This document shows positions 1 to 64,000 of a stretch of 64,000 nucleotides of DNA, one piece after another. The notes beneath the pieces are model-generated. The model saw only the letters and a program-made list of their open reading frames with translations. It made no database searches and was not told the DNA's origin. A program made the position numbers and the translations under genes. The DNA comes from Henriciella sp. GTDB taxonomy: Bacteria > Pseudomonadota > Alphaproteobacteria > Caulobacterales > Hyphomonadaceae. Positions within the stretch are counted from its first letter, which is position 1. Every line of letters begins with the position of its first letter. The stretch covers positions 62,001 to 126,000 of the forward strand of contig JABSPZ010000012.1 in the NCBI GenBank assembly GCA_013213785.1, read 5' to 3'.

Positions 1-1764
1 TGGGTGAGCCAACACGAGCCGACCCGCCTCTACTTTGCGTCTCAACGAGTCTGGCGTTCGGATGACCGAGGCGACAGTTGGACACCTATTTCTGGTGATC
101 TGACACGCGACGAAGATCGCATGAAACTACCTGTTCAAGGACGCCAGTGGAGCTGGGAAGCGGGCTGGGACATCTATGCTATGTCACAGTACAACACGAT
201 CACATCGCTGGGTGAGTCTCCACTCAATGAAAACCTGATTTATGCGGGTACCGATGATGGTTTGATCCAAGTCACAGAAGATGGCGGAAACACTTGGACG
301 CGGTTGGAAGTCGGCCGACTTCCAGGAGTGCCAGACACCGCATTCGTCAATGATATTCGCGCCGACCTGTTCGATGAGAACACGGTCTATGTGGCATTGG
401 ATAATCACAAATATGGCGACTACAAACCATACCTTCTGAAAAGTACCAATCGAGGGCGCACCTGGCGCGATATCACGAGCAATCTCGACGAGCGCAATTT
501 GGTATGGCGCGTGGTCCAAGATCACGAGAACCCGAATTTGCTCTTTACGGCGACGGAATTTGGCCTGTTCTTCACGCTCGATGGCGGCGGCAAGTGGGTT
601 GAGCTGACCGGTAACGCTCCGACGATCGCCTTTAGGGACGTTACCATCCAGCGCCGCGAAAACGATCTCGTCGCTGCCAGCTTCGGACGGGGCTTCTTCA
701 TTGTCGATGACATCTCTCCGCTTCGTACGCTGAGCGAAGACGGTCTCGAACAGGAGGCGCTTCTGTTCCCGGGGCGAACGGCTCATTGGTATATCGAGCA
801 GCCATCACTCGCCTTCTCGGAAGGTGGTTCGCAGGGACATGGCTATTACCGCGCTCCTAACCCACCTTTCGGGGCGAACTTCACATACTACCTCGCCGAG
901 GACATTCAGTCGCTTCAAGAAGCCCGCGTTGAGGCAGAAGAGCCGTTGATTGAGAAAGGTGACGATACTCCATTTCCTGGCTTCGATGCGATCACCGCAG
1001 AATTACAGGAGACCGAGCCCGCAATTTGGCTCACCGTGCGCGATGCAAATGGTGCCGTCGTTCGACGCTTAAAGGGCCCAGCGAAGAAAGGCTTCCACCG
1101 CGTGAATTGGAACCTTCGATATCCTTACACCGGATCCGTCGCGATCGGCGACAATATGGAAGAGGAGCCATCCGGCTATCTCGTTGCACCTGGGGAGTAC
1201 ACAGTGTCCTTGTCCAAGCGTGTGCGCGGGCAAACGACCGAACTTGTCGGGCAAAAGACCTTTACCGTTAAACGCCTGAGAGATGGGGCACTACCAGCGC
1301 AAGCGAATGCGTCTGAGTTCTGGGCTGAGGTGTCAGAATTCGACCGTGCCGTCACTGCTGTTTCAATGACCGTCGGGCAGTTGGACAACAAAATTCAACT
1401 CCTATCCTTGGCGACACAGCGCGCGGCAGGCGGCGATCCAACCGTTCTCGAAAATCGCTTGCAGAGCATTCGCCAGGAAGCCGACGCAGTCTCTGAACTG
1501 GTGAATGGGAATGAAGCGCGCAATGCGATCTATGAGCGAACTCAGCCCACTGTTCGCAGCCGATTGGGCTTTGTGATGACCGGTGTTGGTCGATCAACTT
1601 ATGGCCCAACGGCGACGCATCGTCAGCAGCTCGACATAGCGAAGTCTGAGTTCGAGGCGATCAAGCAGCGCGTTTCAACGCTCGTGGATGTTACAATCCC
1701 GGCCTATGAAGACGAGCTCATCGCAGCGGGCGCTCCATGGGTGCCTGGGGCAAAAATCCCTTAA
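1..1764 (+). CDS. BNR/VPS10-like beta-propeller exported protein, C-terminal part
   Basis: The frame is open to the left edge, so this is the C-terminal 587 residues or so of a larger protein. It has repeated Asp-box (BNR) motifs such as SDDRGDSW, TEDGGNTW, TNRGRTW and LDGGGKW, the signature of sialidase/sortilin-like beta-propellers. NCBI-style names are 'glycosyl hydrolase' or 'VPS10 domain-containing protein'. After about residue 240 come a beta-rich region and a helical tail ending GAPWVPG. It is collinear with the C-terminal half of the 1100-residue protein at 3113-6412, which ends GAPFTPG, so the two are paralogues. No catalytic activity can be assigned; binding or protein processing in the envelope is the usual guess for this family. 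The left part of the gene, including any signal peptide, is outside the window. Confidence 0.85.
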   Translation, partial: WVSQHEPTRLYFASQRVWRSDDRGDSWTPISGDLTRDEDRMKLPVQGRQWSWEAGWDIYAMSQYNTITSLGESPLNENLIYAGTDDGLIQVTEDGGNTWTRLEVGRLPGVPDTAFVNDIRADLFDENTVYVALDNHKYGDYKPYLLKSTNRGRTWRDITSNLDERNLVWRVVQDHENPNLLFTATEFGLFFTLDGGGKWVELTGNAPTIAFRDVTIQRRENDLVAASFGRGFFIVDDISPLRTLSEDGLEQEALLFPGRTAHWYIEQPSLAFSEGGSQGHGYYRAPNPPFGANFTYYLAEDIQSLQEARVEAEEPLIEKGDDTPFPGFDAITAELQETEPAIWLTVRDANGAVVRRLKGPAKKGFHRVNWNLRYPYTGSVAIGDNMEEEPSGYLVAPGEYTVSLSKRVRGQTTELVGQKTFTVKRLRDGALPAQANASEFWAEVSEFDRAVTAVSMTVGQLDNKIQLLSLATQRAAGGDPTVLENRLQSIRQEADAVSELVNGNEARNAIYERTQPTVRSRLGFVMTGVGRSTYGPTATHRQQLDIAKSEFEAIKQRVSTLVDVTIPAYEDELIAAGAPWVPGAKIP

Positions 1765-1824
1765 GGCTAAAAAGTCTGTGCCCTGATCGGACGAACGCTA
1801 AGACTATTTGATCGGTTAGAAGTC

Positions 1825-2352
1825 ATGAAGCTGAATGCGAAGCGCTTGCTGCGCCAAATCCACTATTGGCTATCACTTGCGGTAGCCATCCCGGCTGGCG
1901 TCATATTCTTCGCGGGCATCTTTTTGATGCTGAAGAAAGAGGTTGCGTGGATCCAACCGCCGACCGTTTCTGGGATCGTCTCTGATCAAATGCCGCAAGT
2001 GAGCTTTGATCAGATGGTAGAAGCGGCACGCGCCCATCCTGAAGCGCAAATTCAATCCTGGACAGACATAGACCGGATTGATCTTCGCGTTGGTAAGGGG
2101 GTTGCGAAACTGCGTGCCGTTTCGGGCTGGGAGGTGCAAGTCGATACAAACACTGGCGACGTCTTAAACGTCGCCTATCGGCGATCAGATTTGATCGAGC
2201 AGATCCATGATGGATCGTTTTTCTCTGACGCTGTGAAGCTCTACATTTTTTTACCAACAGGGATCTTGCTGATCTTGATGTGGGGTACGGGTCTTTATCT
2301 GTTTTTCCTGCCGCGGTTTCGCAAAAAGAAGCGTCCGAAACCTCAATCATAA
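1825..2352 (+). CDS. PepSY-associated TM protein, small
   Basis: A 175-residue membrane protein. It has a hydrophobic segment at about residues 14-36 following the basic RLLRQIHYWLS stretch, a soluble domain at 50-125, and a second membrane segment at about 134-158 before a basic tail (RFRKKKRPK). This architecture, and the LLRQIHYWLSL start, are typical of PepSY_TM proteins, which often accompany TonB systems and iron-reductase-like functions. The soluble domain contains the PepSY-like stretch KLRAVSGWEVQVDTNTGDVL. It lies 60 bp after the propeller gene on the same strand and could be co-transcribed. The biochemical role is not known; the family call is fairly secure, the function is not. 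Confidence 0.7.
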   Translation: MKLNAKRLLRQIHYWLSLAVAIPAGVIFFAGIFLMLKKEVAWIQPPTVSGIVSDQMPQVSFDQMVEAARAHPEAQIQSWTDIDRIDLRVGKGVAKLRAVSGWEVQVDTNTGDVLNVAYRRSDLIEQIHDGSFFSDAVKLYIFLPTGILLILMWGTGLYLFFLPRFRKKKRPKPQS

Positions 2353-2359
2353 TTGAAAG

Positions 2360-3106
2360 CTAGAGCTTGAAGCGTAAGCGAAACCGCAGCTCAAAGTCAG
2401 CGGCAGCATCGCTAACACCAGTCAAGGCATTCACGCGATAGCTTATTTGATCATTGAGGCTTCCCTTCAGAACACCGCCGATCGAATGGCGTTGATCATC
2501 GAAAGACCCGAAATCTGATGTCGTATTATAGCGATTGAACATCTGGGCCCCGGCGCGGCTTCCGGATGGAAGGCGCCAGGTCGCTTCGAAACGCGACTCC
2601 AGCGCTAGCCCTGCATCGCGATCGTTTCCAAACTCGCGAGACGCCAAACCGATCGCCCTGAATTCCGGGCCATCTTGTGGCCGCCAGCGATTGAGCCAAG
2701 CGACTCTTAAGCGTTCAGGGCCATCATACCCATCGGGGATCCGCCCACGGATTTGAATAGCGCTGTTCCATCCGTATTGGCTGGACGCAAACTGGTGCAT
2801 CGCCTCTAATTCTAGACGGCGATATCGAAACGAGCCGCCGCGATCGTTGAAGAAAACTATGCCGCGAAGACGCCAGTTTTCGCTGACAGCTTTTTGGTAG
2901 TCTATGCGTTGGGCATAGCCCTCATCACCTTCATCAAGCGCGATCCCGGTCGCGAGACTTATCGACGAACCTGGCCGCACGACTGGGCTTGCGACGGTTC
3001 CAGTTCCTTGCGCGTAGACATCTGCGCTAAACACGCTTGCGGTTGCGGCAAGGGCTGCCCAGGGGCGGCGGCACATCCACGCCGCCGCGCTTAAAAAAGA
3101 GCTCAA
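2360..3106 (-). CDS. predicted outer-membrane beta-barrel protein
   Basis: A 248-residue protein with an N-terminal hydrophobic segment (about residues 13-32) ending near VYAQG, a plausible signal peptide. Alternating amphipathic strands follow, and the last residues are FELRFRLRFKL, the alternating pattern ending in a hydrophobic residue typical of barrels assembled by BamA. No enzyme motif is visible. It lies 6 bp downstream of the long propeller gene on the same strand, so the two are probably one transcript. The role may be envelope structure or porin-like; I do not recognise a named family. Confidence 0.55.
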   Translation of the reverse strand: MSSFLSAAAWMCRRPWAALAATASVFSADVYAQGTGTVASPVVRPGSSISLATGIALDEGDEGYAQRIDYQKAVSENWRLRGIVFFNDRGGSFRYRRLELEAMHQFASSQYGWNSAIQIRGRIPDGYDGPERLRVAWLNRWRPQDGPEFRAIGLASREFGNDRDAGLALESRFEATWRLPSGSRAGAQMFNRYNTTSDFGSFDDQRHSIGGVLKGSLNDQISYRVNALTGVSDAAADFELRFRLRFKL

Positions 3107-3112
3107 CTTAGA

Positions 3113-6100
3113 TTAGTCCTCAAGCGTCCAGCTTGGAACGCCGCTGCCGGGTGTAAACGGAGCTCCGAGAGCTTCAAGTTGATCTTCAACGCTTGAGATT
3201 CCAGCCTCAACGCCGCGCATTTGATCAAGGACTGTATCCAGGTCAGTCTTAGCAATTGCGAGTGCGTTCTTACTGGAGCCGGTTGCGGGTGACTGAGACT
3301 GCCAGCCCCATCCACGTACTTGCGAAACACGCGCGCGAATTGACCACGGTGCTGGCTCGTTACGACCAGAAACGGTGCGGTCGCCATTGAGTTTCAGGTC
3401 CGCATCGTCCAGCTGGGTTTCCAGGCTTTGAATGCTTGCCCGGAGTGCTGCGTTCGGTGCATCAATCGCTTCAACACTCAGCTTCAAGTGAGCAAGTCGA
3501 TTACGAAGTTCTGCACTCGTGCTCGTTGCAGCTGAAACAACGCGAGCAAGTTTCGCTGTTTCTTGCTGGAATGCCAAAAGCTCAGGACGGTTGGACGTCG
3601 CTTCCGGAGTGTCGTGAAGCGGTTTCAGCGTAAAGCTTTGAGGCGCTGACAGCTCCGTAACCACTCCATTCACGCGCTTAGCAAGCGTCACCGAATAGGT
3701 TCCAGGTATCACCAATGGGCCGACTTGCGGATTGCCGAAGAGGGACGCCTGTGGCGGGGTAAGCCGGACTGGGTCTGGCGCAGGGTAGCGAAGGTCCCAT
3801 GCGACGCGGTGTAGTCCTTTTCCGGATGGGCCGGTCATGCGTCGAACCACGTTTCCAGTCGCGTCTTTTACGATGAAAAGAATAGCAGGTTCATCTTCAC
3901 GGTCCTCAGCGCGGAGCGTTTCCCATGATGGATAAGGCGTATCGCCGCCTTCTTTCTCAATTTTGATCTCCGCGTCACGCCGCGTTTTGGAGAGTGACTT
4001 CAAACCGTCCCGCATCACATAAGTGAATACGGCGCCAAAAGGCGGATTTTCGGCGAACCAGAAATTGTCGCCATTGAAAGCTTGCGCGCCGCCGGCCGGG
4101 CCCCAGACATCGCCTTCAACATAAATCCAGCTGTCTCTTACCGGGAACAAAGTGGCTTCTGCATCCCGGATCGAAGCAGCGTTTGTCCGCAATAGAGAGT
4201 AATCATCCAGAACATAAATGCCGCGTCCAAAAGTTCCGACGACAAGGTCATTTTCGCGGCGCTGGATCTCAATATCGCGAACATCAATCGTCGGGAAATT
4301 CGATTTGAGCTGCGTCCAGTTTCGGCCGCGGTTCTGACTGTAGAATAGACCAAACTCGGTGCCGACGAAGAGAAGGTTTGGATCGATATGGTCTTCTGCG
4401 ATCGTATGGACCGATCCCCATTCTGGAAGGTCACCTGAAATATCACGCCATGTCCGGCCGCGATCGTCCGTGCGGAAGACGTATGGTTTGTGGTCATTGC
4501 GCTTGTGATTATCGAACACGGCATAGGCAACGTCGCCGTTATGCGAAGACGTGATGATATCCTCGACCAGTGTCATCGAAGGCACGCCGCGCGTGGTTTC
4601 ACTGCGTCTCCAGTTCGCGCCATTGTCTTCACTCACAGAGATGACGCCATCATCGGTGCCGACATAGAGCAAGCCCTCGACGAGAGGACTTTCGCTCAAG
4701 GCAATCGCCGCTCCAAAAATCGAAGTTGAGTCATTCTTAGCGATAGCATCCACGCTCCAAACACGACCCATGACTTCTAAGGCATTTCGATCGATTTGGC
4801 GGGTTAGATCAGGACTGATGATCTCCCAATTATCTCCGCGGTCGTTTGAGGCAAAAAGATACTCTGCCGCGTAATAGATACGATCCGGATTGTGCGGACT
4901 GATCAGCAGTGGTGTGTTCCAGTTCCACTTATAGGCAGGCTCGCCGGAGGCGGGCTGCGGGGTCAGGAAAACGCGCTCATGCGTCCGGCGGTCGTAGCGA
5001 ACCAAGCCACCATACTGATACTGCGCATAAACGATGTTCGGGTCGCGCGGATCAATTTGTGGTTTGTATCCATCGCCGCCCAAAACAATGTGCCAGTCTG
5101 AGTTTACAATGCCGTGCACCAAGTCTGTTCGGGATGGGCCACAGAGGGAGTTATTGTCCTGCGTGCCTCCGCAAATATTGTAGAACGGCTCGGCATTGTC
5201 GGGTTGGATGCGGTAGAACTGGACGATCGGTAGATTGTTCATATGGCGCCATAGATTGCCGCCATCCCAGCTCTCATAGATGCCGCCATCTCCGCCCATG
5301 ATAAGATGTTTGGTATTGTCTGGATCGATCCACAGCGCATGATCGTCTACGTGGCGATGCGCGGCGCTGAGATCGGTAAATGTCTTGCCGCCATCGATTG
5401 ATCGCTTCGAGAATGTGTCCAGTGAATACAGCGTGTTGGCGTCTTTAGGGTCGACAATAATCTCGTTGTAATATTGCGGGCTCGTAGTCATGTGACCCGA
5501 GCGTTTTTCCCAGCTTTGGCCGAAATTCATTGAGCGGTAGACGCCTCGTTCGTCGGGCTGACCTTCGACGATGGCATAGATCATGTCTGGTGCAGATGGG
5601 GCAGCGGCTAAGCCGATCCGGCCCATGTCATCCTTTGGTAGGCCAGCTTTGACTTCGGTCCATGTTTCGCCGCCATCTGTCGTACGATGAATGCCGGACC
5701 CCGGCCCGCCATTGATGAGGACCCAAACATGACGTCGGCGCTGATAGCTCGAAGCGACGATCGTATCGAAATCGTTTGGATCGATGACAAACTCATTGAT
5801 GCCCGTATGCTCGTCTAAAGAGAGAAGCAGCGTCCAGGTTACGCCGCCATCAGTGGTCTTAAACAGCCCGCGGTCGCCGCCTTCGGACCAAAGTGGTCCT
5901 TGCGCAGCCACAAGAACCGTGTCTGCATCTTCAGGGTGAATCCAAATTTGGCTGATATGCCCAGACTCTTTGAGCCCCATATTTTCCCATGTGCGCCCGC
6001 CATCGCTGGACTTGTACACGCCGTCGCCAAACGCAACCGATCTCTGCGCGTTGTTTTCACCCGTGCCGACCCAGATCGTGTTTTCATCTGAGGGCGCGAT

Positions 6101-6412
6101 CTCTACGACGCCGATCGCATAAGTGCCTTCATTGTCGAAGACCGGCGTCCATGTCGCTCCGCCATTTTGCGTGCGCCAGAGGCCGCCGGAGGCAATGCCG
6201 ACCAAATAGTCGTGGTGGCCGCCTGAGAAGAATGCGAAATCCGAGATGCGACCTGAGGGATAAGCTGGCCCAATCGAACGAAGTGGGAGCGAGGCCAGGG
6301 GACTCTTCTCTCCATCATCGGCTTGTGCGTTTGAGAAGGAGAAACCTCCCATGCCGAGCACCAAGAGAATAAGCCCAATGATCATGGCCGCGCGTTTTAG
6401 CTGTATCGCCAT
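3113..6412 (-). CDS. BNR/VPS10-like beta-propeller exported protein, full length
   Basis: About 1099 residues from the chosen start. A signal peptide (MAIQLKRAAMIIGLILLVLG..., cleaved near SNAQA) is followed by about ten Asp-box motifs: TQNGGATW, SSDGGRTW, TTDGGVTW, TTDGGETW, SIDGGKTF, SNDRGDNW, SEDNGANW, TDDRGRTW, SQNRGRNW and others. These predict one or two sortilin/sialidase-like propellers spanning about residues 40-760. A beta-sandwich-like region and a helical C-terminus complete it. A longer frame begins at 6451, but GGGG sits six bases before the ATG at 6412 and the signal peptide starts there, so I chose 6412. No signature catalytic residues are apparent. The left-edge gene is a paralogue. 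The downstream barrel gene follows by 6 bp. Confidence 0.85.
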   Translation of the reverse strand: MAIQLKRAAMIIGLILLVLGMGGFSFSNAQADDGEKSPLASLPLRSIGPAYPSGRISDFAFFSGGHHDYLVGIASGGLWRTQNGGATWTPVFDNEGTYAIGVVEIAPSDENTIWVGTGENNAQRSVAFGDGVYKSSDGGRTWENMGLKESGHISQIWIHPEDADTVLVAAQGPLWSEGGDRGLFKTTDGGVTWTLLLSLDEHTGINEFVIDPNDFDTIVASSYQRRRHVWVLINGGPGSGIHRTTDGGETWTEVKAGLPKDDMGRIGLAAAPSAPDMIYAIVEGQPDERGVYRSMNFGQSWEKRSGHMTTSPQYYNEIIVDPKDANTLYSLDTFSKRSIDGGKTFTDLSAAHRHVDDHALWIDPDNTKHLIMGGDGGIYESWDGGNLWRHMNNLPIVQFYRIQPDNAEPFYNICGGTQDNNSLCGPSRTDLVHGIVNSDWHIVLGGDGYKPQIDPRDPNIVYAQYQYGGLVRYDRRTHERVFLTPQPASGEPAYKWNWNTPLLISPHNPDRIYYAAEYLFASNDRGDNWEIISPDLTRQIDRNALEVMGRVWSVDAIAKNDSTSIFGAAIALSESPLVEGLLYVGTDDGVISVSEDNGANWRRSETTRGVPSMTLVEDIITSSHNGDVAYAVFDNHKRNDHKPYVFRTDDRGRTWRDISGDLPEWGSVHTIAEDHIDPNLLFVGTEFGLFYSQNRGRNWTQLKSNFPTIDVRDIEIQRRENDLVVGTFGRGIYVLDDYSLLRTNAASIRDAEATLFPVRDSWIYVEGDVWGPAGGAQAFNGDNFWFAENPPFGAVFTYVMRDGLKSLSKTRRDAEIKIEKEGGDTPYPSWETLRAEDREDEPAILFIVKDATGNVVRRMTGPSGKGLHRVAWDLRYPAPDPVRLTPPQASLFGNPQVGPLVIPGTYSVTLAKRVNGVVTELSAPQSFTLKPLHDTPEATSNRPELLAFQQETAKLARVVSAATSTSAELRNRLAHLKLSVEAIDAPNAALRASIQSLETQLDDADLKLNGDRTVSGRNEPAPWSIRARVSQVRGWGWQSQSPATGSSKNALAIAKTDLDTVLDQMRGVEAGISSVEDQLEALGAPFTPGSGVPSWTLED

Positions 6413-6653
6413 CATATACCCCAGAATGTTCCTATTTGCGGTGAGCTTCATTGAAGTTCATTGGAATTGCAACTGGTTTGTGGGGTCTTTGACGGGAGTT
6501 CTTATCAAGCGTGTGCTCTGTCGCTTACGCCGCAATGGCGGGCGCTTTGGTGCCAGCTAAGACTCTATGCACGATTGTGCGCGGTATGGGACCAGAAAGC
6601 CTTTAAGACGCAGATGTCTATAGCATGCGCGTTATTCTCATCTCGGAGCGAAG

Positions 6654-8054
6654 TTAGCTTTCGGCCCAACTCGCTTTCTTACGGTAAATCGTAGATGGAT
6701 TGATCTGCAATTGCTTAGCGGCTGCGACAACGTTGCCGCGGCATAATGCAATCGCGCGTTCAATAGCCTTTTTCTCGGTCATCCAAAGCGGCTCTAATCC
6801 GTAGTCAGGTTCTGGATAGTTGCCGTCAGGTGTCGGAGTATCGGTTTCCGCTGCGATTGAGGGCGCCGCGCTCCGCTGAGACTGAGCGATATGCGTTGGC
6901 AGTTGGTCGCGGCTTATTTCGCCACCCGCATTCAACACAACGACCTGGCGAATGAGGTTTTCCAACTCACGAACATTACCAGGCCAGGTATTGGAGACCA
7001 GCCATTCTTCGGCATCGCGCGCAAAGCCATCGAACGACTTTCCCTCTTCGCTTGAATAGCGCGCGAGGAAGCTTTCTGCGAGCAGAAGAATGTCAGCGCC
7101 CCGGTCACGCAGCGGCGGAATGGCGACGGGAATAACGTGAAGGCGATAGTACAAGTCTTCACGAAGTTTGCCAGTTTGGACCGCGTCAAGCGCATCACGA
7201 TTGGTCGCAGCGACAATGCGGATGTTCGACTTGCGAACCGTGCTGTCGCCGACCCTTTGATACTCTCCGAGTTGCAGGAAGCGCAAAAGTTTGGGTTGTA
7301 GCTCCATCGGCATTTCGCCAATTTCGTCCAGGAAGAGCGTACCGCCTTCGGCCAACTCGGCTGCACCAGCGCGGTCTGAAGTGGCACCTGTGAAGGCGCC
7401 TTTCACATGACCGAAGATCTCACTCTCGATCAGGTCACGCGGGATCGCTCCGCAATTGATCGCAACGAATTTCGCTTTGCGCCGCGGGCTGAGATCATGC
7501 ACCGCGCGGGCGATGAGCTCCTTGCCGGTTCCTGTTTCTCCCGAGACGAAGATACTTGCTTTAGAAGGGGCCGCGGCTTCGATTGACTTGAAGACGCCCT
7601 GCATCACGAGCGACTTACCGATGATTCCACAAAAATCAGACCGGTCAATTTCGGCCTCGTAATTCTCGACAACCTTTTTGAGCTGGAAACTCTCGACAGC
7701 GTTTTGTGCAGTCACGCGGAGTCGGTCTTTTGTCGTCGGTTTAACAACGAAATCCACAGCGCCGCGACGCATAGCATCCACTGCGACCGACATGGAGCCG
7801 TTTGCGGTTATGACGACGACTGGGGCTTTCAATGAATCATCGATCCATCGGTCGAGAAGATCCAAGCCATCCGCGTCAGGGAGTTTAAGGTCCAGAAGGA
7901 TGCAGCTCGGTGTTTCAGCTTCCACGGCCTGAATGGCTTTCGCACCGGTATCGGCGATTGTGATCTTACTGAATTCGTGGCGCAAATGCGCTTGATATGT
8001 CCGTGCTAAAGACGGCGTATCTTCGACAATCAATAGGTGTCCCAGATTAGGCAT
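6654..8054 (-). CDS. sigma-54-dependent response regulator, NtrC/LuxO class
   Basis: A 466-residue activator in three parts. The receiver domain (1-120) has the phospho-acceptor Asp55 in [10 protein letters not shown]. The AAA+ domain (about 140-370) has Walker A GETGTGKE at 172-179, the sigma-54 contact loop GAFTGA at 219-224, and Walker [11 protein letters not shown] near 239-248. A Fis-type helix-turn-helix ends the protein ([28 protein letters not shown]). It should activate RpoN promoters when phosphorylated. It begins 3 bp after the stop of the hybrid kinase gene, which is almost certainly its partner. The targets are not shown, but the neighbouring exopolysaccharide locus is a natural candidate. 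Length and motifs are normal for the family. Confidence 0.93.
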
Positions 8055-8057
8055 GCA

Positions 8058-10400
8058 TTAGGCTCCTAGATAGTTATTTTCGAGCGCATTGCGGACAGCA
8101 TCGGCCTCAGACTCAATGCGGGAAATTAAATCGGCGAAGCGATTGGTCTGTCCGGTTCGAGCCATCTCTTCGAGCTCTGCTGCGAGGCGGCTTAACTCTG
8201 TCGCGCCGACGTTGGAGGCTGCGCCTTTGAGAGAATGTGCATGATGTTCGATTTGATCATTCGCCGGGTCATTTAAGCCTGGGACACGCCAAGTAAGCTC
8301 ATCGATAAAAATACGGCCAATTTCGGCGAAGGTTTCCATATCTCCATCCCAGACCTCCTGGATGGCGTCTTTGTCGAGTGCGGTCATATCGCTCTCCTTT
8401 TTCTCTTCACTCGCCGCAGGCGTTTGTGCTGCGGGCGCGAGCCATTTTGCTAAGCCATCGCGAAGAGTGTTCGGACGGACTGGCTTGGTAATGTAACCCG
8501 ACATACCAATCTGAAACGCTTCATCGCGATCGCCTTTAAGGGCGTGGGCGGTCATCGCGATGATTGGCGTGGTGAAGCCGCGCTGACGCAGAATCCGTGT
8601 CGCCTCTAGTCCGTCCAAGTTGGGCATGGATACGTCCATGAGCACGACATCGAAATCACCTTTCAGAGCTGCGTCGACGGCGGCGGCGCCGTCAACCACG
8701 TGCTCATATTCAAGGCTGAGGCGGTCGAGCATTTTTTTCGCGACCATCGCATTCGTTTCAGAATCCTCAGCGATGAGAACGCGGCCTGTCAGGGTATCTG
8801 GCTTCGCTGATTGTTCATCTGGTTTTTCGGTTTTTTCGTCAGAGATTTCGACTGGAACAGAGAAACGGAAGGTTGATCCAACGCTGGGTGCGCTGCTGAC
8901 CGATATCGAACCATCCATGATATCGGACAGTTCCTTACAAATTGCGAGGCCAAGGCCGGCACCGCTGTGTGCGCGGGACTTTGATGAATCCGCCTGTTTA
9001 AAACGATCAAAAAGGACAGCCTGGTCCTGTTTTGAAATTCCAATACCTGTATCTTTGACTTCTAGGGTCAGTTTGTCTTGCCCACTTTCTTGTTCGACAT
9101 TGATGCTGACAGAAACGACACCGCGCTGCGTGAACTTAATTGCGTTTCCGACGAGGTTAATAAGCACCTGGCGAATTTTCCCGACATCAGATTTGATAGC
9201 TTTTCCGGGTGTATTCACTTCTTTGGATAGGGTGATCCCTTTTTTCTCCGCGAGCGGGCTGAATACTTCGGTCACGATTGTGGACAGCTCTATTGGATCG
9301 AAGACCGAATACTCCACATCGATTTCTCCGGCCTCAATACGAGACAGGTCAAGCAAATCGTCAATCAGGGTGAGAAGTGTCTCTGCAGAGCGCTCGGCGG
9401 CTTTCACTAAGTTTGCAGTTTGCTCATTCACGTCAGACCGTTCAACAAGAGACAAAGACCCAATCACCCCGTTTAGAGGTGTTCGCATCTCATGGGACAT
9501 GTTTGCAAGGAAATCAGATTTTGCGATATTGGCGTTCTCAGCAGCCTCTTTGGAATCGCGTAATTGTTGCTCTTTTGCGAGCCGGTCAGAGATGTCACGG
9601 ATAACGCCATAATAGAGGGCGCCCCCCTCGCTTTCGATCCGACGTCCTAAGAGCTCAGTGGGGACGCGTTCTTTCATAGCGTTGATGAACTCGATCCGGA
9701 TTTTGACTGTTTCACCGTTCCCGGCGGTTGTCATGCCAGAGAGGGCTTGTCCCATATTATCCGGTGCGACGAAATCTGCTGCCGACCGCTTTAATATTTC
9801 CTCTTTGGTGTACCCCGAAAGCTGGCAAGCCAGTCCATTTGCATCCAGCAATTCGCCTTTTGAGTTGATAACAACGATTGCGTCAGGTGAAAGCTCAAAC
9901 AGGCTTTGAAAACGTTCTTCTGAAGCACGTAAGTTGTCTTGAGCGGCGCGCGCCTCTGTGATGTCCCGCAGATAGGCAGAGAAGAAAATGCTGTCGCCGA
10001 ACTCGACTGGCGAAATCGCGAGTTCCACGAGGAGGTCGTCGCCGGCTTTGTTCATCGCGGGAACTTCAACGCGTTTGTTCAAAACCGCATGCTCACCTGT
10101 CTTCAGGTACTTTTCCAGTCCGGTGTGGTGAGCATCCTGGAGGCTGGCTGGGATGATTAAATCTGACAATGTGGCGCCGACCGCTTCTTCGCGCGAGTAT
10201 CCAAAAACTTGCTCAGCTGCTGGATTGAATTCGACGATTATGCCGTGCTGGTCCATCATAATGATGCAGTCGAGCGCTGCATCGATCACGGCGTTTCGAA
10301 GCGCGGTATCGCGCTCAATCGCAACCAGTGTTTTTTTGGCTTCAGCCATGGTCGGGTCCCCGTCACATTTTGCAACGTGCATTTCAAATTTTTTCGTCAT
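8058..10400 (-). CDS. hybrid sensor histidine kinase (PAS-PAS-HisKA-HATPase-REC-Hpt)
   Basis: A 780-residue cytoplasmic sensor with no membrane segments visible. Order of domains: PAS about 35-145, PAS about 160-275, HisKA with phospho-His near 303 (ANMSHEMRTPLNG), HATPase_c about 405-520 (NLVGNAIKF, DTGIGI, GAGLGLAI), receiver about 540-655 with Asp near 589 (VVLMDVSMPN), and a C-terminal Hpt domain with His near 722 (HAHSLKGAA). It therefore contains a complete His-Asp-His relay whose Hpt can pass phosphate to the downstream NtrC-type regulator. The frame is open to 10463, but the ATG at 10400 has a GAGG ribosome site and begins with MTKKFEM, so that start is preferred. The PAS domains may bind a small molecule or cofactor; no ligand can be named. 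Confidence 0.92.
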   Translation of the reverse strand: MTKKFEMHVAKCDGDPTMAEAKKTLVAIERDTALRNAVIDAALDCIIMMDQHGIIVEFNPAAEQVFGYSREEAVGATLSDLIIPASLQDAHHTGLEKYLKTGEHAVLNKRVEVPAMNKAGDDLLVELAISPVEFGDSIFFSAYLRDITEARAAQDNLRASEERFQSLFELSPDAIVVINSKGELLDANGLACQLSGYTKEEILKRSAADFVAPDNMGQALSGMTTAGNGETVKIRIEFINAMKERVPTELLGRRIESEGGALYYGVIRDISDRLAKEQQLRDSKEAAENANIAKSDFLANMSHEMRTPLNGVIGSLSLVERSDVNEQTANLVKAAERSAETLLTLIDDLLDLSRIEAGEIDVEYSVFDPIELSTIVTEVFSPLAEKKGITLSKEVNTPGKAIKSDVGKIRQVLINLVGNAIKFTQRGVVSVSINVEQESGQDKLTLEVKDTGIGISKQDQAVLFDRFKQADSSKSRAHSGAGLGLAICKELSDIMDGSISVSSAPSVGSTFRFSVPVEISDEKTEKPDEQSAKPDTLTGRVLIAEDSETNAMVAKKMLDRLSLEYEHVVDGAAAVDAALKGDFDVVLMDVSMPNLDGLEATRILRQRGFTTPIIAMTAHALKGDRDEAFQIGMSGYITKPVRPNTLRDGLAKWLAPAAQTPAASEEKKESDMTALDKDAIQEVWDGDMETFAEIGRIFIDELTWRVPGLNDPANDQIEHHAHSLKGAASNVGATELSRLAAELEEMARTGQTNRFADLISRIESEADAVRNALENNYLGA

Positions 10401-10593
10401 CGCCTCGCCTGTTTGCGTTTCGCATGGGCGTTGCAATTTTCGACACAGACCCTCTCTCAGCAAAATTTATATATATTGGAGTGCATTGCTGAGCGTTTTA
10501 GGGAGCGTCACTTCCCCATTGTTTGCATTATGCCACATAAACCTTTGCAAAATGCGAATGAGAGCGCCGCAATTTGCAGCACTCTGTTTCGAC
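10401..10593. promoter_or_regulatory. intergenic region with TTGCAA-type repeats upstream of the kinase
   Basis: This stretch separates the kinase start from the end of the polysaccharide fusion gene. It holds TTGCAA at 10431-10436 and 10545-10550, the latter in TTTGCAAAATGCG, plus GCAATTTGCA near 10569. The same TTTGCAAAATGCG string recurs at 21903, in front of the wza operon. The region should hold the kinase/regulator promoter. No convincing -24/-12 or -35/-10 pair was found, and the repeats are AT-rich, so a shared operator is only a suggestion. Confidence 0.3.
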
Positions 10594-12030
10594 TTAGTAG
10601 GCACCGCGTGCCGTCAGAACGGCAATCGGCGTCCGGACCAAGATGGCGATATCCATCCAAACGGTCCGCTTTTGAAGATAAGCGACGTCCAGAACCACTT
10701 GGCGATCGAAGGGGAGGTCTGCGCGTCCCATAATTTGCCAGAAGCAGGTAATCCCCGGTTTTCCGCGAAGGCGGCGACGTTCAACTTTTGAGTATTTTTC
10801 GACCTCGGCTGGCAGTGCAGGACGTGGTCCTACCAAGGACATATCACCTTTAAGGACATTCCAAAGCTGCGGCAGCTCATCGATGGAGAATTTGCGAATA
10901 AAACTTCCAACACGCGTAATACGCGGGTCTCGCTTGAGTTTAAATGTCACGCCGTCATCACGGTCATGTTTCTGCTGGCTAAGTTGAGCCTGTGTTGGGC
11001 CATCAATCCGCATGGATCTGAATTTGAAGATTTCAAATGGCTTGCCACCCTCACCAATACGGGTCTGCCGGTAGATGGCGGGGCCTTTGCTTTCCAGGCG
11101 TACGGCAAGGGCTGTTCCTATCAACAATGGAGACAGGCACAGTATCCCCGCGAGAGACGCCCCAATGTCCATCATCCGCGCCGCAGCGCGATCGAGAGCC
11201 CCAACAATTTTGCGTCGACGACGACCGAGGGCATACTTGGCTGCGTTCAGTGTGAAGGTGACATTTCCGACCAAATAGCGTTGCCACATGCGACGCGGTT
11301 CGCACTTCAGGCGATACATCCACTCGGTGCCCGACTTACGCATCCATTCCGGAGCACGCGGAATGCGGCCAGAAACAAAATCGAGAAGGCCACCAACGCC
11401 GAGAACGACTGGAGCATGAATGCGGTGGCGAACTCGCGCTATCCAAACATCTTGAGACGGAACACCAAGCGCAACGAATAGAACGCGGGCGCCAGACGCA
11501 TTGATCTGGTCAATGATGGCATCTTCCTCGCGAGGGCTGAAAAACCCGTGCTGCGTGCCGGCCACGTTTAGGTTTATGCAATCTGCGATCGCATTCTTGG
11601 CTGCATCCTCAGCAACACCCGGAGCGCCACCCAGGAAGAAGATCGGAATCTTGCGGAACGCGAGGCAGCGACACAGTGGACCAAACAGATCAGTGCCGTT
11701 CAGGTTGTCGCCCAAGACCTTCCCATCGAGTTTCGCAGCGAGTGAAACGCCGGAGCCATCTGGAAGCAGAGCGTCAACATTTTCGAGCGTGTCGCGGTAG
11801 CGCCAATCGTTACGAGCGACGTTCGCGCAATGGGCATTAAAGAACGCAATCTGTGTTGGTGTGCGGGACTGAGCTCGGTCTGCGATCCAGTAAACCGTTT
11901 CCGCCATACCAGCTTTAACGACATCATAGCCTAGAAGTTTCTGATATTCTAAGCGGCGATCGGGACCAACCGATGGACGTTTAAAGGGATGGCGTTGCTG
12001 CGCCAGGGTGTGAATTTGAGCGGTTTGCAT
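10594..12030 (-). CDS. WecG/TagA/CpsF glycosyltransferase fused to a polyprenyl sugar-phosphate transferase
   Basis: A 478-residue two-domain protein. Residues about 30-255 match the GT26 WecG/TagA/CpsF family ([60 protein letters not shown]). Residues about 275-478 match the bacterial sugar transferase family (WbaP/ExoY/PssA type): a hydrophobic segment, [54 protein letters not shown] and [14 protein letters not shown]. The second domain would load the first sugar-phosphate onto undecaprenyl phosphate and the first could add the second sugar, so one polypeptide may start the repeat unit. It is transcribed divergently from the wzx operon. Both domains look intact. Confidence 0.88.
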
Positions 12031-12342
12031 GGGTGCTCTCCTGCGTTCATGATGCCCCTTTCTTGGTCGCAGGATGCATTCCGCGTTGGCTGAAGAATAA
12101 ATAAATCAATAATAACAGATAATTAGCTGGATACGTCGCTCGAATTCACCGCTCGGCCGATGCAATTCGCCGATTGCGGAACGCGCAGATTGCAAAGGTT
12201 TTTGCATTTCACGAAATGCGAAAAATACCGTGCTAGAATTAAAATCTAAATAAAAACAGTGGCTTGAGTGCTTTGGGTGCACTGGGGCAAAACTGGGGCG
12301 TTTCTTGAACCTCTCTTCGCACAACTGTCCAGGAGAAGCGAC
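12031..12342. promoter_or_regulatory. divergent promoter region between the fusion transferase and wzx
   Basis: This 312-bp gap contains no gene I can support. It holds a strong palindrome, GCATTTC-AC-GAAATGC at 12204-12219, extended on both sides by T-rich and A-rich runs, and TTGCAA at 12190-12195. The palindrome is centrally placed between divergent genes and is not followed by a T-run in either direction, so an operator is more likely than a terminator. A good ribosome site (AGGAG) lies at 12331-12335 before wzx. Frames open upstream of 12343 lack a ribosome site. Confidence 0.4.
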
Positions 12343-13623
12343 ATGCTTCAACGCGCCATCAAATCAGTTATCGCAAAAGCAAAAGCGCAAGCGACCAGCA
12401 AACTCACTTGTAATGTGGGATGGTTAGCCGGAGCTGAGTTTATTAGCCGCTTCGGCCGCATCGTGGCAGCCGTTATACTTGCGCGGCAACTTGATGCTGT
12501 CGCGTTTGGGATTGCGGCAATTGCCCTAACCATCTTCGAAGTTACCCGCGTGTTTACTGAAAATGGAATCGGCGCTGCTGTTATTCGGGCCAGCGACAAG
12601 CTTTTTGATGCAACCGCGAACACGGCTCGCCGCTTGATGTGGGCCGTATGCATATCGCTGATGGCTATTCAGTTCATCGCAGGTTTCGTGGTCGAGATGA
12701 TCCTTCCAGGACGCGATGCCGGTGCAATGGTGGCCATGCTTGGCTTTGTATTCCTGCTGATGCCATTTGGCGTCATGCACGCGTATGCGTTGCAACGCTC
12801 AGAGCGCATGAAAGAACTGGCTGCTATTGGTACCGCACAAGTTGCAGCCGATCATATCCTTACCGCTGCCCTTGCGATTTGCGGGTTCGGGGCTTGGGCG
12901 ATTGTCTTGCCTAAGCTGCTCACAGCGCCGATTTGGCTTTTGGGTATGTTGCGTACCAAAGCATGGGTGCCGAACCTCGCAGCCGGATACGCACCTGCCG
13001 CCAGCATTCTGAGATTCTCAATGCCGGTCCTTGGGTCAGAGCTAATGTGTACGTGCCGCGATCAATTGGACAAGTTCATCGTTTCTTTGATGTTCGGCGT
13101 TGAGGCTTTGGGACTTTACTACTTCGCATTCAATGCAGGCCTCGGAGTGTCTACGGCGTTGAACCGAGCTTTCGCTAACGCTGTCTATCCGCATCTTTGT
13201 GCCGCTGGTGACCAGCTAAAGTCTTACCGCGACGCGCTATTTAACCTCGGGCTTCCGTTCAGTGTCTTATATGTCGCTCAGGCTGGCATGGCGCTGTATT
13301 ATGTCCCAGTGGTCTTTGGTGAGACATGGGCATCGGCCGCTTCATTGGTCGCCATTCTGTGCCTTGGCGGACCCGCTCGTCTGTTCGTTGACGCTGCGCG
13401 CCTCCATGCGAGAGCGAGCGGCGCCTCAGGACATGACTTTCGTATCTCACTCGGCTTCACAGCAAGCGTGCTGATCCCATTTGCTCTGTTTGCTGTTCAT
13501 GGCCTGCTCGCTGTTTCGATCATCTCTGTCGCCTCGGCTTCAGCTTTTGCCCTGGCAGTCACGCACATCACGCTGCGCGCACGCCAATCCTCAACACCTA
13601 ATCCAGTGGGAGTAATCTCATGA
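12343..13623 (+). CDS. Wzx-type polysaccharide flippase (PST family)
   Basis: A 426-residue integral membrane protein with about 12 predicted helices. The start (LTCNVGWLAGAEFISRFGRIVAAVILARQLDAVAFGIAAIALT) is typical of lipopolysaccharide/exopolysaccharide exporters of the WzxC/PST type, which move lipid-linked repeat units across the inner membrane. The ATG at 12343 is preceded by AGGAG; the frame is open further upstream to 12268, but that extension is not hydrophobic and lacks a ribosome site. It overlaps the next glycosyltransferase gene by an ATGA, so the two are translationally coupled and head a five-gene plus-strand operon. Confidence 0.85.
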   Translation: MLQRAIKSVIAKAKAQATSKLTCNVGWLAGAEFISRFGRIVAAVILARQLDAVAFGIAAIALTIFEVTRVFTENGIGAAVIRASDKLFDATANTARRLMWAVCISLMAIQFIAGFVVEMILPGRDAGAMVAMLGFVFLLMPFGVMHAYALQRSERMKELAAIGTAQVAADHILTAALAICGFGAWAIVLPKLLTAPIWLLGMLRTKAWVPNLAAGYAPAASILRFSMPVLGSELMCTCRDQLDKFIVSLMFGVEALGLYYFAFNAGLGVSTALNRAFANAVYPHLCAAGDQLKSYRDALFNLGLPFSVLYVAQAGMALYYVPVVFGETWASAASLVAILCLGGPARLFVDAARLHARASGASGHDFRISLGFTASVLIPFALFAVHGLLAVSIISVASASAFALAVTHITLRARQSSTPNPVGVIS

Positions 13624-14558
13624 GCCAGCAACCTGCTGTTTCCATCATCATGCCCGCCTACAATGCGCAGGCGACGATCGCCGCCTCCATTCAAAGCGTC
13701 AGAGCTCAAACTCTGAAGAACTGGGAGCTGATCATTGTCGACGATGGTTCAAAAGACGACACCGCGGATATCGCTTCGGCAATCGCGAAACAAGATGCTC
13801 GCATTTGTGTTGTTCAACGACCGAACCGAGGACCATCTATTGCGCGCAATGTTGGCGCGAGTTTGGCCCAAGCTCACGTAATCGCATTCTTGGATGCTGA
13901 TGACTTCTGGGCGGCTGAGCGTCTGTCCGGCATGTTGGCTAAGTTCCGCGATGAACCAGGCGCTGGTGTTTTGTTCAGCCGCACGCGTTTCATCGATGCG
14001 AATACGCTTGAGCCTGGCACGCTGACCTCATTCTCAGAACAGCTGAGCGCCTCGGATCTAATGTCTGAAAACGCACTGTGCAGCACATCCAATATCGTCT
14101 GCCTTCGACGCGTCTTTGAAGAGACAGGCGGCTTCACACCCGGACTAAACTATGCCGAGGACCAAGACTGGTTGCTACGTGTAGCCTTGGAAGGGAAATG
14201 GCAAATCAAAGGCGTCGATGAAGAGTGGTTCTTCTACCGCTCTGCCAACGAAAGTCTGTCTACTGATCTTGATGCGATGCGCCGCGGTTGGTTTCGTATG
14301 GTCGAGGCGGCGAAGATAGACTTCCCCGAAAAGGCAGAGTGGGCGGTCAAACGTGCCTTCGGCCCGATCCACCGTCAGCTTGCAAGACGTGCTCTTCGCA
14401 TGGGACAATCCGCGCGAGCATTTGAATTTCTGATGATCGCGCTTCGCCGTGACCCGTTACTGCTGCTGCGGCAGCCCAAAAGAACCGGTTTCACTCTGAT
14501 CGGTACCATCCTTTCTTTCATACCACACCCCAAGCTTAAGGAGCTCGTCGCACGATGA
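13620..14558 (+). CDS. family 2 glycosyltransferase
   Basis: A 312-residue GT-A enzyme. The N-terminal VSIIMPAYNAQATIAASIQSV and IIVDDGSKDDT are the nucleotide-sugar binding strand, and FLDADDFW near residue 90 holds the metal-binding DXD-type motif. A C-terminal helical region follows. It should transfer a sugar from an NDP-sugar to the growing lipid-linked repeat unit on the cytoplasmic face. It overlaps wzx and the following GT2 gene by ATGA junctions. Donor and acceptor cannot be told from sequence. It resembles the next gene in architecture (similar C-terminal region ending in hydrophobic helices), suggesting an old duplication. Confidence 0.88.
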   Translation: MSQQPAVSIIMPAYNAQATIAASIQSVRAQTLKNWELIIVDDGSKDDTADIASAIAKQDARICVVQRPNRGPSIARNVGASLAQAHVIAFLDADDFWAAERLSGMLAKFRDEPGAGVLFSRTRFIDANTLEPGTLTSFSEQLSASDLMSENALCSTSNIVCLRRVFEETGGFTPGLNYAEDQDWLLRVALEGKWQIKGVDEEWFFYRSANESLSTDLDAMRRGWFRMVEAAKIDFPEKAEWAVKRAFGPIHRQLARRALRMGQSARAFEFLMIALRRDPLLLLRQPKRTGFTLIGTILSFIPHPKLKELVAR

Positions 14559-15532
14559 TGACCCCAACTGTTTCTGTAATCATGCCGGTCTACAACACGG
14601 CAAAATACATTGAAGCTGCGATCGACTCTGTTCTCGCGCAGACTTTTACCAATTTCGAACTCTTGATCATCGATGATGAAGGGACGGACAACTCAATAGA
14701 TCTATCCCGGGCTTACGATGATCGGCGTATACGGATCATCTCACAGCGTAACCGTGGTCTCGCTGGAGCTCGTAACACCGGGATTCGACACGCCGCCGGA
14801 GAGATCATAGCACTGCTAGATTCCGACGATATCTGGGAACCATCTAAGCTCGAAAAGCATGTTGCTCACTTGCGGACCAACCCAGAAGTTGGCGTGAGCT
14901 ATGCGGCCTCTGCGATGATTGATGATGATGGTCATTTCCTTCGGATCGTTCAGCGTCCGAAACTTAAAAATGTCACGGCCCGGGATGTATTCCTCCGGAA
15001 TCCTGTCGGGAACGGATCAGCGGCCGTTCTGCGGCGTGCAGCTTTTGATGACATCGCTTTTTTGAGCTTAGACCGTGAAGAACTGGATTATTTCGATCCC
15101 ACATTTCGCCAATCTGAAGACATTGAGTGTTGGTGCCGAATTGCGCTGATGACGTCTTGGAAATTTGAAGGCATCGACGGCGCTCTTACGCAGTATCGGA
15201 TCAACGAAGGCGGATTGTCTGCCAATGTCGTAAGTCAGTTCGCGACCTGGTGCCGGGTCCGAGACCGCGTTCAACAAATCGACCCAAAATTTGCAGGTAA
15301 GTGGGCGCCTTATGCCGAAGCGTATCAGCTCAGATATTTGGCGCGTCGCTGCGTCCGCATGGGTGAAACAGCGATGGCGTGGAGCCTGATGAAAGACGCC
15401 CTTCGTCGATGCCCAATGATTGCGATCGAAGAGCCAAAAAAAACGCTCTCAACCTTTGTTGCCACATTCGGATTGCGGTTTTTGCCGGGTGCTTTCAGCG
15501 CGCCGGTTCGCGCCGCCATCCAGCGGAGCTAA
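14555..15532 (+). CDS. family 2 glycosyltransferase
   Basis: A 325-residue GT-A enzyme with VSVIMPVYNTAKYIEAAIDSV at the start, IIDDEGTDNS, and LLDSDDIWEPSKL carrying the DXD-like motif. It belongs to the same operon; the ATG overlaps the preceding stop, and the next gene starts 2 bp after its stop. It resembles the preceding GT2 in layout, including the RCVRMGETAMAW segment against RALRMGQSARAF, so the pair probably arose by duplication and adds two different residues to the repeat unit. Specificity is unknown. Confidence 0.88.
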   Translation: MMTPTVSVIMPVYNTAKYIEAAIDSVLAQTFTNFELLIIDDEGTDNSIDLSRAYDDRRIRIISQRNRGLAGARNTGIRHAAGEIIALLDSDDIWEPSKLEKHVAHLRTNPEVGVSYAASAMIDDDGHFLRIVQRPKLKNVTARDVFLRNPVGNGSAAVLRRAAFDDIAFLSLDREELDYFDPTFRQSEDIECWCRIALMTSWKFEGIDGALTQYRINEGGLSANVVSQFATWCRVRDRVQQIDPKFAGKWAPYAEAYQLRYLARRCVRMGETAMAWSLMKDALRRCPMIAIEEPKKTLSTFVATFGLRFLPGAFSAPVRAAIQRS

Positions 15533-15534
15533 TC

Positions 15535-16539
15535 ATGCACAATACGACAAAAGTTTTTCACGTTCTTGATGACCTCGCAATGGGCGGTGTAACGCGCGCG
15601 TTGCGAAATTTCGATCATCCTGACCTCGCCGTCTTCGGTGAGCACGTAACCGTCGATGTTCGAAACGAGCCTGTGCGCGCACAAAGCCCAAATGATGTCG
15701 CGATCATCCACTTTACCGCCAACTGGAAGAAGTTCGGATGGCTGTTCGATCTCAAAGCCCGAGGTGGGTTTTGCCGGATTATTTTGATCGAACATACGTA
15801 CACGGAAGGGTATGAGCGAAACAAAGTCCGACCGAAGAAACGTTTTCGAACTATGCTTCGGCTTGCCTATCGCTTGGTTGATACCGTGGTCGCCGTTTCT
15901 AACCACCAACGGAAATGGATCCTGGAAAATAAACTCGCTCCAGCTTCGAAAGTCGTCGCTATTCCGCAGTCTAGGATCTGTAATGATCTTCTGACGCTGC
16001 CAATCAACAAGGCTTCAGATGGACCATTACAGATCCGCGCCTTTGGACGTTTTCATGAGCAAAAAGGGTTTGATCTTTTGATTGATGCGATGGCGAGTAT
16101 ACCCGCCAATATCGCTGAGCTCAAAATTGCTGGAACCGGGCCGGATGAGGCGTTACTCAAGGAGCATGCTAAGCGACTTCCACATGTAGAAATTTGCGAG
16201 CCTTTCGTATCACCTGATGCATTCTTGTCTGACGCAGACCTCGTTGCAATTCCATCCCGTTGGGAGGCATTCGGTCTAGTTGGTACAGAAGCGCGCGCAG
16301 CAGGTCGCCCGATACTCGCCGCCCGTATCGATGGGCTTAACGATCAGCTGGATGCCGCTAGCTTTGGCCACGCTCCGAACAGTGTCGCTAGCATCGTTCG
16401 CGCAATTTATAAAGCAGCAGCAGTGACCAATTTGCCAGCACGAGGAAAGGCAGCTCGTTCGCGTGCGGCGTCAGAGTTTGATGCGATGATCGCGAACTGG
16501 GGTAAGCTCTTAGGTGAGCCCACGGCGACTGCCTCGTAA
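15535..16539 (+). CDS. family 4 glycosyltransferase
   Basis: A 334-residue GT-B enzyme. It has HTYTEGYERNKVR and VAVSNHQRKWI in the N-terminal half, and the C-terminal donor-binding region RFHEQKGFDLLIDA and PSRWEAFGLVGTEARAAGRPI, where Glu residues of the E-x7-E motif sit. The ATG at 15535 has GGAG six bases upstream; the open frame to 15379 overlaps the preceding gene and is ignored. It continues the polysaccharide operon and is probably a retaining glycosyltransferase acting on the lipid-linked repeat unit. Confidence 0.87.
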   Translation: MHNTTKVFHVLDDLAMGGVTRALRNFDHPDLAVFGEHVTVDVRNEPVRAQSPNDVAIIHFTANWKKFGWLFDLKARGGFCRIILIEHTYTEGYERNKVRPKKRFRTMLRLAYRLVDTVVAVSNHQRKWILENKLAPASKVVAIPQSRICNDLLTLPINKASDGPLQIRAFGRFHEQKGFDLLIDAMASIPANIAELKIAGTGPDEALLKEHAKRLPHVEICEPFVSPDAFLSDADLVAIPSRWEAFGLVGTEARAAGRPILAARIDGLNDQLDAASFGHAPNSVASIVRAIYKAAAVTNLPARGKAARSRAASEFDAMIANWGKLLGEPTATAS

Positions 16540-16546
16540 TGACGTT

Positions 16547-17689
16547 ATGAGCACCCGTATTGTCGGAATAGATTTAGCGCGTTCATCAGCGATCCTGCTG
16601 GTGACGTGGAAGCACAGCATGGCGAGCTTCGGAGCACGCGGGCAGCTCGAAGGTGTTGCGAATATTGGTTTGGAGCTGCTCATGCAGCTCGCGACGCCGA
16701 TATTTCTCATTCTCTTTGGGGCGATGCTGGAGCTGGTCTATCTGCCACGATATGAAGCGGACAAGGCCGCCGAGACTGCAAAGCGTCTCTATCGCCGAGC
16801 GTGGCAGTGTTACGGATATTATGCGCTCGCGATAATCGTATTCTTTTTGGTTATGGGTACCTATTCGCTGAAAGCATTACCGCTTGTGTTCACCGGGTTC
16901 ATCAGCGTTCCATATTCTCACTTGCTTGCGTTCTATACGGTCGCGCTCGCGCTTTCGCCCTGGCTCTTAGCGCTGCGATCTAGGGTTGGCTTATTCCCAG
17001 TGGTATCCGTCGCATTGGCTATCCACTTCGCACACCCCTTAATAAGCCAATTACCGCAAGCTCCGCTTTTGTTCGGAAGGGACTACCTTCAGCACATGAG
17101 TGGTTTCCTATATGGACAGGGCGTTGATTTCATGGGTCCCTCGCTTATCCATGGGCTGTCTTTAGTTGTTATAGGAATGTTATTCGGGGCTGGGTTTAGA
17201 CCATCAAGCCATCGGTCCGCCGCCAAAGCACTGTCTCCAACGATGTCTTTGTGGATCGCTGGAGGAGCAAGCCTGGTGATTGCTTTCTGTTGGAATTGGT
17301 CTTCGCCTCACAGCACACTGGATGACTTGCTAGAGGCGAGCCTTCGTATCGAGAGTCACCCATTGTATTTTAGTGTGGGCGTATTGGGCGCATTAGGGAT
17401 GACGTGGTTTTTTGTCCTGACGCACGATTTGCGCGGTATGCGGTTTGGATATCCAATTCGCGTGTTCGGCCGGCGTAGCCTATTCGCTTTCGGTATTGGC
17501 AACATCCTATGTTATATAGCGCCAAGTTCTCTGACTGAGGTGTTAGGACTTTGGGGGAGCGTTTTGGCGCTATTTCTCACCGTTTGTTTGCTAACTCTGA
17601 TATATGATAAGTATGCAGATTACCGACCCGAAGGCGGATATGCTTCGATGTTTCGAAGAGTGATGAAGCGCATCGTGACTGCCGAGTAA
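16547..17689 (+). CDS. membrane acyltransferase, acyltransferase-3/OpgC-like
   Basis: A 380-residue integral membrane protein with about ten helices. The start, RIVGIDLARSSAILLVTWKHSM, matches the pattern of acyltransferase-3/OpgC-type proteins, whose conserved Arg/Asp and His lie in the first helix. It likely transfers an acyl group (acetyl or succinyl) to sugar residues of the polymer. The preferred start is the ATG at 16547, just after the preceding stop; a GTG at 16514 would overlap the upstream gene. It is the last gene of the plus-strand polysaccharide operon and faces the O-antigen-ligase gene. The acyl donor is not deducible. Confidence 0.65.
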   Translation: MSTRIVGIDLARSSAILLVTWKHSMASFGARGQLEGVANIGLELLMQLATPIFLILFGAMLELVYLPRYEADKAAETAKRLYRRAWQCYGYYALAIIVFFLVMGTYSLKALPLVFTGFISVPYSHLLAFYTVALALSPWLLALRSRVGLFPVVSVALAIHFAHPLISQLPQAPLLFGRDYLQHMSGFLYGQGVDFMGPSLIHGLSLVVIGMLFGAGFRPSSHRSAAKALSPTMSLWIAGGASLVIAFCWNWSSPHSTLDDLLEASLRIESHPLYFSVGVLGALGMTWFFVLTHDLRGMRFGYPIRVFGRRSLFAFGIGNILCYIAPSSLTEVLGLWGSVLALFLTVCLLTLIYDKYADYRPEGGYASMFRRVMKRIVTAE

Positions 17690-17799
17690 TACAAAGACGT
17701 GAGACCACGCTGCGTCATGGAGTTCGACTGTACGGACTTGGGTCGGGTTCTATTCCAAGATTCAATCCAGAGCGCCATAACAGAATAGACCCTAAAACC
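17690..17799. other. convergent intergenic spacer with an inverted repeat
   Basis: Between two convergent genes lies an imperfect inverted repeat: GGGTTCTATTC at 17745-17755 pairs with GAATAGACCC at 17783-17792, with one bulged base and a loop of about 27. It lies where a bidirectional terminator would be expected, but no run of T follows on either strand, so termination is only suggested. Confidence 0.25.
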
Positions 17800-19092
17800 T
17801 TATGCCTGCTCCTGATTGGCACAAGCTTGTTGAAGCTCTTTCGCGGCGATCCCCATGACAATCAAGCCTGGCCAGATGAGATAGGAAAGAATTTCCAGGT
17901 TCTCTCCGATCGTGTAGAATGATAAAAGCAGAACCATGCCGAAGGCGATGCGACCGGCGTTAGAGCGTGCGACGGCGAGCAGTGCGAACTCTATCATGCT
18001 CCAAACCAAAGGAATTGCGAGGGCGATCGCGCCAACAACGCCTTTCACAAAGAGCAGACCGAACCATGTGTGATGGCTGCCGATCGGCATATATTCAACA
18101 GCGTGCGGCCCGCGCTCAACGACCCCATGTCCCCAGATAGGGGCCTCGTTCCACCACCGATCGATGGCGATATCGCCGAGCAACTCACGAACGCGAGTGG
18201 AGTCTGCGCGCATCGATTTCACAGAGTTTAGAGTTGCATCAACCCAATCTAAGATGCCTTGCGCCATCGGTGTCAGCATTAACAGGCCAAGTGTGGCAGC
18301 AAACCACATAGCAGGGCGCTTCGTTTCACCAACAGCAATAACAACTGGCCAAATAAACAGGGCTGCCGCGATGGCGAGCCTAGCCTTGCATGTCCAGATC
18401 ATCGCGAGCGCCGACAAGATGCCCATATATTTCCAAAACTTACGCTTATCCGACAGGGCGAAAATCAGATACATATTGCCGATCATCCCAGCGGCTGGCG
18501 ACCAAGGCGTGAAGTATCTCAGACGTGTCGACCCATCGGTTGGTTCGATAGAGTATAATTGAACCGCGAAGAATTCTGGGCCTGGTCCACCGACGATTTT
18601 GAGCGGAGACACAAATAGGACCTGCGGTAACCCAACCATCGGTGCTGCTAAAAATACGGGTGTCAGTAGAAGATTTCCAAGAGCGACCCAGCCTGCTGCG
18701 CGAATGATGGTCTCGATGCGTACATTCATACAAGCCCCAATTAATGGGAAGAGTGCGAGCAATGCCCAGCCCTTCGCCCAACCAATGGTGGACTTAATCG
18801 TTTGTCCAAGCCCCAGGTTTTGGTTCATGTGGCCGACTCCTAAGGCCAGGAGCATGACCAGCATTCCCGCGATCCAAACCCAGACACCACCTGGGATGGT
18901 TGGGACAGCGCGTGTCGCAACGGCATCGCTTTTCAGATAGACCCGAGCAAACAGTAGACCGGTCAGTCCAACCCCGAGAACAGGGCCGAGGACGTATAAG
19001 CCGCCGAACAAATAGACAAACCAAGTCGAGGCGAGCGCGACGGCGACTATAAGGTCTTCAGGAGCGCGCGAATGATAGGCAGTCTGATCCAT
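17800..19092 (-). CDS. O-antigen ligase/polymerase-like membrane protein
   Basis: A 430-residue protein with about 10-12 hydrophobic segments and one large periplasmic loop (about residues 270-350) containing RVRELLGDIAIDRWWNEAPIWGHGVVERGPHAVEYMPIGSHHTWFGLLFVKG. An Arg-rich loop with a GHG motif and an SHHTW segment is the hallmark of Wzy_C / O-antigen ligase-type proteins. In this locus it is the best candidate for polymerising the repeat units. Its start overlaps the end of the Wzz gene by 46 bp in a different frame, so the pair is coupled. Confidence 0.8.
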   Translation of the reverse strand: MDQTAYHSRAPEDLIVAVALASTWFVYLFGGLYVLGPVLGVGLTGLLFARVYLKSDAVATRAVPTIPGGVWVWIAGMLVMLLALGVGHMNQNLGLGQTIKSTIGWAKGWALLALFPLIGACMNVRIETIIRAAGWVALGNLLLTPVFLAAPMVGLPQVLFVSPLKIVGGPGPEFFAVQLYSIEPTDGSTRLRYFTPWSPAAGMIGNMYLIFALSDKRKFWKYMGILSALAMIWTCKARLAIAAALFIWPVVIAVGETKRPAMWFAATLGLLMLTPMAQGILDWVDATLNSVKSMRADSTRVRELLGDIAIDRWWNEAPIWGHGVVERGPHAVEYMPIGSHHTWFGLLFVKGVVGAIALAIPLVWSMIEFALLAVARSNAGRIAFGMVLLLSFYTIGENLEILSYLIWPGLIVMGIAAKELQQACANQEQA

Positions 19093-20423
19093 AGCAGGGC
19101 CAATCCAATCGTGTAGAATAGCATCCCGGCAATCGTGCCGAGGGTGATGAACTTTTTCGACGGGTTCGCTGGTGAGCTCGGCAAAGCCGGTATCTCAACA
19201 GTTTGCGTCAATGGGTATGACGCGAAAACGTCAGTCCGGTTTGTGTCGATCCGCGCAAGCGCTGAAGCGAAGACAGTTTCTGCGACTTGATGATCGCGGA
19301 GCAGGCCGTCGAGTTCAGTCGCGGGGACTGCCAGCTCTTCGACGCGGATCTGCGTGTTCTGAAGTTGCTCTTGCATAGCGTCGCGGCGCTTTTGAACACC
19401 GGCGAGGCCGACAGCAGCTTCTACAAGTTTCGCGATCAGAGAAGAGCGCTCGCCTTTTGAGGTGTAGTAAGCGCGGTCCAGGCTCGCAAAGTCTTCAAAT
19501 CCGATCAGCAAACGTCCGCGATTGAAGAGACCTTTGTTGAGGCCAGAAAGTTCCTGGGTCGCGGAAATGACATCAGGATGGTTTGGCCCAAAAATATCAG
19601 CCAGTTCGGAACGGGTGGTCGTAGCTTTTGAGTGCGCTTCGATCAGCGACTGGAAAGCGCTGTCTGACAGCAAAGTCAGGATATCTATCGCTTGTTCGGC
19701 TGAGATGCCGAGGATGCTAGACAGGCGCATAACTTCGCTACGAGCGACTTCCATTTCGGCCTGTGCGCGTTCCAGGTCGATCCGTAGTGTTTCTGTTTGA
19801 CCCACCAGGTCACGGAACTGTTCAACCGAAATCAAGCCGTGCTCTGTTTGGAAGGAAATGATCTTAGCTTGTGTCTCACGCACGCTCGTTTCGAACCCTT
19901 CGAGCGTTTCACGATAGGCCATTTCGCGAAGATCTTGCTCTTCCGCCCGCAGCGCATTGAGCTCAAACTCAAACGACGCCAGCCAGGCATCTGCCAAAGC
20001 CTTCGCGGCTTCTGCAGAGCTTGCCTTTACCGAGACATACATCAGCTTGGTTTGGTTCGCGAGCTTTATGCTCGGTGCGGAAACGTCTGTCAGTGGAAGG
20101 TCCAAGGTGCTCGCGACTTTTCCGCGAAGACGATAAGACTGAAGAAGCTTCTTATAGTTCTCTGTTGGGCTTAGGCTTTGACTGCCGAACGGCGAGGCTG
20201 TGTTGCTTGTGGCCTGGCCCAATGAGTCTAAGTTGACTGAGGTGCCTGATCCAGCACCTGGCAGGATCAGGGTGAAACCACTACTATAGGTTTTTGGCGC
20301 CAGGAAGTAGAAAGCCATTGCCAGAGCCAGAATACCGACCCAACCGATCGCAAGAACAGCAAGGTATCTCATCCAGCGGCCTTGGCGTGGGCCGCCTTTA
20401 AGGAAGGTCCAGTTACCGATCAT
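19047..20423 (-). CDS. Wzz/GumC-type chain-length determinant protein
   Basis: A 458-residue polysaccharide co-polymerase. It has an N-terminal membrane helix (about 20-42), a long periplasmic region rich in heptad-like helices (EAQAKIISFQTEHGLISVEQF and onwards, about 140-400), and a second helix near the C-terminus (about 425-448). No Walker motif or tyrosine-rich tail is present, so it is the GumC/Wzz part without the BY-kinase. It would set polymer length and link Wzy to the Wza exporter. The ATG at 20423 overlaps the wza stop as ATGA; the longer frame to 20525 lies inside wza and is discarded. Confidence 0.88.
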   Translation of the reverse strand: MIGNWTFLKGGPRQGRWMRYLAVLAIGWVGILALAMAFYFLAPKTYSSGFTLILPGAGSGTSVNLDSLGQATSNTASPFGSQSLSPTENYKKLLQSYRLRGKVASTLDLPLTDVSAPSIKLANQTKLMYVSVKASSAEAAKALADAWLASFEFELNALRAEEQDLREMAYRETLEGFETSVRETQAKIISFQTEHGLISVEQFRDLVGQTETLRIDLERAQAEMEVARSEVMRLSSILGISAEQAIDILTLLSDSAFQSLIEAHSKATTTRSELADIFGPNHPDVISATQELSGLNKGLFNRGRLLIGFEDFASLDRAYYTSKGERSSLIAKLVEAAVGLAGVQKRRDAMQEQLQNTQIRVEELAVPATELDGLLRDHQVAETVFASALARIDTNRTDVFASYPLTQTVEIPALPSSPANPSKKFITLGTIAGMLFYTIGLALLWIRLPIIRALLKTL

Positions 20424-21673
20424 CGGACAACACCTCCGAAAATTGCGGCATTCAGGGCAGGCGAAACCGTCTCTGACACCATGGCGATGATGTCGCGCGC
20501 ATTGGTGACGTGAGAGTCGTAACAAGCGATTGCATCGTTCGGGAGAAGCACAGGATTGAAGTCATCCCGGTCGGCGCGGCGTACGAGATCTTCGATAGAA
20601 CGCGCAATCACTTCACTTTCACCCGTGATTGGGTTGCGTGAGATAAGAACCGCCCAGCGACGCGCATTGGTGGCTTGAATGCCGCCAACACAGTTGGCTG
20701 ATACCAGACCCTGCAGGAAACGCGTTCCGTAGGGCAGCTTGGTCGAATAATCGCCGATCGCAGATGTTGCGTTTGAAGCAGCGGGACGGGTTAGGTTGGA
20801 CATGTAGACGCGAATACCGGGCGGTGTGATCCGAGACGGACGCGCGAGCGCCATTTGGAAACAACCGCGAGAAGGAACGTGGATCCGGTCACCGGCGACC
20901 AAAAGCGGGTCTTCGATCGGGCCGCCATCAATTGCGCCGGTCATGTTAAAGACGCGACGACGACCATTACGGATCAGAACGACGTTACGAACGTCTGCGT
21001 CCGGACGAACGCCAGCAGACGCAGACAGCGCTTTGCTGAGGCGGCGTTGCAGTGTGAAATCGCCAGACGCCTCAATGCGGGCAGCAGGATCTGAATTCGC
21101 ACCGCGCTCGTTGAGCAGAACGTCACCAGACTGGAAAACTGCGCCAGACACTGAAACTTGGATTGGGGCCCAGTGCAAAACATTGGTCGTGACTTGAATG
21201 AAGTTAGACTTGAAGTAACCACCGCTCACCAACAGACGCGCTATTGTGTTTTCGAGTTGGCTTTTAGTTGTTCCAGCAGCCGGGATGTCTCCGAGATAAG
21301 GCAAACGGAGGAAACCGTCCGGAGAGATGACGTAATCGCCCTGAAACCCTTCGCCGCGAACAATAGATAGACGCAGCAGGTCACCTGGTGAGAGGAGAGC
21401 TGGCTCTTCGAAAGCAGCACCGAGACCTGCATCAATCGGCTGGCCTGACAGAGCTAGATCCATGTCTTGGCACCGCGCCAGATTCTGCGAAGTTGCCGAT
21501 GTGAATAGCTTATTCTGTTTTGCATCGGACATGGACTGAAATTGCGCCTGGTACGGAGCGGCTGAGACGCTCGCGATGTTTTGCGGACGCTCAAATGAGC
21601 CGGCGCATCCAACCAGGACGAATACGAGGGCAACAGCTACCCAGCGGATGATGCTCTGAAGACCTGCAATCAT
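20420..21673 (-). CDS. Wza-type polysaccharide export lipoprotein
   Basis: A 417-residue outer-membrane export protein. It has a lipoprotein signal with lipobox VLVGC (Cys23), a poly-export domain around residues 85-185 (LLSPGDLLRLSIVRG, VISPDGFLRLPYLGDI), then SLBB-type repeats (VSVSGAVFQSGDVLL, NVVLIRNGRRRVFNM, LLVAGDRIHVPS). It should form the exit channel for the exopolysaccharide. The ATG at 21673 has GGGAG seven bases upstream; the frame is open to 21727 but that extension disrupts the signal. It is flanked by ATGA overlaps with the small gene before it and the Wzz gene after it. Confidence 0.9.
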   Translation of the reverse strand: MIAGLQSIIRWVAVALVFVLVGCAGSFERPQNIASVSAAPYQAQFQSMSDAKQNKLFTSATSQNLARCQDMDLALSGQPIDAGLGAAFEEPALLSPGDLLRLSIVRGEGFQGDYVISPDGFLRLPYLGDIPAAGTTKSQLENTIARLLVSGGYFKSNFIQVTTNVLHWAPIQVSVSGAVFQSGDVLLNERGANSDPAARIEASGDFTLQRRLSKALSASAGVRPDADVRNVVLIRNGRRRVFNMTGAIDGGPIEDPLLVAGDRIHVPSRGCFQMALARPSRITPPGIRVYMSNLTRPAASNATSAIGDYSTKLPYGTRFLQGLVSANCVGGIQATNARRWAVLISRNPITGESEVIARSIEDLVRRADRDDFNPVLLPNDAIACYDSHVTNARDIIAMVSETVSPALNAAIFGGVVR

Positions 21674-21876
21674 GACCGGCTCCCGCTTTTTCCAATCGAT
21701 CTGAAAACCGCGATGGCCCAAGGACACTCTGTGCGGACGATCTTGAGCACGCAGCCATCATCGATCATGGTTTTGACTTCGATCATGTCGCTCGCGATAG
21801 AACCTGCTTGGTTCAGTGCGCGGTGAAAGCGAGTGAGAACAGTTTCGTTTTCGATAGAAATGCAAACGCTAGCCAT
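21670..21876 (-). CDS. small conserved-position protein coupled to wza
   Basis: A 68-residue protein starting MASVCISIENETVLTRF and ending VFRSIGKSGSRS. The ATG at 21876 follows a near-perfect AGGAGG ribosome site, better than that of most genes here, and the stop overlaps the wza start as ATGA, so it is very likely translated. There is no signal peptide or membrane helix; the sequence looks like a compact alpha/beta domain. I do not recognise a family. As first gene of the export operon it may be regulatory or structural for export. Confidence 0.6.
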   Translation of the reverse strand: MASVCISIENETVLTRFHRALNQAGSIASDMIEVKTMIDDGCVLKIVRTECPWAIAVFRSIGKSGSRS

Positions 21877-22048
21877 GAACGCCTCCTGTTTGGGAGGAGA
21901 GGTTTGCAAAATGCGGCGCAGTATAAATTATCTTAAAAAAAACAATATGCTATGGAGAGTGAGCCCAGTGATCTTCTCGATTTGCAAATTTCAAATTGCA
22001 ATTTGCAAGATCGTTTTCGCGATATGCAATGCGTATCACAGCTTCTGG
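21877..22048 (-). promoter_or_regulatory. wza operon promoter region with TTGCAA repeats
   Basis: On the minus strand a possible -10 element TATACT lies at 21920-21925. Upstream are three TTGCAA hexamers at 21982, 21996 and 22003, embedded in ATTTGCAAATTTC and AATTGCAATTTGCAA, and another TTGCAA at 21904. The repeated, partly palindromic structure suggests an operator for the export operon. Similar strings appear in two other intergenic gaps of the locus. The assignment is by inspection only. Confidence 0.4.
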
Positions 22049-22128
22049 CTAGGTCTCCCAGAGCGGTAGGGATCCAATTTTCTCAACAAGGAAGTCGATA
22101 AATACCCGAACCTTTCGTGTCAGGACGT
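22049..22128 (-). pseudogene. C-terminal remnant of a LysR-family regulator, cut by the IS
   Basis: Reading leftward from the IS left end, the minus strand encodes 25 residues, VLTRKVRVFIDFLVEKIGSL and then PLWET, before TAG at 22049-22051. The K-V-R-x-F-I-D-F-L-x-E pattern is the usual last helix of LysR-type regulators. The remainder of the gene is not on the other side of the IS. It is therefore a fragment left by insertion followed by deletion or rearrangement. The stretch is short, so the family assignment rests on one motif. Confidence 0.5.
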
Positions 22129-22154
22129 TGTCCTTCCCCCTTAAACTTGGGCCA
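22129..22154 (+). repeat. left terminal inverted repeat of the IS
   Basis: It aligns with the reverse complement of the right end: TGTC, a CCCCC run and TGGGCCA are shared, with a 6-7 base mismatched spacer between. Confidence 0.8.
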
Positions 22155-22195
22155 AGTTGATCTTAGTGTTTTTGGCGGTTCAGGAAGGGGTGAGG

Positions 22196-22483
22196 ATGGC
22201 TCGAAAGCGTTATTCGGATGAGGACGTTCTGCGGTTGCTGCGGGAGATTGAGCTTTCACTAACCGAAGGCTTGGACGTCGTGAGCGCCTGCCGAAAAGCC
22301 GGTGTGTCTAACGCGACCTACTATAATTGGCGCAAGAAATTTGGCGGTGTGAGTAAGTCCCAACTGGCTGAAAAGAAAGCTCTCGAGAAAGAGAACGCCC
22401 GGCTGAAACGGATCGTCGCTGATCTGGAACTAGACAAGCTGATCCTCAAAGAGACACTCGATTATCTAAAGCCCAGGGCCTGA
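22196..22483 (+). CDS. IS3-family transposase OrfA
   Basis: A 95-residue helix-turn-helix protein (MARKRYSDEDVLRLLREIEL, VSACRKAGVSNATYYNWRKKFGG) followed by a leucine-zipper-like helix (KKALEKENARLKRIVADLELDKLIL). This is the DNA-binding part of an IS3/IS911 transposase. The ATG at 22196 has GGTGAGG upstream. The orfB frame is open from 22423, so a -1 frameshift anywhere in 22423-22483 would give the OrfAB fusion transposase. Confidence 0.92.
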   Translation: MARKRYSDEDVLRLLREIELSLTEGLDVVSACRKAGVSNATYYNWRKKFGGVSKSQLAEKKALEKENARLKRIVADLELDKLILKETLDYLKPRA

Positions 22484-22506
22484 AGCCAGCTGACCTGCGT
22501 CAGGCC

Positions 22507-23316
22507 GTGATCCACGTGCGCCAGAAGCTCGACACCTCAGAGCGGCGGACTTGCAGAACGGTCGGCATGGCGCGCTCCACGCAGCAGTACAAAACCCGCA
22601 AGGCAGAGGATGATGAAGCGCTGCGCCTGGCCCTCATCCGACTTGCTAAACAGTATGGCCGTTATGGCTACCGGAAGATTGCCAAGCTGCTCAGGCTTGA
22701 GGGCTGGGTGGTCAATCACAAGAAGGTTGAGCGGCTATGGCGCGAGGAAGGCCTGCAGCTGCCGAAGCGCCATAAGAAGCGCAAACGCCTCTACCACAAA
22801 GACAGCTCTATCATCCGGCTCCGCCCGCATTACCGCAACCATATCTGGAGCGTGGACTTCGTGCATGACAAGCTGAGCTCTGGACGGCCCTATAAGATGC
22901 TGACCGTGCTCGATGAATACACACGCGAAGCGCTGTGTGTGCATGTCGGCGCCAGGATGGGATCAGCCGATGTCCTGGAGGCGCTTTATCCACTCCTGCT
23001 CAAGCATGGAAAGCCTGATCATATCCGGTCAGACAATGGCCCAGAGTTTATCGCTGCAGGCTTACAAGACTGGTTGAGCAAAGTCGGCATCAAACCACTG
23101 CGCATTTATCCCGGTAGCCCTTGGGAGAATGGATACAATGAACGCTTCAATGGAACGCTGCGCCGTGAAATCCTGAATGCCGAGTGGTTTACCTCGCTCG
23201 ATCAGGCTCAAACCGTCATCAATACCTGGGTCAGGCAATACAATCGTGTTCGACCGCATCAGGCCCTGGGCATGCGCCCACCAGTACCGGAAACCCTACT
23301 TCAAAGTGGCCCATAA
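22507..23316 (+). CDS. IS3-family transposase OrfB (DDE integrase)
   Basis: A 269-residue catalytic subunit with the HTH_21 region (YRKIAKLLRLEGWVVNHKKVERLWREEGL) and an rve integrase core. The DDE residues are in WSVDFVHD, RSDNGPEF and ENGYNERFNG, followed by the usual YNRVRPHQALGMRPP ending. The annotated GTG start is nominal; the protein is normally made as an OrfAB fusion by frameshift, and the frame is open upstream. All catalytic residues are intact. Confidence 0.93.
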   Translation: MIHVRQKLDTSERRTCRTVGMARSTQQYKTRKAEDDEALRLALIRLAKQYGRYGYRKIAKLLRLEGWVVNHKKVERLWREEGLQLPKRHKKRKRLYHKDSSIIRLRPHYRNHIWSVDFVHDKLSSGRPYKMLTVLDEYTREALCVHVGARMGSADVLEALYPLLLKHGKPDHIRSDNGPEFIAAGLQDWLSKVGIKPLRIYPGSPWENGYNERFNGTLRREILNAEWFTSLDQAQTVINTWVRQYNRVRPHQALGMRPPVPETLLQSGP

Positions 23317-23331
23317 AGTGGGGGCTAGACA
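23307..23331 (-). repeat. right terminal inverted repeat of the IS
   Basis: It is the reverse-complement partner of 22129-22154 and lies just after the orfB stop. The outermost dinucleotide is CA on the plus strand, as expected for IS3 elements. Confidence 0.8.
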
Positions 23332-23337
23332 CTCTCA

Positions 23338-23356
23338 ATACATCAAATGACGTATG
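23338..23356 (+). promoter_or_regulatory. near-palindromic operator, copy 1
   Basis: The sequence ATACATCAAATGACGTATG is a near-perfect inverted repeat (CATAC/TCA against TGA/GTATG). It ends 60 bp before the ATG of the 237-residue lipoprotein gene. An identical 19-mer, in the same orientation relative to its gene, lies at 28751-28769 about 57 bp before the 514-residue protein gene. In both cases CCCTG and CTG follow within a dozen bases, so the match extends beyond the palindrome. It is probably a binding site for a dimeric regulator, the LuxR-type protein nearby being the obvious candidate. Confidence 0.6.
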
Positions 23357-23415
23357 ACCCTGACTGTACTGGATTTTAGGTTTCGACGTCTCTGACGTTC
23401 GCGAAGGAAGAACCA

Positions 23416-24129
23416 ATGAAGTCTATATGGCCGTTGCTGTCAGCGGCGACACTCGCAGCTTGCCAGCCAGGAAGCAGCACTGCGAATGCGCCCAGTGAAT
23501 TGAATGATGCTTCTAATCGAGCGCAAGCAGTCGTTGCGGAAGACAATTGTCCATTCACTTTCCCAACACCTAATGTCCAACTTGATTCAACGAATACGCC
23601 GTCGCTGCTCGAGTTCCCGGTGTTCAACTTACATGAAACGCTCGATCTTCAGGGTGCGGATGGGAAGATCACCCAGTTTCGTGCCTGGTCGGCGCATTCT
23701 TTCAACGAAGATGGTCGACTGAATCAAAACGCCGCGATTGGCTATGTTCAAAATCTCAAAGGCTGGAAGGTGTTGTTTACGCCAGATGAAAAATTCGCGG
23801 AGTTCGATCGGATCGACAACAATGCAATATTCACCTTCGAAGCTGATACAATGATCGATGTGATCGAAGTGGATGGGATTGAGGTCGAAGTGCATTTCGC
23901 CATCGCCGAGGCCTCCCGCGTGGCGACTCTAATGCTGCCCATCAATGATGGAGAGTTTTTTCACCCCGTTTCGATTGGCGTTTATCCGGGAATGGCAGGT
24001 TGCGAAGAAACCACGCGGGCTGCGTTCGGCACCGTGATGGCGAATCTATCGCTTAATCTGGACAACCCGAACTATCATAACTCTGAAGATATTCAGCAGA
24101 TTATGGCCGACAAGCGTAAAGGGCTTTGA
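23416..24129 (+). CDS. putative lipoprotein of unknown function
   Basis: A 237-residue protein with a lipoprotein signal (MKSIWPLLSAATLAAC, Cys16). The mature part has a low-complexity linker and then a beta-rich domain with two more cysteines (DNCPFTFP, AGCEETT) that could form a disulfide. I do not recognise the family. The gene is convergent with the VWD protein gene and preceded by the shared near-palindrome, so it likely belongs to the same regulon as the minus-strand secreted-protein operon. The upstream edge is the IS right end, so its original upstream neighbour may be lost. Confidence 0.65.
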   Translation: MKSIWPLLSAATLAACQPGSSTANAPSELNDASNRAQAVVAEDNCPFTFPTPNVQLDSTNTPSLLEFPVFNLHETLDLQGADGKITQFRAWSAHSFNEDGRLNQNAAIGYVQNLKGWKVLFTPDEKFAEFDRIDNNAIFTFEADTMIDVIEVDGIEVEVHFAIAEASRVATLMLPINDGEFFHPVSIGVYPGMAGCEETTRAAFGTVMANLSLNLDNPNYHNSEDIQQIMADKRKGL

Positions 24130-24180
24130 TTAGCACAGACCCTATTCACTCCAATGCGGTGAGCGCGCTGTTTATCGCCC

Positions 24181-26076
24181 TCATTGGGCGATCTCTGCAT
24201 CACTGAATGTAACGTTCGGCTGGGAGTAATTATACAACCCGAGTTGGCCGCGATTTGGGAAAACGCCGGTCGCGTCGAGGGCAATGCGTCCATTTTCCTT
24301 CACCAGGATTCGGCCCGAAGAGTATTCGATCTCGATAATGTGGTTGGTGTCATAGGTCCAACCGGGCAATCCTGCATTTGCACTCGTGATTGGAGTGATA
24401 AGCGCATCATTGCTCTGAGACCAAAACGCCGAGATCATATCATCTTTTGAAAGCGCTTCTGGTAGATATCCCTGATACCTGGATATCCGCCACCCTTCGG
24501 GAGCGTCTTGCCCCCCATAAGTGCCAACTGAATGTTTCCAATCGACAAGGACAAAGTCGACCAATTGTCCGTCGCCTTCGGCTTGAAAATTGGCGCCGAG
24601 TAAGAGGCCAATATGGTCTTTGTTGCCAGCGACGCCGGCGGAGTCGATCCGGACTCCTGTCGTAAATTTCAGCGAGCCTTCAATTTGCTCCGTCATCAGG
24701 GCGATCGGGTGTCTAAGGTTGGCGGTCACACTCGCTGAGCGTCCGGAGGCTGGAATTTCCCATGAGTTGTTAACAGCGCCAGAAAGCCCGGTCGCGGTCC
24801 ATCGCCTAAAGTCTACGACGGCTATCTCACTATAAGTGCCAAGACTGGTCTCTCTCTGGGCGTTGGTCTCGGGTTCAGCCTCTGGTTTAGTCTCCGAGTC
24901 GGGTTCGGTTTCAAAGTTGGTGCGATCATTGGAGGAGACTTCTAGGCTTATGTCGCCGAGCAGAGACATTTTGCCAGGCAGCCCAACCTGTACGTCCGGG
25001 CGTTCGGGTTTGGCGAGCCCTTCGGCAAATCTGATATCCCCCGTTAACGCAACATCATGGATACAGATAACAATCCAAGGGAAGGCCAATCGTTTGGCTT
25101 CGCAAGCCTGCTTCGCGTTCGCCATAGCTTGCTCACTGATTGCCTCGGGAAAAGTCGGATGACCTTCAACAGCGTAGTCTGCCGCTGACTTGCCTTCAGT
25201 GTACGGGAGTAGCGAGGAGTTTTCCAAGAGGCGCCATAGATCAGTATACGGACCATGTATCCAGTCTCTCTGAGTGTTGTCTTCGGGAACAATTAGGTCG
25301 TTGAGGGGGTCGCTATCATTATTGCCGAGAAGTCCGCGACTGGCTTGATCGGATAATAGGTCAATATCGATGTTCAAATAGCCGTGCAGTCCGAAGCGAA
25401 CGGACGCGACGTCTGGCTTAAGGACAACATATTCGTTTTCGCCGACTTTTGCGACAATAACGCCGCCAATGGGGCCAAGAAAGGCTTGGCTTGGATCAAC
25501 TGTTTGAGCACCGTTTATGAAGGTCCAAGCCCCGGTGCGGCTATCGAAGTTGATGACGACATCTGCGAACCGCAGGCCAATGGCTGTTTGTACACTGGTC
25601 GCACTGGTCCACGGCTCGATTCTGACATGCGCTGCGAATTCGCCGTCCTCCGTCTCAGCGAGAACAAAGTCACCTGCTGTTTGAAGGTCGTACAGGAGAC
25701 CATCAAAGGTGATGTAGTGAGGTTCACCCGAACCAGATCCGCCAGGTTTGTTTTCTGGAAAGGGTTCTGGCGGATCACAAGCAGAATCACCGAAGTCGAC
25801 CTGCTGCATCGCCTCGCAGTATTTTTCGCTCGCGGCGCATCCATTTTTCTTGGCTTGATCGCACAGTAACGTTCTGCCGGTTGCTTTACAGGCGCTCTTG
25901 AGGCGGTCGATTTCCTTCTGGCACTGATCTTTTACGTCTTTGCATTTCTTTTTGCAGGCCTCAGGGTCTGGCCCGCCGAATATATCTGGAATGAGGCTTG
26001 TTTGAGCAGAGACGGGCAGTGCGAAAACGGTAAATCCGGCGATAAGAGCGGCGACGAAGGACCTAGAAAGAGACAT
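24181..26076 (-). CDS. secreted VWD-domain protein with thrombospondin-C-like C-terminus
   Basis: A 631-residue exported protein. After a signal peptide (cleaved near VSAQT) comes a cysteine-rich helical segment (about 35-85). A von Willebrand type D domain follows at about 113-265: GEPHYITFDGLLYDLQTAGDFVLAE, then GLLGNNDSDPLND, where the usual GLCGN Cys is replaced. A low-complexity acidic linker (ETEPDSETKPEAEPE) leads to a C-terminal domain at about 430-631. Features such as HIGLLLG, VLVDWKHS, GWRISRYQG, LPGWTYDTNHIIEIEY and GQLGLYNYSQPNVTFSDAEI resemble the thrombospondin/COMP C-terminal lectin-like fold. It looks like an adhesive or matrix protein. It is last in a four-gene minus-strand operon. 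Confidence 0.7.
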   Translation of the reverse strand: MSLSRSFVAALIAGFTVFALPVSAQTSLIPDIFGGPDPEACKKKCKDVKDQCQKEIDRLKSACKATGRTLLCDQAKKNGCAASEKYCEAMQQVDFGDSACDPPEPFPENKPGGSGSGEPHYITFDGLLYDLQTAGDFVLAETEDGEFAAHVRIEPWTSATSVQTAIGLRFADVVINFDSRTGAWTFINGAQTVDPSQAFLGPIGGVIVAKVGENEYVVLKPDVASVRFGLHGYLNIDIDLLSDQASRGLLGNNDSDPLNDLIVPEDNTQRDWIHGPYTDLWRLLENSSLLPYTEGKSAADYAVEGHPTFPEAISEQAMANAKQACEAKRLAFPWIVICIHDVALTGDIRFAEGLAKPERPDVQVGLPGKMSLLGDISLEVSSNDRTNFETEPDSETKPEAEPETNAQRETSLGTYSEIAVVDFRRWTATGLSGAVNNSWEIPASGRSASVTANLRHPIALMTEQIEGSLKFTTGVRIDSAGVAGNKDHIGLLLGANFQAEGDGQLVDFVLVDWKHSVGTYGGQDAPEGWRISRYQGYLPEALSKDDMISAFWSQSNDALITPITSANAGLPGWTYDTNHIIEIEYSSGRILVKENGRIALDATGVFPNRGQLGLYNYSQPNVTFSDAEIAQ

Positions 26077-26077
26077 C

Positions 26078-26392
26078 TTAGTTTACCTCGCAGTTCTTGA
26101 CGACGGACTGCAGAAACATGGCCACTGCGAACGCTTCATCTTGGTTCAATTCAGCGGATGCCTGCGAACTATCCAGTGCCCCCGTTGTCGCAAACGTCTG
26201 CACGATAGGAACGGTTGAGGACGCAGCTAGGTCTTGCATGCACGCGACCAGCTGTGGATCGGTGTCTTCCTCATCAGTTTCGGCGTCTACTTCAGGGACT
26301 GTTGCTACCGCGGCCTGGTCGCTCTGGTTTGCGCCACCGCACGCGGAAACTAAGCCTGCGAAGAGTATGGAAATGTACCACGCAGTTTTCAT
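26078..26392 (-). CDS. small putative lipoprotein
   Basis: A 104-residue protein with a lipoprotein signal (lipobox LVSAC, Cys18) followed by an acidic linker (EVDAETDEEDTD) and a short helical domain with two cysteines (LVACMQDL, VKNCEVN), probably disulfide-linked. It ends 1 bp before the VWD protein gene, so the two are coupled. No family is recognised; its small size and position suggest an accessory or anchor for the VWD protein. Confidence 0.65.
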   Translation of the reverse strand: MKTAWYISILFAGLVSACGGANQSDQAAVATVPEVDAETDEEDTDPQLVACMQDLAASSTVPIVQTFATTGALDSSQASAELNQDEAFAVAMFLQSVVKNCEVN

Positions 26393-26425
26393 CTGCCACG
26401 CCTCCGAAAAGTTGCCACTGCTGAG

Positions 26426-27109
26426 TTAGGATTGGAGTTCCAGCAGGATGTCTTTGAAGACCGAAGGCCCAGCCAGAACATCGCCCTGTGTTGCGTAAAT
26501 GTCTTTATGCATCACCTTGGCAACGAGATTTCCCGGGAACCGCATCATGAGCCCTCGAGACATTTTATCCGTACTCGGAAAAGCACCATACTCAGCGATT
26601 GAGTAAACCGGCTGGCCGTTCAAATTGTATTTTAGGTAGTCACTGCCTTCTCGAGCGTTTGAGATATACCTTTCAAAGTTCTCCATTTCCTCGTCACTCC
26701 AAATGACCAACTCGATATTAATGATTTCATTGTCGACTGGCGGACGTGGCTGCGTGGTAACTGGATCAGGAGAAAGGTCGTCCGGCATGCGCGCGTAGCT
26801 AATATAGATGTGGTCATCCGACATGATTGGAGGTTTCAGCTCAGGAAAAACGCCAAAGCCCTCGGGTAGGCTTGGCATGAGCTTTCCGAGCGTTCCTGCG
26901 CAGCTGCGCGGAGGTAGCTCATCGCGCCATTGGTTCCACTCCATCATCGCTTCAATGCCACCCTCATAACGTCCAGAGACGGAGAGGCTATTCGCGTTCT
27001 TAAGGGCAGGAGGGCATCCAGTTGAAGATGCTTCACTGCTTACTGATGGCGAACCGCCACCACATGCGGTTAGGGCGAGGGCCGAGAGGCCTACTAGATA
27101 AGACTTCAT
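26426..27109 (-). CDS. putative lipoprotein of unknown function
   Basis: A 227-residue protein with a lipoprotein signal (MKSYLVGLSALALTAC). The mature part has a serine-rich linker and a domain containing two cysteines (STGCPPAL, RSCAGTLG). I chose the ATG at 27109, preceded by GAGAG; an ATG at 27124 would add five residues and is also possible. The spacing to neighbours is 33-40 bp. No family is recognised. It belongs to the four-gene secreted-protein operon. Confidence 0.62.
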   Translation of the reverse strand: MKSYLVGLSALALTACGGGSPSVSSEASSTGCPPALKNANSLSVSGRYEGGIEAMMEWNQWRDELPPRSCAGTLGKLMPSLPEGFGVFPELKPPIMSDDHIYISYARMPDDLSPDPVTTQPRPPVDNEIINIELVIWSDEEMENFERYISNAREGSDYLKYNLNGQPVYSIAEYGAFPSTDKMSRGLMMRFPGNLVAKVMHKDIYATQGDVLAGPSVFKDILLELQS

Positions 27110-27149
27110 TTTCGTTGCTCTCATGAAAACTTTGGCAATTTATGCGGGA

Positions 27150-28694
27150 CTAGAAACAGGCTCCCATGAGCCCCATCATGGCGCCCGTAATGCGTGGGTT
27201 AGTAGCGATTGCCATGCCTGCCTGTTCTTCGGTCATTCCCATTTCACCGGCGATCTCTGCAAATTCGGTATCTGTGAGCGATGCGCCCTCTAAGCGAACG
27301 AGCAATTTGAGTTCGTCAGCGTTTAGCTTTGAGTCGAGATGGTTCGCGGCGCATGAGCAAAACTGGGTGTTCCCAGGATCGCCATGAAGGCAAATCCGCT
27401 CATATTGATCCCGCGGTGTGCCAGTCCCGCTGAGGGTTTCATTCACGGCTACTTGGTTGGACGATGCTTCACACGTTTGCACCAAGGACTGAATTTTCGG
27501 TGTGAGGCGAAGGACAGTTGAGTCGTCTGCCTCCTGCATCAGCGAGATCATCTTTTCTGGCGGAAGTCCTTGCCCGATCACCATTCCAAGGAGTGCAGCT
27601 TTGCTCGAACCGCTTTGTGGCACGATATCCTTGTCGAATCCGTCCGAGAAGCAGCCACAAAATGCTTGATCGTACCCAGAGGCAAGGCAAGCCGCGTCCT
27701 GTTCAGCGCGCGTGATATCAGCCTGACCACCGTCTTTGATCCGCTTCGCCATTTGATATTCTTCCATGGATTCAGCTTCAGCTAATATGTCTTCCCGGCT
27801 CGGGGCGCCTTCCATTTCCCGGCGCACGGCCTCCATTTCCGCTTCCGCTAAGGCCATTTGGTTGACGGGTTTTGGGGCAGGGCGGGTGACGTCGATACTC
27901 TCCAGGCCGAGCGCTGGACCGAGGCGTTCAGCATCTGATCGAGCAAAACGTGTTCGTATTTCGCCGGTGCTGTAATCTTCGGCCGCGAGACGGGCCATGC
28001 AGTAGTTTTCTGGGTGACGCGATGTTTTTCCCATCGCCTCGTTGATGCTGGCCGCACGTCTTAACATGGCTTCCACTTCGGCCGCTGATACGCCAAAATC
28101 TGCGGCGATATGCTCTTCACTATCTCCCTTACGGGTGCGGCGGAATTGAGCCTCAAAAGTTTGCTCATCAAACAGCTTCTGCAACTCGCCCACGACGCAT
28201 AGTTGTTGTCTTTCCCAGCCGAGGGACTGTTGTGCCATCTGAAGATACTCGGCGAAAATGGCGTTTGTTGGTTTTTCAGGAACACTCGGGCGTGCAGCGC
28301 CCGGAATTACGCAGCCACGGACGCTGTTATCTTGGAAAGGATCTGCACCGGAATAGGGGTCGTAGGCGTTAGTCTGCGCTAACATGAGTCCCATTTCTCC
28401 GCCCAAACTCTCCGCGGCAATCGCGAGAGCTTCATCCATTTGATGCGTTAGACCGATATTTCTACGATACTCCTGAAACAAGAAGTCCGCATATTCCGGA
28501 GATGGACTCAAATGTGACCATGTCGCATGGAGCTTGCCGACACATGTGCAATCAATGTTGGGTGCACCGAGTGTTTGGCAGGCTGATCGATACTGTTGTT
28601 GGCGTTTCGCAAATTCATCCGATTGCGCGCCCGCGTGTCCCCCCCAGGATACCCAGCCACAAACCAAGAAAATCAAAATCAATCGATGCAGCAC
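27150..28694 (-). CDS. secreted protein with repeated C-x(9,10)-C-x-C motifs
   Basis: A 514-residue exported protein. The signal peptide is MLHRLILIFLVCGWVSWGG..., cleaved near HAGAQ. At least three cysteine units are visible: CQTLGAPNIDCTC near residue 39, CLASGYDQAFCGC near 335 and CLHGDPGNTQFCSC near 433. Each is followed by a helical segment, so the protein looks like tandem copies of a disulfide-linked helical domain, separated by long helices rich in Glu and Met. No known family or enzyme motif is seen. The start is GTG at 28694. It heads the operon, 57 bp after the shared near-palindrome. Confidence 0.65.
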   Translation of the reverse strand: MLHRLILIFLVCGWVSWGGHAGAQSDEFAKRQQQYRSACQTLGAPNIDCTCVGKLHATWSHLSPSPEYADFLFQEYRRNIGLTHQMDEALAIAAESLGGEMGLMLAQTNAYDPYSGADPFQDNSVRGCVIPGAARPSVPEKPTNAIFAEYLQMAQQSLGWERQQLCVVGELQKLFDEQTFEAQFRRTRKGDSEEHIAADFGVSAAEVEAMLRRAASINEAMGKTSRHPENYCMARLAAEDYSTGEIRTRFARSDAERLGPALGLESIDVTRPAPKPVNQMALAEAEMEAVRREMEGAPSREDILAEAESMEEYQMAKRIKDGGQADITRAEQDAACLASGYDQAFCGCFSDGFDKDIVPQSGSSKAALLGMVIGQGLPPEKMISLMQEADDSTVLRLTPKIQSLVQTCEASSNQVAVNETLSGTGTPRDQYERICLHGDPGNTQFCSCAANHLDSKLNADELKLLVRLEGASLTDTEFAEIAGEMGMTEEQAGMAIATNPRITGAMMGLMGACF

Positions 28695-28750
28695 TGCCGG
28701 CGTCCTCCATAACTCAGAGGATACAATTTGCGCGGTGTCTCAGCAGGGCG

Positions 28751-28769
28751 CATACGTCATTTGATGTAT
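28751..28769 (-). promoter_or_regulatory. near-palindromic operator, copy 2
   Basis: On the minus strand it reads ATACATCAAATGACGTATG, identical to 23338-23356 and at nearly the same distance (57 bp) from the downstream start codon. It sits between the stop of the LuxR-type regulator and the operon it would control. Confidence 0.6.
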
Positions 28770-28783
28770 GGGCTGATTTCTAT

Positions 28784-30487
28784 TTATGAGAGAGCGGCTT
28801 TTGTGAAGGCTTCAGGTTGGACGAATATCTGAAGCTGCCCCAGATTTGCCTGCTCAAACAAAACAGCCTGGTCATTTTCCTGGCAAAACTTTGTGATCGG
28901 TTCCGTTCTAAACATTGTATTCTCTTTGCCGTGCACGAAGGCGATTTTATGTGTTTTCGCGACCGCTTCCAAACAGGGCGACCAGTCTTTCGCCCATCGG
29001 CAGATGTTGCTCACGAGTCGCGGAACGTCTTCAAAGGAATAGCTGATGGTCCGGCGCGTGAGTTGATAATACTCACCTTTCTGGCGTGTAAGCTCTGCGT
29101 CGATCGGGCTGTCTTGAAAGAAGTAATCTATGACGCGGGCCTCGCCGGATTTGGATCGCCGGAAATTTGCTGCAATGATTTTGTGTGGCGCAAGCAGTAC
29201 GTCAGGCATGTAGCGGCCTGTCATCATGATGCGTTTCATTGTTTTGGGTAGCGCCCTTATTTCTTTGTTTGAAGCGTAAGGGACTCCGGTGTCCACTAGT
29301 ACCACTTTCGCCGTACGGTTTGGATAGGCTTTAGCGAAATCCAGCGCGTACAGCCCTCCGGACGCCGTACCGGCAATGATCGCCTTTTCGATTTCCAAAT
29401 GGCTCAATAGTTCAGCATAGTCATGGCAAAGCGCTTCAGGACCAAGCGATCTCTTCCGCGATGCTGTATCCGCGCTTCCGGGTTTGTAAGGAGCGATGAT
29501 ATGCAAGCCCGCGCGCGAGCATGCATCGCGAAACCTGGCGTTCATTTCGGGGGGCATTGAAGTGCTAATCAGTAGGACAGGTTGGCCGCTGATATCTCCG
29601 TACTCGGTATATGAAATGGGTCCTGATCGAAGGTTTGCTGTACGCATGGGGAGGGTGCGGTCTTGATCTAAAGACAGATCCAAATGCGTCTCATCGAGTC
29701 CGGTAAACTGCAGCAAACTTGCTATCAGTATCACCAACTGCGTCTGGCCACTGACATTCATTTTATTGTAAATACTCGCCAGCTGCGTCCTCACAGTGCG
29801 AATAGATCGCCCACGGCGTTTAGCAACAAGGTTTAAGTCGGCGACCTCGAAAATCGATTTTATGATTTCGATTTCAGATCTAGTCAGATCATAAACACTG
29901 ACAAGGAGCTCTTCCAATTGTGGTTTCCAGATTGGCTTTGCCAGACGCAGGGCTAAGCATGTCGTCCGACGTTCCAAAGTTTCATCTAGTAGTTCAATTG
30001 GAGAGATGATTAGAACCTCAATTTCCCCATTATCACGATCGGTTTGGATCAGGATTGGGGTGTCCAATTTCCCATCAACAAGCTTAGAGACCAAACCCCA
30101 CTGCTTGGTGGATTTAAGCTCCTCTATGAGCCTTGCTGTGTCCGCATCTGGAAACAGGTCATCGAAAAGTGTGTTCGTGGCCAGAAGGGAATGGCTTGAA
30201 TTTAGAACAGCTGCAGGAACTGGTTGTCTCGCAACATATCGACTGGCGGTCTCCAGATCGGTGTGAGCCTTTTCGAAAAACTCATTCGCTCTAAGAAAAT
30301 GTTGTTTGAAAAACTTCTGCCAGGTGTCGTCCGATGTTTCAGGCGAAAAATCCTCGTCCAAATACTGGTCGAAGGCTTCGAAAAGAGATTCATACTCAGT
30401 GTAGTCCGACAGTGTCGCATACAGTCCGGAAAGAACTTGATGCGCTGTCATTGAGGAGCCTAGGGCTACCGCTTTACCGTCACTCAT
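28784..30487 (-). CDS. LuxR-type HTH regulator with degenerate alpha/beta-hydrolase domain
   Basis: A 567-residue protein. Residues about 15-190 form a helical/PAS-like region (VARQPVPAAVLNSSHSLLATN). Residues 198-262 are a LuxR helix-turn-helix (LTRSEIEIIKSIFEVADLNL, RGRSIRTVRTQLASIYNKM). Residues about 285-567 have the alpha/beta-hydrolase fold. At the nucleophile elbow the sequence is G373-T-A-S-G-G, so Ala375 stands where the catalytic Ser of G-x-S-x-G belongs. At the C-terminus GQLQIFVQP has Gln551 where the catalytic His (GH...QP) normally lies. It is probably a ligand-sensing regulator rather than an enzyme. It lies directly upstream of the secreted-protein operon on the same strand, with the near-palindrome between. 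Confidence 0.8.
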   Translation of the reverse strand: MSDGKAVALGSSMTAHQVLSGLYATLSDYTEYESLFEAFDQYLDEDFSPETSDDTWQKFFKQHFLRANEFFEKAHTDLETASRYVARQPVPAAVLNSSHSLLATNTLFDDLFPDADTARLIEELKSTKQWGLVSKLVDGKLDTPILIQTDRDNGEIEVLIISPIELLDETLERRTTCLALRLAKPIWKPQLEELLVSVYDLTRSEIEIIKSIFEVADLNLVAKRRGRSIRTVRTQLASIYNKMNVSGQTQLVILIASLLQFTGLDETHLDLSLDQDRTLPMRTANLRSGPISYTEYGDISGQPVLLISTSMPPEMNARFRDACSRAGLHIIAPYKPGSADTASRKRSLGPEALCHDYAELLSHLEIEKAIIAGTASGGLYALDFAKAYPNRTAKVVLVDTGVPYASNKEIRALPKTMKRIMMTGRYMPDVLLAPHKIIAANFRRSKSGEARVIDYFFQDSPIDAELTRQKGEYYQLTRRTISYSFEDVPRLVSNICRWAKDWSPCLEAVAKTHKIAFVHGKENTMFRTEPITKFCQENDQAVLFEQANLGQLQIFVQPEAFTKAALS

Positions 30488-30590
30488 TTACGCACTTAAC
30501 ACCACTTGCCTAAAACGCAGCTACTTGGCGCATCGCCAGTCAATGGGTCAAGTCAAACTCGAACAGTGCACTTCAATTTATCGAAGCCGA

Positions 30591-32456
30591 TTACTGGTTC
30601 TTTGGCGGTTTCTTGCTGCGCTTCTTTTCGCCATTCGGACCGCGGGGCTTTTTAGGGCCTGTGCGTTTCTTTTTGAACTTTTGCCCGACAGGTTTGTCTT
30701 GATCTGGTCGACGCACCTTTTTGGGGGCTTTGCCTTTGGGGGCTCCTTTGAAACCGTCGCGTTTTTTTGGACGTGGCGCAGATGAATCGGGAGCCTCCGA
30801 GAGGCCGACCCAAATACTCTTATCGATAATTTGTCTGTCGCCAGCGGCCTCTATGAGGCTCTGTGCCGCGTCAGGTTTGAGTTCGACATGGGTTGAATCT
30901 AGGTCAATGCGGATCGCGCCGATACTGTTTCGGGAGAACCCGCCTGATTTGCAGAGCATTGGGATAAGCCATTTGGGATCGGCTTTCTTTTTTCGTCCGA
31001 CACCGAGTTTGACCCATTGGCCATCTGGGAAGTCAGATCCACGTCGACCGCCATGTTCTCCGCGCTCACGTGGTTCGTGGCGAGGGAAGTCACGATCAGG
31101 ATCAAAACCGTCTTTTCGCCCGCGCGGCGGTTTTGGTGATCCAGGATCTTGCAAAACTTCCGGAGCGGAATCAGCTGCTCGAGTTAGGCGAATAATCGCG
31201 GCTGCGAGTTGCTCAGGGCCATACTTCTCTAACAGCGCGCTGGCGAGAGGCTGTTCGGCTTCACTCGGAGGTGATTGAAGCACCTCGTTGACGAGTAGCT
31301 TCTTGTTCAAAGCTAACTCGATCTCTTCGGCGGATGGCGGGAGGCGCCATTCTGCATCGACTTTCGCCTCTTGCAGAAGGCGTTCTGTTCGGCGCCTTGC
31401 ACGAACGGGGACGATTAAGGCGCAAACCCCTTTGCGCCCGGCTCGGCCTGTTCGGCCAGATCTATGAAGCAACCCCTCTTTGTTGCGCGGAAGATCGGCG
31501 TGGATCACCAAATCAAGTCCGGGCAAGTCTAATCCACGGGCTGCAACGTCTGTGGCCACACAAACGCGCGCGCGGCCATCGCGCATCGCCAGCACGGAGT
31601 TGCTTCGTTCCTTTTGGCTAAACTCACCAGACAGAGCGACGACTGAAAAGCCGCGATTGGTTAGGCGCGATGTGAGTTTATTGACAGCGTCTCGGCGCGA
31701 GCAGAATACAATCGCATTTGGGGCATCGTGCAGCAGCAGGAGGTTTATAACGGCTTTCTCAACATCGGACGGGACAACCGTCATCGCCTGATATGTGATG
31801 TCACTGTGGGTAGATTCCGCTGAGACGGTGTTGAGACGAACGGCGTCGTTTTGATAGGTCTCTGCGAGGCGCGCGATCGGTTTGGAAACAGTCGCGGAGA
31901 ACATTAAAGTTCTCCGGTCATCGGGCGCCGCGTCCAGGATGTATTCGAGCTCTTCCCGGAACCCCATATCCATCATCTCATCTGCCTCGTCGAGGACAAC
32001 GGCCTGTAGCTCTGACAGATCCAAAGAGCCTCGACGGATATGATCCACCAATCGACCGGGCGTCCCAACGACAAAGTGGACACCTCTTTCCAGCGCGCGT
32101 CGTTCGTCGCGTATATCCACGCCGCCAATGCAAGATGCGATGCGCCCGCCAGCAGGGGCGTACAGCCAAGCCAGTTCCTTTGTAACTTGCAAGGCAAGCT
32201 CACGCGTGGGTGCAACGATGAGCGCGGCGGGAATATCTGCATCTAGTAGGCTCTCAGAATCCCCGAGAACAGAAGTAGCTAGCGCTAAGCCAAATGCGAC
32301 GGTTTTGCCCGATCCCGTTTGGGCGGAAACGAGCAAATCGCTTCCAGCCAAAGACGGATCTAAAACCGCCTCTTGGACAGGCGTCAAAGCGTCATAACCT
32401 TTGTCCGCCAGCGCCTTGGCGAGCGGCGCAGCAATCTCAAACTCGGATGTCATCAT
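30591..32456 (-). CDS. DEAD-box RNA helicase
   Basis: A 621-residue helicase. All core motifs are present: AQTGSGKT (I), PTRELALQV (Ia), VLDEADEMMDMGF (II, DEAD), SATVSKP (III), and HRSGRTGRAGRKG (VI) in the second RecA domain. After residue 430 comes a DbpA-type RNA-binding domain (WVKLGVGRKKKADPKWLIPMLCKSGGFSRNSIGAIRI) and a long basic tail rich in Lys, Pro and Gly (KKRTGPKKPRGPNGEKKRSKK). It probably remodels structured RNA in ribosome assembly or cold adaptation, like CsdA/DbpA. Its closest named relative cannot be decided by eye. It is a single-gene unit. Confidence 0.9.
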   Translation of the reverse strand: MMTSEFEIAAPLAKALADKGYDALTPVQEAVLDPSLAGSDLLVSAQTGSGKTVAFGLALATSVLGDSESLLDADIPAALIVAPTRELALQVTKELAWLYAPAGGRIASCIGGVDIRDERRALERGVHFVVGTPGRLVDHIRRGSLDLSELQAVVLDEADEMMDMGFREELEYILDAAPDDRRTLMFSATVSKPIARLAETYQNDAVRLNTVSAESTHSDITYQAMTVVPSDVEKAVINLLLLHDAPNAIVFCSRRDAVNKLTSRLTNRGFSVVALSGEFSQKERSNSVLAMRDGRARVCVATDVAARGLDLPGLDLVIHADLPRNKEGLLHRSGRTGRAGRKGVCALIVPVRARRRTERLLQEAKVDAEWRLPPSAEEIELALNKKLLVNEVLQSPPSEAEQPLASALLEKYGPEQLAAAIIRLTRAADSAPEVLQDPGSPKPPRGRKDGFDPDRDFPRHEPRERGEHGGRRGSDFPDGQWVKLGVGRKKKADPKWLIPMLCKSGGFSRNSIGAIRIDLDSTHVELKPDAAQSLIEAAGDRQIIDKSIWVGLSEAPDSSAPRPKKRDGFKGAPKGKAPKKVRRPDQDKPVGQKFKKKRTGPKKPRGPNGEKKRSKKPPKNQ

Positions 32457-32673
32457 AAAGCTTTCAGATGCGATTGAATCATCCCGCGCGATCTGGAGTA
32501 GTCGGCGAGGTTCAATCAGCGCGCAAATACTCGGAAATTAGGTCTCTGCCTATCCTAATCTGCAGATGGCGCGGATTTGATCGCAGCCACAATAAGTCTA
32601 GGCGCGATCGCGCTTGACCGTTCGCCTCCTCCATTTAATTGCAGTGAGAACTAGTATCCTGAGAGGAGCCGCC

Positions 32674-35313
32674 ATGTTGCGCCGCGCTTTTACTGCTCTT
32701 TCCGCCTTATCCCTCGCATTCGTGTTTCAGCCAGCTTTTGCAAAGCCAGTCGAGTATTTCCAGGTAGAGGGCGTTACTTACGACCAAAGCGTTCCCGTTT
32801 TTGAAGATCATGTGGGATATGAAATCGGAGAGCGTCCAGTTCGATATGGCGATATGCTTGCTTACTTGCGTGACGTTGCCGAGGGATCAGACCGGATCAG
32901 CGTGGAGACAATCGGATATTCGCATGAGCGTCGGCCAATCCTCACGTTCACGGTCACTAGCCCGGACAACCATGCGAATTTGGAAACGATCCGCCAAACC
33001 CACATGCGGCGCCTAGAAGGTCAGGCTGAACCAGATGCTGCGCCGATGGTGCTTTGGATCAATTACGGCGTGCACGGCGCGGAGACGTCTTCAATGGATG
33101 CGGCGATCCCGCTGCTCTACCATTTCGCCGCTGCGCAGGGTGCTGCCGTCGATAACCAGCTGAACAATGCGGTGATGATTTTCACGGTCACCTTTAATCC
33201 CGATGGACACGCCCGGCGGATCGATCATACTGAAACCTTCTGGTCTTACGGCGAAAACACTGATCTTGCGGACGAAGCGCATAATATGTGGATCGAAGCG
33301 CGGACCAATCATTATTGGTTCGACCTCAACCGCCAATGGCTCCTGTTGACCCAGCCGGAAGCCCAAGCCTGGATCAAAGAGTGGCATAAGTGGAAACCGA
33401 TGGTTTCGGCGGACTATCACGAGATGGGATCGAACAGCCCATACTATTTCCACCCAGGTGAAGAAAAGCGCCGTAATCCACTGATCCCTGCACGCGCTCG
33501 CGAACTGACTAAGGGCATCGGGGAGCGCCATGCTGCGTTTATGGACAGTGAGGCTCGCCTATATTGGACCGAGAGCGGCTTTGACAATTTCTATATCGGC
33601 AAGGGCTCAACCTATCCGCAGATTAACGGTTCGCTTGGAATTCTATTCGAAGCAGGCGCCGCACGCGGCGGCGCGGTCGAGACGGAGCGAGGTCTCGTCG
33701 AAACGGCTGACAATGTGCGCACGCAATTCCGCACAGCGTTAACAACCATTCAAGGATCGCTCGACTTGCGCAGCGAAATCACAGCCTATCAACGTGACTT
33801 CTTCGCTGAGAATGCGCGCCAAGCCGATCGAGCAGGCTGGGTGTTCACCGCCAAAGGTGACCCCGAACGCGCCGCGCGGTTCGTACGCTTGCTTCGTATG
33901 CACGATCTCGAAGTGCGCCCATTGAATGCTGATGTCACGGCAGAGGGGCAAACCTATCCGGCAGCAACAAGTTTTTATGTCCCGATGGATCAGATCAACA
34001 ATCGAATGATCCGCGGCATCTTCGAACGATTTACCGAGTTCGAAGAGAACGTTTTCTACGACGTGTCGGGTTGGACATTGCCGCTGGCTTACGATCTTAA
34101 GTATGCGTCAGTCACCGCGCGCCAGATGCGCGGGGCGACTTCAACCGAACTGGCGACAGGAGAATTTAAATCTGCACCAGCCCCAGATCGTGCTCCCTAT
34201 GGCTACGTGTTTAACTGGTCGCACTCATTTGCACCGCGCGCTCTGAATAGGGTATTGGCCGCCGATTTGATGGCTCGCGCGACGACGAAAGAGACTGTGG
34301 TAAAAACGACCTCCGGCGCGGTTGCGTTGGACCGCGGCGCAATCTTTGTTCCGCTGGCACGCCAGGATACGTCCCGTGAAGAGATCCACGCGATCATGGA
34401 AACCATCGCGAGAGAAGACGGCGTCGAAGTCTTTGCGGCAACCTCCGGACTGACCCCGGTCACTGGCCGTGACTTGGGCGCCTCCAGTGTGTTCCGGGCG
34501 TTAAACGAACCGCGCGTCGTTCTCGCTTATGATGGCGGCTTATCCCGATACGATGTCGGAGAGCTTTGGTGGACTTTGGACTATCGCCACCGCGTTCCGG
34601 TAACGATCGTGAAGAAAGATCGTCTCGGGTCGTTGGATTGGGATGAATACACGCATTTGATCCTTGCCGGTGGGTTCCCAAGTTTGGGAGAGCCGTTAGC
34701 GCCAACCCTGGATGAGGACTTGACGGATAGCGTCCTAGGGTGGGTGGAGCGCGGTGGAACTCTTATCGCGGCTCGAGACTCGGCTGTGTGGGCACAGGGC
34801 GCCATTGAAGCTCGATCGGCTGGCGACGCGGTTGAAGGCGAGACGGAAGACGATTCAACGGAATCTGAAACAGAAGCAGACTCCGAGCCGGAGCGCTTAG
34901 ACTTCGCAGATATGAGCTTAAGCGATGCAGAGCATGTTATTGGCGGTGCGATCTTCGCGGCTGACTTGGATATAACCCATCCTCTGGGTTTCGGTTTTGC
35001 GGACCGTGACTTGCCCGTGCACCGCAATGTTTGGTTCACGCTGGAGCGACCAAAGGGGAATCCATATGCAGTTCCGGTCGAATACAGCGAGGACCCACTT
35101 CTCACCGGCTATGCGTCCGAGCGCCGTCTTGAGGAAATTGCTGGAACGCCTTCCGTTGTGGCGCATCGATTGAAGCGGGGTGCGGTCGTATTGATGGCGG
35201 ATAATCCGGTCTTCCGAGGGACATATCCTGGCACGGAAAAGCTTCTCATGAACGCGATTTTCTTCTCCGGTCTGATCGATCGACCTCGAGGCGACTACGG
35301 AGCTGAGGACTAA
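32674..35313 (+). CDS. exported M14-family zinc carboxypeptidase-like protein
   Basis: An 879-residue protein with a signal peptide (MLRRAFTALSALSLAFVF..., cleaved near PAFAKP). The M14 domain covers about residues 25-340: the zinc-binding H-x-x-E is in NYGVHGAETSSMDA, with FNPDGHARR, FDLNRQW and VSADYHEMGSNSPYYF further on. The C-terminal half includes a Rossmann-like section (VVLAYDGGLSRYDVGELWW, HLILAGGFPSL) and an acidic insert (EGETEDDSTESETEADSEPE). It should cleave peptides or peptidoglycan fragments in the periplasm. The ATG at 32674 follows GAGAGGAG; the frame open to 32614 lacks this. Confidence 0.85.
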   Translation: MLRRAFTALSALSLAFVFQPAFAKPVEYFQVEGVTYDQSVPVFEDHVGYEIGERPVRYGDMLAYLRDVAEGSDRISVETIGYSHERRPILTFTVTSPDNHANLETIRQTHMRRLEGQAEPDAAPMVLWINYGVHGAETSSMDAAIPLLYHFAAAQGAAVDNQLNNAVMIFTVTFNPDGHARRIDHTETFWSYGENTDLADEAHNMWIEARTNHYWFDLNRQWLLLTQPEAQAWIKEWHKWKPMVSADYHEMGSNSPYYFHPGEEKRRNPLIPARARELTKGIGERHAAFMDSEARLYWTESGFDNFYIGKGSTYPQINGSLGILFEAGAARGGAVETERGLVETADNVRTQFRTALTTIQGSLDLRSEITAYQRDFFAENARQADRAGWVFTAKGDPERAARFVRLLRMHDLEVRPLNADVTAEGQTYPAATSFYVPMDQINNRMIRGIFERFTEFEENVFYDVSGWTLPLAYDLKYASVTARQMRGATSTELATGEFKSAPAPDRAPYGYVFNWSHSFAPRALNRVLAADLMARATTKETVVKTTSGAVALDRGAIFVPLARQDTSREEIHAIMETIAREDGVEVFAATSGLTPVTGRDLGASSVFRALNEPRVVLAYDGGLSRYDVGELWWTLDYRHRVPVTIVKKDRLGSLDWDEYTHLILAGGFPSLGEPLAPTLDEDLTDSVLGWVERGGTLIAARDSAVWAQGAIEARSAGDAVEGETEDDSTESETEADSEPERLDFADMSLSDAEHVIGGAIFAADLDITHPLGFGFADRDLPVHRNVWFTLERPKGNPYAVPVEYSEDPLLTGYASERRLEEIAGTPSVVAHRLKRGAVVLMADNPVFRGTYPGTEKLLMNAIFFSGLIDRPRGDYGAED

Positions 35314-35401
35314 TCGCCTGACGCTGGGGCTATTCTAGCCAGACCGCTCGCATTGTGATCGGTTAGATATAGAGACGTGTGAGCCGTAAAAGAGGTGTGG
35401 A

Positions 35402-36619
35402 ATGTCAGTTTTTGAAGATGTCGTAATTTGCGAACCGCTCAGGACACCGGTTGGAGCGTTTGGCGGGGCTTTCAAAACGGTTCCCGCACACGAGCTCGCC
35501 ACACACGTTGTGACCGAACTGATGGATCGAACCAAGCTACCCGGCGAGGCGGTCAATGATGTCATCTTCGCTAATTGCTATCCCACCATGGACTCGCCTG
35601 CGATCGGACGGGTCGTGGCGCTCGATGCGGGTTTGCCTGTCACCGCTGGCGGACTGCAGCTAGACCGTCGGTGCGGCTCTGGTCTGCAGGCGGTGATCTA
35701 CGCAGCGATGACAGTTGCGACCGGCGGCGCGGAACTAGTCATCGCGGGCGGCGCTGAGACCATGAGTCGAGCCCCATTCTATTCATCCGAGATCAGATGG
35801 GGCGTGAAAGCCCCAAACATCCAATTGGAGGATGCACTGACACGTGGCCGGATCACGGCGGGCGGGAAAGGCTACCCGGTCGCGGGTGGGATGATAGAGA
35901 CGGCTGAAAACCTCAGAAAACAGTATGGGATCACGCGTGATGCTCAGGATCATCTCGCGGCAAGGTCTCAGTCGCGCGCCGTCGCAGCGATGGAAAGCGG
36001 GGTATTTGCTGAAGAGATTGTCCCGGTCACGGTCAAAGGTCGCAAAGGCGATACCATCGTGGAGCAGGATGAGCATCCGCGCCCTGGGACAAGCGTCGAG
36101 AAACTCTCAACCCTCAAGCCAATCATGCAGCGTGTTGATCCGGATGCGACTGTGACGGCAGGCAACGCCTCGGGTCAGAACGACGGCGCTGCGGCTTGTA
36201 TTGTGGCGACGCGGGCGGCAGCTGAAAAACACGGGCTCAAGCCGATGGGGCGAATGATCAGCTGGGCGCTGGCTGGCGTGGAGCCGAAAGTGATGGGGAT
36301 CGGGCCAGTCCCGGCGTCGCAGAAAGCGCTCGATCAAGCGGGCCTATGGCTCAAGGACATGGATCTGATTGAGTTGAACGAGGCCTTCGCGGCCCAGGTT
36401 CTCGCGTGCACCCAAGCATTGGGGCTCAGCGATGACGATCATGAGCGTATCAATGTGCATGGATCCGGGATTTCACTTGGTCATCCAGTCGGCGCGACTG
36501 GCGTTCGAATTCTCACGACATTGATGAGGGAAATGGAACGCCGAGAGGCCAAGTACGGGCTCGAAACCATGTGCATTGGCGGCGGTCAGGGGCTCGCCGC
36601 GGTGTTTGAGCGATTGTGA
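35402..36619 (+). CDS. acetyl-CoA acyltransferase (thiolase)
   Basis: A 405-residue thiolase. The nucleophilic Cys91 is in DRRCGSGLQAV; the other active-site elements are NEAFAAQ, the His in GSGISLGHPVGATG and the Cys in MCIGGGQG. It catalyses either the condensation of two acetyl-CoA or the last step of beta-oxidation; sequence does not settle which. No hydroxyacyl-CoA dehydrogenase or PHA synthase gene is adjacent. Length is usual for the family. Confidence 0.9.
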   Translation: MSVFEDVVICEPLRTPVGAFGGAFKTVPAHELATHVVTELMDRTKLPGEAVNDVIFANCYPTMDSPAIGRVVALDAGLPVTAGGLQLDRRCGSGLQAVIYAAMTVATGGAELVIAGGAETMSRAPFYSSEIRWGVKAPNIQLEDALTRGRITAGGKGYPVAGGMIETAENLRKQYGITRDAQDHLAARSQSRAVAAMESGVFAEEIVPVTVKGRKGDTIVEQDEHPRPGTSVEKLSTLKPIMQRVDPDATVTAGNASGQNDGAAACIVATRAAAEKHGLKPMGRMISWALAGVEPKVMGIGPVPASQKALDQAGLWLKDMDLIELNEAFAAQVLACTQALGLSDDDHERINVHGSGISLGHPVGATGVRILTTLMREMERREAKYGLETMCIGGGQGLAAVFERL

Positions 36620-36690
36620 TCGAAGCGCTTGACCGTGTTTCGCGCGGTTAAACTTGAGCCTTTGGACACATCCCACTAAGGGCCGTGATT

Positions 36691-37704
36691 ATGCAAACGG
36701 AACCTCTACATTTTGAAGCACAGCTTCGCTCGGCGCTCGACAACAAAACCAAACCCGTTGGATCATTGGGGCGGATCGAGACTCTGGCTGCGCAGATCGC
36801 GCGCATTCAGGGAACGCTGAAACCCAGTGCCGAAACAGTTTCTCACACGATCTTTGCTGGCGATCACGGTATGGCGGTGGCGGGCGTTTCGGCGTTTCCG
36901 CAAGCCGTCACGCGTCAGATGGTACTGAACTTTTTGACGGGCGGCGCCGCAGCGAATGTGTTTGCGGGCTCTGTTGGTGCCACGGTTCAGGTGGTTGATG
37001 CTGGGGTTGCTGGAATTCCAATAGAACATGGTGAGCTTCGCAGCGTGCGAATTGCACCTGGAACTGCAAACGCAATAGAGCAATCCGCGATGACATCGGC
37101 GCAGTTAGAACATGCTCTTAGCGCCGGACGACAAATTGGTAGGCAGATTACCTCAGATATTGCTTGCTTTGGAGAGATGGGAATTGGCAACACGTCCTCT
37201 GCGGCATTGCTCTCAGCAAAGCTACTTAGGCGTCCTATTGCCGACCTGACTGGACGCGGCACGGGGCTGGATGATGACGGGCTGGCGCGGAAGACCAAGC
37301 TTCTTGAGACCGCAGCGCAGCGGACGCCTTTGAACTTGGACGGTCACAGCGCCCTGCAAGAATATGGTGGATTTGAAATTGCAATGATGGCGGGGGCAAT
37401 GATGGGCGCGGCTAAGAATAGGCGGGTTGTGATTGTTGATGGCTTCATCGCAACCGCAGCGGCGCTATGTGCGCGCGACATAGAGCCGGGCTGTGAGACA
37501 AGTTTCGTTTATGCGCATTGTTCTGCGGAATCGGGACACAGGCTCGTTTTGGACGCTCTGGGTGCTAAGCCATTACTGAATCTCGACCTGCGGCTTGGAG
37601 AAGGAACAGGCGCCTTGCTCGCTTTTCCTCTGATTAAAGCTGCGGCTGCAATGCTTCGCGATATGGCAAGTTTTCAGAGTGCGCAGGTAAGCGGGCCTGC
37701 ATGA
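36691..37704 (+). CDS. cobT: nicotinate-nucleotide--dimethylbenzimidazole phosphoribosyltransferase
   Basis: A 337-residue CobT. It makes alpha-ribazole phosphate, the lower ligand precursor of cobalamin, from nicotinate mononucleotide and dimethylbenzimidazole. Family motifs: KPVGSLGRIE at the start, FAGDHGMAVAGVSAFP, GEMGIGNTSSAA, GRGTGLDD, and LRLGEGTGA with the catalytic Glu near the end. The ATG at 36691 has AGGG eight bases upstream; a GTG at 36685 is an alternative. Its stop overlaps the cobS start as ATGA. Confidence 0.93.
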   Translation: MQTEPLHFEAQLRSALDNKTKPVGSLGRIETLAAQIARIQGTLKPSAETVSHTIFAGDHGMAVAGVSAFPQAVTRQMVLNFLTGGAAANVFAGSVGATVQVVDAGVAGIPIEHGELRSVRIAPGTANAIEQSAMTSAQLEHALSAGRQIGRQITSDIACFGEMGIGNTSSAALLSAKLLRRPIADLTGRGTGLDDDGLARKTKLLETAAQRTPLNLDGHSALQEYGGFEIAMMAGAMMGAAKNRRVVIVDGFIATAAALCARDIEPGCETSFVYAHCSAESGHRLVLDALGAKPLLNLDLRLGEGTGALLAFPLIKAAAAMLRDMASFQSAQVSGPA

Positions 37705-38459
37705 TAAACGAAGGAGCGGTCTTTCTTCTCGCGGTTCAGTTTTTGACGCGGCTACCGATTGGGTCTGCGCAGCTCTACACGCCAGAGCGAATGGCGGCTT
37801 CGGTTCGCTATTATCCACTCGTCGGCGGTTTGGTCGGCGCTTTCTCTGCCCTTGCTTTCTATCTCGCGAGCTTCGTCTTCCCCGTGTTGGTTTCTATCCT
37901 CTTTGCCATAGCGGCGGGGCTGCTCATCACCGGTGCGTTTCACGAGGATGGGCTCGCCGATACGTTTGACGGAATTGGCGGCGGTGTCACCCGTGAGCGC
38001 GCGCTCGAAATCATGAAAGATTCGCGCCTTGGTACGTATGGGACCTTAGCGCTCCTAACCGTATTAGCGGTAAAGGTCATAGCACTCACTGCGCTGCCAT
38101 TGATGTTGATTCCTATCGCACTGATCGCGGGTCACGGTCTATCGCGATTGTCGAGCATTCTAGTGATCGCGACGAGCCGTTATGTTCGCGATGAAGGCAC
38201 GGGTAAGCCGGTTGCTGGAGGTATATCAACCGGAGGGTTACTTATCGCGGGTCTAACGGGGCTAGCGTTTGTCGCATATTGGTTGGCGTTTTACTCTCCG
38301 CTGGCCTTGCTTTGGGCGGGCGGTGGCCTCCTTCTTGGGCATTGCCTGATGCGACTGTTCTTTGAGCGCAAGCTTGGCGGTTATACGGGAGATACGCTCG
38401 GTGCTGTTCAGCAGCTTAGCGAGCTTGGTTTTTATCTCGGGCTGGTCGCGTGGCTTTGA
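37701..38459 (+). CDS. cobS: adenosylcobinamide-GDP ribazoletransferase (cobalamin synthase)
   Basis: A 252-residue inner-membrane enzyme with about six hydrophobic segments. It carries the family signature HEDGLADTFDGIGGG with its metal-binding acidic residues, FLTRLPIG at the start and LGGYTGDTLGAVQQLSE near the end. It joins adenosylcobinamide-GDP to alpha-ribazole (phosphate), closing the nucleotide loop. Coupled to cobT upstream and overlapped by 10 bp with the phosphatase gene downstream. Confidence 0.93.
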   Translation: MINEGAVFLLAVQFLTRLPIGSAQLYTPERMAASVRYYPLVGGLVGAFSALAFYLASFVFPVLVSILFAIAAGLLITGAFHEDGLADTFDGIGGGVTRERALEIMKDSRLGTYGTLALLTVLAVKVIALTALPLMLIPIALIAGHGLSRLSSILVIATSRYVRDEGTGKPVAGGISTGGLLIAGLTGLAFVAYWLAFYSPLALLWAGGGLLLGHCLMRLFFERKLGGYTGDTLGAVQQLSELGFYLGLVAWL

Positions 38460-38989
38460 TTCTCCTTCGTCATACGACGCCAGATGTGACGCCTGGGATT
38501 TGTTACGGCCAGACTGATCTTGATGTCGCAACGAGCTTCGAGCGCGAAGCCGCGGCTGCCTCGGCAGCATTGCCCGAGTTCGAGCGGATTGTGAGCAGCC
38601 CTTTGCAACGATGTCGAAAGCTCGCGGAATTTGTTTCTGCTCAAGTAGACCTTTCATTCGATATAGATCCACGCTTCAAGGAAATGGATTTTGGAAGCTG
38701 GGAAGGGCGACTATGGTCAGAGATTGAGCGGAGCGAAATCGATGCTTGGGCCGCCAACTTCTACCATGCTCGGCCGCACGGGGGGGAAAGCGTTGCAATC
38801 CTTCAAGGGCGGGTTCGTAACGCGCTTAAGGACTTACTCGACCGAGATGGTTCGACCCTCATCGTCTGCCATGCTGGCATAATTCGAGCCGCCCTGGCGC
38901 GCGGTGAAGCAGCTGAAAACTTTAATACTGAGATTGCGTTTGGTGGCTTCGTCACCATGTCCAACACCGAAGGAGTTCTCCATGAGTGA
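38450..38989 (+). CDS. cobC: alpha-ribazole phosphatase-like histidine phosphatase
   Basis: A 179-residue member of the phosphoglycerate-mutase-like superfamily. Catalytic residues are visible: LLRHTTPD (phospho-His), SSPLQRCRKLA, EMDFGSWEGR and VCHAGIIRA. By position between cobS and cobO it should remove the phosphate from alpha-ribazole phosphate or adenosylcobalamin phosphate (Salmonella CobC nomenclature). The start is a GTG overlapping the cobS end by 10 bp. Confidence 0.85.
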   Translation: MALILLRHTTPDVTPGICYGQTDLDVATSFEREAAAASAALPEFERIVSSPLQRCRKLAEFVSAQVDLSFDIDPRFKEMDFGSWEGRLWSEIERSEIDAWAANFYHARPHGGESVAILQGRVRNALKDLLDRDGSTLIVCHAGIIRAALARGEAAENFNTEIAFGGFVTMSNTEGVLHE

Positions 38990-39581
38990 TGCGGAAACCC
39001 ACAAGTCCAAAATGCAGAAGCTGCAGGCTGAGCAAAAACGGAAAACCACGAAAGCTACAGATCCTGGGAGAGGTCTTGTGCTTGTCCATACGGGAGATGG
39101 AAAAGGCAAATCAAGTTCCGCCTTTGGTGTAATCATCCGTGCGCTTGGCTGGGGACACAAAGTGGGTGTCGTGCAATTCATCAAAGGCAAATGGATTACT
39201 GGAGAGCGCCAATTTTTCGATAAGCTTGGGACTGTCGATTGGCACACCATGGGCGAGGGCTTCACTTGGGATACCCAGGATAAGGATCGTGATATCGCGG
39301 CCGCGTCAGCTGCCTTTAGTAAGGCTAGCGATATGATGGCGAGTGGTGACTACGATCTGATCGTGCTCGACGAAATCAATATTGCGCTCCGCTACGATTA
39401 TCTCGATGTGAAAACAGTGATAGAGGCCCTAAAGGGACGCTCACAACGGACCAGTGTCGTTTTGACCGGGCGCGACGCAAAGCCTGAACTTTGCGACTAC
39501 GCTGATCTTGTTAGCGAAATGCGCGAAGTGAAACATCCTTTCAAAGCTGGCATCAAAGCACAGCGCGGCATTGATTTTTGA
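38982..39581 (+). CDS. cobO: cob(I)yrinic acid a,c-diamide adenosyltransferase, BtuR/CobO type
   Basis: A 199-residue ATP:corrinoid adenosyltransferase. It has a P-loop GDGKGKSSSAFG, then ALGWGHKVGVVQFIKGKW, DLIVLDEINIALRY and LTGRDAKPEL, all CobO/BtuR signatures. It attaches the 5'-deoxyadenosyl group to the cobalt, needed for salvage as well as synthesis. The ATG at 38982 follows AGGAG and overlaps the phosphatase gene by 8 bp; the frame open to 38904 lies inside that gene. Confidence 0.93.
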   Translation: MSDAETHKSKMQKLQAEQKRKTTKATDPGRGLVLVHTGDGKGKSSSAFGVIIRALGWGHKVGVVQFIKGKWITGERQFFDKLGTVDWHTMGEGFTWDTQDKDRDIAAASAAFSKASDMMASGDYDLIVLDEINIALRYDYLDVKTVIEALKGRSQRTSVVLTGRDAKPELCDYADLVSEMREVKHPFKAGIKAQRGIDF

Positions 39582-39648
39582 CTCGACCCAAAATCCCGAG
39601 ACCCAGTGAGATTGACAAACGCTTGCACGCGCAGCATTAGCACGCGCA

Positions 39649-39812
39649 GATGGTGCTGCCTTAATCGGGAGCTAAGAGGGAAGCCGGTTCAAATCCGGCG
39701 CTGTACCCGCAACTGTCAGCCAGGAGCTGAAGGCCACGATGTCACTGGGATTAGCGTCCTGGGAAGACGGCCAAACGCGATGATCGGTGAGCCAGGAAAC
39801 CTGCCATCACGT
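39649..39812 (+). ncRNA. cobalamin (B12) riboswitch
   Basis: The conserved core elements are all visible: GCCGGTTCAAATCCGGC followed by GCTGTACCCGCAACTGTC, CACTGGGA, CCTGGGAAGACGG, and the B12 box AGCCAGGAAACCTGCC at 39790-39805. An outer P1 stem can form between TGGTG at 39651-39655 and CATCA at 39805-39809. It should repress btuB and the downstream genes when adenosylcobalamin is plentiful. Confidence 0.95.
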
Positions 39813-39894
39813 CGTTCGTCCGGAGGCCGGGAAGAGTTCTCAGCGGGCGGGAAGGTCGAATACCTCTCCTTTGCAACGACAGCAGTAAGGCTTG

Positions 39895-39988
39895 GCCGCC
39901 CACATGGACCACACTCCATGGGGCCATTTGTCGTTTATAAGCGCGCCTTTTCTAATGGGCGGCAAGGCGCTTTGAAGGGGTAGACCCC
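39895..39988 (+). promoter_or_regulatory. riboswitch expression platform with competing helices
   Basis: GCCGCCCA (39895-39902) is perfectly complementary to TGGGCGGC (39956-39963), and GCGCCTT (39943-39949) to AAGGCGC (39964-39970). The two helices cross each other, so they should be mutually exclusive. Just before btuB, GGGG (39977-39980), part of its Shine-Dalgarno, can pair with CCCC (39985-39988) adjacent to the ATG. No T-run follows the helices, so control of translation is more likely than of termination. Confidence 0.5.
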
Positions 39989-41821
39989 ATGTTTTATAAG
40001 ACCGCGCTCCTTGGCGCTGTTTCACTCTCGCTCGTATCGTCAGCGTTGGCGCAAGACGAACAGACAGATGAAACCACACTCGATACCGTGATCGTCGAAG
40101 GGTCACGTTTGAACCAGACCGAGACGGAGATCGGATCCAGCGTAACAATCATTACTGCTGAAGACATCGATGCGCTCGGCTTCGATTTCGCCGTAGACGC
40201 CATTGCTGCGGCTCCGGGGGTTACAGTCAATTCGAACGGTGCCTTTGGTGGGCAAGCCAGCGTGAGAATTCGCGGTGCTGCAACGGGCCAAACGCTCGTG
40301 CTGATTGACGGAATTCCCGTTAACGATCCAACTTCACCAAGCGGAGGGTTTAATTTTGCTCGTGTAGACACCGAGAATATTGAGCGGATTGAGGTGCTGA
40401 AAGGACCTCAATCAACCCTTTGGGGAACGGATGCGATTGGCGGGGTGGTTTCGATCACGACCAAGCGCCCTGACCAAGGATTAGGCGGTAGCGCGTTTGC
40501 TGAGTATGGATCATTCAACACATTCCGAGGCGGTGCCTCAGTTGGGAATGCCAATGATGCGGGCGATTTTCGCTTGGCGATCACAGGCACGTCCTCTGAT
40601 GGTGTTTCGAAAGCCGATGAGAATAATGGTAATACCGAAGACGATGCTTATGAGGCGCTCACCCTTTCAGCAAAAGGCGGGTTAAACCTTGGCGGTGATG
40701 CTCGGTTGTCAGCCAATGTGCTTTGGACAGATGCCGAGGCGGAGTTCGATAGTTTCGTATTTGGAAATCAAGGAAATGTGGGCGATGGGGATGAGCTCAG
40801 CGAAACCGAGGAACTGTCTGCGAATATCTCCTTGACTGGCTCGCTCTTTGAGGATCGCTTAGAGAACCTCTTATTGATTGGTTATTCCGATATTGATCGG
40901 CAGAATTTCACTAACGGAATACCGAGTTTCGGCGCCACTGGCGATAGAGTGCTCTATCGATATCAGGGCACACTCGGTATCAATGAAACGAACACGCTCG
41001 CATTCGGTGTGGAGCGTGAAGAGACAACATCAGGCGATGAGGATACGTCGATCGATGGTCTATTCGCTTTATACGAGTGGCAAGCTACCGATGCATTGAC
41101 GCTCACTGGTGGCTTCCGGGTAGATGATCACAATACGTTCGGCACTGAAACCACGGGTCGAGTTGCTGCCGCATACAATCCCAACGTGCAGCTGACTCTG
41201 CGTGCGAGTTGGGGGCAGGGCTTTAAAGCGCCGACGCTATTCCAACTGTCTGGTGGTGGCTTTGCGGCGCCCAACCCGAATCTCCAACCTGAAACCTCTG
41301 AAGCCTTTGATGCTGGGATTGATTGGCGGTCAAAGGACGGTCGGTTTGAGGCAGGGATTACCGTCTTTGACTCTGATATCGAAGATTTGATTAGCTTCGC
41401 TTCGACGGGCTACTTCAATGAAGCGCAAGTCAAAACACGTGGTATAGAATTGGCTGGGCGCGTTGTGATAACCGACTGGCTAAGTGTTGATGCGAACTAC
41501 GCCTACATCGACGCAGAAGATTCCAACGGGAATCCGCTTCGGCGTATTCCTGAGCATTCTGGTGACATTCGTTTCAATATAGACCCCAATGGCCCGTTCT
41601 CCGGAAACGTCCTCGTTCGACATAATGGTGAAGAACCCAACAGTGCGACAACCGAGGTCGATAGCTGGACGCGCGTTGATGTCACGGGAAGCTATGACCT
41701 CAATGAAACGGTCGAGCTTTTTGGGCGGCTCGAAAACCTGTTCGACGAAGAATATCAGCAAATCCTCGGATACGGCACACCAGACCTATCTGGATATGTT
41801 GGGGTTCGACTGAGATACTAA
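39989..41821 (+). CDS. btuB: BtuB-type TonB-dependent cobalamin receptor
   Basis: A 610-residue outer-membrane receptor. Signal peptide to about residue 21 (SALAQ), a TonB box near LDTVIVEGSR, a plug domain to about residue 150 (VRIRGAATGQTLVLIDGIPVNDP, IEVLKGPQSTLWGTDAIGGVV), then a 22-strand barrel ending GYVGVRLRY. Short length and plug sequence are typical of BtuB. The riboswitch upstream and cobalamin genes on both sides support corrinoid transport. Confidence 0.93.
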   Translation: MFYKTALLGAVSLSLVSSALAQDEQTDETTLDTVIVEGSRLNQTETEIGSSVTIITAEDIDALGFDFAVDAIAAAPGVTVNSNGAFGGQASVRIRGAATGQTLVLIDGIPVNDPTSPSGGFNFARVDTENIERIEVLKGPQSTLWGTDAIGGVVSITTKRPDQGLGGSAFAEYGSFNTFRGGASVGNANDAGDFRLAITGTSSDGVSKADENNGNTEDDAYEALTLSAKGGLNLGGDARLSANVLWTDAEAEFDSFVFGNQGNVGDGDELSETEELSANISLTGSLFEDRLENLLLIGYSDIDRQNFTNGIPSFGATGDRVLYRYQGTLGINETNTLAFGVEREETTSGDEDTSIDGLFALYEWQATDALTLTGGFRVDDHNTFGTETTGRVAAAYNPNVQLTLRASWGQGFKAPTLFQLSGGGFAAPNPNLQPETSEAFDAGIDWRSKDGRFEAGITVFDSDIEDLISFASTGYFNEAQVKTRGIELAGRVVITDWLSVDANYAYIDAEDSNGNPLRRIPEHSGDIRFNIDPNGPFSGNVLVRHNGEEPNSATTEVDSWTRVDVTGSYDLNETVELFGRLENLFDEEYQQILGYGTPDLSGYVGVRLRY

Positions 41822-41825
41822 CCTA

Positions 41826-42668
41826 ATGTCGAGACTGATCGTCCTTGTTCTAGGCCTATGGCTCGCAGCCTGTAGCGGTGAAACGCCGCCGCCGCAGGCT
41901 TCTGGCGACAGGCCGATGCGGATTGTCAGTCTCGATTTTTGCTCCGATCAATATGTCCTCAAGTTAGCGGATCGAGAGCAGATCCTTGCGGTATCGCCTG
42001 ATGCGGTGAAAGGGTTTTCCTTCATGAGAGACGAGGCAGTCGGAGTTCCGACCGTGCGCCCGCTCGCAGAGGATGTGCTCATTCTCAAACCGGATTTGGT
42101 TGTCCGATCATATGGCGGCGGACCAAATGCGGCCGCATTCTTTGAGCGAGCCGGTATTCCCGTGCTCCAAGTTGGTTGGGCCTCTACAATTGATGGAGAA
42201 GAACTAGGATCCATTCCGCTACTCGCTCAGAGCATGGCAGATGGCCTAGGGCAATCTGAGCGGGGGCAGGTTTTGGTGGCAGAATATCGCGACCGATTGA
42301 ACCGTATCAAAGCCCGTCAAACCGAAGATACTGCACTCTATATGACACCGTCCGGATTCACTACTGGTGGCGGATCCCTCGCGCACGAGATGATGATCGC
42401 TGCGGGGCTTACGAACTTCGAACCATCGCCAGGCTGGCGCTCACTTCCACTCGAACGGCTTGCTTATGAGCAGCCCGACCTCGTCGCCGCGGCCTATTTC
42501 GATACCCTGACCAATCACGCAGATGCTTGGAGTGCCGCGCGCCATCCCGTTGCGCAGAAGCAGCTCAACGGTCCGGATACTGTTTCGATCGAAGGCGCTT
42601 GGCTCGCTTGCGGCGGTTGGTTCATCGTCAATGGGATCGAGGCGCTCGCCAACGGCGCGGCTGAATGA
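41826..42668 (+). CDS. btuF: BtuF-like corrinoid-binding lipoprotein
   Basis: A 280-residue substrate-binding protein of the helical-backbone (BtuF/FhuD) class. It has a lipoprotein signal (LGLWLAAC), then RPMRIVSLDFCSDQYVLKLAD, ILKPDLVVRSYGG and RAGIPVLQVGW. It probably passes corrinoid from BtuB to an ABC importer. The matching permease and ATPase (BtuC, BtuD) are not in the window. It starts 4 bp after btuB and presumably shares the riboswitch. Confidence 0.85.
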   Translation: MSRLIVLVLGLWLAACSGETPPPQASGDRPMRIVSLDFCSDQYVLKLADREQILAVSPDAVKGFSFMRDEAVGVPTVRPLAEDVLILKPDLVVRSYGGGPNAAAFFERAGIPVLQVGWASTIDGEELGSIPLLAQSMADGLGQSERGQVLVAEYRDRLNRIKARQTEDTALYMTPSGFTTGGGSLAHEMMIAAGLTNFEPSPGWRSLPLERLAYEQPDLVAAAYFDTLTNHADAWSAARHPVAQKQLNGPDTVSIEGAWLACGGWFIVNGIEALANGAAE

Positions 42669-42687
42669 GCCCTATCTCGACCGCGAT

Positions 42688-43635
42688 ATGACGTTTGCAG
42701 CGCTTATCCTGTCAGCCTGGTTGCTCGAGATCATAATCGGTTGGCCAAAATGGCTTTATCAGTTGGTGCGTCACCCGGTCGTTTGGTTAGGAGCTGTAGT
42801 TTCGAAACTCGAAGAGCTCCTTAACAGAAGGGCTTGGACTCATCGCACGCGTTATGTGACGGGAGCGGCGACTGCATTCATATGCGTCGGGCTCGCGATA
42901 GGCCTCGCCTGGAGTGCCTCGCACCTGCTGCCGCTGACCTGGTGGGGTGTTGCGATGGAAGCGCTCATCGCATCTAGTCTTATCGCATCGCGTAGTTTGT
43001 ATGCGCATGTTGAAGCAGTTTATCGCCCAATGGGCAAAGGCGAAATCGATGATGCCCGGCTCGCGGTTTCAATGATTGTTGGGCGTGATCCAAACAAATT
43101 GGATGAAAACGGTGTCGCGCGCGCGAGTCTGGAAAGTCTTGCCGAAAACACTTCAGACGGCGTTATCGCTCCGATATTTTGGGGGGTAATTTTTGGGTTG
43201 CCGGGGCTTGCCGCGTATAAAGCGATCAATACGCTGGACTCCATGATTGGTCACAAAAACGAACGATATGCCGCCTTCGGAGGCTTCGCCGCTCGATTAG
43301 ATGACATTGCTAACTTCGTTCCCGCTCGGCTCACGGGTCTACTGTTTTGCTTGACCAGTTTGAGATTAGAATCATTCGGAATCATGATCCGAGATGCGCG
43401 TAACCACAGGTCACCGAACGCCGGATGGCCCGAAGCGGCGATGGCTGGTGGATTGGGCATTAGACTATCGGGACCACGTTTCTATGACGGTGGGATCTCC
43501 GATGAGCCATGGCTCAACCCAAATGGGCGCGACCCTGCGGCGCACGACATTCGAGCTGGGTTGACGCTGTTTGTGAGGGCGATGTTTTTGGCTCTGCTCA
43601 GTCTCGCGATCATCGCTTTCGGATTTGCTCTATGA
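42688..43635 (+). CDS. cbiB: adenosylcobinamide-phosphate synthase CbiB
   Basis: A 315-residue membrane enzyme (also named CobD in Pseudomonas nomenclature). The start MTFAALILSAWLLEIIIGWP, the HPVVWLGAVVSKLEELLN segment, and SLAENTSDGVIAPIFWGVIFGLPGLAAYKAINTLDSMIGHKNERYAAFG are family hallmarks. It attaches aminopropanol (phosphate) to adenosylcobyric acid. The ATG at 42688 has no clear ribosome site; the frame open to 42523 lies inside btuF. Its stop overlaps the next start as ATGA. Confidence 0.92.
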   Translation: MTFAALILSAWLLEIIIGWPKWLYQLVRHPVVWLGAVVSKLEELLNRRAWTHRTRYVTGAATAFICVGLAIGLAWSASHLLPLTWWGVAMEALIASSLIASRSLYAHVEAVYRPMGKGEIDDARLAVSMIVGRDPNKLDENGVARASLESLAENTSDGVIAPIFWGVIFGLPGLAAYKAINTLDSMIGHKNERYAAFGGFAARLDDIANFVPARLTGLLFCLTSLRLESFGIMIRDARNHRSPNAGWPEAAMAGGLGIRLSGPRFYDGGISDEPWLNPNGRDPAAHDIRAGLTLFVRAMFLALLSLAIIAFGFAL

Positions 43636-44651
43636 CCGATGATCTTGAGCATGGTGGCGCTCTTGATCAAATGCGTCTTGCGTTTCCGAATGCATCCGAA
43701 CCCTGGATCGATCTGTCGACGGGGATCAATCCATGGTCTTATCCTGTCACTGAACTTGCACAGGCTAATCTTCGGAATTTGCCGACGACGCAACTGTACG
43801 ATGCGTGCCGAGATGCAATGGCTGCTGCCATTGGAGCGAAGCCGAACGCGCTTTTGCTTTCGCCTGGAAGTGAGTTGATTATTCGATTACTGCCAGACGT
43901 CCTGCAAACGCGCCGGATTGCGATTTTGGCGCCAGCATATGGTGATCACGCCTCCTCATGGGCGAGAGCAGGAGCAGAAATCGTGCAGGCGGAAAACCCA
44001 CTCGATTATATCAACGCAGTCGATGCGATCGTGATCTGTCATCCGAACAATCCGGACGGGCGTTACTTTGATTTAGATGCGGTGGAATGGGCGAGGAAAA
44101 AGCTCGCCGCGCGTGGTGGATGGCTCATCGTGGATGAAGCCTACGCCGAACTCATCCCTGATCTAAGTCTCGTGTCCAAAGGGGGAGAAGACGGGCTCGT
44201 TATTCTCAGGTCGTTTGGAAAGTTCTACGGACTAGCCGGTCTTCGGCTTGGCAGTGTTTTGGCGCCTTCTATAATTCTAGAAGCGATTGCGAGACGTTTA
44301 GGGGTATGGCCGGTTTCAGGAGCAGCCTTAGAAATCGGCACGCGTGCTTATGCCGATATGGCTTGGCAAGCGGAGGCCCGAAAGAAATTACTTATCGCAG
44401 CCCGCCAGTTAGATGTGGCGCTTGAATCGGTTGGTGTGTCGGTGGTCGGCGGCACGGATCTTTTTCGCCTAGTTGAGGTGGATGATGCGCATGCGCAATT
44501 CCATCACTTGGCAGAGGCTGGCGTCTATGTGCGCAGGTTTGATTGGTCAGAAACTCATTTGCGTATTGGCCTTCCAGCGACTTTGGAGGCGCAGGACAAG
44601 TTGATTGGCGCGCTTACCCTTTCAGCAGGATTGGGAGCCCAGCGGCGATAA
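43632..44651 (+). CDS. cobD: threonine-phosphate decarboxylase (CobD-type)
   Basis: A 339-residue PLP enzyme of aminotransferase fold I, making (R)-1-aminopropan-2-ol phosphate for CbiB. Motifs: DLSTGINPWSYP, LLSPGSELIIRLLP, CHPNNPDGRYF, LIVDEAYAEL and the PLP lysine in RSFGKFYGLAGLRLG. The ATG overlaps the cbiB stop. In Pseudomonas nomenclature it is CobC. Its 3' end overlaps the convergent cobU gene by 38 bp. Confidence 0.9.
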   Translation: MTDDLEHGGALDQMRLAFPNASEPWIDLSTGINPWSYPVTELAQANLRNLPTTQLYDACRDAMAAAIGAKPNALLLSPGSELIIRLLPDVLQTRRIAILAPAYGDHASSWARAGAEIVQAENPLDYINAVDAIVICHPNNPDGRYFDLDAVEWARKKLAARGGWLIVDEAYAELIPDLSLVSKGGEDGLVILRSFGKFYGLAGLRLGSVLAPSIILEAIARRLGVWPVSGAALEIGTRAYADMAWQAEARKKLLIAARQLDVALESVGVSVVGGTDLFRLVEVDDAHAQFHHLAEAGVYVRRFDWSETHLRIGLPATLEAQDKLIGALTLSAGLGAQRR

Positions 44652-45126
44652 ATTCGACCCTATCGCATACCTTCGCAACGTCTTGGTTTAGTCGACCTTG
44701 CGCGTCTCTAAATGCACGCCCCAGTGATGTTTCCGGGACCAGGCCGAGGCCCACCTCATTCGATACGAGGATGACCGGAATTGTCAGCGATGAAATACCC
44801 TGACAAAGCCGCTTGGACTCCGCTTCGACGTCGCGGTCATTGTGCATGAGATTAGATAGCCACAAGGTCAGGCAATCGATCACACATAAGTCACCCATTT
44901 GGCTCGCATCTTCGAGCGCTTGCATGATCGCCAAGGGAGCCTCAATGTTCGACCATTCATCACCGCGCTCTGTCTTATGGCGCGCAATACGCTTTGCCAT
45001 CTCATCGTCCCAGGCTTCAGCCGTTGCGATGAAGACCGGGCGATGCGACGCCTCACGGGCAAGTTCCAAAGCGCGCCGGCTTTTTCCGGATCGAGCGCCT
45101 CCGAGGATGAGTTGGGTTCGTCTCAT
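44614..45126 (-). CDS. cobU: adenosylcobinamide kinase/guanylyltransferase
   Basis: A 170-residue bifunctional enzyme that phosphorylates adenosylcobinamide and activates it with GTP. P-loop LILGGARSGKS at the N-terminus, RHKTERGDEW, VIDCLTLWLSNLM, SNEVGLGLVPE and RAFRDAQGRLNQDVA are CobU/CobP signatures. The ATG at 45126 is chosen because the family begins with this P-loop strand; the frame is open to 45447 but that part is antisense to the peptidase remnant. It is transcribed against the rest of the cobalamin block. Confidence 0.92.
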   Translation of the reverse strand: MRRTQLILGGARSGKSRRALELAREASHRPVFIATAEAWDDEMAKRIARHKTERGDEWSNIEAPLAIMQALEDASQMGDLCVIDCLTLWLSNLMHNDRDVEAESKRLCQGISSLTIPVILVSNEVGLGLVPETSLGRAFRDAQGRLNQDVAKVCDRVEFIAAGLPILLKG

Positions 45127-45129
45127 TAG

Positions 45130-45567
45130 CGCTCGATAGCACGCGAAACACTGATGTGCATCGGATATTCGTATGGTGGATTTGCCGCAATGGCTGCCAC
45201 GGTTCGCGAAAACGGCCCATTCAAGTGTACGATCGCCGGAGCCGGTGTCTCTAATCTTGGTCGGATCGGTAGCAATTGGAGCGATGATCGCATTCAACGC
45301 CCATTTCAGGGGCGAACCGTAAAAGGCATGGACCCGATTAAGAACGCAGACAAAGCGAACATCCCAATCTTGATCTATCACGGGGATCGTGATGTTCGCG
45401 TGCCGCTCTTTCACGCAACTGATTTCTACAACGCGATCAAGAAGCATACCGACGCTGAGCTTTTAGTGATTGAAGATATGAAGCACTCGCTCCCTTGGTG
45501 GCCAGAGCATCATGTTCAATCACTTTCCGCGATTGAGCGCTTCTTGCGAGATGACTGTCAGCTGTGA
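45130..45567 (+). pseudogene. C-terminal fragment of an S9 (prolyl oligopeptidase-type) peptidase
   Basis: The frame opens after a TAG at 45127-45129 and encodes about 145 residues. It includes CIGYSYGGFAAMAA (the G-x-S-x-G nucleophile elbow), ILIYHGDRDVRVPL (Asp) and EDMKHSLPWW (His), i.e. the end of the catalytic domain of an S9 peptidase that is normally 600 residues or more. There is no signal peptide, propeller or ribosome site. It directly abuts the cobU start, so the 5' part was probably removed when the cobalamin block was joined here. Confidence 0.75.
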
Positions 45568-45593
45568 TGATGAGCGCTGCGCTGCTGGTCTGA

Positions 45594-47300
45594 TCAGCTC
45601 GGTTTCGGTGACCTTCGTATCGTGCGGACCCAGACAAGTGTTAGGGTGGCAACAAGCACGGCATTCAGGGCCCAATAGGTGGTTCCCAACGCACCATTCG
45701 CGAGCCCAATTGGGGAGAAGAGCAGATACAGTCCGATGACCATCGCAAATAAGGTTGCTGAAACGGGAAAAGTGTAACGCCATGGAGTGAGGTTCACTTT
45801 CTCGTTTCGCTGAAACACCCAAGCCGTCTTGCGCGGTGCAATCTGGCCGCAGATGAGCATGATCGCAGTCTCGATTGCGAACAAGATTGCGTACAGGTGT
45901 AAGAAATGGATGGTGACGTATTCTGCGAACGCGAACTTCAACAACCCATACGCAACAACGTGAAACACGATCGCGATTTTTGCACCGATCGCAGGAACAT
46001 GCCGGGTGAATAGACCCACCAAAACGATCGCGATGATTGGGATGTTGTAGAAGCCGGTGAAGATCCGAATGATTTGCCACAAGCCTTCAGGTGCGAACCA
46101 AAGTAGTGGGGCGACGATAAACGAGAACACCGCGATGACGACGCTCGCAATCATGGCAATGCGCACCGCTTGACGGTCGGAAAGCTCTGATTTCTGCAGC
46201 GGCGCGTAGATGTCTAAAGTGAACATGGTCGCGGCGCTGTTGAGCAGAGAATTGAATGATGAGAACACTGCTCCCATCAAAACCGCGAGAAAGAAACCCA
46301 TCATCCAAATTGGGAAAACATCTCTGATCAATGCAGGATAAGCTTGGTCCATACTGGCGAGCCCCGGACCATACAGGTGAAAGGCGATCACGCCGGGGAT
46401 CATCATGAAGAACGGAACCAGGATTTTGAAGAATCCTGACATCAACACGCCTTTCTGACCTTCAGCCAAATTGCGCGCGGCGAGCGTTCTTTGGATGACG
46501 TATTGATTGGTGCACCAATAGAACAAATTTGCGAGGATCATCCCTGTGAAGAGTGTTCCAAATGGCGTCGGCGCAGTCGCATCACCGATTGCGTTTAGCT
46601 TTTCAGGAGCCTCTGATGCGATCACTTTTAGACCCGTGGAAAAGCTTCCGTCACCGAGCGCAATGAGGCCGAGTGTGGGCACGGTTGCGCCAACGATCAA
46701 AAGACCAATACCATTGATTGTGTCAGACACGGCGACTGCTTTTAAGCCGCCAAAGACAGCGTAAATGGAGCCCACAACACCGATCGTGATCACTGTGATA
46801 ACCAGCGCCTCGAACTGCCCGACACCTAAAAGTGTGGGAACATCAAACAGCTTAATCACCGCGATTGAGCCCGAATACAGAACCGACGGGATCGTCACCA
46901 GTCCATAGCCTAGCATGAAAAGTAGGACCGATAGACGTTGTACGTCCTTATCGAACCGGTCGTTCAGGAATTGCGGTAAGGTCGTGAAGGCGCCGGCCAG
47001 GTATTTAGGAAGGAATATCACGGCCATGGCGATTGTCGCGACAGCGGCAGTGACCTCCCAAGCCATGGACGACATATTCGCCCCATAGGACGAACCGTTT
47101 AGGCCAATCAATTGTTCTGCTGAAAGGTTCGTCAGCAAAAGGGATCCGCCGATGAAAAGGCCGCCAAGATTGCGCCCTGCGAGAAAATAGCCATCCTTTG
47201 AGGTGACGTCATCCTTAGCGCGCTGGTATGAAAACCAAGCGACAAATGCCATCAGCAAGGCGCAAGAACTTAGTGTTAGTGTTAGCTCGACGGGCGTCAT
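45594..47300 (-). CDS. sodium:solute symporter (SSS family, SGLT-like)
   Basis: A 568-residue transporter with about 14 membrane segments. The start region FLAGRNLGGLFIGGSLLLTNLSAEQLIGLNGSSYGANMSSMAWE is typical of the SGLT branch, as are PKYLAGAFTTLPQFLNDRFD and SFNSLLNSAATMFTLDIY. It should import a sugar, polyol or similar solute with sodium. It lies on the same strand and downstream of the flavin monooxygenase gene, 164 bp apart, and may bring in that enzyme's substrate. Confidence 0.88.
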   Translation of the reverse strand: MTPVELTLTLSSCALLMAFVAWFSYQRAKDDVTSKDGYFLAGRNLGGLFIGGSLLLTNLSAEQLIGLNGSSYGANMSSMAWEVTAAVATIAMAVIFLPKYLAGAFTTLPQFLNDRFDKDVQRLSVLLFMLGYGLVTIPSVLYSGSIAVIKLFDVPTLLGVGQFEALVITVITIGVVGSIYAVFGGLKAVAVSDTINGIGLLIVGATVPTLGLIALGDGSFSTGLKVIASEAPEKLNAIGDATAPTPFGTLFTGMILANLFYWCTNQYVIQRTLAARNLAEGQKGVLMSGFFKILVPFFMMIPGVIAFHLYGPGLASMDQAYPALIRDVFPIWMMGFFLAVLMGAVFSSFNSLLNSAATMFTLDIYAPLQKSELSDRQAVRIAMIASVVIAVFSFIVAPLLWFAPEGLWQIIRIFTGFYNIPIIAIVLVGLFTRHVPAIGAKIAIVFHVVAYGLLKFAFAEYVTIHFLHLYAILFAIETAIMLICGQIAPRKTAWVFQRNEKVNLTPWRYTFPVSATLFAMVIGLYLLFSPIGLANGALGTTYWALNAVLVATLTLVWVRTIRRSPKPS

Positions 47301-47464
47301 GGCAAAGGTCTATCTTGCTTTCTCTTTGGCGCGAAGAGGCCTCGAAGTGTACCGAAACTTGCAGCTGCGCGTCGAGCAAACGGTATCAGCGCCGCGTGCG
47401 GTTTGCCAAGCATTTGGGTGTTTGAAACGGTCTTGCGTATCGGTGCTGAAATGGATCTTTGACG

Positions 47465-48619
47465 CTAAACTCGTTCGCCCGCACCAAGAGGTGTATTCGG
47501 CGTGGACGCTGGTGCCCGGCCATAGATTTCTGGCAGAGAGCACGTCTTCATATGCGGAAGCACACGCTTGCCGAAGCTCTTGCATTCATCAATGTGAGGA
47601 TAACCAGATAGGATAAAGGATCGGATGCCCATTTGTTGATAGGACTTTAATTCGCTGAGCACCTGATCCGTGGACCCGACCAAGGCCGCGCCGCACCCGG
47701 ACCGAGCACGTCCAATACCTGTCCAAAGATGCGGTTCAACATAGCCAAACTTGTCCGCGAGCTCGCGTGCTTTCGCTTGGTGAGCTACGCCGAGGCTAAT
47801 GCTGTCATGGGCGCGATCTCGAATGAGTTGCCCATATTCATCATCAAGCTTCGAGACCAGGTGGTCGGCATACTCGCGTGCTTCGACTTCCGTGTCGCGC
47901 ACAACGACATGTACCCGCAGACCGTAATCCAGAACGCGGTCATACTTTTCGGCAGCTTTATGAACGGCCTGCATACGCTCCGTGAGTTTATCCTTGGTCT
48001 CAGGCCACATCAGATAAACATCGCAATGCTCCGCACAGAGGTCGACAGCGGCAGGCGAATATCCGCCGAAATAAAGCAGAGGGCCATTTGTCTGATACGG
48101 TTTTGCGGGTTCGGTTGGCACGTTCTTGAACGTATAGACCTCTCCCTCGTGATTGATTTCGTCCTGTGTCCACGCCTGCTTGAGGATCTGTACGACTTCG
48201 CGCGACCGCTGATAGCGATAGGAGCTTTCGGCAACCTCACCAGGGAAGTCTGAACTTATGATGTTTAAGGTCAGTCGGCCTTCCAGCATGTGATCCAAGG
48301 TGGCGACGGTTCTGGCCAACATGATCGGTTGCATCTCTCCGCAACGCACCGCGGCGAGCATGTTGATGGAACTCGTCAGCGGCGCACATCCAGCGACGAA
48401 GCTCAATGTATCCTGTCCGACTTGATAGGATGACGGGCATAAGATGTTTCGGAACCCTTGTTGTTCCGCTTCCAAAAGAATGTCGCGGCAATGCGCCCAG
48501 CTCGATTTCAAGGCTGGATCTGGGACGCCGAGATACTCGTAATCGTCTGAGCACAAAGCAGAAAACCAAGAGACTTCCACAGCATCTAAGGCTTCAGATT
48601 GAATTGGAACAACTGACAT
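47465..48619 (-). CDS. LLM-class flavin-dependent monooxygenase, SsuD-like
   Basis: A 384-residue TIM-barrel oxidoreductase. Motifs of the alkanesulfonate monooxygenase group are seen: GFRNILCPSSYQVGQDTLSF, GRLTLNIISSDFPGE, LLYFGGYSPAAVDLC, and WTGIGRARSGCGAALVGSTDQV. It should use FMNH2 and oxygen to cleave a C-S or similar bond, though desulfonation is not certain and no ssuE or ABC transporter is adjacent. The ATG at 48619 is preferred over an upstream TTG, with GGAG eight bases before it. It is divergent from the GntR regulator. Confidence 0.85.
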   Translation of the reverse strand: MSVVPIQSEALDAVEVSWFSALCSDDYEYLGVPDPALKSSWAHCRDILLEAEQQGFRNILCPSSYQVGQDTLSFVAGCAPLTSSINMLAAVRCGEMQPIMLARTVATLDHMLEGRLTLNIISSDFPGEVAESSYRYQRSREVVQILKQAWTQDEINHEGEVYTFKNVPTEPAKPYQTNGPLLYFGGYSPAAVDLCAEHCDVYLMWPETKDKLTERMQAVHKAAEKYDRVLDYGLRVHVVVRDTEVEAREYADHLVSKLDDEYGQLIRDRAHDSISLGVAHQAKARELADKFGYVEPHLWTGIGRARSGCGAALVGSTDQVLSELKSYQQMGIRSFILSGYPHIDECKSFGKRVLPHMKTCSLPEIYGRAPASTPNTPLGAGERV

Positions 48620-48682
48620 TGAGGGGCTCCACAACCACTTACGGCTTCCTTCATTTCACAGCTTGCTATTTTGGCCAACTAG

Positions 48683-48704
48683 ATTGTATCAATTTTGTAT
48701 CAAT
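48683..48704 (+). promoter_or_regulatory. tandem TTGTATCAAT boxes, candidate GntR operator
   Basis: The 11-mers ATTGTATCAAT (48683-48693) and TTTGTATCAAT (48694-48704) stand head to tail with an 11-bp period, i.e. on the same helix face. The first is itself nearly palindromic (ATTG/CAAT). They lie in the 100-bp gap between the divergent monooxygenase and GntR genes, 15 bp before the regulator start, a natural place for autoregulation and control of both units. Confidence 0.45.
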
Positions 48705-48719
48705 CTTGCGAGGAAAGCA

Positions 48720-49442
48720 TTGACCCCCGACGCGCCAAAGGCTCTGACAAAAACCATTCAGCTCAGTGAAATGCTGACGCGGGAGATTGCTGCTGGTCGA
48801 TATCCAGATGGGACCCGGCTCCCAACAGAGCGGCAAATGGCGGAGAATTTAGGCGTGGCAGTAGGAACTCTAAGGCGCGCGCTGTCTATCCTAGAAGAGC
48901 GCGGACTTTTGAGGCGTGTTCAGGGCTCCGGGAATTACATCCGGGTTCAACCCGAAATCGAGAGCATGTACGAGTTCTTTCGACTTGAATTGCTCGATGG
49001 TGGAGGGGCGCCAACGGCAGATGTGCTGAGCGTTCACAGAATGGAGAAGGTTGCGCGCATTCCAAACATCGGCGCGGGGCCTTTTGCGCACTGCATTCGT
49101 CGGATCCGTTACCTCGACAGGATACCGGTCGAAGTCGAAGAGATCTGGCTCGACGGACGATTCATCGAACACATCGATAGGGGCGACTTACAAGATTCAC
49201 TCTATAGCTACTATAAGGAGACGCTGAACGTCATCATCGGTTCGGTGACTGATAAAATTGGCGTTTGCAAAGTTCCATCCTGGGCGCCGTCAGAGTTTGG
49301 ATTGGAAGCGGGAACGCCATGCGGGCTGGTTGAACGTATCGGGTATGACCTATCCGGTGAACCTGTCGAGTTCTCCCAGAACTGGTTCAATCAGAATGTC
49401 TGCCGTTACACGAATAGACTTGGAAAGCGCCAGGCCTCATGA
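48720..49442 (+). CDS. GntR/HutC-family transcriptional regulator
   Basis: A 240-residue regulator. A winged helix at about residues 10-80 (LTREIAAGRYPDGTRLPTERQMAENLGVAVGTLRRALSILEERGLL) is followed by a UTRA ligand-binding domain at about 95-235 (IRRIRYLDRIPVEVEEIWLDGRF, GLVERIGYDLSGEPVEFSQNWF). The likely start is TTG at 48720, preceded by AGGA; the frame is open to 48663, across the candidate operator. It is divergent from the monooxygenase gene and overlaps the oxidoreductase gene, so it probably senses a substrate of this pathway. Confidence 0.88.
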   Translation: MTPDAPKALTKTIQLSEMLTREIAAGRYPDGTRLPTERQMAENLGVAVGTLRRALSILEERGLLRRVQGSGNYIRVQPEIESMYEFFRLELLDGGGAPTADVLSVHRMEKVARIPNIGAGPFAHCIRRIRYLDRIPVEVEEIWLDGRFIEHIDRGDLQDSLYSYYKETLNVIIGSVTDKIGVCKVPSWAPSEFGLEAGTPCGLVERIGYDLSGEPVEFSQNWFNQNVCRYTNRLGKRQAS

Positions 49443-50524
49443 CCACAAAATATGGGTTGATTGGCTGCGGCATGATGGGGGTGGAGCACCTCCGCAATAT
49501 TGCGCTTTTACCTGGGGCTGAAGTAGCTGCCCTTTGCGACCCCAATCCATCGCAGCGCGGGCTGGGGCTACAGGTCGCTCCTAACGCCCGGGCTTACAAG
49601 ACGATCGCTGAAATGATGTCGGTTGAAACCCTCGATGCAATCGTCATCGCGAGCCCCAACTACACACATGTTCGGCAAATGAAGGAAATTGCCCGGCACA
49701 CAGCGGTCCCGATCTTATGTGAGAAACCGCTCTTCACCGCTCCGGCAGATGAGGTGGAGGTCGAGCGCTTTCAAAGTGAATACGGTGCGCCAGTTTGGGT
49801 TGCGATGGAGTATCGATACATGCCTCCGGTCGCAGCCTTGATCGAACAGGCAGCCTCGGTGACGGGCGGCGTCAAAATGCTGACGCTTCAAGAGCATCGT
49901 TTTCCATTTCTTGAGAAGGTCGACAATTGGAACCGTTTTAACGCGAATAGCGGAGGCACTTTTGTCGAAAAGTGCTGTCACTTTTTTGATCTCATGCGGT
50001 TGATAATTGACAGCGAACCGGTTCGCGTTAGCGCGTCGGCGACCCAATTCGTCAATCATCTTGATGAGTCTTATGACGGGAAAGTTCCGGATATTTGGGA
50101 TGGTGGTTACGCGCTCTTCGACTTCGAAAATGGCGCTAAGGCGATGCTTGAGCTGTCCATGTTTGCGGATGGAACCAAGTGGAATGAAGAGATCCACGCA
50201 ATTGGCCCACTCGGAAAAATTGCGTGTCGAATGCCGGGGCCACAAAGATTCTGGCCGAGTGAGTTGGGCGCCTCGCCACACCCTCAATTGAGCCTCTATC
50301 CTCGATCTCCAAAACGGCCTGAAACTGTAGAGATGGTGTTAGACGAAAGCTTGGTCGCTGCCGGTGATCATCATGGTTCGACCTTCTACCAACATCAAAA
50401 ATTCCTCAAAATGGTTCGCGAGGGTGGCGCACCGGAAGTCTCCATTTCAGATGGAAGGAAGGCGGTTAAGATGGGACTACTGGCTCAAGAAGCTGCAGCT
50501 CATCATACGACGCTCACGTTCTAA
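49439..50524 (+). CDS. Gfo/Idh/MocA-family oxidoreductase
   Basis: A 361-residue NAD(P)-dependent dehydrogenase. The N-terminal Rossmann motif is YGLIGCGMMGVEHLRNI, with the EKPLF signature at residue 95 or so holding the catalytic Lys. A C-terminal substrate domain contains NSGGTFVEKCCHFFDLMRL. Such enzymes act on sugars, inositols or related polyols. The ATG overlaps the GntR stop as ATGA, so the regulator and enzyme are co-translated. Together with the symporter it hints at a sugar-like substrate, possibly sulfonated given the SsuD-like enzyme; that is inference. Confidence 0.87.
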   Translation: MTTKYGLIGCGMMGVEHLRNIALLPGAEVAALCDPNPSQRGLGLQVAPNARAYKTIAEMMSVETLDAIVIASPNYTHVRQMKEIARHTAVPILCEKPLFTAPADEVEVERFQSEYGAPVWVAMEYRYMPPVAALIEQAASVTGGVKMLTLQEHRFPFLEKVDNWNRFNANSGGTFVEKCCHFFDLMRLIIDSEPVRVSASATQFVNHLDESYDGKVPDIWDGGYALFDFENGAKAMLELSMFADGTKWNEEIHAIGPLGKIACRMPGPQRFWPSELGASPHPQLSLYPRSPKRPETVEMVLDESLVAAGDHHGSTFYQHQKFLKMVREGGAPEVSISDGRKAVKMGLLAQEAAAHHTTLTF

Positions 50525-50555
50525 TATGGATGGTGACGTGAAGCCGTGTCGCTCT

Positions 50556-51332
50556 TTACATTGGAAAGATCGTGTGACCACCATCCATGACAACGCCTTG
50601 CCCAGTCATGAAATCGCTATGCTTAGATGCCAAAAAGACTGCAATTCCCTCCATATCTTCTAGAGTCCCAATTCTGCCAATCGCTGCCCGCCGTCGAGCG
50701 GCGTCTTGGAATTCTTGACTGGTAGTCAGAGACATCTCTGTTTCGATGAAGCCCGGAAGGATCGCGTTGACCCGAATTCCAGCACGGCCGAGCTCAACAG
50801 CGAGGGCTTGCACTAAACCTAAGACGGCCGCCTTGGTCGTCGAATATCCTGCTGCGCCGCCGGTTCCCATCAAAGCGGCTACCGATGACGTGACGATCAG
50901 CCGGCCGCCTTCACCACGCTTAACCATGTGATCGGTCACCGGGGCCCAAGTTTGCACCACGCTCATGAGATTTAGGTCGATCGTATCGAGCCATGTTTGA
51001 CGATCAGTTTTGTGAGAGAAGCCTCTATATCCACCGCCCCCTGCATTCGCGAAACACGCATCCACTTTTCCGAATTGATCGACGCTGGCATCGAACGCCT
51101 CGTTGACTTGGTCCGGTTGGGTGACGTCGACCAGGAATGCTGAGGCGTCTCCGCCCAATGCGCTCAATTCAGCAACAGCGTTTGCGTTCTTTTCGGGGTT
51201 GCGTCCCCAGATCGCAACCTTCGCACCCGATTTGACCAATCCACGAGCAAAGGCGAGCCCGACGCCGCCATTGCCGCCGGTTACAATTGCGACATCGCCG
51301 CTTAGATCAAACATGCTCATATTCAGTTCCAT
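50556..51332 (-). CDS. short-chain dehydrogenase/reductase
   Basis: A 258-residue classical SDR. Cofactor motif VTGGNGGVGLAFARG, then NAGGGGY, catalytic Ser in VTSSVAALMG, and GYSTTKAAVLG with Tyr/Lys, followed by VNAILPGFIETEM. Substrate unknown. The gene is convergent with the MocA-type gene and lies 83 bp after the TetR gene on the same strand, so it may belong to the PQQ dehydrogenase-VOC-TetR transcript. The start used is the ATG at 51332 with GAG six bases upstream; an ATG at 51320 is possible. Confidence 0.88.
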   Translation of the reverse strand: MELNMSMFDLSGDVAIVTGGNGGVGLAFARGLVKSGAKVAIWGRNPEKNANAVAELSALGGDASAFLVDVTQPDQVNEAFDASVDQFGKVDACFANAGGGGYRGFSHKTDRQTWLDTIDLNLMSVVQTWAPVTDHMVKRGEGGRLIVTSSVAALMGTGGAAGYSTTKAAVLGLVQALAVELGRAGIRVNAILPGFIETEMSLTTSQEFQDAARRRAAIGRIGTLEDMEGIAVFLASKHSDFMTGQGVVMDGGHTIFPM

Positions 51333-51415
51333 TCTCGTTAGAGTTCTTTGAGGAGAAGAGGGCTAAACTGGTCTCTCATCTAAAAGGGCATTGCGAAGCC
51401 AGGTCGTTCCTTGCG

Positions 51416-52075
51416 CTATTTGTCCGCTGACGGTGCTAGACGAGGAAAACGCCGAAGCACTTTCGAGCGTGTGAAGTGATCATTCCGGACCATCATGATC
51501 GATCCCAAAATCATGCTGACCGTTAGCTTCTCAATTTTTTCCAGCTCTTCGTCGGAGCGTAACAAATAGTCTCCAGCGGCCGCCGGTATGCCAAACGAGA
51601 TATCAGTAATCGTGACGGCGATATCGTGGGGGATTTCGAGATGGCTGCTCACAATTTCCGCAATGTAAGATACTGCACCATCGCGGCTATATTCGGTTGG
51701 GTCACTGAAACTAGAGACGCTCGGCTCCGCTTGAAGGCGCTCGATAATCTGTCCGCGTTCAGAGATGTATTTCAGATAAACGTGGGTCACGTTTTGGATG
51801 AGCTCTTCAAGCGTCACGGCGCTTTCGGCCGCCTGGAATTGGAGTCGGCGGAGTGTCTTGAGTTCGCGTTCTAAAAGTGCGCGCAAAAGCTCCGTCAAAT
51901 TGGCGAAGTAATTGTAGACAAGGGATTTGCTGATGCCTGCTTCCTGGCCAATTCTCTCCATCGTCAGCAGAGCAACACCTTCGCGTGTTAGCATCTCGGC
52001 TGCATGATCCAGGATGAGGGCTCGCCGTTTTTCAGGCGCTAATCTTTGGCGAGGTTTCTCGGATCTAATGCTCAT
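51416..52075 (-). CDS. TetR-family transcriptional regulator
   Basis: A 219-residue regulator with an N-terminal helix-turn-helix (RRALILDHAAEMLTREGVALLTMERIGQEAGISKSLVYNYFANLTELL) and a helical ligand-binding domain. The TetR fold usually represses neighbouring catabolic or efflux genes until a hydrophobic ligand binds. It is the third gene of a minus-strand unit (PQQ dehydrogenase, VOC lipoprotein, TetR). Start chosen at the ATG 52075 because the frame from 52120 overlaps the VOC gene. Confidence 0.85.
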   Translation of the reverse strand: MSIRSEKPRQRLAPEKRRALILDHAAEMLTREGVALLTMERIGQEAGISKSLVYNYFANLTELLRALLERELKTLRRLQFQAAESAVTLEELIQNVTHVYLKYISERGQIIERLQAEPSVSSFSDPTEYSRDGAVSYIAEIVSSHLEIPHDIAVTITDISFGIPAAAGDYLLRSDEELEKIEKLTVSMILGSIMMVRNDHFTRSKVLRRFPRLAPSADK

Positions 52076-52119
52076 CCTATCATCCTTATTTGCGCCGACT
52101 TTGTGTTCTGTCGCGCGCA

Positions 52120-53172
52120 TTAAAATGTTTCCGGATCAATCCAAATCATCTGATCAATCGACTCAGATTCGTCGGCGGAAATGTTTTGCTCTAACGCAAA
52201 GAGGGTGCCGTCGGGATCGTAAGCGAAAACCGACTTCCAGCCCTTTTCCATTCTTGGCTCGCTCGCAAACACCACGCCGGCTTTCGTCAGACGGTCAATC
52301 TCGGCGGAAAGATTAGTGACCTCAAAAGCGATGGCGCTGTAACCGATCGGATCAAGTTTGGCGGGTTCGACCCTTGTTGGGGTTTCAGGAGACTCGAACT
52401 GCCAAAACTCAAGTTCGATGTTTCTCGTGGCAAACCAAGCGCCCTTCATTCTTAGGGCATCAATATCGGCGATGGCGTCGGCGCGAGGATTGTCGGAAAG
52501 GGCGGCGCGGCGGCGAACCGGATATCCCAGCAGCGTTTCATAGAATTCCACCATTTCATCTATGTTGGGCGTTACATTGGCGACGTGTCCAATCCAATAA
52601 GCATCATCACGCCTCGGCCTTTGATCGATTTCGATTTCGATCATGGTTCCGTCCAGGTCATTACCGTAGAAGTACTCGGTTCCTGCACCGAATAGATCTA
52701 CAGGCCCTCCGCCGCGAGAGATTGCATCGATGCCAACCGCGTCGAACTTTGCGAAGGCTGGATCCGTGCCGGGCGACTTAAAACATAGATGCGTGTATCC
52801 CGGGCCTGTGATCGGGCGTGGTGTGCCTTGAACGTTGCCGTCGAGATCGAAGTCGATGAGTTTCAAGTAGGTGTTCGTCAACTTGACCAAGGCGACTTCA
52901 ATTTCATCGCTGTGTTGGGCGATCAAATGTGATCCGAACTCGTCAGGTTCGAGTCGATAACGGTGTACGACTTCCAACCCGATCGCGCCGCCATAGAACT
53001 CCAGTGTCGCGTCAATGTCCGAAACCGAAACCATTACATAACGAACGCCCTTAATTTTGCTCTCGGTGCCGACGCCGCGCTCAACTTCGGAGGACGGATT
53101 TTCAGTCGCTGGGGTCAGGGTCGTGCACGCCGAGAGGACGCCGAGGTAAAGGCAAATGGCAAGTCGTTTCAT
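52120..53172 (-). CDS. lipoprotein with two VOC (glyoxalase-like) domains
   Basis: A 350-residue protein that begins with a lipoprotein signal (MKRLAICLYLGVLSAC, Cys16). Two vicinal-oxygen-chelate domains follow at about 40-185 (VRYVMVSVSDIDATLEFYGGAIGLEVV, HLCFKS, GTMIEIE) and about 190-325 (WIGHVANVTPNIDEMVEFYETLLGY, IEFWQF-like strand, AFEVTNLSAEIDRL, DPDGTLFALE). VOC proteins are usually cytoplasmic metal enzymes (dioxygenases, glyoxalases, epoxide-opening enzymes), so export is unusual. The ATG overlaps the PQQ dehydrogenase stop, so they are coupled. Confidence 0.8.
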   Translation of the reverse strand: MKRLAICLYLGVLSACTTLTPATENPSSEVERGVGTESKIKGVRYVMVSVSDIDATLEFYGGAIGLEVVHRYRLEPDEFGSHLIAQHSDEIEVALVKLTNTYLKLIDFDLDGNVQGTPRPITGPGYTHLCFKSPGTDPAFAKFDAVGIDAISRGGGPVDLFGAGTEYFYGNDLDGTMIEIEIDQRPRRDDAYWIGHVANVTPNIDEMVEFYETLLGYPVRRRAALSDNPRADAIADIDALRMKGAWFATRNIELEFWQFESPETPTRVEPAKLDPIGYSAIAFEVTNLSAEIDRLTKAGVVFASEPRMEKGWKSVFAYDPDGTLFALEQNISADESESIDQMIWIDPETF

Positions 53173-55076
53173 GGCGCTTCTCCTGTCTGATCTGGGACTT
53201 CGAAAACAAGTAGGGCGTTGCCAGGTTGAAGGCGGAACTTGTCGTATCCGGAGTTCACGATGAACTTGTTATCGATCAGTATTGTGCCGGCGCTATCAAT
53301 AGAGCCGCCCGAGGCGGGTACTCCATTGATGGTGTTGAATTCGGTCAACGTGTCAAACGACCAAATGAGGGCTCCGGTCTTCGACGAGTAGATGCGCATC
53401 GTGGCATCAAGCGAACCCGCGAAAATTAAGTCATCTGTTGCGGTGAGTGGAGAGGAGGCGGATGGGAAGCAGCGCGTTTCTCGTCCCTCGCACAGTTTTT
53501 CCTCGATGGTCGACCAAAGTGGCTCGCCAGTTTCAGCGTCGAACGCGTGAACGCCATGGCGAGGTGGGCCAACCGTCATGTGATGACCCGGCGTGTCAGC
53601 AATTCCGACAAATAGAGTTTCGCCATTGGAAGACATGCCCCAATGAATTCCACCATTGTAGCCGCCCATTCCAGCGCGAGCCGACCATAGCGTCTTGCCG
53701 CCATCATCAGGATCCATTCCAAAAACCATTCCGGATTTTTGGCCTGCTAAAATGATATCTTTTCCATTTGGAAGCGTGGTTAAAATCGGAGGGGCACCAA
53801 AGTCGAAGTCGGGACCACGCTCTTCGGGGCAGTTTGTGTTTGTGCTTCCGCAGGCGCCGTTCCATGTGTCACCTGCGATGGTTTGATTGGACCAAACCAG
53901 CTTTCCGTCACTTAGTCTCAGCGCAATAATTGCATCGCTCAGCTCGTTAGCGGGCGCGGTGTAGTTTTCCCCCGTTCCAAAATACAGCAATCTGCGTTTC
54001 TCATCGATCGTAGGAACTGACCAAACAGGAGCGCCTGAGGGGCCATACATTTGTGTGCCAGCTGAATTTAGCCGGGTTGGTTTCGGTTCCTCGACGGTAT
54101 TGAAGGTCCAGAGTCGTTCACCCGTGTTTGCATCCAAAGCAGCAATGCCTCCTCGGAATGTGCAGCATTCATAGTCGGGATTAAATGCACTCACCACTTC
54201 AGTCGACGACATAGGAACGTAGACCCGATCTTCGAAAACGGTGGGTGATCCAGTCAAGGTCGTTACAAGATGATCGCGAACGGATGTCCTCCAAACCTCC
54301 GCACCTGTTTGAGCGGAAATAGCATAAACGTTCGCATTGAAATCAGAAAAAATTAGCGTCTGAGGCAGGCCTTCTATATCCGTTTTGATCGAAGGGGCGA
54401 CACGCACTTCAGCCTCGGCATAGAACTCCCACCATACGCATCCGGTCTCAGTGTCTAGGGCGTAAACCGTGCCATCCTGACTGCCAACGAATATAGCTTG
54501 TTTCGTAGCAGTCGGCTGCGATCTGGCGCGTACAGCATTTGGAAACCCGAAGGCCCATTTTAGTTTTAGCTGAGCGACATTGCTCGCATTGATTCCGGTT
54601 TGTCCTTGCGTGCGAAAGCGTGTGTTTTGAGGGTCGCCGCCCCATCTATTCCATCTCGGTGGCTCGGTGAAAGTCAGCTCGCCTTTGCAAGCTGGCATAT
54701 CTCTTGTGCGCCGCTCTGCATCATCCGCAGCGGCACCGAGATAGGTAGCCAGAATTTCTTTGTCGAAGCTCGACATTATCGTCGATTGCGGCGCCATGAC
54801 TCCCGTCGTCATTGCCGCGAGAAGTGTACGAGATGGCAGCATTTCAATCGCTTGCCGGGTCGGGGCCTCGGTGACAGTGCCGTCATGGCAAGTTGCGCAA
54901 AGGTCCTGATACAGCCCTTCTGCATAGGCTTCAGTTTCTGCGCTCGATGCCTTGAGGTCCCCGTGTTCGGAGGGAGTTTCATTGGAGGTCGGGGCATTGC
55001 AGGAATTCAAAAATCCAGCTGTCATTACCGCGGCAAGTGGAGCGATTAGACGAGTTTGTTTTCCGCGAAATGTCAA
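53169..55076 (-). CDS. PQQ-dependent dehydrogenase with cytochrome c domain, PVA-dehydrogenase-like
   Basis: About 635 residues. The N-terminus looks like a lipoprotein or exported signal (LIAPLAAVMTAGFLNSC). A c-type heme site CATCH lies near residue 60, then an eight-bladed quinoprotein propeller (repeated W/A-x-D-x-x-T-G blades: VYALDTETGCVWW, VYAISAQTGAEVWR, IAALDANTGERLWTF, VHAFDAETGEPLWST). The N-terminal heme plus propeller order, and GPDFDFGAPP, match polyvinyl-alcohol dehydrogenase-type enzymes. It oxidises an alcohol in the periplasm and passes electrons to its own heme. The start is uncertain: TTG at 55076 has GGAAG upstream; TTG at 55130 is the longer option. Confidence 0.8.
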   Translation of the reverse strand: MTFRGKQTRLIAPLAAVMTAGFLNSCNAPTSNETPSEHGDLKASSAETEAYAEGLYQDLCATCHDGTVTEAPTRQAIEMLPSRTLLAAMTTGVMAPQSTIMSSFDKEILATYLGAAADDAERRTRDMPACKGELTFTEPPRWNRWGGDPQNTRFRTQGQTGINASNVAQLKLKWAFGFPNAVRARSQPTATKQAIFVGSQDGTVYALDTETGCVWWEFYAEAEVRVAPSIKTDIEGLPQTLIFSDFNANVYAISAQTGAEVWRTSVRDHLVTTLTGSPTVFEDRVYVPMSSTEVVSAFNPDYECCTFRGGIAALDANTGERLWTFNTVEEPKPTRLNSAGTQMYGPSGAPVWSVPTIDEKRRLLYFGTGENYTAPANELSDAIIALRLSDGKLVWSNQTIAGDTWNGACGSTNTNCPEERGPDFDFGAPPILTTLPNGKDIILAGQKSGMVFGMDPDDGGKTLWSARAGMGGYNGGIHWGMSSNGETLFVGIADTPGHHMTVGPPRHGVHAFDAETGEPLWSTIEEKLCEGRETRCFPSASSPLTATDDLIFAGSLDATMRIYSSKTGALIWSFDTLTEFNTINGVPASGGSIDSAGTILIDNKFIVNSGYDKFRLQPGNALLVFEVPDQTGEAP

Positions 55077-55205
55077 AACGGAACTTCCAGTATTGCGGCG
55101 GCCTGGAAACGTTATTGACGAATAGACCAATAAAGTACAGGCTAAAGTTTGGGCGAACCAATCTCAAAGGTGTCAGAACCGGCGAGTTAACATCGAGGTA
55201 TGCAA

Positions 55206-56270
55206 GTGAATTTCCGTGCGCTCTGCTTGTTGTGTCTAAGTGCTTTGGTGTTGTCGGTCCTTTCCGCGTGCAGTCCAAAAGAGGACCGTAACTCCGGCGA
55301 TCAAAACGTCGGAACTCCTTCTGTCGCAGAGCGCGCCATCGATCCCGCGCTCGTCTATGCGAATCGAAATGTCGATGACGGGATCTTTTTCACAGAGGGG
55401 TACTTCGAGCACGACGGCTACAAATTGCACTATATCGAAGCCGGCGAGGGTGAGCTCGTTATATTATACCACGGGTTCCCATCATTTTGGTTCTCATTTT
55501 ATGATCAAGCAGTCGCTCTGAAACGCGATTACCGAGTCGTTGTCGTTGATGGCCTGGGCGCGGGCCTATCGGATAAGCCAGACGAATTGTCGGCCTACAA
55601 ATTGGGCGCGCTTATCGACCATGTTGATGCCTTAGCGATCCACCTGAATGGCGATAGGCCTTTCATCTTGATTGGGCATGATTGGGGGGGCGCTTTATCT
55701 CTTGCATTTGCTGAGCTTAAACCAGAGCGCCTGCAGGCTGTTGTCGCTATGAATGCCCCGTCATTCAACGTTTTTCTCGAGCTTTTGCGCTCGAACGAAC
55801 AACAGCAGAAAACGTCCACTTATATGGCCGTGATGTCCAAAACCAGTCGCGAAAGTGTGCGTGACTATGCGCCCGGCGAACGTATCTGGAAGAGTGCTTA
55901 TGGCGGACTGTTGGAACGCGCTGAACTTACGGAAGAAGAATATGAGCTTTTTGGGTGGGCTCTCCGTCCAGCGGAGGCAACAAATGGCGGATACAATTGG
56001 TATCGCGCCAACGTTCCTTTGCCGGATCAAATTACGGATCAGGATTTTTTTCCAATCCCGCAGCGTGAACTCTCTGTGCCAGCTTTGTTGATTTGGGGTA
56101 CTGAAGATCGGGCATTTGTACCCGAGTTTATTCCGATGCTGAAGGCGAACTCGAAGCAGCTAGACGTCGTTACCATTCAGGGCGCAAATCATTGGACCCT
56201 GATGAGCCATCCAGAAGAATCCAACGCAGCGATACGGAGCTTTCTGACCAAATCACTCCGGGTAGAATGA
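55206..56270 (+). CDS. epoxide-hydrolase-like alpha/beta-hydrolase lipoprotein
   Basis: About 354 residues with a lipoprotein signal (LVLSVLSAC). The catalytic residues are of the epoxide hydrolase/haloalkane dehalogenase type: HGFPSFW (oxyanion), GHDWGG with an Asp nucleophile, WGTEDRAF (acid) and GANHWTLM (His). It would open epoxides or remove halides on a hydrophobic substrate at the outer membrane or periplasm. The start is GTG at 55206, placed well after GAGG; the ATG at 55200 is too close to it. It is divergent from the PQQ dehydrogenase and 166 bp before the TonB receptor. Confidence 0.83.
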   Translation: MNFRALCLLCLSALVLSVLSACSPKEDRNSGDQNVGTPSVAERAIDPALVYANRNVDDGIFFTEGYFEHDGYKLHYIEAGEGELVILYHGFPSFWFSFYDQAVALKRDYRVVVVDGLGAGLSDKPDELSAYKLGALIDHVDALAIHLNGDRPFILIGHDWGGALSLAFAELKPERLQAVVAMNAPSFNVFLELLRSNEQQQKTSTYMAVMSKTSRESVRDYAPGERIWKSAYGGLLERAELTEEEYELFGWALRPAEATNGGYNWYRANVPLPDQITDQDFFPIPQRELSVPALLIWGTEDRAFVPEFIPMLKANSKQLDVVTIQGANHWTLMSHPEESNAAIRSFLTKSLRVE

Positions 56271-56436
56271 GAAGCTCAGTCTCAAGCCGTGGCGGCACTG
56301 CGTTGCCGTGAGGTCACATGATTTGAGGTTTTGCACCCGCGAGCTTGTCGCACGAAACGCAACGTGACAAGACTTATTGCACAGACCGACAATTAAAGTC
56401 GGCGATCCAAAAAAATTGGCTATTTCGGAGGAAACC

Positions 56437-59013
56437 TTGGCTGATCACAATAAACTTGATTCCCGTTTTGGGATCAAAGCTGCGCTATCTTTTAGCGTTG
56501 GAATGACTGCCCTTATGGCAGGCGCGGGCACAACCGCTACCGCGCAAGAAGCGGAAGACACCGATGCGCGTCGACTGAGCACAATTACGATTACAGCGAC
56601 CAAGCGAGAGCAAACGCTGCAAGATGTACCGGTTGCGGTATCGGTCGTTGATGATGAGACGATTGAGAAAGCGGAGATCCAAGATCTCAACGATCTACAA
56701 TCTGTGGTTCCGTCACTGCGTGTTGGACAGCTGCAATCGTCCGCAAACACCAACTTTATTATTCGCGGCTTCGGTAATGGCGCGAACAATGTTGGTATCG
56801 AACCTTCCGTCGGTGTATTCGTTGACGGCGTATATCGGTCGCGCTCTGCGGCACAGATTTCAGATCTACCAAACTTGCAGCGCGTCGAAGTGCTGCGCGG
56901 ACCACAATCGACTCTGTTCGGTAAAAATGCGTCTGCCGGTGTTATCTCAATCGTGACGCGTAAGCCGCAGTTTGAAACACAAGGCTCAGTCGAAGCGACT
57001 TTGGGCAATTTCAACGCGTTCCGAGGCAAGGCCAATATTACTGGGCCGCTTTCGGAGACCGTCGCATTCAGCCTCGCGGGTAACGTCAACACACGTGACG
57101 GATACGCCGAAGACATCGCAACAGGTGATAAAACCAACGAACGTAACCGCTGGGGTGTTCGCGGCGAACTTCTCTTCGCCCCGAGCGAGACGCTCGAGCT
57201 TCGCTTGATTGGTGACTATGATGAGATCGATGAAGTTTGCTGTGTTGCAGGCAATCTCGTAAACGGCCCAACAGGCCCAATTATCGGTGCCTTAGGCGGT
57301 GCGATTAACGCAGAAGACCCATTCTCTTACGAGGTCTTCGGTAACTTCCCGTCTGAAAACGAAATCACAAACTCTGGTATCTCTCTGCAGATCGACAAAG
57401 AGTTCAGTGCGTTTGATGTCACGACGATCACCGCATTCCGTAATGTTGAGTCTCTGACAAACCAGGACTCTGATTTTACATCAGCTGACCTGATCGGCTT
57501 CAACGAGAATGACGGTAACATCGATACGTTCACGCAGGAAATCCGGTTCACGTCGAACAACCCAGATTCCAATTTCGATTGGATGGTCGGTGGCTTCTAC
57601 TTCGACGAGTCGGTCGAGTTTGACTCAGATTTCCAGTATGGCGCTGACTTCCGTGGATATGGAGACTTCCTTTCTGGCGGCGCATTTGGTTTGGTTGAGA
57701 GCATTCTCGGACTTCCAGTTGGCGGCGCGTTTGGTCAAGATGGTCAGGGACCTGTCGCTAATGCTGGCCAGGATAACACCGCTTGGTCGATCTTTGGAAC
57801 TCTGGACTTCCATATCAATGACCGCCTGACGGTTACGGCAGGCTTGAACTACACAGAAGACGAAAAGGACGCGTTCTACAGACAGACGAATACAGATGTG
57901 TTCTCGTCTCTTGATCTCGTTGCGATCGGCTTCGGCGGAATTCTCGCAGGTGTCGGCGTAAACCCGAATGATCCAGCGGCAGTAGCGGCGTTCGCGCAAG
58001 CGAACCCAGCGACTTTCGCAGCGTTCCAGGCGGCGGCACAAGACCCGACGCAAAACACACTCTTGGGTCTAACGGCATTGCAATTCTTGCCACCATTCTT
58101 GGACTTCCCGAACTCTGTTGAGGACGGATCTTCGTCTGACAATGCAACAACCCACACGCTGCGTGTTGCCTATGATTTGACGGACACGATCAACGTCTAC
58201 GGTTCTTGGGCGACTGGTTTTAAAGCGACGTCTTGGAACCTATCGCGAGATTCTCGTCCGTTCGCGTCTGACTTCATTGCAGGGTCCCCGGTAACGAGCC
58301 CGCCATCATCTCCGATCCGAGATGCTGGTCTTGCGGTCAACAACCTGACCTCTGGTACTCGTTTTGCCGGTCCAGAAGACTCTGAAGTTTTCGAACTCGG
58401 TGTGAAAGGTGCGTTCTCGAACTTTGCGTTCAACCTGGCGATCTTCGATCAGACGATTGAAGGATTCCAATCGAACGCGTTTACCGGAACAGGCTTTGCG
58501 CTGACCAATGCGGGTGAGCAATCCACCAAAGGTGCGGAACTTGATTTCACCTGGAGCCCGACAGATGCGTTGACGCTAAGCTTTGCAGGAACGTTCCTCG
58601 ATCCTGTCTATGATAGCTTTGAGGGATCTGCGTCAGGGGATCTGAGTGGCCAAACCCCATCTGGTATTCCAGATGTCGCGACAAGCATGGGCTTCAACTA
58701 TGACTTCGCGCTTGGGAATTGGGACAGCTATGTGCGCGCTGACTGGCAGTACTCTGCCGATACGCGCTTCTTCGATGACCCAGGCAATGAAGCGCTGATT
58801 GATTCCGTCGGGTACTCTCGTGAAGTCAATGAGATCAACGCGTCAGCCGGCTTCGAGAGTGAAAACGGCCTTAGCGTAGCGCTTTGGGCCCGTAACCTGC
58901 TGGACGACCAGCGGATTACAACCGCTTTCCCATCGGTTGCTCAGGCTGGATCGATTTCTGGTTATCCAAACCAGCCACGCACCTACGGTGTGACTTTGCG
59001 CAAGCGCTTCTAA
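56437..59013 (+). CDS. TonB-dependent receptor
   Basis: An 858-residue outer-membrane receptor. Signal peptide ending near TTATAQ, a TonB-box-like stretch before ATKREQTLQDVPVAVSV, plug motifs FIIRGFGNGANNVGIEPSVGVFVDGVY and VEVLRGPQSTLFGKNASAGVI, and a barrel ending YGVTLRKRF. The start is TTG at 56437 with GGAGG five bases upstream; the frame is open to 56377. ATKREQTLQDVP is the style of Sphingomonad/Caulobacter receptors for carbohydrates and aromatics, so substrate is not iron-siderophore by default. Likely partner of the preceding lipoprotein enzymes. Confidence 0.92.
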   Translation: MADHNKLDSRFGIKAALSFSVGMTALMAGAGTTATAQEAEDTDARRLSTITITATKREQTLQDVPVAVSVVDDETIEKAEIQDLNDLQSVVPSLRVGQLQSSANTNFIIRGFGNGANNVGIEPSVGVFVDGVYRSRSAAQISDLPNLQRVEVLRGPQSTLFGKNASAGVISIVTRKPQFETQGSVEATLGNFNAFRGKANITGPLSETVAFSLAGNVNTRDGYAEDIATGDKTNERNRWGVRGELLFAPSETLELRLIGDYDEIDEVCCVAGNLVNGPTGPIIGALGGAINAEDPFSYEVFGNFPSENEITNSGISLQIDKEFSAFDVTTITAFRNVESLTNQDSDFTSADLIGFNENDGNIDTFTQEIRFTSNNPDSNFDWMVGGFYFDESVEFDSDFQYGADFRGYGDFLSGGAFGLVESILGLPVGGAFGQDGQGPVANAGQDNTAWSIFGTLDFHINDRLTVTAGLNYTEDEKDAFYRQTNTDVFSSLDLVAIGFGGILAGVGVNPNDPAAVAAFAQANPATFAAFQAAAQDPTQNTLLGLTALQFLPPFLDFPNSVEDGSSSDNATTHTLRVAYDLTDTINVYGSWATGFKATSWNLSRDSRPFASDFIAGSPVTSPPSSPIRDAGLAVNNLTSGTRFAGPEDSEVFELGVKGAFSNFAFNLAIFDQTIEGFQSNAFTGTGFALTNAGEQSTKGAELDFTWSPTDALTLSFAGTFLDPVYDSFEGSASGDLSGQTPSGIPDVATSMGFNYDFALGNWDSYVRADWQYSADTRFFDDPGNEALIDSVGYSREVNEINASAGFESENGLSVALWARNLLDDQRITTAFPSVAQAGSISGYPNQPRTYGVTLRKRF

Positions 59014-59321
59014 AGAAAGCGCTTGTTGCAAAACGCGCGAGACTTTCTCGCGTCTCCTTCGACTCGCCGGTGTTGTCATGCAGCGTCAACACCGGCGTTT
59101 TTTATGGATTTGCTTTGCGAAAATGCTCAAGTTTAACGGGCTGTAAGCCCGATTTGAGGGCTCTCAAGTCCACCGAAACAACATGCAGCATAATTCAAAT
59201 TTCATCATGCTACTGACGAAAGAGTTGTGTGTTGTGTAAAAAATATGACATGAACATGAACAGTCGTACATGAAGTGCTGGGAACATTGCATGTTGCGTC
59301 TGTTGGTGACGAGGGCTGGAG
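59014..59321. other. intergenic region: terminator and ceramide operon promoter region
   Basis: This 308-bp gap holds a rho-independent terminator after the TonB receptor gene, then AT-rich DNA leading to the ceramide operon. CATGAA occurs at 59249-59254, 59255-59260 and 59269-59274, two in tandem and one offset, close upstream of the first gene. I find no further gene. Confidence 0.5.
59065..59103 (+). terminator. rho-independent terminator after the TonB receptor
   Basis: An 11-bp perfect stem, CGCCGGTGTTG (59065-59075) with CAACACCGGCG (59087-59097), loop of 11, followed by TTTTTT at 59098-59103. It is a strong terminator in the plus direction. Confidence 0.9.
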
Positions 59322-61049
59322 ATGAGAGTGAGAACTCCGAACGCAAACACGGTAGAGTTCAATTGCGGCGGCTTTGATACTCTGAGTGAGGCTTTAGACT
59401 ATGCTGCGACAGGCATTACAGGCCTCAATTTCTATTCTGTTCGCGGCGAGCTGGAATACGTGCTCACATATACCGAGCTGCGTGAACGCGCCATCGAAAC
59501 CGCAGCCAGACTAACCACCGAAACCGAACCCGGCGAACTGATTGGTCTTATCGCTGAGACCAGCCCTGAGTTCGCCGTCATGTTTTTCGCCTGTCAGTAT
59601 GCAGGTGTCTTGCCTGTACCTGTTTCTGTTCCAGTTACACTGGGCAGCAATGAGTTTTACAAAGATCAACTAAAGCGAATTTGCGAGACTGCGGGCCTGC
59701 ACTGTTTGCTGGCGCCCATGTCGATCCTTGGACTGGCGCAAGAGGCGCTCGCGCATACAAAGATTCAAGTTGGCAATCTGGATGGATCCGATTTGCCAAC
59801 GTCTGTTTCCGGCCTTCGCCCGTTTGGCGCGGATGACATGTGCTACATCCAATTTTCCTCAGGAAGCACGAGTTCCCCAAAAGGAATTGTCGGCAGCCAA
59901 AAGAGCGTGACCACAAACTGTCGTGCCATCCAATTTGGTTTGGAAGCTGGCGCCGGAGACCGCATTTCATCCTGGCTTCCACTCTACCACGATATGGGGC
60001 TGATCGGGCAGTTTCTCGCGCCGATGATGGCGCAGCTATCAGTCGATTACATCGACTCTCATTCCTTTGCGCGTCGCCCGTCGACGTGGCTGAAACTGAT
60101 CAGTGAAAATAAAGCGACCCACTCTTATAGCCCGAGCTTTGGCTATGAAATCAGTGCTAAACGTTGGCGGGGAGGGGACCTCGATCTTTCCAGTTGGCGG
60201 GTCGCGGGAATTGGCGGCGATATGGTGCGCGAAGAGGCGCTCACAATGTTCGCGGATGTGTTCGCAGAACATGGGTTTTGCGAAACCGCCTTCGTTCCAA
60301 GTTACGGTCTCGCGGAAGCCACTGTGGCGGTCTCATTCAGCCCGCTCAATACCGGGTTCCAAGTGGACGTTATCAACTCCGATATCATGAGGTCCAAGCA
60401 GCGTGCGCTGCCAGCGGGCGAGGAAACTGAAGAGCGTAATCGAAGAGCACTGATCGCGTGTGGTCAGGCTATCCCAGGACACGAGATGAAAATCTGCGAT
60501 GATGAGGGTGTCGAAGTCGCAGACCGCGTCGTTGGCCGAATACTCTTCCGGGGCGACAGCGTCTCTCCAGGCATTTTAGATCGTGATGAAGGGATCCTAT
60601 CCTTAACTGACGAGGACGGATGGTTGGATACGGGCGACCTGGGTTATTGGCTCGATGGACAGCTCATCATCACGGGGCGCCACAAAGATCTTATATTGTG
60701 GAATGGCCGAAACATCTGGCCGCAAGATATTGAATGGACTGCCGAAAAGGCTGGCGGTCGCCACATTCCAAAATCAGCTGCTTTCAAACTCTCAGACGAT
60801 GACGGGAATGGTCACATTTACCTACTCGCCGAGTGCAAAGCACGCGAACCAGAGCAACGCGAAGCGCTCTTGTCAGAGGTTTCCGCAAACGTGCGCCAAA
60901 CGGTCGGCGCACCGATTGAGGTCATTCTGGTTCCAACCAAGAGCTTGATTATGACGTCATCTGGAAAGCTCAGCCGTATGAGAACGCGTCAAAAGTTTAT
61001 CTCCGGCGACTTTGAGTTGGAGTCGGCAGTTCCTGCTTTCGCGGAATGA
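59322..61049 (+). CDS. acyl-AMP ligase / acyl-ACP synthetase of ceramide synthesis
   Basis: A 575-residue adenylate-forming enzyme. AMP-binding motifs: YIQFSSGSTSSPKGI, PLYHDMGLIG, FVPSYGLAEATVAVS, DTGDLGYW, TGRHKDLIL, and the C-terminal catalytic Lys in TSSGKLSR. The sequence is of the fatty acyl-AMP ligase type, loading a fatty acid to an acyl carrier protein rather than CoA. With a reductase, an ACP and serine palmitoyltransferase directly downstream it matches the Caulobacter ceramide cluster, where this enzyme charges the dedicated ACP. The start ATG at 59322 has GAGGG upstream; a GTG at 59328 is an alternative. Confidence 0.85.
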   Translation: MRVRTPNANTVEFNCGGFDTLSEALDYAATGITGLNFYSVRGELEYVLTYTELRERAIETAARLTTETEPGELIGLIAETSPEFAVMFFACQYAGVLPVPVSVPVTLGSNEFYKDQLKRICETAGLHCLLAPMSILGLAQEALAHTKIQVGNLDGSDLPTSVSGLRPFGADDMCYIQFSSGSTSSPKGIVGSQKSVTTNCRAIQFGLEAGAGDRISSWLPLYHDMGLIGQFLAPMMAQLSVDYIDSHSFARRPSTWLKLISENKATHSYSPSFGYEISAKRWRGGDLDLSSWRVAGIGGDMVREEALTMFADVFAEHGFCETAFVPSYGLAEATVAVSFSPLNTGFQVDVINSDIMRSKQRALPAGEETEERNRRALIACGQAIPGHEMKICDDEGVEVADRVVGRILFRGDSVSPGILDRDEGILSLTDEDGWLDTGDLGYWLDGQLIITGRHKDLILWNGRNIWPQDIEWTAEKAGGRHIPKSAAFKLSDDDGNGHIYLLAECKAREPEQREALLSEVSANVRQTVGAPIEVILVPTKSLIMTSSGKLSRMRTRQKFISGDFELESAVPAFAE

Positions 61050-61984
61050 CGAGGCCGGCAGTCGGGGGAAATGATAACCTGATTGCCATCACAGGCGCGA
61101 CAGGTTTCATCGGAAAGCACCTACTTGCGCGTTTGCATGCCGAGGGATTGCACTCGCGCGCGCTTATCCGGAGCAGGAAGTACAGGGTCGTCGACGTCCC
61201 ACGATCAACGCAGATTGTGGCGGGCGCGCTCAACGACAAAGAGAAACTGATTGAGCTGCTAAAGGGCGCACAGACCTGTATTCACCTGGCCGGTGCAACA
61301 ACTTCGCTCAATATGAGCGGCTTTCACTCCGCAAATGTTATTGGGACGTACAATGCAGCTGCCTGCGCGGCTGCCGCTGGGGTGAAGCATTTTATTTGTG
61401 TGTCTTCTCAAGCCGCGCGAGCCCCGCTGATTTCAAACTATGCTGCGTCCAAAGCAATGGGCGAAGCTGCCTTAGAACCGTTCAAACAGAATATGCAGAT
61501 CACGATCATACGCCCACCCGCAGTCATTGGGGCGGGTGACCCGATGTTGCAGCCCATGCTGGACTTGATACGAGCAGGCTGGCTACCTGTTCCGGCAGAA
61601 CCAAAGCGGGCAACGCGTTCGTTCGCAGTCATTTCAGTCCAAGACTTAGTCTCCCAGCTCGTAAGTTCGTTAGAGCGCCCCACCACTGGTCGTGGTTTGG
61701 TTGAGCCTTGCTCTGTTGCCTCCACAAATTGGACCGAGGTGGCGGCCGCGACGGGCGACGTGCTCGGCCGTAAGGTTCGGATTGTCCGGATTCCAGCATC
61801 TATAATGAAGGGTGTGGCACTCTGCGCGGATGGTATCGCCACTTTGACCCGGCGCACTTTTCCGCTTTCACTCAGCAAAGTACGGGAAATGTTAGCTGTA
61901 GATTGGACCTATGATCATACGATGCGAGATGCCATGAGTTTGAAAGAGGTGTTTGTGGAGTGTCTGGAGGATGATCGATCCTAG
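61046..61984 (+). CDS. NAD-dependent epimerase-family reductase, CerR-like
   Basis: A 312-residue extended SDR. Rossmann motif ITGATGFIGKHLLARL at the N-terminus, HLAGATTS, the Tyr-x3-Lys in NYAASKAMGEAAL, and RPPAVIGAGDP. In Caulobacter the homologous position in the cluster is CerR, which reduces the keto group on the path to dihydroceramide. The ATG overlaps the preceding stop as ATGA. The function is inferred from family and neighbours. Confidence 0.8.
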   Translation: MTRPAVGGNDNLIAITGATGFIGKHLLARLHAEGLHSRALIRSRKYRVVDVPRSTQIVAGALNDKEKLIELLKGAQTCIHLAGATTSLNMSGFHSANVIGTYNAAACAAAAGVKHFICVSSQAARAPLISNYAASKAMGEAALEPFKQNMQITIIRPPAVIGAGDPMLQPMLDLIRAGWLPVPAEPKRATRSFAVISVQDLVSQLVSSLERPTTGRGLVEPCSVASTNWTEVAAATGDVLGRKVRIVRIPASIMKGVALCADGIATLTRRTFPLSLSKVREMLAVDWTYDHTMRDAMSLKEVFVECLEDDRS

Positions 61985-62009
61985 GATCTGATCCAGTTGG
62001 GGAAGTAGA

Positions 62010-62258
62010 TTGACCGATAAATCCAAGATTTTTGATACGATCGTTTCGGTGCTTGCAGAATACATCCCAGACGGGATAAAGATCACCAATGACACACGCA
62101 TCGTCGCCGATTTGGAGATCGACTCCGTAGATGTTTTCGACCTAATAATGGAGGTTGAAGACGCTTATGATATTAGCATTTCAATGGAACTTATCTCGAC
62201 TACGCATACCGTGGGCGAGCTCGTAAACGTAGTGGATGATTTGAGCGGTGCTGACTAA
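62010..62258 (+). CDS. acyl carrier protein for ceramide synthesis
   Basis: An 82-residue ACP. The phosphopantetheine serine is in DLEIDSVDVFDLIMEVEDAY. Start is TTG at 62010 with GGGGAAG upstream. It is acidic and of standard ACP length, and lies between the reductase and serine palmitoyltransferase genes. It would carry the acyl chain for SPT in place of acyl-CoA, as in Caulobacter. It overlaps the SPT start by 11 bp. Confidence 0.9.
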   Translation: MTDKSKIFDTIVSVLAEYIPDGIKITNDTRIVADLEIDSVDVFDLIMEVEDAYDISISMELISTTHTVGELVNVVDDLSGAD

Positions 62259-63441
62259 AACCAAACAGAACAAGCAATTATTCGACAAGTTTGCGGCGAT
62301 TACCGAGCGTCATGAAATGGCGAAACTTTTCGGGCAAAGTCCAATTGGTGTGCCGTTCGATGAAATCTTATCGCCCACCCGAGCGCGCTGCGCAGGCCGC
62401 GAAATCGTTTTGGTGGGGACGAATAATTATCTCGGATTGACGTTCAATGAGAATGTCCGTCAGTCGATGATTAAGTCGGTTGAAACCCACGGTTCAGCGA
62501 CTACGGGAAGCCGTCAGGCGAATGGCACTTACAGTGATCATGCGCGCATGGAAAAAGAGCTGCGCGACTTCTTTGAGATGGAAAGCGCGATTGTTTTTAC
62601 GACAGGCTATCAAACCAATCTCGGCGCCATCAGTGCCCTGGCGAGCGGCGAAGACCATATTTTGATCGATGCTGACAGCCATGCCTGCATTTACGATGCT
62701 TGCCGATTGACGGATGCAGCGACCCACCGGTTCCGTCACAATGATCCAGAGAACTTGGAAAAAAGATTGAAACGTCTGCCAGACACGGGCGGACGATTGG
62801 TCGTCGTCGAAGGCATGTATTCCATGTTCGGCGATGTCGCGCCGCTCGCCGAAATGGTAGAGGTCGCGCACGCGAACAATGCAATGATTTTCGTCGACGA
62901 AGCGCATTCCGTAGGATGCTTTGGTGAAAATGGTCGCGGAATTGCTGAGGCCCAAGGTGTTCTTCGGGATGTCGACTTCATCTCAGGTACGTTTTCAAAA
63001 AGCTTTGCATCGATCGGCGGGTTCTGCGTCTCTAAGCACCCAGAGTTTGAGAGCGTTCGCCTGACCAGCCGGGCCTATATGTTCACAGCATCTGGTGCGC
63101 CCGCAAATGTCGCCGCAGCGCGCGCTGCGTTGAAAGAGTTGAAAGCGGCACCAGAGCTGCGTGACTCCTTGTGGACAATGTCGAACCGGTTGCATGATGG
63201 TTTGAGCAAAATGGGGTACGATCTCTGCGCGCCTGCCTCTCCCGTAATTGCAGTGCGGCGTCCGGACGAAGCGACGGCGGTGGCCGAGTGGAACAAGCTT
63301 TTCGAGCAAGGGGTCTATGTGAACCTCGCCGTGCCGCCCGCGACACCGAGCGGAACGAGTCTGCTTCGCTTGAGCGTGAGTGCTGCCCACACCGAAGAAG
63401 AGATTGATCAAGTCCTGAAGGCCTTCTCAAGCTTAAGCTAA
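62248..63441 (+). CDS. spt: serine palmitoyltransferase (alpha-oxoamine synthase)
   Basis: A 397-residue PLP enzyme. Motifs: GTNNYLGLT, GSRQANGTYSDH, DADSHACIYDACRL (His stacking on PLP), FVDEAHSVGCFGENGRG (Asp), and the PLP Lys in SGTFSKSFASIGGF. The AONS/KBL/SPT family includes biotin synthase BioF, but the ACP and acyl-ACP synthetase neighbours, and absence of other bio genes, favour SPT: condensation of L-serine with an acyl thioester to 3-ketosphinganine. The start is GTG overlapping the ACP end. Confidence 0.87.
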   Translation: MLTKTKQNKQLFDKFAAITERHEMAKLFGQSPIGVPFDEILSPTRARCAGREIVLVGTNNYLGLTFNENVRQSMIKSVETHGSATTGSRQANGTYSDHARMEKELRDFFEMESAIVFTTGYQTNLGAISALASGEDHILIDADSHACIYDACRLTDAATHRFRHNDPENLEKRLKRLPDTGGRLVVVEGMYSMFGDVAPLAEMVEVAHANNAMIFVDEAHSVGCFGENGRGIAEAQGVLRDVDFISGTFSKSFASIGGFCVSKHPEFESVRLTSRAYMFTASGAPANVAAARAALKELKAAPELRDSLWTMSNRLHDGLSKMGYDLCAPASPVIAVRRPDEATAVAEWNKLFEQGVYVNLAVPPATPSGTSLLRLSVSAAHTEEEIDQVLKAFSSLS

Positions 63442-63442
63442 G

Positions 63443-64000
63443 CTATCGGAACGCGCCTTTGCGGAACAAACGCCAGGCTAAGACAGGCGCGTGCAGTAAT
63501 GGGTATTTACGGGCGTGATCGCTGATTTCAATTTCAGCCCCGCTGTGCGATTTGATTTTCTCCAGAACGTAATCAAGGCCCGCATCGAATGTGAAAAAGG
63601 CTTTCAGCACGCGAAAAGCGCCCATGGGCTTGCCGATCACGCGCCGTAAGAACCATCGAGTGCGACAGAGGTTTCGGCGAAGTGCGCCGACATCCGAGAA
63701 TGCAAGACCAGCACCCGACCGCGAGCTCGGATACATAGCGGCTGCGAGCTGAGCGTAGCGATCTGCATGTTTGGCGACGATTTGTTTGGATCGTCCTGAC
63801 GCGTCTTCAGGGCGAAGCTCCGTTTTGTAGCTCTCCATCAGGCCACGTTCCCATATCGCGTTTTCTTCTAGTTCCCCGGTAAGGAGCGGTGCGGTTTCGT
63901 TGAGAAAGTGGCGGCTCGCCATCGCTAGGGTATCGAGTAAATCATCGCGCAGCTTATGGTCTTCACAAATCAGAATTGTGGGTTGCGCAAAGCGTGCCCA
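63443..64000 (-). CDS. unidentified protein, C-terminal part, convergent with spt
   Basis: The frame is open to the right edge and gives 185 residues before the stop; the N-terminus is outside. The visible part is rich in helices (KSEFRVLK-like segments, e.g. GKPMGAFRVLKAFFTFDAG and VLAWRLFRKGAFR) and has no membrane segment. I do not recognise a family. It begins 1 bp after the spt stop on the opposite strand. In Caulobacter other sphingolipid genes lie next to spt, so a role in ceramide modification is possible but unsupported by any motif seen here. Confidence 0.6.
   Translation of the reverse strand, partial: WARFAQPTILICEDHKLRDDLLDTLAMASRHFLNETAPLLTGELEENAIWERGLMESYKTELRPEDASGRSKQIVAKHADRYAQLAAAMYPSSRSGAGLAFSDVGALRRNLCRTRWFLRRVIGKPMGAFRVLKAFFTFDAGLDYVLEKIKSHSGAEIEISDHARKYPLLHAPVLAWRLFRKGAFR

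What the first reader, a model, noticed from the sequence alone, without database searches (positions are those of the whole stretch)
24181..28694. Candidate undescribed secreted system: VWD/TSP-C-like protein, two lipoproteins and a Cys-repeat protein
Four tightly spaced minus-strand genes all encode exported proteins with paired cysteines and no known bacterial system. The last joins a von Willebrand D domain to a C-terminal domain resembling thrombospondin/COMP, a pairing recalling animal extracellular-matrix proteins. With the plus-strand lipoprotein at 23416 and the dead-hydrolase LuxR regulator, this looks like a regulated surface matrix or adhesion module.
Basis: partly seen in the sequence, partly recalled or inferred. 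Interest (0 to 1): 0.72.

Follow-up and report, generated by a model that had tools for sequence, protein, structure and literature searches.

The report
Dead-hydrolase LuxR regulon of exported proteins
In a marine bacterium related to Henriciella, a regulator carrying what looks like an inactive enzyme domain probably switches on, through a shared DNA site, a set of exported proteins, one of which pairs two domains best known from animal blood-clotting and matrix proteins.

Summary
Four close-set minus-strand genes encode exported-looking proteins, two of them lipoproteins. The last has a real von Willebrand D domain (Pfam E=4e-10) and a C-terminal domain that a profile matches to thrombospondins (E=3e-8). 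But the conserved core is not the VWD protein, which has no full-length relative in 60 other genomes. It is the LuxR-type regulator, with an alpha/beta-hydrolase domain lacking the catalytic triad. It sits with the 232-residue lipoprotein in 6 of 6 loci found (alpha- and gammaproteobacteria) and with the Cys-repeat protein in 5 of 6. An 18-bp dyad, ATACGTCA-WW-TGACGTAT, lies 57 bp before the operon and 60 bp before the plus-strand lipoprotein. The genome has six sites, each 56-68 bp before a protein with a signal-like N-terminus. In 105 family genomes exact sites occur only in the four with this regulator. In 11 of 26 paralogue loci scanned, another dyad precedes the regulator gene and goes with its recognition helix. 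Best reading: a ligand-gated regulon of exported proteins. Binding, ligand, direction and function are untested.

The parts
28784..30487 (-). REG: LuxR/GerE-type HTH regulator with C-terminal alpha/beta-hydrolase domain lacking the catalytic triad
   Evidence: Pfam GerE and Abhydrolase_1 below cut-off; profile hits to VraR HTH and to BphD-like hydrolases; catalytic His replaced by Gln in 5 of 5; orthologues in 6 loci
28752..28769 (.). operator-like dyad ATACATCAAATGACGTAT before the CYS operon, 57 bp from the GTG start
   Evidence: no match in 100 shuffles
27150..28694 (-). CYS: exported-looking, predicted all-helical protein with three C-x(9-10)-C-x-C repeats, 14 Cys after the signal sequence
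   Evidence: homologues in 6 other loci; model mean pLDDT 76, no significant PDB match
26426..27124 (-). LIP232: core lipoprotein, linked to REG in 6 of 6 loci
26078..26392 (-). LIP104: small lipoprotein with a GGAGG before its start; no relative in the loci compared
24181..26076 (-). VWDTSP: exported-looking protein; Cys-rich N-terminus (residues 41-100), VWD (114-265), C..D...TGD motif (338-347), TSP_C-like domain (about 411-631)
23416..24129 (+). LIP237: lipoprotein with its own operator-like dyad; the G026 orthologue has the dyad too
23338..23355 (.). operator-like dyad ATACATCAAATGACGTAT, 60 bp before the LIP237 ATG

Best explanation
The locus is the home of a small regulon. REG, a LuxR-type DNA-binding protein whose alpha/beta-hydrolase domain has lost its catalytic triad, probably senses a small ligand with that dead domain. 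As a dimer it would bind an 18-bp dyad (ATACGTCA-WW-TGACGTAT) about 60 bp before the start codons of its targets. Targets in this genome would be the CYS-LIP232-LIP104-VWDTSP operon, LIP237, and exported-looking proteins at four other places. Binding most likely activates them. Their products go to the surface or outside and would act together on outside material or other cells: helical Cys-repeat protein, lipoproteins, and a locus-specific large protein (here VWD plus thrombospondin-C-like). Shown by sequence: domains, lost triad, synteny, shared dyads, their place before the genes, co-occurrence with REG, and change of dyad with recognition helix. Inferred: that REG binds the dyad, that a ligand is sensed, that the effect is activation, that the four genes are co-transcribed, and what the proteins do outside.
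For: Identical dyads before both transcription units, no match in shuffles. Six sites in the genome, 6 of 6 lying 56-68 bp before an ORF with a signal-like N-terminus; reversed control pattern: 2 at up to 2 mismatches, 0 at up to 1. Relatives of two off-window target proteins, the PTLTI-repeat protein and the 260-residue lipoprotein, lie beside REG-CYS-LIP232 in G278. Sites within 1 mismatch in 6 of 6 REG loci and 0 of 5 comparison loci. Of 105 family genomes, strict REG (over 270 bits, next 166) in 4 and exact sites in the same 4 and no other; three of the ten exact sites, and genome G109 as a whole, were not used to make the pattern. In 11 of 26 paralogue loci another 18-bp dyad precedes the regulator gene, of three kinds that go with three recognition helices. 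REG and LIP232 are linked in 6 of 6 loci, CYS in 5 of 6.
Against: No binding or expression data. The pattern came partly from three of the four co-occurring genomes, so the 2e-7 chance figure is too favourable. REG itself has no dyad before it in the window or in G026. Two CYS loci (Ponticaulis, Glaciecola) have neither REG nor a site within 1 mismatch in the stretch held, so CYS can live without this regulator. Target proteins share no single biochemical theme. G278's site before LIP232 has 3 mismatches. At one mismatch, 15 sites occur in 13 family genomes without strict REG, against 2 for the reversed control in all 105; some recur before the same non-exported-looking gene in related genomes, so other regulators may use similar sites and only exact sites discriminate. 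In 15 of 26 paralogue loci I saw no upstream dyad or an unlike one.
Confidence: 0.72

Rival explanations
1. One reading: a surface matrix or adhesion module whose key part is the VWD/TSP-C protein, acting like an animal matrix protein through disulphide-linked VWD assembly and calcium or glycan binding by the TSP_C domain.
For: Both domains are supported; all products look exported; a polysaccharide-export gene and two likely partners lie next door at 17800-21727.
Against: The VWD protein is absent from the other five REG loci; VWD occurs in 2 of 105 family genomes and TSP_C at E <= 0.001 in 1 of 105, over cut-off in 0. Other loci carry enzyme-like cargo. No calcium-binding type-3 repeat was listed by Pfam; the region before the TSP_C-like domain is an acidic linker.
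Confidence: 0.25
2. A regulon for digestion of outside polymers: exported enzymes (HExxH metallopeptidase-like, SGNH-like) with binding proteins, VWD/TSP-C serving to hold substrate or enzyme.
For: HELIH and HEFTH motifs with a downstream EG.AD in two of three 833-910-residue proteins; SGNH-like GDSYGAGEG protein after a 2-mismatch site in G109 (Pfam Lipase_GDSL E=0.028, below cut-off).
Against: The HExxH motif is missing in the Arenicella member; no Pfam or NCBIfam match for the G014 member and no PDB match for the family profile; the window's own large protein has no known enzyme domain.
Confidence: 0.3
3. The dyads belong to another regulator, and REG is a bystander that happens to sit in the same clusters.
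For: Binding was not tested; REG is itself not preceded by a dyad in the window; one-mismatch sites exceed the control in genomes without strict REG (15 against 2).
Against: Exact sites only in REG genomes; dyads directly after REG in the window, G026 and G278; dyad kind goes with the REG recognition helix across subfamilies; 18-bp dyads suit LuxR-type dimers (recalled from TraR).
Confidence: 0.08
4. Independent exported genes brought together by chance or mobile elements.
For: An IS3-type element lies just before LIP237; the candidate targets are scattered over five contigs.
Against: Synteny of REG, LIP232 and CYS across alpha- and gammaproteobacteria and a shared dyad.
Confidence: 0.03

Closest known systems
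LuxR-type quorum-sensing regulators and LuxR solos (TraR, LasR type; recalled)
   Same: GerE-type HTH, dyad operator of about 18-20 bp close to target genes, presumed ligand-binding second domain
   Different: The sensing part would be a C-terminal alpha/beta-hydrolase fold, not the N-terminal autoinducer domain; the HTH lies in the middle; presence of a luxI gene was not tested
Hydrolase-fold receptors such as plant GID1 (recalled)
   Same: alpha/beta-hydrolase fold that lost catalytic residues and serves as a sensor
   Different: Bacterial, fused to an HTH; no ligand known, sensing only inferred
PGAP-named 'alpha/beta fold hydrolase' / 'LuxR C-terminal-related transcriptional regulator' of Ruegeria, Aliiroseovarius, Martelella and others
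   Same: Probably the same two-domain order; tblastn matches at 23-29% identity in the 15 of 39 plasmid records listed
   Different: Only 1 of 39 records covers 80% of the query; the Ruegeria TM1040 example shows no 8+2+8 dyad within 1 mismatch in the 350 bases scanned and has other neighbours, one a VWA protein
Bacterial VWD domain-containing proteins (Deinococcus, Nostoc, Jannaschia, Azospirillum plasmids)
   Same: VWD; several matches run on to about residue 360, past the C..D...TGD stretch
   Different: No match covers the TSP_C-like domain; 0 of 15 plasmid records cover 80% of the query
Animal thrombospondin/COMP C-terminal domain
   Same: C-terminal domain homologous by profile
   Different: No type-3 calcium repeats seen; joined to VWD instead

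Membership tests
VWD domain (PF00094) | score over gathering cut-off across the domain | tested here: met
   40.6 bits against 22.9, profile positions 2-154 of 156
TSP_C (PF05735) | score over gathering cut-off | tested here: not met
   17.7 bits against 25.6; 20.8 bits. Not filed as a member of the Pfam family, only as TSP_C-like
TSP_C (PF05735) | homology through an intermediate or a profile | tested here: met
   G060 relative 41.9 bits; A11 profile to thrombospondin-2 E=2.7e-8
Thrombospondin | calcium-binding type-3 repeats before the C-terminal domain | tested here: not met
   Pfam scan at E <= 1 lists no such repeat; an acidic linker precedes the domain (sequence)
LuxR/GerE regulator | GerE-type HTH | tested here: met
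   Pfam E=0.0012, 18.8 bits against a cut-off of 23.5, so below it alone; four-sequence profile matches response-regulator HTHs at 1.5e-5 and VraR at 3e-5
LuxR quorum-sensing receptor | N-terminal autoinducer-binding domain (name recalled) | tested here: not met
   no such domain in Pfam results at E <= 1
Active alpha/beta hydrolase | Ser-Asp-His triad | tested here: not met
   His to Gln in 5 of 5; nucleophile position A, A, S, Y, C; acid position not Asp in 4 of 5
REG regulon | operator bound by REG | not testable with these tools
   co-occurrence and covariation only

The most novel reading that the evidence does not exclude
A family of bacterial hormone-receptor-like regulators: a dead alpha/beta-hydrolase domain fused to a LuxR HTH senses a diffusible signal, and each subfamily, with its own dyad and recognition helix, turns on its own set of exported proteins. 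Here these include an animal-like VWD/thrombospondin-C protein used for surface contact.
Probability: 0.3. Interest if true: 0.75.

Novelty: new variant of a known kind. Interest (0 to 1): 0.56.

Why it matters
It turns a loose set of exported proteins of unknown function into a likely regulon with a named regulator, a defined 18-bp site and a list of targets, so function can be tested directly. It suggests that dead hydrolases serve as sensors in a wider regulator family (32 of 105 family genomes have a match to the regulator profile at E <= 1e-25). It also shows a bacterial protein joining two domains best known from animals, apparently as replaceable cargo of that regulon.

Tried and rejected
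VWD/TSP-C as the conserved core: rejected, none of the other five REG loci has it. Intact hydrolase: rejected; I first misread GTASGG as a kept nucleophile (note) and corrected this after alignment with a normal hydrolase. Structure of VWDTSP: model poor (mean pLDDT 43), so no fold search was made with it. Fold search with CYS: best E 0.5, nothing usable. Searches of solved structures with profiles of the metallopeptidase-like family, CYS and LIP232: none, best 0.028 and best 0.15. Viral contigs: no match for VWDTSP. Plasmids: no match for LIP232 or CYS. Anti-phage defence library: only a weak HTH match to a CARF model for REG, E=0.006. Sigma-70 promoter and terminator scan: 3 against a shuffled mean of 5.6, and 10 against 8.7 (sd 2.8), so no signal. 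The lipoprotein profile with its signal sequence matched 68 of 398 genomes; of the matches listed only those in G000, G014 and G278 span most of the model, the others being short N-terminal matches. The mature-only profile found only the window's own genome in 398 drawn from the phylum; the other carriers were evidently not in that draw. A 1-mismatch site in G014 C240 lies inside or near an ORF without a clear target and is not in the distance count. I first wrote that one-mismatch sites in genomes without REG look like chance; a recheck shows 15 against 2 in the control, so I withdrew that.

Papers: 10 searches were answered: five on the regulator, four on VWD or TSP_C (42, 48, 97, 103), one on Henriciella (87). 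Of these, some returned nothing; 103 listed 8 of 19 and 104 listed 15 of 17. I saw listings only, and passages of two papers: PMC2447327 (only a reference-list hit) and PMC7159879 (alpha/beta-hydrolase domains in conflict systems, no LuxR fusion in the passages). None of what I saw describes this regulator or VWD with TSP_C in bacteria; this is a small open-access search.
Full report
What is there. Minus strand, in order of transcription: REG 30487-28784, CYS 28694-27150, LIP232 27124-26426, LIP104 26392-26078, VWDTSP 26076-24181. Plus strand: LIP237 23416-24129. Gaps from REG on are 89, 25, 33 and 1 bp. Signal sequences and lipoboxes were judged by eye; no predictor was at hand.

Domains. VWDTSP has a VWD domain well over Pfam's cut-off and matches an Fc-gamma-binding protein in solved structures at 1.2e-11. 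Its C-terminal domain misses the TSP_C cut-off (17.7 against 25.6 bits). A 31% identical domain in G060 passes it (41.9 bits); that protein ends in a PEP-CTERM or VPLPA-CTERM-like tail just below cut-off. The profile of the two finds thrombospondin-2 and -1. I therefore call it TSP_C-like. AlphaFold gave no usable model of the whole protein. CYS is predicted all-helical (mean pLDDT 76) and had no significant match among solved structures. LIP232, LIP104, LIP237 and CYS have no Pfam or NCBIfam match over cut-off.

Rarity of the VWD protein. VWD occurs in 2 of 105 family genomes and in 1 of 398 genomes drawn from the phylum, that one being the window's own. TSP_C at E <= 0.001 occurs in 1 of 105 family genomes, over its cut-off in none. 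With the whole protein, 3 of 61 genomes match, and the two besides its own match only one domain each. VWD proteins are known in other bacteria: 15 of 72,556 plasmid records match its VWD part and none covers 80% of it.

The conserved core. REG orthologues were found in six loci: window, G026 (L015), G014 (L014, cut by the contig end), G109 (L119), G278 (L054) and an Arenicella MAG (L051, a gammaproteobacterium). LIP232 is linked to REG in 6 of 6 (in G026 only its first part, cut by the contig end) and CYS in 5 of 6 (not found in the 20 kb of G109). CYS also occurs without REG nearby in Ponticaulis (L052) and, shortened, in a Glaciecola MAG (L050). The large exported protein differs: VWDTSP in the window, an 872-residue protein in G014 with relatives in Ponticaulis and Arenicella and a distant one after LIP237 in G026 (E=2.9e-25), and a 988-residue SGNH-like protein in G109. 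Two of the three full-length members of the 833-910-residue family have HExxH; the Arenicella one does not.

The regulator. REG joins an HTH of the VraR/GerE kind to an alpha/beta-hydrolase fold. Aligned with a normal hydrolase from G014, the nucleophile position reads A, A, S, Y, C, the acid position is Asp only in Arenicella, and the His is Gln in 5 of 5 full-length orthologues. None has the full triad. In 14 of 14 sampled paralogues the aligned column holds no His either, though in G067 a His lies two residues away.

The operator. I saw the same 19 bases, ATACATCAAATGACGTATG, before CYS and before LIP237. In the window there are two matches within 3 mismatches, none in 100 shuffles. In the whole genome the dyad within 2 mismatches occurs six times, and the reversed control twice. 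The four others lie before an exported-looking 168-residue protein followed by a PTLTI-repeat protein (C39 and, near-identical, C4), a 260-residue lipoprotein (C11) and an exported-looking 425-residue protein (C28). On C28 a truncated REG copy of about 97 residues sits just before the site, beside a transposase. In G278, relatives of the PTLTI-repeat protein and of the 260-residue lipoprotein lie beside REG-CYS-LIP232 by phmmer; a 201-residue protein there resembles the 168-residue one by eye and place only, with no phmmer match. I took 17 site-to-start distances (16 sites, one shared by two divergent genes): 13 printed and four counted by me on its output. They run from 45 to 87 bp; 15 of 17 are 55-69 bp. 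One of these sites (G278, before LIP232) has 3 mismatches and one (G109, before the SGNH-like gene) has 2.

Controls. Within one mismatch of ATRCRTCAWWTGAYGYAT there is a site in 6 of 6 REG loci and in 0 of 5 comparison loci; simulated sequences gave 0.00-0.05 per locus. In 105 family genomes exact sites are in G000 (6), G014 (2), G026 (1) and G109 (1) and nowhere else. Strict REG orthologues (275-968 bits, next 166) are in the same four. The chance of the same four is 2e-7, but the pattern was made from sites in G000, G014 and G026 among others, so this is too favourable; G109 and the sites G026:C8 and G014:C101 are new. Seventeen one-mismatch sites also occur: one each in G014 and G026, and 15 in 13 genomes without strict REG, against 2 for the reversed control in all 105 genomes. 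This excess counts against specificity at one mismatch: three of the 15 are one sequence before the same kind of gene in G066, G072 and G082, and in the 13 of 15 I looked at few are followed by a signal-like start.

Covariation. One search lists 35 matches to paralogous regulators; the 26 with loci (91-166 bits) were scanned, the other 9 were not. Five carry ATCATCAA-NN-TTGATGAT upstream (G009, G011, G019, G021, G025; G019 and G021 with one mismatched pair). Four carry ATATGTCA-NN-TGACATAT (G030, G107, G108, G112). Two carry ATCACCC-N4-GGGTGAT (G035, G114). The first script misplaced the starts of G025 and G035; one search placed them. Their recognition helices read ATVR(T/S)Q, RTVRLQ and DTLKTQ, against RTVRTQ in the window's family. 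The subfamily with RTVRLQ, closest in helix, has a half-site one base from the window's. The other 15 of 26 had no dyad or an unlike one.

How it most likely works. REG binds the dyad as a dimer; its dead hydrolase domain senses a small molecule; the exported set is made together. In G014, G109, G278 and Arenicella REG lies downstream of a site in line with LIP232, which suggests self-control; in the window and G026 REG lies before the site. All statements on binding, ligand and direction are inference. TraR-type dyads, GID1 and hydrolase motifs are from memory.

Against the reading. Cargo is mixed, so a single function is not proven; LIP237 was found in one other genome only; the IS3-type element, its ends read by eye, stops about 6 bp before the LIP237 dyad, so expression there may have been altered.

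Noticed in passing
window 22129-23332: IS3-type element (transposase ORFs 22157-22483 and 22507-23316) with matching inverted ends, read by eye; it stops about 6 bp before the LIP237 dyad.
   Followed up: partly
window 17800-21727: Polysaccharide export genes: Wza-like (Poly_export over cut-off), Wzz-like chain-length protein (below cut-off) and a membrane protein that looks like an O-antigen ligase by eye, without a Pfam match.
   Followed up: partly
L063 2656-3489 and L064 3445-4935: Near-identical pair of exported-looking genes (168 residues and PTLTI-repeat protein), each pair with the dyad, on two contigs of the same genome: a duplication or an assembly split.
   Followed up: partly
L066 7498-9204: Truncated copy of REG (about 97 residues, C-terminal part) beside a transposase, followed by a dyad and an exported-looking 425-residue protein with an NTGSW.HDECC stretch shared with a G014 protein that also has a dyad before its operon.
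   Followed up: partly
L016 9188-11269: G011 VWD protein with an N-terminal Cys/His stretch (CGTHDGCRIHDDCLDRC) that recalls phospholipase A2 (from memory); no dyad near it.
   Followed up: no
L098, L104, L106, L109; L094, L095, L097, L100, L101; L091, L096: Three further subfamilies of dead-hydrolase LuxR regulators, each with its own 18-bp dyad upstream; their target genes were not examined.
   Followed up: partly
L122 2648-7611: Ruegeria TM1040: a distant regulator of the same build, divergent from a run of three genes, two with signal-like starts, one a VWA protein.
   Followed up: partly
L078, L079, L082 at 1501-1518: The dyad-like CTGCGTCAATTGATGCAT recurs about 35 bp before a possible start of the same kind of gene in G066, G072 and G082, which lack strict REG: perhaps the site of another regulator.
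   Followed up: no
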